DNA of 21,422 nt, from positions 1-21,422 of IMG/VR virus record IMGVR_UViG_3300005548_000042; one strand, given 5' to 3'. Below are positions 1-21,422 of this stretch, piece after piece. Each line of letters opens with the position of its first letter. Within the stretch, counting starts at the first letter, position 1. The notes below the pieces were generated by a model, which was not told the DNA's origin, did not search any database, and saw only the letters and a list, made by a program, of their open reading frames with translations. The DNA comes from a virus. A program made the position numbers and the translations under genes.

Positions 1-1
1 G

Positions 2-145
2 GCTGAAACGCTATTCATCCGGCAAACGGGAGGCGGCTGGGCAACCGCTGCCACTTTGTTTGTCGTGTTGGTCCTGATCCGGTTGGGGATGAACGCGATT
101 GCCGCCGGAATTGGTAGCTCCGGCGGCGGCCCGCGCCTCTTATGA
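2..145 (+). CDS. C-terminal fragment of a putative membrane protein (cut by window edge)
   Basis: The plus-strand frame is open from the left edge to a TGA at 143-145, giving 47 residues. It contains one clear hydrophobic segment (WATAATLFVVLVLIRLG, about residues 13-29) followed by a Gly/Ala/Ser-rich tail. Third-position G/C is about 70%, lower than the phage core genes but coding-like. It runs toward the minus-strand operon and its stop overlaps the end of the gene at 140-541, so this looks like the meeting point of two oppositely transcribed modules. No family is recognised. It could belong to the phage or to a flanking replicon. The short length leaves real doubt that it is a gene. Confidence 0.4.
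   Translation, partial: AETLFIRQTGGGWATAATLFVVLVLIRLGMNAIAAGIGSSGGGPRLL
101..127. terminator. Hairpin at convergent gene ends, possible bidirectional terminator
   Basis: A perfect 9-bp inverted repeat (GCCGCCGGA / TCCGGCGGC) with a 9-nt loop lies at the 3' ends of two convergent reading frames. No T-run follows on either strand, so intrinsic termination is unproven. Position is the main argument. Confidence 0.3.
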
Positions 146-541
146 TTCTGTGCCTAGTAGGCGGTTGCCGGCAGCGATCCATCGCTCGGCCTGGTCACGG
201 ATCGCTGCGGGGCTTTGGTCATGCCGGTCGCGCACACGGTCGCTGATCGCTCCCCATGCGGCGCGCCACTCGTCCGCCGCATTATCAACGGGCGTAAAGG
301 TGCAGGCTGGACAGGGACAATCTGTATTTTCCGCGAACAGATAATATACGCCCTCGCGCCGGCAGATCAGGTCGGGGTTGCCGATGTGTGTGCGGTATTC
401 GCTGACCAGCCAGGCCGCCCGCGCAAACTTCACTAGCCGGCCGTAGGTGCCCCGCATGGCGGGTGACGGGAAGCGCGCTTTGCAATCCTCAAGCAACTCT
501 CGCTTTATGGTCACCCGCTGCGGGCCGCTCAACGTCGTCAT
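140..541 (-). CDS. Hypothetical protein, 133 aa, last gene of the minus-strand operon
   Basis: Encodes a soluble, mixed-charge protein of 133 residues with no membrane segment. It contains a CPCPAC cluster (about residues 75-80) next to a second region rich in Arg and Trp, so metal binding is possible but not shown. The ATG at 541 is the first available start because an in-frame TGA lies two codons upstream. No strong Shine-Dalgarno is seen, and a 9-nt direct repeat (TGCGCCATG) surrounds the start. About 120 nt separate it from the next upstream gene. I do not recognise the family. Confidence 0.6.
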   Translation of the reverse strand: MTTLSGPQRVTIKRELLEDCKARFPSPAMRGTYGRLVKFARAAWLVSEYRTHIGNPDLICRREGVYYLFAENTDCPCPACTFTPVDNAADEWRAAWGAISDRVRDRHDQSPAAIRDQAERWIAAGNRLLGTES

Positions 542-663
542 GGCGCATCATGGCGCAAAAGGCGGTCGTCTCCCAAACTGTAAATAAGGCAGCCCCGACA
601 AAGGCGTGGTAAGCAGATTAAGCGGCGCGCGGCGTGGGGTTAGGCGACCGCGGTTTCCGTCCG

Positions 664-861
664 CTAACTTGCGTTTTGGGACGGAACCTCGGCCGTGTCG
701 ATGTCGCGCCCGACCAGGGCCTTCGCCTTGGCGATGTTGCCGAGCGCATAGCCGACCGCCAGGGCCGTGTCCGCCCCGGCGCCCTCGGGCACGTTGCCAT
801 GCACCGCTGCCAGCGCGGCAAAGGCTTCGTTGAGGATGGCGTGAAGCTCGCGCAGGGTCAT
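664..861 (-). CDS. Small hypothetical protein, 65 aa
   Basis: Encodes 65 residues, Ala-rich and predicted helical, beginning MTLRELHAILNEAF. It starts 3 nt after the TAG of the upstream gene, so it is probably translated as part of the same message. Codons end mainly in G or C, as in the rest of the operon. No motif or family is recognised. The short helical form would suit a small accessory or regulatory phage protein, but function cannot be assigned. Confidence 0.6.
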   Translation of the reverse strand: MTLRELHAILNEAFAALAAVHGNVPEGAGADTALAVGYALGNIAKAKALVGRDIDTAEVPSQNAS

Positions 862-864
862 GGG

Positions 865-1050
865 CTACGTCCCACAAGGTGCATTATCGGTAGGCGGCTG
901 GTCGGCTGGCGGGACGAAGCGCACCGCATCAGCGCCCGGTCGCGGGAACACCGCCCCTCCTACCGCCTGCCACCTATGGGCAGCCACCTTGATCCAGCAC
1001 GTCCCGATGCTCGAAAGCGCGCGGGTGCCTATGGGGTAATTCTCATCCAT
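865..1050 (-). CDS. Small hypothetical protein, 61 aa
   Basis: Encodes 61 residues starting MDENYPIGTRAL and ending in a Pro-rich tail. The frame stays open further upstream to 1158, but the ATG at 1050 is preferred. It lies 13 nt after the stop of the preceding gene and has a GAGG ribosome-binding site about 8 nt upstream. The longer version would overlap the upstream gene by almost 100 nt. No domain is recognised; Trp and Cys residues in the middle (GTCWIKVAAHRWQ) suggest a small folded protein. Confidence 0.55.
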   Translation of the reverse strand: MDENYPIGTRALSSIGTCWIKVAAHRWQAVGGAVFPRPGADAVRFVPPADQPPTDNAPCGT

Positions 1051-1063
1051 CTCGCTTGCCTCG

Positions 1064-1450
1064 TTAACTGGTCTTGTCGCGGGTAGGTCGGTCAAGAATG
1101 GCGACAGCGCGTTCGCCGGCAGCGATCTCACGCCGCTTATACTCGCAGGCAGCGACAATCCCCCTCACCATATCCAAGCAGCAGTCGCGAATATCTGGCC
1201 TCGTCCTAGACCAGTTCTTATCGTCGGCAGCATCGTCCCATTGCGGGACTACACCGTTTACTGCCCTCTGTGCCATCGCTCGCGAATAGAACTTAGCGCC
1301 CGCCATGATTTCGTCGGTCATCAGGTTCTTGTATGCCATATACGTGCGCTTCAACTGACGGGCCAGCACGCTGAGGTCAGCGTCAGGGTCGAAGCTTGGA
1401 TTGTCCAGCACTCGGTCAGCCAACTTCAAGGCGTGGTCGATTTCAGCCAT
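1064..1450 (-). CDS. Hypothetical helical protein, 128 aa
   Basis: Encodes a charged, mostly helical soluble protein of 128 residues (MAEIDHALKLADRVLDN at the start, Lys/Arg/Asp-rich end). There is no signal peptide or membrane segment. A GAGAGG ribosome-binding site lies about 9 nt upstream of the ATG, and the gene starts 5 nt after the previous stop. Small helical proteins like this are common in the accessory parts of phage operons. I do not recognise the family and assign no function. Confidence 0.65.
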   Translation of the reverse strand: MAEIDHALKLADRVLDNPSFDPDADLSVLARQLKRTYMAYKNLMTDEIMAGAKFYSRAMAQRAVNGVVPQWDDAADDKNWSRTRPDIRDCCLDMVRGIVAACEYKRREIAAGERAVAILDRPTRDKTS

Positions 1451-1455
1451 CGGGG

Positions 1456-1680
1456 CTACCTCTCACAACGTCGATTATCGAGGGTAGGCATCCCGCCTGG
1501 CGGCACCAAGAAACCCGCTGCGCCGCACCGTGGGCATATATCGGCCTCCACCAATCCCTCGCCGTGGCACGTAGGGCACCGCTCGCAACCTGACGCTATC
1601 GCGTCCTCGGTGCGCTGCCGGGATTCTGCAAGTGCGGCCTCGCGGCTGCCGCCATTCCATGCCTTGCGTGCGCGCTTCAT
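1456..1680 (-). CDS. Small zinc-ribbon-like protein, 74 aa
   Basis: Encodes 74 residues. A helical, Arg/Ala-rich first half is followed by two paired-cysteine knuckles, CERCPTCHGEG and CPRCGAAG, about residues 34-56. The CPTCHGEG part resembles the CxxCxGxG repeat of DnaJ zinc fingers, and two such knuckles suggest one bound zinc ion. The start at 1680 was chosen over the longer frame to 1890 because it has an AGGAG site about 12 nt upstream and avoids overlap with the gene at 1709. A nucleic-acid or protein adaptor role is possible but inferred only from the zinc-ribbon form. Confidence 0.65.
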   Translation of the reverse strand: MKRARKAWNGGSREAALAESRQRTEDAIASGCERCPTCHGEGLVEADICPRCGAAGFLVPPGGMPTLDNRRCER

Positions 1681-1708
1681 CGGGTCGGCCACTCCTACAA
1701 ACGAGCGT

Positions 1709-1927
1709 TTACGGGTATCTGGTTGGTTTGTAATCGTAGGGCGCGCGAAACGTCTTTCGGCGATACCAGAAATCCACGGCCGTCGTGGAACACGCGCCCG
1801 AGGCGAAGGCGCAGACCAAAGCGAACCAAGGATAACCGATCGCCACATCGACCAGCGCGCCCACGGCGCACACGACGGTGCCAGCAGCATGTAGTCGCCA
1901 GTCGAGTATGCCCAGGCCGCGCGTCAT
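1709..1927 (-). CDS. Small two-span membrane protein, 72 aa
   Basis: Encodes 72 residues with two adjacent hydrophobic stretches, about residues 14-30 and 33-50 (AAGTVVCAVGALVDVAI and YPWFALVCAFASGACS), then a basic tail containing YRRK. An AGGAA site lies about 9 nt upstream of the ATG. The size, two spans and basic tail would fit a holin or small inner-membrane protein. No endolysin has been identified beside it, so the lysis role is a guess. Confidence 0.6.
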   Translation of the reverse strand: MTRGLGILDWRLHAAGTVVCAVGALVDVAIGYPWFALVCAFASGACSTTAVDFWYRRKTFRAPYDYKPTRYP

Positions 1928-1987
1928 CCGTATCGTTCCTGTCTCATCCCTGTAGACTCGTCCACCTCTGCAAACGTCCGATTGGCC

Positions 1988-2191
1988 TTAGGGCCGCGCA
2001 GCCACCAGGCACCCCTCGATGATTTTCGTCAGCAGCGCGTTTCTGTTTTCCGCCGCGTGGTCAAAGATCCACGCGATCACCCCAATGAACATCACATTAA
2101 CCAGCAGCAGAGCGATGAACGCCGGCGGCAACACGCGCAGCAGCTTCTCGCTGACCGTCACCACCATGCTGCTGGATGGCGACTCGCTCAT
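1988..2191 (-). CDS. Small single-span membrane protein, 67 aa
   Basis: Encodes 67 residues: a short Ser-rich start, one strong transmembrane helix (about residues 20-44, containing FIALLLVNVMFIGVIAWIF), then a charged helix containing HAAENRNALLTKIIEGC. The ATG at 2191 overlaps the stop of the upstream 58-residue gene as ATGA, which decides this start over a GTG at 2257. The layout of one span plus a charged helix recurs in small phage membrane proteins near lysis genes. It could be a holin or inner-membrane spanin-like protein, but no specific family is certain. Confidence 0.65.
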   Translation of the reverse strand: MSESPSSSMVVTVSEKLLRVLPPAFIALLLVNVMFIGVIAWIFDHAAENRNALLTKIIEGCLVAARP

Positions 2192-2364
2192 GTTAGGTTG
2201 GCCGCCCAGTGCGGCGGCTGCGCCCGCGGCGTCACCGCGCTCGGATCGCGGAAACACTCGGGCACCTCGGCCTCGTGCTCGTAGGTCCAGGGATCGGGCA
2301 CCAGGCTCTCGAGCTGCCCGACATCGCCCAGCAGCCCGGCCTCGAGGTCAGCGAGGCTGGGCAT
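2188..2364 (-). CDS. Short hypothetical protein, 58 aa
   Basis: Encodes 58 acidic, Pro-rich residues (MPSLADLEAG at the start). Two things support it despite its size: about 88% of its codons end in G or C, and its TGA overlaps the ATG of the next gene as ATGA. A GGAGG sequence lies 16 nt upstream of the ATG, farther than usual, so the exact start is uncertain; an in-frame stop at about 2409 limits any extension. No family is recognised. Confidence 0.55.
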   Translation of the reverse strand: MPSLADLEAGLLGDVGQLESLVPDPWTYEHEAEVPECFRDPSAVTPRAQPPHWAANLT

Positions 2365-2408
2365 TTCCGCTTGTACTTTGCCTCCGATCCGTGCTAGCGC
2401 CAGCCGTC

Positions 2409-2678
2409 ATGATCGAGCTCGCCCTGACCGTCATTGGCCTCCTCGTCAGCCTGGTCCTGCTGATCGTCAGCGCCTGGCTGCTGCCGTTCGTGTTGCTGCT
2501 CGGCGCCATCGCCGTCGGCCTCACCGCCATCGGCATGCATGGCGTCATCGCCCTCATGGTCGTCAGCGCGTTCGCCTGGCATATCTGGATGATCGCCATC
2601 GAGATACGTCATCGCTGGTCGCCCGCGCCGCCGAGCAGCCCGCCGCCGACCGCACCGACGCGCGGGCGGCTGGCGTAG
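2409..2678 (+). CDS. Putative membrane protein on the opposite strand, 89 aa
   Basis: The plus-strand frame from the ATG at 2409 gives 89 residues: a very hydrophobic region at about 4-42, a second span at about 44-64, a basic stretch (EIRHRW) and a Pro-rich tail. Codon positions show the normal high-GC coding pattern, with about 90% G/C at position three and low G/C at position two. The minus-strand alternative (2394-2612, 72 aa, Asp/Glu/Gln-rich) has an atypical pattern, but it does start with an ATGA overlap at the upstream stop. The plus-strand ORF lacks a visible ribosome-binding site and overlaps the end of the 797-aa gene by 70 nt. Only one of the two is likely real; the plus-strand form would be holin-like. 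Confidence 0.45.
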   Translation: MIELALTVIGLLVSLVLLIVSAWLLPFVLLLGAIAVGLTAIGMHGVIALMVVSAFAWHIWMIAIEIRHRWSPAPPSSPPPTAPTRGRLA

Positions 2679-5002
2679 CGCCCGGGGATCGCGAACATCT
2701 GCGGCGTCAGCCGCGCACCGACCGTCGGTTCCATCACGCCGGTGGCTCGGAGCGCCGCCTGCCGCTGCATCTCCGGCACGTTGGCGATCAGATCCCTGGC
2801 CTTGCCGATCCCCATCGGCAGCCGCTGCAGCAACGCGCTGGCGCGCTGCGCCAGCAGCGAGGTGGCGGTGCCCGAGCGGTTGGGGTTCTGCGCCGCCTGC
2901 AGCCCCTGCTGCAGGTAGGACAGCTCCCTGAGATCGTCGACCGGCAGACCAAGCTGGCGCAGCACCACCTCGCCACGACCGCTTAGGTGGCGGTTGATGC
3001 GGTCGATCATGCGCTGCGGATTCATCTCGTAGGCGTTGCCCGACTCGCCGAACAAGATCTTGTTCATCGCCGCCTGGCGCACGTCGTCGAGCAGGCCGGA
3101 ATTCGCCCCCCCCCGACTGGTCAGGTGATCGATGATGTCGCGCAGCGGCCCGCCGGCATCGAGGTCTTTGGTGGAAAACAGCGCGTCGTAAACCTGCTGA
3201 CCCCTCAGCTGCCCGTTCTCCAGCTTCTGCATGAACTGTGACGCGTTGTCGTTCCTGGGATCCCAGAAATCGCGCAGATCGGCATTGGCGCGGCGCGCAT
3301 CCCTCAGCATCTGGATGCGCGCCGGGTCGCCGCTGATCTGCCCGCCATTCACCGCGCCGTCGACCGTGTCATCGAGGCTCCGCTTCATCCTTGAGAGCAG
3401 CCGGAATTCCGTGCCGCCCTGCTGGGACTGATCGAGCAGCGCGCCGAGATCCTGCCGCGCTCGCTCCATTTGGCCGAGGTTGAATGGCCCCGCGGTGAGG
3501 TCGTCCATCACCTGGCGTCCGCGCACCGCGAGCGGCATGACCCCGGGCGTATCCGACACCCCGGCGTGGATGTCCTCGAGCGAGGTTCTCAGCGCCTGCG
3601 CCGTCTGCCGCGGAAACACGATCGGATTCGGCAGCGCCGCCTCGCCCTGCGGGGTGAGCCGCGGGAACCTCGCATAGGCGACGTCGCGTTGATCAGCGAG
3701 CGCCCTGCCGGCGGCGGCGATGCGGTTGCCGATCGACTGGCCGAGCTGCTCGGTGGTTTCCGTGCCGCCGGTGGCCGCCCGCGCCGCGTCGGTCAGTCGG
3801 GTGCGCTGCACGGCATCGAAGCCCTGCATGATGTCACGCCCGCCGCTGCCGCCGGCGCGCAGCACATGCTCGCGCCACAGCGCGCCGGGATCCATCGACG
3901 CCTGCCCGCCGGTCAGCGGCAGATCCTGTCGCTCGCCGCGGATCATCATGCCCGCGCCGGTCGGCTGGCCGGGCATGCCGCGCCGCTGCTGCGCCAGCAG
4001 CTTGTCGGCCTGGTCGGCCATGCGCGTGTTCAGCGCCCGCAGCTGCCCGACCGTCATCCCGGTCGGGTCGATGTTCTCGTTGGCGAAGATCTGCCGGCCG
4101 GTGGTGGTCAGCATCTCCGGCGTCACCGGCGCGGTGTCGGCGGCATCGATGCCGCTGCGCAGCAGCTGCCCGGTGCCGCGCCACGACCGCCAGAACGACG
4201 AGGCGAGGCGCCCGCCCAGCGTGCCGAGCCCGCCGAACACGCCGGCCATGGCGATTTCCTCGGGCGTGGTGCCCGAGCCGCCGCCGCCCGCCGCCTGCAC
4301 CGCGAGCCCGCTGCCGGCCTCGGCGCCGGCCTGGGCGCCGCCCTGCACAGCGGCCTCCCCGATGGCGCGCAGCACGCCGGGCGCCGCGAGCGCCTCGGTG
4401 ATGCGCCCGGCGCCGGTGGCGGCGAGCGCCGCGGCCGCCGTCTTGCCGCCCAAGGTCGTCAGATCCTGCAGATCGAACCCCGGGCGCGCGACGTAGTGCG
4501 GCTTGCCGTTCCAGATCACCATCGGGTTGCCGTGCGAGTCGGGGCTCGCCTCGATGATCTGGTTGGGATAGGCGGTCAGCAGCAGCCGCTGCAGCTGCTC
4601 GGGCCGCGCGCCCGAGGCAAGGCCGGTCTGCACATCCTGTCGCGCTTGCAGCCTGTCCAGATCCCCCCCAGCCAGAACGCCCGATGGAAGCGCCGGGATC
4701 TTGATCGGATCGGCGCGCTCCAGCGCGTCGAACCCGCCGGTGGCGTTGTAGATGTTCGGCACGTCGGGAAAACTGAACCGCGGCGCCCCGGTATCCGGCT
4801 CGCGCCCCTCGAAGCTGCGCACCACCCCGGTGGGCAGGTTGACGATGCTGTCCCAGGCGCGCCCGAGAATGCCGCGCTCGGGTAGCGACTTGGTGTCCAG
4901 CGCGCCGGTGCCGTAGTCGATGCCGCCCGACGGCGGGTCGGTGTGCAGCGGATCCTGCCCGGGCGGCAGCATCCCCGGCATAAAATCCGCGTCGTCAGCC
5001 AC
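2609..5002 (-). CDS. Large internal/ejection-type virion protein, 797 aa
   Basis: Encodes 797 residues with no enzyme motif that I can see. The N-terminal 180 residues are Pro/Gly-rich and include a segment ending YVARPGFDLQDL, of a kind I recall from other large phage ejection proteins. Residues about 185-268 are almost entirely Gly/Ala with amphipathic character, suitable for membrane insertion. The rest is long and helical. It follows the glucosaminidase protein directly, starting at a GTG that overlaps that gene's stop by 8 nt. Size, composition and position suggest a podovirus internal (core or DNA-ejection) protein comparable in role to T7 gp15/gp16. That comparison rests on context, not sequence match. 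Confidence 0.7.
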   Translation of the reverse strand: MADDADFMPGMLPPGQDPLHTDPPSGGIDYGTGALDTKSLPERGILGRAWDSIVNLPTGVVRSFEGREPDTGAPRFSFPDVPNIYNATGGFDALERADPIKIPALPSGVLAGGDLDRLQARQDVQTGLASGARPEQLQRLLLTAYPNQIIEASPDSHGNPMVIWNGKPHYVARPGFDLQDLTTLGGKTAAAALAATGAGRITEALAAPGVLRAIGEAAVQGGAQAGAEAGSGLAVQAAGGGGSGTTPEEIAMAGVFGGLGTLGGRLASSFWRSWRGTGQLLRSGIDAADTAPVTPEMLTTTGRQIFANENIDPTGMTVGQLRALNTRMADQADKLLAQQRRGMPGQPTGAGMMIRGERQDLPLTGGQASMDPGALWREHVLRAGGSGGRDIMQGFDAVQRTRLTDAARAATGGTETTEQLGQSIGNRIAAAGRALADQRDVAYARFPRLTPQGEAALPNPIVFPRQTAQALRTSLEDIHAGVSDTPGVMPLAVRGRQVMDDLTAGPFNLGQMERARQDLGALLDQSQQGGTEFRLLSRMKRSLDDTVDGAVNGGQISGDPARIQMLRDARRANADLRDFWDPRNDNASQFMQKLENGQLRGQQVYDALFSTKDLDAGGPLRDIIDHLTSRGGANSGLLDDVRQAAMNKILFGESGNAYEMNPQRMIDRINRHLSGRGEVVLRQLGLPVDDLRELSYLQQGLQAAQNPNRSGTATSLLAQRASALLQRLPMGIGKARDLIANVPEMQRQAALRATGVMEPTVGARLTPQMFAIPGRYASRPRVGAVGGGLLGGAGDQR

Positions 5003-7277
5003 CGGCGCCCACCGTGACGTCGGGGGTCAGGTATTCCAGCCCGCGCTCGCCGGGCCGCGGCCGCAGCTTGTTGCGCGTCCACGCCTGCACCCACTTGCCG
5101 CCGCTGTCCTGCGCCCAGGAGTAATACGGCTCCCCTGGCGCGTGGCTGGCATTGTATTTGGTCTGCGCAGCGGCGTCGGCCGGGTTCGCCGGCGGGCGAT
5201 CGAACACGCTGTCGCCCTTACGCTCCTCGTCGAAGGCCTTCAGTCCGTCGGGTTCGCGGATTTTCTTGCCGGCGACGATCGCATCCTTGACGCGCTGGTC
5301 GGCCAGCTTCTGGATCACCGACAGCGCGGTGAGCCGGTCGAGCGGGCTCTGCGCGTTGCTGCCCCAGGAGTCGATCAGCCGCTTGCCTTCCCAGTCGCTC
5401 TGCGCGCCGATGCCGGGCACATGCACCTGGGCGAACATGCCGTTGCGCAGGGTGTCCCAGAGCTGCTGGTTGCCCATGCCTTTAAGCTGGTCGGGCGTGC
5501 CGATCTTCGCGGCCAGCAACGCATCGCGCAGATGCTTGCCCCACTCGGTGTCGCTCAAAAAATTCGCCGGCCCCATCGTCGCGGCCAGCGGCTTAAGCAC
5601 CTCGACGTCGTTCTGCCGCGCGCGCGCCGCGTCGGCCTGCGCGCTGAGCGCCTCGAGGCGCTTCTGGTCACTCTGGTCGATATAGCCCTGTTTGGTTTCG
5701 CGCTGCTTGAGCTCGGCCTCTTGCTGCTTCAGCTTCATCTGCCGCTGCAGCTCGGCGTCGGCCTCGGCCTGCTTCAGTTTCGCGGCACGGTCCTCCGCGG
5801 CAAGCTTGATCTGGTAGTCCACCGCGTCTTTCCGCCGCTGGTCGTCGAACGCGACCTGGCGGTCGCGCGCTTCCTTGTTGATCTCGGCCAGCCGCGTGTC
5901 GCGGTCCTTCTCGAGCTCGGCGATCTGCTTGGCGGTGTCGATGTTCGGGCTGGCGGCGAGCGCGCGGCGCCGCGCCTCGAAGTCCTTCAACGCCGCGTCG
6001 CGTTCCGGCTGCAGCGCGGCGATGCTCGGCGCCACCATCGGCGGCAGATCCGGCGGCTTGACCAGCGCGGGCGGCAGATTGGCATCGGGCGGCGCCTCCC
6101 GCCCGGGCGCTGCGGGCATCGTGGGCGCCGGAGCGGGTGTAGCGGGCGGCGGCGGTCTGGGCGGCGCCGCGGTCGCCGTGCCGCCCGCGCCGGGCCCGGC
6201 AACCTGGGTGCGTCCCGGCGCCGCGGTGCGCAGCCCGGCGATGCGCTGGCCGACCGCGGCGATGCGGGTGCCGTAGCTGTCCGCCTTGCCCGCGGCCGCC
6301 ACGTTGGGGTTGTAGCCGGCCGCGGCGAGCGCGTCGCCGAGCGCCTTGTGATCGCCGGCCCGCGTGACGCCCTTGTAGCGGTCACCGGTCACCAGATCGG
6401 TGTACGCCTTGACGCCGGCCTCCGGCGTGTCGAACGCCAGCGGCTTGCCGTTCGCGTCACTGATGCCGAATAAGTTGTTTTTCTGCGCCGCCGGCGATCG
6501 GCCATACCCGGTTTCCAGCGCCGCCTGCGCGGTGATGAATTCCGCCGGCAGGCCGGTCGCCTGCGCCACCTGGGCGGCGATCGGCGCGAATTTTTCCACG
6601 AAATCGGCATCGCTGCCGCCAGGCGCCGCAGGCGATGTCAGTGACGGCGCCGGCGAGCCGCCGCCACCGCCGCCGCCAGCCTCCGCGGCCGCCTTCGCGC
6701 CGCCGGCAATGCGGTCGCGCAGCATCTGCAGCTGCTCGAGGCGGGCCTTGGCGGTCAACCCCTGGATCTGCAGCTGGCCCCTGCGCAGCGCGAGCTCGCC
6801 CTGCCGTTGCTGGTTGGCGGCGACCAGCTCCTCCATCGACAGCGGCACCCTCTGGGCGGCCTCGAGGCCGCCGGCGAGGATCTGGCCGAAATTGCGCGGC
6901 GTGTAGCTCGGCCCCGAATTGGCGAGCATCGACAACCCGAAATTCAGCAACGCCCTCGCGCCGGCGGCGCGCGACTGCTCGGGCGACAATTCGGTCAGCG
7001 CCGGATCACCGCCGGCCAGCACCATACCCCCCTTGCTGAGCCAGCCGCCGACGCGGTCGAAGAAGCCCGGGCCTTCGGCCTCAGGAGACGCCGGCGCGGC
7101 CGCTGGGGCCTCTGGGGCGGCCGCTGGTGGCGCGGCGTCGCGACCCCCGCCGGGGGCGCTCTCGGCCGTGGTGCCGCCCAGGAACGGCTGGGCGGCCCGG
7201 GGATCCCCCAGCAGCGCCTGCAGCTGCTGGGCGTTCAGCGTGTCGGCGTCGTCGCCCTGGTCCAGCAGTCCCGGCAT
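4995..7277 (-). CDS. Virion-associated glucosaminidase (FlgJ/GH73-like) with long coiled coil, 760 aa
   Basis: A peptidoglycan-hydrolase domain lies at about residues 222-350. It has the FlgJ/GH73 hallmark ITAQAALETGYGRS, with E255 the likely catalytic acid, followed by NNLFGI and a YxDLVTGDRYKG stretch. Flanking it are a Pro/Ala/Gly-rich N-terminus, helical segments at 100-195, a Pro-rich linker at 355-415 and a charged coiled coil at about 420-560, then a helical C-terminal third. A free endolysin would be far shorter. This architecture fits a virion protein that opens the cell wall during DNA entry, as T7 gp16 does. The start at 7277 is chosen because the preceding gene ends 2 nt before it; the frame extends upstream only through low-complexity Arg/Cys sequence. 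Confidence 0.85.
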   Translation of the reverse strand: MPGLLDQGDDADTLNAQQLQALLGDPRAAQPFLGGTTAESAPGGGRDAAPPAAAPEAPAAAPASPEAEGPGFFDRVGGWLSKGGMVLAGGDPALTELSPEQSRAAGARALLNFGLSMLANSGPSYTPRNFGQILAGGLEAAQRVPLSMEELVAANQQRQGELALRRGQLQIQGLTAKARLEQLQMLRDRIAGGAKAAAEAGGGGGGGSPAPSLTSPAAPGGSDADFVEKFAPIAAQVAQATGLPAEFITAQAALETGYGRSPAAQKNNLFGISDANGKPLAFDTPEAGVKAYTDLVTGDRYKGVTRAGDHKALGDALAAAGYNPNVAAAGKADSYGTRIAAVGQRIAGLRTAAPGRTQVAGPGAGGTATAAPPRPPPPATPAPAPTMPAAPGREAPPDANLPPALVKPPDLPPMVAPSIAALQPERDAALKDFEARRRALAASPNIDTAKQIAELEKDRDTRLAEINKEARDRQVAFDDQRRKDAVDYQIKLAAEDRAAKLKQAEADAELQRQMKLKQQEAELKQRETKQGYIDQSDQKRLEALSAQADAARARQNDVEVLKPLAATMGPANFLSDTEWGKHLRDALLAAKIGTPDQLKGMGNQQLWDTLRNGMFAQVHVPGIGAQSDWEGKRLIDSWGSNAQSPLDRLTALSVIQKLADQRVKDAIVAGKKIREPDGLKAFDEERKGDSVFDRPPANPADAAAQTKYNASHAPGEPYYSWAQDSGGKWVQAWTRNKLRPRPGERGLEYLTPDVTVGAGG

Positions 7278-7278
7278 C

Positions 7279-7713
7279 TCACATCCCCAACAAGCCGCCA
7301 CCGGGCCCGCGGGGCGCCCACGGCTTGCCCGACAGCCCCAGCTGGCCGAGCGCCTGGCGGCGCTGCAGCAGCGTCTGCAGCAGCGTCTGCAGCGAGGGCG
7401 CGGTGTTCTGCTGCTGCGGCATCCCGGGCAGCGGCTGCACCTTCTGCTGGCCGGCCTGCGCATTCGGGGCGGCGAGCTGTTTCTGGATATCGCTGACCCC
7501 GCCCTTCAGGGCCGAGAGCTGCTTGGCGGTGCTGTCGCGGCCCAGCCAGTCGCCGAGCTGCTGGCCCCAGCTGCGGTCGTCTGGCGAGGTGTTGCCCGCG
7601 CCGAAGCCGATATCCTGTTCGGCGAACGGCGACGTCCCGGCTGGCGTCGACGTCCCGGGAAACATCAGCTGGCCGAAATCCAGCAGTTCGTTCTCGAACC
7701 CGCTCCCGCTCAT
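7279..7713 (-). CDS. Small Gln-rich virion-associated protein, 144 aa
   Basis: Encodes 144 residues: a Gly/Phe/Pro-rich first half and a Gln/Leu-rich second half with a short internal repeat (LQTLLQTLLQ). No enzyme motif or membrane span is visible. The ATG overlaps the stop of the PAPS-reductase-like gene as ATGA, and the gene ends 1 nt before the glucosaminidase gene starts. It is therefore embedded in the ejection-protein set and probably encodes a small internal virion or assembly protein; that role is inferred from position only. Confidence 0.65.
   Translation of the reverse strand: MSGSGFENELLDFGQLMFPGTSTPAGTSPFAEQDIGFGAGNTSPDDRSWGQQLGDWLGRDSTAKQLSALKGGVSDIQKQLAAPNAQAGQQKVQPLPGMPQQQNTAPSLQTLLQTLLQRRQALGQLGLSGKPWAPRGPGGGLLGM
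7363..7392 (-). repeat. 12-nt tandem repeat, 2.5 copies
   Basis: The plus-strand unit CTGCAGCAGCGT occurs twice, followed by a half copy. Inside the 144-aa gene it encodes LQTLLQTLLQ. Copy number could vary by slippage without a frameshift. Confidence 0.8.
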
Positions 7714-8495
7714 GGGCCGCCTCCGAGCAATTCGCGCACACCACCCATCTCCGTGACCTCCCGCGTCAGCGTGACCAGCGGCCCGTTGAGTTCGCGCACC
7801 ACCAGCGCCATGCGGGCGCGGTAGTCGTCGTACAGCGCCGGGTGGAATGCCCGCAGATAGGCGGCGCGCCGCTCGCCCCACCAGGCCGGGCAGCGCGCGC
7901 ATTCGGGGGCATTGGTGACGTGCTCGTAGATCCGGCAGAGCGGCGCGCCGACCTGGCGCAGATAGGCGAACACCTCGGCATGCGACCACTCCTGCAGCGG
8001 CAGCCAGAGCTCGATGCCGTCAGCCGTCGCGCCCGATTCGTATGACATGCGTGGCGTGTCGGCGCGCTTGCTGCCGCGGATCAGCAGCGTGTTGCCGTCC
8101 TCGCGGATCCGCCGGTAGAGCGGCATCGACAGGTTCGCGTGGCAGCATTTGTAACGCGGCACCAGCGTGGTGCCCTGCTGGCCCAGCAGGCGACCCATCG
8201 GGTGCTGGCTGTAGGGCACCAGATCCGACGGCAGCCCGTGCGCCGCGATCCAGCCCTGCACGTCGCGCTCGACCCGCACGAAATGCGGCGCAAAGGCTTC
8301 TACATGGGAAATGACATCAAGCACCTCAGGAAGAAGGTCGCCTGTGTCTAGGGTGTAGACCGTGCAACGATCCAGCTGATCCCGCAGCAGGTAAACGCAC
8401 GCGAGGGAGTCTTTACCCCCAGAAAACGAAACCGCTATACGTTCGTGACGATCCAAGGGACTAAGGTCAAACATGACGGCCGCCATATTTAACAT
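7710..8495 (-). CDS. PAPS reductase/ATP-pyrophosphatase family enzyme, 261 aa
   Basis: Carries the adenine-nucleotide alpha-hydrolase PP-loop SGGKDS at residues 25-30, followed by LDTGDLLPEV (49-58), a CC pair in YKCCHANL (117-118), GSKRAD (141-146) and a C-terminal CxxC (CARC, 199-202). These match the PAPS reductase/DndC-like superfamily, which activates substrates with ATP for sulfur transfer or reduction. The Cys set suggests redox or metal chemistry. It starts with a TAATG overlap at the end of the 314-aa gene. About the first 70 codons have G/C at only about 56% of third positions, against about 90% in the rest, which suggests a mosaic gene. The exact substrate is unknown; DNA or RNA modification is possible. 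Confidence 0.8.
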   Translation of the reverse strand: MLNMAAVMFDLSPLDRHERIAVSFSGGKDSLACVYLLRDQLDRCTVYTLDTGDLLPEVLDVISHVEAFAPHFVRVERDVQGWIAAHGLPSDLVPYSQHPMGRLLGQQGTTLVPRYKCCHANLSMPLYRRIREDGNTLLIRGSKRADTPRMSYESGATADGIELWLPLQEWSHAEVFAYLRQVGAPLCRIYEHVTNAPECARCPAWWGERRAAYLRAFHPALYDDYRARMALVVRELNGPLVTLTREVTEMGGVRELLGGGP

Positions 8496-9439
8496 TACAC
8501 GATCGTCGCGATGCTGGCGGCGACGCCGGCGGCGGTGCCGATGCCGCCCATGATCTGCCCCGCCGTGTTGGACTGCGGCGGCGGCCCGGTCGAGGTGGTG
8601 GTCGAACCGTGCGGTGTGGTGCCGAGCACCGACTCGATCAGGCTGAGGCCTTCGATCGGGTAGTTCCACTGGGTTTCCCAGTTCTGCGCCAGTTGGTCGA
8701 GCTCGGCCTGCGACTGGCCCTGTTCGGCGCGGCCAACCTGCTCGAGTAGCCCCGCCTCTTTCGCTGTCTCGGCCTGCCCGCCCACTGCGAGCTGCGGCAG
8801 CGTCGTCGTCGCCCACTGGCCGGCCGCGAGGTTTTGCTGCGCGAGGTTCCCCGCTAGGGTCTGCGCGCGGTCGTAGCCGCCCGACAGCAGGCCGCCGACC
8901 AGCTGCCCCTCGCCGAGCGCCTCCTGCGACTGCGCGGTGCCCTCCTGCACGCCGAGGCGACTGCCGCCGAACGCCCCGACATTCGACGCGTTGGCGCGCT
9001 CCTTGCCGAGCGACTGCGCGAGCCCCTGGCGCATCTGCGTCACGGTGGGATCCACCACCGCGGTCAAATAGGGGTTCATCAGCGCCGCGGTGTCGGTGTT
9101 GATCTGTCCGGTGGTGATCGGCGCCACTGAGTCCAGCAGCCCGCCGCCGGTGATCGCCCCCTGCGCCGCCCCGAATGCCGGCGCGGTCGCCCCCTGCATG
9201 TTGCGGATGGTGTCATAGGCCTGCGTCGCGGAGGCGCTCTGCGGCACGACCTTGGCGTAGGGGTTCGCTTCGTAGGGCCGCGCGGCGATCTGCTTGGCCT
9301 GCGCCAGCGCCTGCTCGCCGGCCTCTTGGATGAACGGCGGCAGTTGTGTGACTTGCGTCGTGGTCTGCGGCCCACCTGAGCCGCCGCCGCGCGCGATGGC
9401 GAAATCCGTGGCGTAGGGCGGCCGCCAGTAACCGGTCAT
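8495..9439 (-). CDS. Internal/injection-type virion structural protein, 314 aa
   Basis: Encodes 314 residues, rich in Gly, Ala, Gln and Thr. Two motifs recall a widespread phage injection/internal-protein family: NPYLTAVVDPTVTQ (about 122-135) and VGAFGGSRLGVQEG (about 154-167). The C-terminus ends in a hydrophobic Gly/Ala helix (GIGTAAGVAASIATIV) that could contact membrane or pack in the virion core. It follows the GNAT-like gene with an ATGA overlap and precedes the enzyme and glucosaminidase genes, so it is placed like the first ejection protein of podoviruses. The family link is from memory of motifs, not a search. Confidence 0.75.
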   Translation of the reverse strand: MTGYWRPPYATDFAIARGGGSGGPQTTTQVTQLPPFIQEAGEQALAQAKQIAARPYEANPYAKVVPQSASATQAYDTIRNMQGATAPAFGAAQGAITGGGLLDSVAPITTGQINTDTAALMNPYLTAVVDPTVTQMRQGLAQSLGKERANASNVGAFGGSRLGVQEGTAQSQEALGEGQLVGGLLSGGYDRAQTLAGNLAQQNLAAGQWATTTLPQLAVGGQAETAKEAGLLEQVGRAEQGQSQAELDQLAQNWETQWNYPIEGLSLIESVLGTTPHGSTTTSTGPPPQSNTAGQIMGGIGTAAGVAASIATIV

Positions 9440-9822
9440 GCATGCCCCCCGTTGAGCCGCAGCGGCAACGATTTCTGGAACCGCATACTGACCGGCACCC
9501 AGCCGGTCTTGCGCCCGACGCGCCCCCAGGCGCTGCGGCCATGCGTGACCATGAAGGCGCAGTCGTGTTCGCGCGCGAACGCCTCGATTTCCGGCTCCAT
9601 CTCGAGGATCTCAGGAAGCCGCCCGGCGCACGCCACCACGTTGCAAACGTTCTTTTGCGGGAAACCGAGGATCTCCGTGATCGCCAGCGAATTGTCGCGA
9701 TGCCAGATCTGCACGCGCCCTTCGCGCGCCTGCGCGATCAGGTCATCGAGCGTCGCGGTGCCGCCGGCGTCGCTGAGTGCGAGGTTGAGCTGCTGCACCA
9801 GGCGCTGATGTTCCGGCGTCAT
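9436..9822 (-). CDS. Phage protein with possible GNAT-like fold, 128 aa
   Basis: Encodes 128 residues. The order of segments resembles short GNAT-like proteins often found beside podovirus tail and ejection genes: a strand NSLAITEILGFPQK, then VCNVVACAGRLPEILEMEPEIEAFAREHDC, then THGRSAWGRVGRKTGWVPVSMRFQK. A clear acetyl-CoA-binding loop is not obvious, so it may be a non-catalytic relative used in assembly. Start and stop both overlap their neighbours as ATGA. Confidence is high that it is a gene, low for enzymatic activity. Confidence 0.7.
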   Translation of the reverse strand: MTPEHQRLVQQLNLALSDAGGTATLDDLIAQAREGRVQIWHRDNSLAITEILGFPQKNVCNVVACAGRLPEILEMEPEIEAFAREHDCAFMVTHGRSAWGRVGRKTGWVPVSMRFQKSLPLRLNGGHA

Positions 9823-10031
9823 CGCGGCACCACCACCGCCGACAGCGCGCCGGCATCGTCGACCGCGATGCGATACGTCGTGCCGTTCGGAGAGATCAGC
9901 TGCACGGCGGTGTAGACCGGCTCGAGCGTCGCATCCGCCTTGCGGCTCAGCGCATCGGCGATCTGGCGCATCTGATCGCGCGGGTTATCCGTCAGCGCCG
10001 GCGAGAACGGTGCGGGCGGGCGGTAGGCCAT
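9819..10031 (-). CDS. Small phage protein with C-terminal beta segment, 70 aa
   Basis: Encodes 70 residues: a Pro-rich start, a helix (DQMRQIADALSRKAD) and a strand pair LISPNGTTYRIAVDDAGALSAVVV. The C-terminal pattern is typical of small proteins that lie between tail hub and ejection genes in phages. Its ATG immediately follows the stop of the gp10-like gene, and its stop overlaps the next start as ATGA. Such spacing suggests strict coupling. Function is unknown; a small assembly or capping protein is likely. Confidence 0.65.
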   Translation of the reverse strand: MAYRPPAPFSPALTDNPRDQMRQIADALSRKADATLEPVYTAVQLISPNGTTYRIAVDDAGALSAVVVPR

Positions 10032-11570
10032 CTATCGATACCCGCCGGGCCGCACGATCAGCCGCGTCTTGCCCAGCGCGAAGGGACCGTCGCTCAAGGC
10101 CTCGATTCGCATGCGCAGGCTGCGCGCCGAGAACCGCACGTCGGTCAGGCCGCTGTCGTTGGTGATGGGGAACACGCCGGTGTCGGCCTCGGGACCGTTC
10201 GGCTCTTCCGCGGTGAAGAAGCGATATCCCGCGCGATCGGCAGGCCCGGTGAAATCCTGCGCGATTTGTTTCACATGAAACCGCCGGTCGGCCGCCTCGC
10301 TCAGGGCGAAGGCACCGGTTTCCAGATAGATCTGCGGTGCGCGCGAGACGCCGGAATCGGTCCAGCCGTATTCGTGATAGAGCACCTGGCCGGCGCCGTC
10401 GCACAGCACCGGGCGCACCATCGCGCCACGCACGTCCGACGCGGTGCGCTGCTGCTGGCCGATGATCCACGGGCGCGAAGCATCGCCATAGTTGTACGCC
10501 ACATAGCGGTTGCATTCGCTGGAGTCTTCGCTCGGCCAGTACCACCAGTGTTCGCTGAAGGCGGGGTTTGGTGCGCCGAACACCCGGCCGACCGCCTCGC
10601 GATTGAGCAGCGAAAACAGCCAGTCGCCGACATCCGACGGCAGTGGCGCCAGCGTGCCGTCGTAGCTCCAGAAACTCTGCTGGCTCATCCACGTCGTCAC
10701 GCCGCCGGCCTGGCTCATCGCGCGGCGGGAGATCGGGCCGCAATTCGCGCCGATCTTATTTATTCCATATGCGTAAGGTGGCCCGACGTAGCGCATCAAA
10801 TGGACATCATTGTCGGTCCAGATCAGCAGCCCGCTCGCCACCCGCATGGCATTCAGCGGGCGCCCCTCGGTTTCCAGCATCAGATTGCCGGCGAGGTTGT
10901 CGACCGCGGCGGCCCACACGTCGGGATTCTCCTGATCGGACCACGACACCTGGCGCGCATTGCCGGTGGCGCCGATCAGCACGACATGCCGCTCATCGGT
11001 GACCGCCACCGCGGCAGCGCCGGGGGGCGCGTTGGGCACCGGCGCCGCCGGTGTGGTGGGCGTATTGGGCGACCAGCGGCTCAGCACGCCGCTCTGCGTC
11101 GGCAACACCAAGAGGTCTTCGCCGAACAGGTGCAGTGACCACATATCGCCGAGCACCGCCGAGGCATCGCTGATGCCGATATCGGCGGGATCGCGCGCGG
11201 TGCCGTAGGCGTCGGCGCTGTAGAGTGCGAGGCCGTAGCCGACCGCAGCGCCTGGCGGCTCGAGCGGCCCGGTGCCGGCCGGCGTGATGTCGTAGAGTTG
11301 GCCCAGGCCGAAATCGAGCGCGTAGAGCGCGGTGTCGGTGCCGAATGCACCCCAACGCTGCCCGGTGTTGTCGTGCCAGGTCAGCACGTCGCGGCCCGGC
11401 CCGCCGAGGTCGATGCCGGGCAGCGCCGCCGAGCCGCCGACCGGCTGCGCCTGGCCGCCGCGCCAGCGCATCAGATTCATATCGAACCAACGGCCGCTCG
11501 ACGCGTCCGCCGTCGCGCCGCGGTAGATGCCCGGTTTCGGGAACACGGGAACGCGGCCGGTTTTTGCCAT
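10032..11570 (-). CDS. P22 gp10-like tail hub/DNA stabilization protein, 512 aa
   Basis: Encodes 512 residues, nearly all beta, with recurring blade-like units (for example GDMWSLHLFGEDLLVLPTQ, ERHVVLIGATGNARQVSWSD and ASGLLIWTDNDVHLMRY). It ends with a strand pair (VRFSARSLRMRIEAL, FALGKTRLIVRPGGYR) resembling the end of P22 gp10. In P22, gp10 forms the hub between head-tail adaptor and needle. The N-terminus (FPKPGIYRGATADASSGRWFDMNLMRW) is typical of this group in other phages. A TGATG overlap couples it to the collar protein upstream. The fold assignment is by pattern; the hub role is strengthened by the adaptor gene at 16511-17146. Confidence 0.75.
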   Translation of the reverse strand: MAKTGRVPVFPKPGIYRGATADASSGRWFDMNLMRWRGGQAQPVGGSAALPGIDLGGPGRDVLTWHDNTGQRWGAFGTDTALYALDFGLGQLYDITPAGTGPLEPPGAAVGYGLALYSADAYGTARDPADIGISDASAVLGDMWSLHLFGEDLLVLPTQSGVLSRWSPNTPTTPAAPVPNAPPGAAAVAVTDERHVVLIGATGNARQVSWSDQENPDVWAAAVDNLAGNLMLETEGRPLNAMRVASGLLIWTDNDVHLMRYVGPPYAYGINKIGANCGPISRRAMSQAGGVTTWMSQQSFWSYDGTLAPLPSDVGDWLFSLLNREAVGRVFGAPNPAFSEHWWYWPSEDSSECNRYVAYNYGDASRPWIIGQQQRTASDVRGAMVRPVLCDGAGQVLYHEYGWTDSGVSRAPQIYLETGAFALSEAADRRFHVKQIAQDFTGPADRAGYRFFTAEEPNGPEADTGVFPITNDSGLTDVRFSARSLRMRIEALSDGPFALGKTRLIVRPGGYR

Positions 11571-12427
11571 CAGTGCATGCCGCGCATCGGCGAGCGCAGC
11601 AGCCGCGATGGCGCCGGCCCCTCCTGCTGCATCAGCGTCATGCTCGGCGGCCCGACGAAGATGATTTTGGTCACCGCCAGGCGCGGGCTTGTGGTCGGAA
11701 ACGGCGCACTGCTGCCGCCCAGCCGTCCGGTGTGAGTGTGCCCGCCGCCGCCATAAGTTTGGATGTTGTGTTGGTGGGCGCCGTCGTTTGTGGTCGTGAG
11801 GTTGTGCGCGTGGTTGCCGGCCGCACCGGTGGCTTGATTGCCCCCCGCGGGAAACGGCCCGCTGCCGATCGCCACTGGGCCGGGCACGAACATGCCGGCA
11901 TAGGTGTGCGTGTGATCGCCCTGCCCGTCGGTGGCGCCGTTATGCGCGTGCAGCCCCTGCACGTCGGTGTAGCCGGTGTGCGCGTGGTCAGCGACCGCAT
12001 CGATGGCGATCGGCGCCGCCGGCAGGTTGGGTGTGCCGAGCGTTATGCTGAACCATCCGGTGGATTGCGCCAGCACATAACCGCCGACCACGCCGCCCGT
12101 ATCGGTCGCCGTGCCGACGCCGGCGGCGACACGGCCGCGCAGATCGGGCACGCAAAAGCTGGTCACGCCGTCGCCGCCGTAGCGCGTGCCGATCACCGCG
12201 AACAACTTGGGGAAAGAGGCGATTTCATAGGCGGCGCCGTCGCAGAGCAGCCAGCCCATCGGCGCCGCCGCTCCCGCGAAATCCAACAGCGCACCGATCG
12301 GCATCGCCGCGCCGAGCACCGTGTCGATGGTATCGAGGTCGGCGTTGAGACGGGTTCCCCAAGTATCCCGTGAGCTTCCGACTTCGGGCTTTTCCAACCC
12401 CCAATAGGGCGTGAATGTTGAAGCCAT
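11570..12427 (-). CDS. Tail collar-domain fibre protein with HxH metal-binding repeats, 285 aa
   Basis: The N-terminus ([19 protein letters not shown], residues 6-24) matches the anchor-like start of the larger fibre at 13845. Residues about 43-100 form a phage tail collar domain ([23 protein letters not shown] and CVPDLRGRV). Six HxH motifs follow at residues 148, 160, 172, 206, 218 and 230, spaced exactly 12 residues within each triplet. In T4 long tail fibre tips such motifs in a trimer bind metal ions; the same is inferred here. The Gly/Asn-rich region continues to a C-terminal strand ([14 protein letters not shown]). The gene overlaps both neighbours as TGATG. Confidence 0.85.
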
Positions 12428-13092
12428 CAGTTGCCCCTTGCTGTCTTTCGTCTCGCCATTATCATCGTGTTACTGTCCAGGGTGCATCTCTTACATTTCC
12501 TCGACCGGCGGCCACAGGCTTTCGTCTGCCAGTAGGTATTCTCTGGCGTGTATTCGTGGCCACGCTTGCAGTGAGTCTTATTGGCGTGTCCGTTGCGACC
12601 TTTTCGGTCACGGTCCAGGTTGTTTTCGGCTACCGTACCCACAAACAGATGGTCAGGATTGACGCATAGTCTGTTATCGCAGTGATGGCAGACCACAATT
12701 CCAGGCGCGATCACGCCATGCGTTGCCTCCCATGCCGCGCGATGCGCCTGCCGGTGTCGGCCGTCAGTGATATACTTACCGTAACCCCGGCCATCGACCG
12801 CACCTTCCCACAACCAACATCCGCTCATCGGTTCGGGCACAGCGTGATCGCGCCAGTCATCACTCGTGGTCTTTTTGGATCGTGGGATCAGGTGTGCGGA
12901 ATTTACGCAGAAACGGTTGCCGCAAGAGGGGGTTAAAATCGCGCCGACTGGCAACGGCCCGTTGGCGGCCCCCCAAGCGAGCCGGCGCACTTGGATATCG
13001 CCGATCCTTGGGTATCCGCGCGTGACCGAGCCTTCCCATAGCAGGCATCCGCTGTTCGGCTCGGGGATAGTCTGACTGTTCCACTCGCTCAT
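12427..13092 (-). CDS. Free-standing HNH endonuclease with duplicated HNH domain, 221 aa
   Basis: Two homologous HNH units lie in tandem. The second (about residues 86-160) is intact: [20 protein letters not shown], then [19 protein letters not shown] with H136/H137, N145 and H148. The first (about 10-80) keeps GCLLWEG and CVNSAHL but has TPSC where the second has CHHC, so it lacks the catalytic histidines. A C-terminal Cys/His cluster (C175, H179, C193, C200, C203) probably binds zinc. Such genes are mobile homing endonucleases that spread between phages. It sits in the fibre block, has lower third-position G/C than its neighbours, and its stop overlaps the collar gene as TGATG. The start has no strong ribosome-binding site. 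Confidence 0.85.
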
Positions 13093-13122
13093 TTCGTAAT
13101 CATACCACGCATACGCGCTCCG

Positions 13123-13830
13123 TCAGATAATGATGCCGCGCAGCCCAAGCGACTGCTTGACGCTGGCATAGATCGCGTCGATTTGCGGCTTGGTAAGGAT
13201 GCCGCTGTAGTTCGCGACAAACGCGATATCGACAGCGCCATTATTCGTGCCGATCGCAGTCCCACCGGTGCCAAATACCTTGAGGTTGACGCCAGACGGC
13301 GTGTTGGTGACCGGGCCGGCGCCGGTTGCGCTTAGATTTCTTGTCAGATCATAGATCATCGGCGTGGTGTTGCCGCCGATCGTGCAGGCGAAAAAATGCC
13401 AGTCAGTGATTGGCGACACCGGCATGGAGAGACTGACCGTATTGCCGTTATACATCTGCAAGGCCGTCACGCCAACATAGGGGCTATAGCCGATGAATCC
13501 GCTGTTAAAGCCGGAGACGATGAGCGCCTGGGCGCCGACCTGCGACGCCACGGGAACCTGACGGCTTGCAAACAGCATGGTTTCCGCCGCGTGCCACGAG
13601 AGCGGCGTCTGTAGACCGCCTGTCGCGTTCTGGCAGTGCATGTATGCCGGAGAATAGATCGGTGCCCCGGCAGTGTGGTTCGTCCACGGTCCTGCCGTCC
13701 CGACGTTCTGGCTGGTGGCGAGGTCTTTGCCGAAATACGCCCAGCCATCCATGTTCGGCAGCACCGGCGGCGGCTTGACCAGCGCCGAGGCGGAAAAATC
13801 CACGCCTGCGAGCGTGATTGCGGTGGGCAT
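13123..13830 (-). CDS. LamG/concanavalin-like tail-associated protein, 235 aa
   Basis: Encodes 235 residues with a beta-rich pattern typical of LamG or concanavalin-like sandwiches: AQALIVSGFNSGFIGYSP, WHFFACTIGGNT, MIYDL, then DIAFVANYSGILTKPQIDAIYASVKQSL near the end. These domains bind sugars, so a role in contacting host surface polysaccharide is likely. The ATG at 13830 is preferred over an upstream start at 13860 because AAAGGGGAGAG precedes it at good spacing. It lies 14 nt after the large fibre gene. Codons are less GC-biased than in the head genes, as is common for exchanged host-range genes. No catalytic residues are evident. Confidence 0.7.
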   Translation of the reverse strand: MPTAITLAGVDFSASALVKPPPVLPNMDGWAYFGKDLATSQNVGTAGPWTNHTAGAPIYSPAYMHCQNATGGLQTPLSWHAAETMLFASRQVPVASQVGAQALIVSGFNSGFIGYSPYVGVTALQMYNGNTVSLSMPVSPITDWHFFACTIGGNTTPMIYDLTRNLSATGAGPVTNTPSGVNLKVFGTGGTAIGTNNGAVDIAFVANYSGILTKPQIDAIYASVKQSLGLRGIII

Positions 13831-13844
13831 ATCGTCTCTCCCCT

Positions 13845-15692
13845 TTAGGCCACGCGACACATGACTGCCGAACCGCTGCGGTAGATTTGCCCAGGCTCCA
13901 CGCCGCCGGCCGCCGCCGCCGCGTCGTTCGCGTAGCTCGGCGAGCCCGGCAGCCAGTCGAAAAAGAATTGCGGCGACGCGGTGTTGATCGCGGTTGCGCG
14001 CATCAGGTTGGTCGGATGGTTACCTAATCGGAAAGTATTATTTTCGGTCGGCGCGGCCGCATCGATCGCGTTGCTGGCACCGAGATAGATTAGTCCGGTG
14101 CCGTTGACCAATGTGCCCGACGCGACGTTCGGCCCGAGCACGAGGTTGCCGGGCACGCTTTGGCCTTTACGCACGACGTTGGCGCCGACGAACACCGAAT
14201 TGTTCGCCGACCCCATGTTCGGATCGGATAGCACGTAGGAACCGATCGCCACGGTGTTGACGAGCGGCGGCATCACGCCGTCCGTGCCGAACATCACCCA
14301 ATGACCGATCAGGATGCTGTCGGTGATGCCGTTGCCATTGCGCCCGGCGTGTGTGCCAACGAACACCGAGCGCAGGTTATTGGTCGAGTTGCGGCACACG
14401 TCGGAACCGACCGCGACGACGTTTGCCGGACTAGGATCGACCCGCAAGGCACCGCAGCCCATCGCAAGATTCTGTTGCCCAGGGCCGGTGTGCGAGGCGC
14501 CGGCTTGCATGCCGACATAGGTGTTTTCGCCCGAGGTCATATTCGGACCACCGGCATAACATCCGACCAGCACGTTACCGTTGCCGACGCTGGTGATGTA
14601 TTGCCCAACATGCGTGTTCGGCAGACCATCGACCCCGGTCGATCCGGGGTTTGGGGTCCACATTCGGATCGCCATCTTGCCGCCGATCAGGTAGTGATCG
14701 GGGACGTTCACCGAGTTAAAGGTCGGATCGAGGCCGGGACCGCTGCCGCCGGCGTTCAGCACCGCCTGATCCACGTAGCCCTTGCTGGCGATCTGCGCGG
14801 CGGTCGTCGGAGCGGCGGCCACGCTAACCGGCCCGAGTAGCGCGCCGCCGGTCAGCAGCAGCGCCTTGGTGTCCACATAATTCTTGGTTGCCGCACCGTT
14901 CGGCACCGACGGCGACGGATCGGCCGCCAGGATGAGCGGACCGGTCATCGATGCGCCGGAAATCGGCACCATCCCGGTGTTCCCCAGCGCCGCGTTGAAC
15001 ACGCCATTTCTGTCGAGGCCGGCAACAATGTTGCCGCTGGCGTCCTGCCAGACATAGACGAAATCCGGCACCCGCGGATCGAGTTCGCTAAACCTGTCGG
15101 CGCCGATCGTGAGCGTTGTGGTTGTCACAGCAGGCGAGGTCACGACGCTGGCCCGCAGCACCGACCACATCAGCACGCCGGCACGATCGATCGCGCCGCC
15201 GATATTGCCCGCGGCATCCTGCCAACTCAGCATGATATCGGGGACGCGCGTATCCAGCGCGGCCACCTGATTCTCCTGAAGGTTCAGCACGATTGGCGTC
15301 AGCGTGTTGGCCGACGCGGTGCTCGCCTTCATTGTTGTCGCGGCGATCAGTCCCCATTGCAGCGAGCCGTCATCCATCACCGCGCCAGCGATATTGCCCG
15401 CCGCGTCCTGCACGCCGAGCCCCAGGTTGGGAATGCGCGGATCGCTCGCCGCGAAGGCCGTGGTGACGACGCCGAGCTGCGTCAGCCCGCTCACCTGGCC
15501 GCCGGTGATGGCGACCGCCGGCGCATTCTGCTGCGCCATGCTACCGAAGCCGGCGATGGCGTCGGCACGCGCCTTGATCGCCGCATCGATCAGATCGGCG
15601 TTGGTATTCCAGTCACCGCCCCAAAGATCATTGTCCCCGCCGACGGTCGGCTTGCGCAAATTGTAATTGGGCGTGGTGGTGAAGCCACTCAT
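13845..15692 (-). CDS. Large tail fibre with two repeat regions, 615 aa
   Basis: The N-terminal motif (NYNLRKPTVGGDNDLWGG, about residues 9-26) is a virion-anchor-like start shared with the collar protein. Three related repeats follow at about 84-115, 147-178 and 205-236, each with D-x-R-h-P, a W/VQDA(A/S)GNI core and a Gly turn. Two fibre-type motifs (AATKNYVD, SKGYVDQA) lie at about 268-310. Residues 370-558 hold about eleven short repeats of a strand ending in hhhG followed by a turn (for example NVLVGCYAG, NTYVGMQAG, SVFVGTHAG), like the left-handed beta-roll of YadA heads. The protein is probably a trimer and the main receptor-binding fibre. Its start overlaps the upstream stop as ATGA. 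Confidence 0.85.
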   Translation of the reverse strand: MSGFTTTPNYNLRKPTVGGDNDLWGGDWNTNADLIDAAIKARADAIAGFGSMAQQNAPAVAITGGQVSGLTQLGVVTTAFAASDPRIPNLGLGVQDAAGNIAGAVMDDGSLQWGLIAATTMKASTASANTLTPIVLNLQENQVAALDTRVPDIMLSWQDAAGNIGGAIDRAGVLMWSVLRASVVTSPAVTTTTLTIGADRFSELDPRVPDFVYVWQDASGNIVAGLDRNGVFNAALGNTGMVPISGASMTGPLILAADPSPSVPNGAATKNYVDTKALLLTGGALLGPVSVAAAPTTAAQIASKGYVDQAVLNAGGSGPGLDPTFNSVNVPDHYLIGGKMAIRMWTPNPGSTGVDGLPNTHVGQYITSVGNGNVLVGCYAGGPNMTSGENTYVGMQAGASHTGPGQQNLAMGCGALRVDPSPANVVAVGSDVCRNSTNNLRSVFVGTHAGRNGNGITDSILIGHWVMFGTDGVMPPLVNTVAIGSYVLSDPNMGSANNSVFVGANVVRKGQSVPGNLVLGPNVASGTLVNGTGLIYLGASNAIDAAAPTENNTFRLGNHPTNLMRATAINTASPQFFFDWLPGSPSYANDAAAAAGGVEPGQIYRSGSAVMCRVA

Positions 15693-16084
15693 GCTGCTTG
15701 CCTTATCGTCCAGGGTGGCCAGTCTTGCGTCCACGTGCCCGCTTCGCAGGGCGTGGCGCTCGGACCATCCAGCCAGGTTTTCACCAGCCTGCCTTGCAAG
15801 GCGAAGGCGATCTGCGTCTGTCCGCCAACCTGCCGGGTCAGCCCCGACGTCGATTTCAGCGCGAATCGGATCTGCGTTGCCGCGACCGGCATCCAGATGC
15901 GCGTTGGTGAGGCGTAGGGTGCCAGCGTGATGCCGGTGGCGCCGCCAGCGGCGCGGATCGCCGTCGGTTTCGCACTGACCGGCAGAGTGATGCTGGTCGC
16001 CGCGCCGACATACTGATCCGTGGCGCTGCCGACGCCGTATCGCCCGGTGCCATAAGCGCCGATGCCGTAGGCGCGGCTCGCCAT
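15689..16084 (-). CDS. Small tail-associated protein with YG-rich N-terminus, 131 aa
   Basis: Encodes 131 residues. The first 20 contain a Tyr/Gly repeat (YGIGAYGTGRYGVG), as seen at the start of other small phage tail proteins. The rest is two or three copies of a beta-rich unit with ITLPVSAKPTAIRAAGG, ITLAPYASPTRIWMPVA and IRFALKSTSGLTRQVGG. These look like related strands, probably an adhesive or baseplate-like beta domain. The ATG follows the upstream TAG by 1 nt and the stop overlaps the fibre gene as ATGA. It is probably a structural linker or fibre-attachment protein; no firm family. Confidence 0.7.
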   Translation of the reverse strand: MASRAYGIGAYGTGRYGVGSATDQYVGAATSITLPVSAKPTAIRAAGGATGITLAPYASPTRIWMPVAATQIRFALKSTSGLTRQVGGQTQIAFALQGRLVKTWLDGPSATPCEAGTWTQDWPPWTIRQAA

Positions 16085-16085
16085 G

Positions 16086-16511
16086 CTAGATCGCCTGTAC
16101 GGCGATTTGGTTCGCCGTCAGTCGCAGGATATCGCCGGCGTTGATGCTGCGGATGATCGGCGTCACGCCGTCGGTCGGATCGACCAGCGGCCCCCAATAC
16201 AGCCGATTGCCGGCCGTCAGCGCATCCCACAGCTCGAAATAGCCGAGCGAGCCCCAGTTGCTCGCTGCGGTCGGGTATTCGACGGTAACCGGGTTGGTCG
16301 CCAGGTCGGTGCGCCCGGCAGCGAGCGCGAATGTCGCCTGGCGGCGCACATAAGCCGTCCCTGACGTGGAAACCTCGGCGCCCGGCGCGGTGGCGGTCGG
16401 CGCCGACGTGCAGAGCCCGACGTACACGTTGACCGGCATCACGTAAGCGCCGAAGCCCAGCGTGTGCGACAACACGCGCTGGCGCAGATAGTCGGTTGCG
16501 CTGCCTGCCAT
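16086..16511 (-). CDS. Phage tail fibre/Gp80-like small structural protein, 141 aa
   Basis: Encodes 141 residues beginning MAGSATDYLRQRVLSHTLG, then VNVYVGLCTSAPT, an AYVRRQATF strand, TVEYPTAASNWGSLGYFELWDA, NRLYWGPL and a C-terminal strand with GDILRLTANQIAV. This order and these motifs match a small beta-sandwich protein annotated in many phages as tail fibre or Gp80-like protein. It starts with a TGATG overlap on the adaptor gene. The protein probably decorates the tail or links fibre to tail; exact location is unknown. Confidence 0.75.
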   Translation of the reverse strand: MAGSATDYLRQRVLSHTLGFGAYVMPVNVYVGLCTSAPTATAPGAEVSTSGTAYVRRQATFALAAGRTDLATNPVTVEYPTAASNWGSLGYFELWDALTAGNRLYWGPLVDPTDGVTPIIRSINAGDILRLTANQIAVQAI

Positions 16512-17146
16512 CAGAACCCCCGCACCACGGCGCGCAGCGGCGCGCCGGAATAATCCGCCTCGGTCTTCCAGCGGTTCGCTGCGAGCAACGCGTCCTTGAA
16601 TTCAGCGTCGGCCTGCGCCGCAGTGTCGTCGTCGCGCTCCCATTTCGCGCCGTAGCGCAGGCAGCCGAACAGATAGACTTGGTAATGCGCCTCGAGCACC
16701 GCGTTGCTGTCTTGCGGATCGCGCAGCGGTTTCGGCCTGGCAAACCAGGCCATTTCGACGATCTGCGGCTGCCAGGCGGGATCCGTCGGGATCACCGGAT
16801 GCGGCAAAAACTCGACACAGGTGCCGACGAAACGATAGGCCCACGACGGATGCACCGCGCAGTGACACGCCGGGCCGCCGGCGAGCGGCCCGGTCCAGTG
16901 ATCCTCGAGCGACAACAGGTGGCCGCAATCCTTGAATCGGATCGACTCGGCCTCGACCCAGTCGGTGGGCAGCGTGATCAAGCCGGCGTCGATCGCCTGG
17001 TCGGCGCGCGCCACCATGCAGCGCGCACGCAGCGCCTCGGCGATGTCGTTTTCTGTCATGCGCAGCCAGCTGGCGAATGGCTCGCTGATGTCGCGGCGAT
17101 TCATCCAGCTGGCCACGTCGCTACTGAGAACGGCGAGGCTCGCCAT
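16511..17146 (-). CDS. Phage head-tail adaptor protein, 211 aa
   Basis: Encodes 211 residues with the features of the podovirus adaptor family: helical N-terminus (WMNRRDISEPFASWLRMTENDIAEALRARCM), a central beta region (LPTDWVEAESIRF, WAYRFVGTCVEFLP, IVEMAWFARP) and a C-terminal helical part (LEAHYQVYLFGCLRYGAKWERDDDTAAQADAEFKDAL) ending YSGAPLRAVVRGF. These proteins bridge portal and tail hub. It precedes the tail-fibre block and pairs with the gp10-like gene at 10032. The start has no strong ribosome-binding site and lies 3 nt after the upstream stop, so coupled translation is likely. Confidence 0.8.
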   Translation of the reverse strand: MASLAVLSSDVASWMNRRDISEPFASWLRMTENDIAEALRARCMVARADQAIDAGLITLPTDWVEAESIRFKDCGHLLSLEDHWTGPLAGGPACHCAVHPSWAYRFVGTCVEFLPHPVIPTDPAWQPQIVEMAWFARPKPLRDPQDSNAVLEAHYQVYLFGCLRYGAKWERDDDTAAQADAEFKDALLAANRWKTEADYSGAPLRAVVRGF

Positions 17147-17149
17147 CGA

Positions 17150-17482
17150 TCAGTCGGTCAGCGTCGGCGCGGGCGGCGGTGGCGGCACCACGTCGGACAC
17201 TGGCATGAACGCCCCGGCCGAGGCGGTGGCGGCGTTGCGCAGCGGCGGCGAGGTCGGGTCGTCGACGTTGGCGATCTGCATCACCGGCATCGGCGGCGGC
17301 TCGGTGGCGGCGGCCATTTCCGCCATCTGCTCGGCCACGCCACGCTCGTTCTTCAGGATGTAGATGGGCAGGATCCCGACCGGATAGTGCCGCGGCTCCG
17401 GTGGCGGCGGATGCGGCACCGTCTCGGTGCCGTAGGGCGCGGGGGCCATCTGCCGGGATTCGTCGTCGTGCTTGCGGGCCAT
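17150..17482 (-). CDS. Proline-rich head-region protein, 110 aa
   Basis: Encodes 110 residues dominated by Pro at both ends (HPPPPEPRHYP; PPPPPAPTLTD) around a short helix (ILKNERGVAEQMAEMAAA). There is no signal or membrane segment. An AGGAG site lies 6 nt upstream of the ATG. Proline-rich small proteins at this position, between capsid and adaptor genes, are often minor virion components. No family is recognised. Confidence 0.65.
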   Translation of the reverse strand: MARKHDDESRQMAPAPYGTETVPHPPPPEPRHYPVGILPIYILKNERGVAEQMAEMAAATEPPPMPVMQIANVDDPTSPPLRNAATASAGAFMPVSDVVPPPPPAPTLTD

Positions 17483-17490
17483 GTGAGCTC

Positions 17491-17811
17491 CTATGCGAGG
17501 GGGCGTCCGTCATCGACGCGGAAGAACCGCGTGTCGTCGCGCGACAGCCATTGCAGCAGCGCCTTGCGGTCCTGGGTGATGCCCATGCTGTGCAAGTGCC
17601 AGTAGATGACGTTGGGGATCGACGCGACCATGCGGCCGCGTCCACGCGCTGCGTTGCGGTCGAACAGGTTGGCGAGCCGCTTGTTGAACGACACGATCGC
17701 GTCGGTTTTCTGCCGGCTGATGATCACCGGCAGACCGCTCTCGCTGTCGCGCACCAGCGCGGTCATCAACTGGGCAGCGTGATCGTGGCGTACGTAGAGG
17801 GGATGTGTCAT
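17491..17811 (-). CDS. Hypothetical phage protein downstream of the capsid gene, 106 aa
   Basis: Encodes 106 soluble residues. The end (IPNVIYWHLHSMGITQDRKALLQWLSRDDTRFFRVDDG) resembles a small protein often found just after podovirus capsid genes, with a pattern of Ile-Pro, helix, then a Trp-Leu-x-Asp turn. The middle is basic (SFNKRLANLFDRN). No ribosome-binding site is visible before the ATG; an 11-bp hairpin occupies that region, possibly a consequence of the HNH gene inserted upstream. Function unknown. Confidence 0.65.
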   Translation of the reverse strand: MTHPLYVRHDHAAQLMTALVRDSESGLPVIISRQKTDAIVSFNKRLANLFDRNAARGRGRMVASIPNVIYWHLHSMGITQDRKALLQWLSRDDTRFFRVDDGRPLA

Positions 17812-17818
17812 AAGCAGA

Positions 17819-17848
17819 GCGGCACGGTGATGTCAGGCACCGTGCCGC
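17819..17848. terminator. Strong 11-bp hairpin between divergent genes
   Basis: A perfect 11-bp inverted repeat (GCGGCACGGTG / CACCGTGCCGC) with an 8-nt loop fills the gap between the minus-strand gene ending its start codon at 17811 and the plus-strand HNH gene at 17877. Minus-strand transcripts leaving the capsid gene would form it about 590 nt after the capsid stop, followed by TCTGCTT. It could be an attenuating terminator or a processing site; a poor T-run argues against full termination. Confidence 0.4.
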
Positions 17849-17876
17849 CCCTAACCACGCGATTCAGGAGGTCGCT

Positions 17877-18431
17877 ATGGCTGCCAACAAACTGCCCGAT
17901 ATCCGTTTCGTCCGCGAGTGCCTGGATTACGATCCGGACACCGGGCTGCTCATCTGGCGCGAGCGGCCGCTGCACCATTTTTCCAACGCCGCAAGCCAGA
18001 AGCGCATGAATGCCTGCTACGCTGGCAAGGTCGCCGGCTCCGAGCATGCTGCAGGCAGGCGAGGTGAGCGTAGCTACTGGGGCGTCCGCCTTGCCGGGGT
18101 GTTCTACCCGGCCCACCGGCTCGCCTGGTTGCTGTTTCATGGGACAGACCCCGAAGGGCTCGAGGTCGACCACATCAACGGCAATGGACTGGACAACAGC
18201 ATCGCCAATCTGCGCGTGGCCACGCGCAGCGAGAACGCCCTGAACGGCCGGGCGCACTCCGACAGCCAAACCCGCGTCAAGGGGGTCCAGCGGAACGGTA
18301 GCGGCTACGCGGCGAGGATTATGCTGCACGGTAAGTCCTATTATTTGGGAACCTTCCCTAGCGTCTACGAGGCTGCGGCGGCGCGACGAGCGGAGATGAA
18401 GCGCCTGGGAATCTTCCCAGGCGACGAGTAA
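17877..18431 (+). CDS. HNH-AP2 homing endonuclease on the opposite strand, 184 aa
   Basis: The N-terminal part has DYDPDTGLLIWRERP, typical of HNH homing enzymes. The nuclease core is at about residues 79-120: AHRLAW, then LEVDHINGNGLDNSIANLRV with H99 and N111 among the catalytic/metal residues, then ATRSENALNG. An AP2-like DNA-binding domain follows at about 132-176 (TRVKGVQRNGSGYAARI, GKSYYLGTF, EAAAARRAEM). The AGGAGG ribosome-binding site at 17866-17871 is strong. It is the only confident plus-strand gene and lies head-on to the capsid gene, with 10 nt between their stops. This is a mobile insertion in the head module. A nearby target site in a cognate allele is expected. Confidence 0.9.
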   Translation: MAANKLPDIRFVRECLDYDPDTGLLIWRERPLHHFSNAASQKRMNACYAGKVAGSEHAAGRRGERSYWGVRLAGVFYPAHRLAWLLFHGTDPEGLEVDHINGNGLDNSIANLRVATRSENALNGRAHSDSQTRVKGVQRNGSGYAARIMLHGKSYYLGTFPSVYEAAAARRAEMKRLGIFPGDE

Positions 18432-18435
18432 CTAT

Positions 18436-18445
18436 ATGATATCAT
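18436..18445. repeat. 10-bp AT-rich palindrome at convergent ends
   Basis: ATGATATCAT is a perfect palindrome in the short AT-rich gap between the HNH-AP2 stop and the capsid stop, overlapping the capsid TGA. It stands out against the GC-rich surroundings and may mark the insertion boundary. No function is shown. Confidence 0.4.
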
Positions 18446-19422
18446 TGGTTTAAATCCCACACGCAGGCATGCGCCTTCGGCGCGGTCGGGCGCAGCGTGC
18501 CTTCCCACACGATGCCTCCCTGGGTGTTATCCCCGGTCTTAGCGTACGCTTCCTCGATCATGTTGCGCGAGGGCAGCGGCGCCAGCTCGAGATAGTCGGG
18601 ATCCACCAGCTCGAGCACATGCGCGGGCATATAACGATCCGGCACCAGATCGATTGGCCCGAAATCCGAGAGGAACACCCCGACCGCGCCGACGATGGTC
18701 ACTGGCTGCGGCGAGGTTGCTTGCACAACATTTTGGGCGACGGTGGGGTTCGACGCGCCGCCCTGCGCCATGTTGGAGAACCATCTTTTGATGGAGGCCG
18801 ACATGATCGCGGTGCGCGGCTTGCCGCCGGAGTTCCATGACGCCTGGATCGCGTCCTCGACCATGTTGAGGGTGAGGTCGCGCAACGTGCCGGCGGTGTG
18901 GCCGTTGGTGCCGTCGCCGGTCGGAAATGCCCCGGTGCCGGCGCCGACACTGCCGTTGGAACACCACGTCTGGAACCCCGCCAGCACGCGCGGGTCGGCG
19001 ATCGATTTGATCGACTCGCCGGTGATGGTCAGCTCGAGGTCGCGGCGCAGCTCCATGCCGCGCGCGACGATCTGGCGGGAATACTCCTCGTCGCCCACTT
19101 GGTCGACGACGCGCAGCGTGTCCGACACCGCCACCGTACGGGCGAGGATCTGGCATATGTTCCCCAAACGCAACGGCTTCTTCGCCGGCGACATCGCCGC
19201 GGTGAACCCTTCGGGCTGAGGAACGTTCGCGGCAGCGTAAAGCTCTTGGACTAGCCACTCAGTATTGACCTGCTCCGCTTCCGAAATAGTGCAAAGCGAT
19301 ACCATCGGGGTATCAGCTTTGTCTATCTGGAATATTACGTCTGCGAGGTCTTCTTTGACGTTCGGGGCGGTCGTTTCGATGTACGTATTGGTCGGCGCGG
19401 CCGACATAGTGGGCAGTGCCAT
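18442..19422 (-). CDS. Major capsid protein, SU10/DUF5309 type, 326 aa
   Basis: Encodes 326 residues with the order expected of SU10-type (DUF5309) capsid proteins: an N-arm with APNVKEDLADVIFQIDKADTPMVSL, TEWLVQELYAAA, KPLRLGNICQILARTVAVSDT, an Arg/Glu helix (QIVARGMELRRDLELTITG), the ADPRVLAGFQTWCSN loop, and a late domain with NSGGKPRTAIMSASIKRWF and GPIDLVPDRYMPAHVLELVDPDYLEL. HK97-like folding is the usual inference for this group. A GGAG site lies 7 nt before the ATG, with a hairpin just upstream. Residues about 20-70 use more A/T-ending codons than the rest. I see no scaffold gene next to it; one may be beyond the window or absent. Confidence 0.88.
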   Translation of the reverse strand: MALPTMSAAPTNTYIETTAPNVKEDLADVIFQIDKADTPMVSLCTISEAEQVNTEWLVQELYAAANVPQPEGFTAAMSPAKKPLRLGNICQILARTVAVSDTLRVVDQVGDEEYSRQIVARGMELRRDLELTITGESIKSIADPRVLAGFQTWCSNGSVGAGTGAFPTGDGTNGHTAGTLRDLTLNMVEDAIQASWNSGGKPRTAIMSASIKRWFSNMAQGGASNPTVAQNVVQATSPQPVTIVGAVGVFLSDFGPIDLVPDRYMPAHVLELVDPDYLELAPLPSRNMIEEAYAKTGDNTQGGIVWEGTLRPTAPKAHACVWDLNQ

Positions 19423-19440
19423 CGCGTGACTCCATCGCAG

Positions 19441-19457
19441 GCGCGCCTCGGGCGCGC
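19441..19457. repeat. Hairpin just upstream of the capsid ribosome-binding site
   Basis: A perfect 7-bp inverted repeat with a 3-nt loop (GCGCGCC / GGCGCGC) ends 7 nt before the GGAG site of the capsid gene. It could stabilise the 5' end or tune translation. Chance is possible in GC-rich DNA. Confidence 0.4.
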
Positions 19458-19518
19458 GGGGGTTTCGATTGGGGTCGCGATGGAGACTCCGAAATGAGGT
19501 GGCGCGATCGGTGGGTGA

Positions 19519-19533
19519 CCTGGCAGCGCCAGG
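19519..19533. repeat. Second leader hairpin
   Basis: CCTGGC / GCCAGG form a perfect 6-bp stem with a 3-nt loop inside the capsid leader. Weak on its own, but it adds to a cluster of hairpins in this region. Confidence 0.3.
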
Positions 19534-19703
19534 ACTCCGACCCGCATGACATCACCCGCGGTGGGTCGCTCCGTCGTCGGTGGGCACGACCGCGCCGCGC
19601 TGCTGGGTCACACAGGACTGCGCGCGACGACTGCGACCGGCATTGCTGGGTGACGACCCCCGTTGGGGAGAAGGTCGGGACTGCCATGGCCGGCCGCGCC
19701 GGC

Positions 19704-19732
19704 ATCAGAACCGGCGCGCCGGAATCTGTCAA
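19704..19732 (-). promoter_or_regulatory. Candidate sigma70-type promoter for the capsid gene
   Basis: On the minus strand, TTGACA (19732-19727) is followed after exactly 17 nt by TCTGAT (19709-19704), a perfect -35 and a 4-of-6 match to -10. The spacer contains a perfect 12-bp palindrome CCGGCGCGCCGG (19711-19722) that could be an operator. Transcription would start about 270 nt before the capsid ATG. The GC-rich background makes both elements weakly specific. Confidence 0.4.
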
Positions 19733-19745
19733 GAGTGTCGATGGG

Positions 19746-21422
19746 TCAGCCGGCGATCGACCATTTCCGGTCGGTGTAGCGGCTGGCCGTGCTGTTCGCG
19801 TCGATCTGTCCGCGCAGCCAGGCGTGGCAATCGGCGGCACCAACGCAGCCGAGCGCCGCCGCTATCGCCAGTGCGGACATGGTGTAGCTGGCATAGGTCA
19901 GGCTGTCGGCGGCGGGAATCGTCTGCGGGTCATCGCACGCCATATAGTCGGGCTGCAGCCGCTGATTCAGCGCCCAGCACTCAGCCCAGTCCGCCACATA
20001 GGGCGCCTTGTCGGCCTCCCGCATGGCCATCGTGTAGGGCGCAGGCTTGGCGGGCCACCAGCCTGACACGCCGCTGGTCCGCGCGATGCTGTGCTGGATT
20101 TTCCATTCCAAAATCGCCCGCCAGTCCTCGTGCCCCATCTGCACGACATGGCCGAGCACCGCGCCCTCGTAGTCCTCCTGCCAGGGGCTGGTGTAGCTGC
20201 CGTACGGCAGCGTGCTGGTGGCCGGCGAGCCGGTGGCGTCGGCGAGGCAGTGGAACACCGCATAGGGCAGCTCGGTGTAGGGCGGCGCGCTCGGGTAAAC
20301 GAACGTGGTCAGCATCCAGTCGCGCTCGCGATCGAGCCAGTCCTGCCAATAGGCGCGCGGCTGGATCCAGTCGCCGCCGCCATCAGGGGTGACGCGCGCG
20401 CAGCGCGCCAGATTGCGCAACTGCCAGGCATGGGCGCGCACCGCCTTGCCGATGGAGAATTTTTCGCGGCTCTGCGGCGGCGAGCTGATGATGTCGTAGG
20501 TGCCCGCGAAATGCTGCTCCTCGAGGTAATACACGTCCCCGGTCAGCAGGTGGGCGACGTAACAAAGCGCCGGCGTGTGCGCGACATCCAACGTCACCGG
20601 GCAGGCGATCCACGGGATGGTCGGGCCATACAAGGTCGCGCCGGGATGCGTGTTGACGTCGAACACGCCGCCGCCGGTTTCGTTCCGGAAATGCCAGGGG
20701 AAGGTGCCCGACGCCTCGGCCTGCGCGAGCAGCGAGTCAGCCGAGGCATCACCGCGCAGGAATTCGGCCTGCGCCTCGGTGAACAGGCCGATCTCGTCGC
20801 GCTCGCCGGTCGACGGCACGTAGGCGGTCAGGCCGGCCAGATCCATCGGCGCGCTATAGACGCGGGCCGGCGACAGCGGCCGCGTGGTTGCCAGCGAGGT
20901 ATCGAAGCGCGGCAGCAGGCCGTCCGCCTGCAGTTCGTCGATCGTGGCGACGATCGGCCGCGCCTTCGACTGCCAGCGCCAGCGCGAATACCAGTAATGC
21001 GCCGGCACGTCGCGCGCGAACAGCAGCGTATCGCCGTCCCAGATCATCGCGGTGTGTTCGCCCATGTTGAAGGCCTCGACACCTTCCGTGGTGTCGCCCA
21101 GTTCAAACACGACCTCGACGCGCGCGGGGTCGTCACTGTCGTCCGTGTCGCAGCGGAATTGCACGACGAAGCCGGGCAGCGCCGGGTTGGTCACGTCGAT
21201 GCGGTTCTGCACATAGCCGCCGCGCGGATCGATCCAGTCGCCGCGATCGATGCCGTCGGCCGCGACGAAGCGGTGAATTTCCGCGCCATCGTTGATGTTG
21301 ATGGACACCACCAGGCCGGGCGTCGGCAGCGGCGGCGGCGTCGGCTCGGGCGGCGGCGTCGGCTCTGGCGGCACCGGCTCCATCGATATGACCGCGGACA
21401 CCTCAAGCGGCACAAACCCGTC
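19746..21422 (-). CDS. Large virion-region protein, possible alpha/alpha-toroid (5' end beyond window)
   Basis: The frame is open to the right edge, giving 558 residues without the true start. A Pro/Glu/Thr linker at about 15-36 (EPTPPPEPTPPPLPTPG) separates an upstream domain from a beta-rich part (residues 37-150). The C-terminal two-thirds repeat helical hairpins with conserved-looking motifs: VAHTPALCYVAHLLTGDVYYLEE, RAHAWQLRNLARCA, WQEDYEGAVLGHVVQMGHEDW and ADWAECWALNQRL. This pattern suggests an alpha/alpha-toroid, the fold used by many polysaccharide-degrading enzymes. It precedes the capsid gene, an unusual place for a depolymerase. No catalytic residue can be named; treat as an unassigned structural or enzymatic protein. 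Confidence 0.7.
   Translation of the reverse strand, partial: DGFVPLEVSAVISMEPVPPEPTPPPEPTPPPLPTPGLVVSININDGAEIHRFVAADGIDRGDWIDPRGGYVQNRIDVTNPALPGFVVQFRCDTDDSDDPARVEVVFELGDTTEGVEAFNMGEHTAMIWDGDTLLFARDVPAHYWYSRWRWQSKARPIVATIDELQADGLLPRFDTSLATTRPLSPARVYSAPMDLAGLTAYVPSTGERDEIGLFTEAQAEFLRGDASADSLLAQAEASGTFPWHFRNETGGGVFDVNTHPGATLYGPTIPWIACPVTLDVAHTPALCYVAHLLTGDVYYLEEQHFAGTYDIISSPPQSREKFSIGKAVRAHAWQLRNLARCARVTPDGGGDWIQPRAYWQDWLDRERDWMLTTFVYPSAPPYTELPYAVFHCLADATGSPATSTLPYGSYTSPWQEDYEGAVLGHVVQMGHEDWRAILEWKIQHSIARTSGVSGWWPAKPAPYTMAMREADKAPYVADWAECWALNQRLQPDYMACDDPQTIPAADSLTYASYTMSALAIAAALGCVGAADCHAWLRGQIDANSTASRYTDRKWSIAG
21331..21366 (-). repeat. 18-nt tandem repeat encoding the Pro-rich linker
   Basis: The unit GGCGGCGGCGTCGGCTC(G/T) occurs twice in tandem with partial copies on both sides. 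It encodes the EPTPPP repeats of the linker. Linker length could change by slippage without frameshift. Confidence 0.75.

Follow-up and report, generated by a model that had tools for sequence, protein, structure and literature searches.

A PAPS reductase-like phage enzyme in an optional slot beside an ejection protein gene, and its covariation with the C-terminus of that protein

The cassette and the enzyme gene

The window, i.e., the whole stretch of DNA that was analyzed, is a virus record of 21.4 kb and probably a partial genome. It carries a cassette of minus-strand genes whose features are listed in Table 1. A preliminary description of this DNA had pointed to a PAPS-reductase/ATP-pyrophosphatase enzyme within an ejection module. 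The open reading frame is real, its translated aa sequence belongs to the Pfam PAPS_reduct domain family (PF01507; E 9.9e-13, 48.9 bits with a cut-off of 22.5), and the arrangement recurs in many loci. All three motifs that had been named are present: SGGKDS (S25 to S30), CC (C117-C118) and CxxC (C199-xx-C202). The overlapping codons that were said to couple the gene to both neighbors are also found, TAATG at the junction with ej1 and ATGA (-4 nt) at the junction with ej2. All of the 88 relatives keep the CC pair, and nine of ten enzyme pairs, those that were computable, have a dN/dS of 0.04-0.35; thus the gene is genuine and stands above chance.

Table 1. Features of the cassette in the window
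Feature	Coordinates	Strand	Remarks
Virion structural protein (phrog_3287), 512 aa	10032..11570	-	upstream end of the cassette
70-aa ORF upstream of the GNAT gene	9819..10031	-	matches in 13 loci, window included
GNAT-fold protein (family B), 128 aa	9436..9822	-	directly upstream of ej1
ej1, ejection-type protein, 314 aa	8495..9439	-	PHROG DNA ejection protein; stop overlaps enzyme start (TAATG)
ej1 last 20 residues, codons	8498..8557	-	uncharged hydrophobic tail, end ...ASIATIV; proposed substrate end
GC dip at the 5′ end of the enzyme gene	8300..8499	-	0.515 versus ~0.70; low identity to nearest relative; possible recombination boundary
PP-loop ATP-pyrophosphatase/PAPS_reduct-domain enzyme	7710..8495	-	261 aa; conserved C117, C118, C199, C202; without the reductase Cys motif
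ej2, 144 aa, downstream of the enzyme	7279..7713	-	ATGA overlap; homolog directly after ej1 in enzyme-less locus L146
ej3, 759 aa	4995..7274	-	Glucosaminidase domain; gene next after ej2

The ej1 protein matches the PHROG "DNA ejection protein" family (E 7.7e-14). No match to ej2 was found in Pfam or PHROG, and its label as ejection-type therefore rests on position, i.e., on the homolog that directly follows ej1 in locus L146 and on the Glucosaminidase-domain gene that comes next. The enzyme had been placed between two ejection-type proteins; for the upstream neighbor a family match bears this out, and for the downstream neighbor it holds by position.

The large probable ejection protein ej3 has, in its Glucosaminidase domain, a candidate wall-cutting activity for genome entry. 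The ej2-type proteins end in GLLGM or GLLGF in the window and in several enzyme-less relatives, which is a second recurring C-terminus in the cassette. Two HNH_3 homing-type endonuclease genes are found among the structural genes of the window, at 12427-13092 (-) and at 17877-18431 (+), the latter on the opposite strand and adjoining the major head protein gene. In the enzyme gene itself, the first ~75 aligned codons show a pS of 0.56 versus 0.26 elsewhere, relative to the nearest relative, L006. Together with the GC dip, this divergence possibly marks a recombination breakpoint inside the enzyme gene.

Relatives and gene order

Among named records, relatives of the enzyme occur in the Lessievirus group of Burkholderia phages (eight records, 39-43% identity), in Aeromonas phage phiA008 and in one uncultured phage. 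BcepIL02 gp67 aligns with 41.5% identity over 90% of the query, and the synteny is shared, which places the window enzyme with the PAPS reductase-like proteins of the Lessievirus phages. The gene order in BcepIL02 is structural gene, small gene, acyltransferase, virion protein, enzyme, virion protein, virion protein and DarB-like giant. In phiA008 (L003, 9974-10696) the annotated coding region starts at 10163 and omits the PP-loop, with starts of the open frame present at 9974 and 9980.

From a profile scan the best 80 IMG/VR loci were kept, together with four close loci from bacterial genomes; the set used here has 92 loci and includes near-duplicates. By script, the upstream neighbor lies within -30 to +20 nt of the enzyme gene in 80 of 82 of these loci and the downstream neighbor in 82 of 86, counts that lean towards tight coupling because the script takes the start nearest to the neighbor's stop and because in over a dozen loci it accepts a short ORF as the upstream gene. 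Loci with a fused methyltransferase and enzyme yield no upstream gene in this count.

Optional presence of the enzyme gene

A GNAT gene of family A or B is found upstream in 79 of the 92 loci, in one of them (L093) 4.2 kb from the enzyme stop; three of the 13 loci without it have under 1 kb of upstream sequence. The GNAT gene product of the window has a predicted GNAT fold, as its AF2 model (pLDDT 83.3) matches PCAF/GCN5 in Foldseek (E 1.6e-4) and aligns to N-terminal acetyltransferases with Z ~10. The gene was considered as an enzyme-specific partner and rejected: family A matches 44 named records, and only eight of these, all from Burkholderia, are among the matches of the enzyme. In Erwinia phage PEp14 (L114) the gene annotated at 4474-4932 is on the minus strand and the GNAT homolog reads on the plus strand, probably a misannotation.

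The slot that the enzyme gene occupies between ej1 and ej2 is optional. Ten named phages have the same cassette or a similar one, and none of them has such an enzyme annotated there. A search with the window structural protein gave 42 loci, 17 of which extend at least 2.5 kb past the GNAT gene, and 15 of these 17 are enzyme-less; two shorter loci from the same search (L143 and L007) have the enzyme. A search with the BcepIL02 GNAT gave 21 loci, nine of them enzyme-less. In L146 a clear homolog of the window ej2 directly follows ej1, and this locus represents an empty site. In 13 of the 15 enzyme-less loci, the ones that read cleanly, the gene after ej1 looks to be of the ej2 type, as called by eye from the first 160 residues.

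The best tree of the enzyme implies eight changes of GNAT family, and its well-supported branches force at least three for family B. The enzyme therefore appears to have moved between phage backgrounds with the same slot kept.

Class of the enzyme

The catalytic Cys motif of CysH, ECG(I/L)H, is present in all four CysH controls and in none of the 88 phage relatives. Likewise, a Lys two residues on after CC is found in none of the 61 phage proteins in the alignment; the CysH controls display RK (three) or NK (E. coli). In CysH, the Lys that follows the Cys pair has a role in substrate binding. The [4Fe-4S]-type ligands CC and CxxC are present in 88 of 88 relatives and align with those of three APS-type CysH controls. 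SGG(K/R)DS is found in 88 of 88 phage proteins versus none of the four CysH controls, the phage count being inflated by use of the motif as a search pattern. Since the search patterns included SGGKDS and CxxC, the conservation of these two motifs is partly selected for; CC was in the first pattern set and not in the later broad ones. A C..C...HP motif is shared by 78 of 88 phage proteins, five of five SspD, four of seven archaeal proteins and one of four CysH, and by none of four DndC.

The NCBIfam CysH model (NF002537) gives 30.9 bits against a cut-off of 154, the DndC model (TIGR03183) 11.2 against 290.4, and the SspD model a weak score. In the tree, which is a quick one with long branches flagged by the program, a branch with SH-aLRT 100 separates all 61 phage rows from CysH, CysD, SspD, DndC and the archaeal multidomain proteins. 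The AF2 model of the enzyme (pLDDT 95.4) has as its best Foldseek match the [4Fe-4S] APS reductase 2goy (E 8e-9). The APS reductases are followed by ATP-using PP-loop enzymes, including tRNA thiolases, with NcsA and TtuA at Z 12-13 in the VIA-align structural alignment; neither DndC nor SspD is among the VIA-align matches listed. The family is acidic, with a median pI of 5.75. Among the 10 other ORFs of the window, a partial genome, PADLOC found no SspD/DndC phosphorothioation partners. Of the four bacterial genomes in which a close relative was found, three also encode a full-scoring CysH.

Thus two candidate functions are rejected, sulfate assimilation by CysH on residues, model score and tree, and DndC-type phosphorothioation on score and tree. 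The preliminary description had named close clustering with CysH, together with action in sulfate assimilation only, as the outcome that would speak against it, and neither the residues, the CysH score nor the tree display such clustering; the comparison with DndC that it proposed gave a score far under the cut-off and a separate clade. To judge from the aa sequences, the enzyme is not a PAPS or APS reductase: residues required by the reductases are lost, and an ATP-type PP-loop and four [4Fe-4S]-type cysteines are kept.

Association with a methyltransferase

The METHYLTRANSFERASE partner is a class I SAM methyltransferase, found nearby or fused in 36 of the 92 loci (near-duplicates included). 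It is fused in front of the enzyme in 13, fused behind in one, separate upstream in 16 and separate downstream in six; among the 16, it lies ~250-700 nt away in L024 and L028. Both domains were detected by Pfam in the four fusions scanned, and the phrog_424 profile spans both the methyltransferase and the enzyme parts. On the best enzyme tree the presence of the methyltransferase changes 12 times, with eight changes forced by well-supported branches. None was found in the 24 enzyme-less loci with room for it, nor in the window; the ten named loci L114-L123 lie outside this search. Two of the fusions, compared with 50,697 named phage records, had no match over 80% of their length. The methyltransferase has a weak match to a PHROG tRNA methyltransferase family and is of a general, small-molecule-like type that resembles 3bus and MitM. 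In the bacterium Limnohabitans sp. T6-5 (L094), whose genome has its own CysH, one fusion is part of a prophage-like cassette within a contig of 1.3 Mb.

The C-terminus of ej1

Enzyme presence covaries with the C-terminal residue of ej1. The trait compared is a last residue F, L, I, V, M, W or Y together with no D, E, K, R or H in the last 8 residues, a rule that was framed after part of the ej1 C-termini had been seen. In a first count the trait was found in 68 of 71 enzyme-bearing phages versus three of 37 enzyme-less ones; this count took as enzyme-less six loci whose contigs end too soon (L154, L157, L165, L166, L174 and L179) and left out enzyme-less loci with ej1 further from the GNAT gene, including L159 and L164, both of which have the trait. 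The ej1 gene was set by hand in L006, L029, L067, L093, L119, L120 and L156. Two archaeal matches to the GNAT profile (L101 and L106) were removed, as were 25 hand-judged duplicates, loci without a GNAT match and loci without an ej1 candidate.

The rule was then fixed and applied to 36 fresh non-redundant loci, where the trait is present in 22 of 22 enzyme-bearing and none of 14 enzyme-less phages; it should be noted that the enzyme-less query came from a clade with a known polar end and that 13 of the 14 resemble that clade. The fresh set was drawn from 166 loci. Of these, 10 were without a GNAT, 24 were too short and 13 lacked ej1, which left 119; from these, 63 were removed for an identity of at least 90% to an earlier ej1 and 20 for redundancy. 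An inclusive recount began with 333 loci, of which 35 were too short, eight lacked both GNAT and enzyme, and 17 had the enzyme and no readable ej1. The remaining 273 were collapsed to unique tails of the last 15 residues, and the trait is found in 92 of 98 enzyme-bearing versus five of 51 enzyme-less tails (Fisher 5e-26, ancestry ignored). By GNAT family the counts are 77/79 versus 1/34 in family A and 12/14 versus 4/17 in family B, with 3/5 where there is no GNAT match. Thus the link between enzyme and ej1 tail is weaker in family B, the family of the window.

The contrast is sharpest at the very last residue. At position -1 a bulky residue is found in 94% of enzyme-bearing versus 14% of enzyme-less tails in the recount (96% and 10% in the earlier 84 and 40 tails), and at position -2 in 52% versus 49% (54% and 53% in the earlier tails). 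At each of the last ten positions D, E, K or R is present in at most 1% of enzyme-bearing tails versus 4-18% of the others. Other products of the cassette, taken as controls, do not display this pattern: a bulky last residue is found in 17 of the 79 encoded after the enzyme, in 13 of 88 GNATs and in 14 of 92 enzymes. A tail motif GGLFGL(A/G)G is similar in the two groups, with polar ends in enzyme-less phages and hydrophobic ends in enzyme-bearing ones.

An origin of the ej1 end in the nucleotide overlap with the enzyme gene was considered. In 29 loci a methyltransferase gene or domain lies between ej1 and the enzyme; ej1 is readable in 19 of these and the trait holds in 17 of the 19. The codon overlap is therefore not the cause of the ending, and this candidate is rejected.

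Phylogenetically independent pairs on the ej1 trees mostly agree with the covariation, but they are too few and no run reached 0.05. In the inclusive set 3.6 pairs of 4 run the same way and 0.05 the other in family A, and 1.1 and 0.16 of 3 in family B. An earlier run gave 4.9 and 0 of 5 (family A) and 0.9 and 0 of 2 (family B), and another, the first, 3.7 and 0 of 4 (family A) and 1.5 and 0.1 of 3 (family B). The ej1 alignments behind these trees are poor, with 251 of 1,338 columns kept for family A in the run that gave 4.9 pairs.

Enzyme-less phages that have the trait are L146, L156, L159, L164 and L290, and also L162; L179 has it as well, with the enzyme slot beyond its contig. Enzyme-bearing phages without it are L017, L018, L020 and L044, and L026 and L093, which also fail, look misread. 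The cysteine content of ej1 gave no usable contrast, as some sequences carry frame-extended ends.

Data on virions exist for Burkholderia phage JC1. In the published material available on CsCl-purified JC1 virions, gp64 (the ej1 homolog), gp67 and gp68 are listed by mass spectrometry (MS), and neither the enzyme (gp65) nor the GNAT acetyltransferase (gp63) is named in that text or table. Late expression with virion proteins had been suggested for the enzyme; read as presence in the virion, this does not fit the JC1 list as available. The gp64 tail ends ...AGAGIMAF, the encoded end being ...GGLGTVAGAGIMAF. By eye, gp64 (L370, 458-1456) has a hydrophobic segment near its N-terminus that the window ej1 lacks.

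Possible function of the enzyme

The explanation given most weight, tentatively, is that the enzyme activates and modifies the C-terminus of ej1 during assembly. It would be made together with the ejection proteins and act in the infected cell, and would not be packaged. With ATP the enzyme could adenylate, and so activate, the alpha-carboxylate of the bulky hydrophobic residue at the C-terminus of ej1. The activated oxygen may then be replaced, by sulfur if the cluster works as in the [4Fe-4S] thiolases and otherwise by nitrogen, and in some phages the methyltransferase may cap the product. The charge-free hydrophobic tail of ej1 would lose its terminal negative charge, which could aid entry into the host membrane at DNA ejection. 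The ATP step and the cluster are predicted from family knowledge and conserved residues, and ej1 is proposed as the substrate because of the covariation of its end with the enzyme. The identity of the added group and the membrane role are the least certain parts and are guesses. It should also be noted that a shared third factor would yield the same correlation. Of the targets that the preliminary description had listed (packaged DNA, host metabolites or a virion component), the covariation with the ej1 C-terminal residue gives a modest lean to a virion component.

A wider statement is that a dedicated phage set, a PP-loop [4Fe-4S] enzyme with or without the methyltransferase, modifies the C-terminal carboxylate of ejection proteins at assembly and neutralizes a charge-free hydrophobic tail for host-membrane entry, i.e., a post-translational modification needed for genome ejection by a new PP-loop chemistry. 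In this full form the claim is rather unlikely. Modification of a protein C-terminus by a PP-loop enzyme that uses an iron-sulfur cluster is not known to us.

A doubtful but serious alternative is an ATP- and [4Fe-4S]-dependent thiolase that acts on nucleic acid, either phage DNA at a late stage of infection or tRNA of the host. In some phages the methyltransferase would then complete a more extensive modification, and the site among ejection genes would reflect late expression alone. The ATP-type PP-loop with CC and CxxC, as in thiolating PP-loop enzymes, the structural matches to the tRNA thiolases NcsA and TtuA, the C..C...HP motif common to SspD, and a methyltransferase partner with its weak tRNA methyltransferase match are all consistent with it. 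However the DndC and SspD scores and the separate clade, the lack of a phosphorothioation partner among the 10 other ORFs of the partial genome, the acidic pI and the small-molecule-like type of the methyltransferase argue against it, and the covariation at the ej1 C-terminus is left unexplained.

An accessory role in metabolism is unlikely; the substrate during infection would then be a nucleotide or a small metabolite of the host, and the gene would keep to one place because insertions are tolerated there. Such a role would fit a slot that is optional and patchily filled, a gene that has moved between backgrounds as the GNAT family changes on the enzyme tree suggest, and a methyltransferase like the small-molecule enzymes 3bus and MitM. 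A tolerant site should, however, take varied cargo, and the ej2-type gene seen by eye in 13 of 15 enzyme-less loci does not agree with this; the ej1 covariation is again unaccounted for.

The correlation with ej1 could also be real but indirect, whereby hydrophobic-ended ejection proteins descend with an enzyme that acts elsewhere in the cassette, e.g., on ej2 or ej3. The independent pairs are few, the contrast is weaker in family B and the slot also borders ej2. But an indirect link, which is judged quite improbable, has to contend with a contrast that is sharpest at the last residue itself and with GGLFGL(A/G)G-like tails that have polar ends without the enzyme and hydrophobic ends with it.

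That the enzyme is after all a PAPS/APS reductase (CysH) and raises sulfate assimilation in the host, the role published for JC1, is hardly credible: the PAPS_reduct domain, the APS reductase as best structural match and the published annotation speak for it, but against these stand the missing catalytic Cys motif (0 of 88) and Lys (0 of 61), the low CysH score, the separate clade and the CysH genes already present in three of four bacterial genomes.

If C-terminal modification by the enzyme is true, this would be a new kind of system, and the ejection proteins of many podoviruses would carry an unrecognized modification. The crossing of the envelope by ejection proteins could then be addressed by mass measurement on cultured phages such as JC1 and BcepIL02.

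Comparison with known systems

Phage genes of this kind are already known by annotation. The PAPS reductase-like protein of Lessievirus (Bcep22-like) phages (BcepIL02 gp67, JC1 gp65, DC1, BcepMigl and CSP3) has 39-43% identity to the window enzyme, and in BcepIL02 and JC1 virion genes flank it in the corresponding slot and an acetyltransferase gene lies upstream, as in the window; the GNAT and structural-protein families differ. In the portions available, the JC1 and CSP3 papers discuss the enzyme solely as a sulfate-assimilation moron, and the CSP3 paper describes PAPS reductases as assimilating sulfate and cites a phage 186 gene as non-essential. In the literature searched, no paper was found that deals with a modified C-terminus in ejection proteins or with fusion of the methyltransferase to the enzyme, nor one that describes the missing reductase residues, compares occupied with empty sites or links the enzyme to the ejection-protein end. 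The terms "phosphoadenosine phosphosulfate reductase" and "auxiliary metabolic" occur together in many virome papers. Since the family lacks the reductase residues, virome counts that include such genes would overstate viral sulfur metabolism.

The APS reductases and CysH (2goy, 7lhr) have the same fold as the phage enzyme (Z ~16), and the [4Fe-4S] sites formed by CC and CxxC align; SGG(K/R)DS is found in the phage enzymes only, whereas ECG(I/L)H and the Lys after CC are found in the CysH controls only. SspD of the SspABCD phosphorothioation system shares with the phage enzyme the ATP-type PP-loop, CxxC and an HP motif after CxxC, but the two SspD aligned have one Cys where the phage proteins have CC, and SspD falls in a separate clade. 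The best cellular scorers for the phage profile, up to 69.8 bits, are archaeal PAPS-reductase-domain multidomain proteins, which by name we take to be PRK13795-like. The one aligned has both CC and CxxC; unlike the phage proteins, they have frames of 531-767 aa and form a separate clade. The [4Fe-4S] thiolases TtuA and NcsA have the PP-loop fold in common with the phage enzyme at the Z values given above, which is a likeness by fold. These thiolases and the sulfur insertase LarE combine ATP with cluster chemistry and serve as the model for the proposed reaction.
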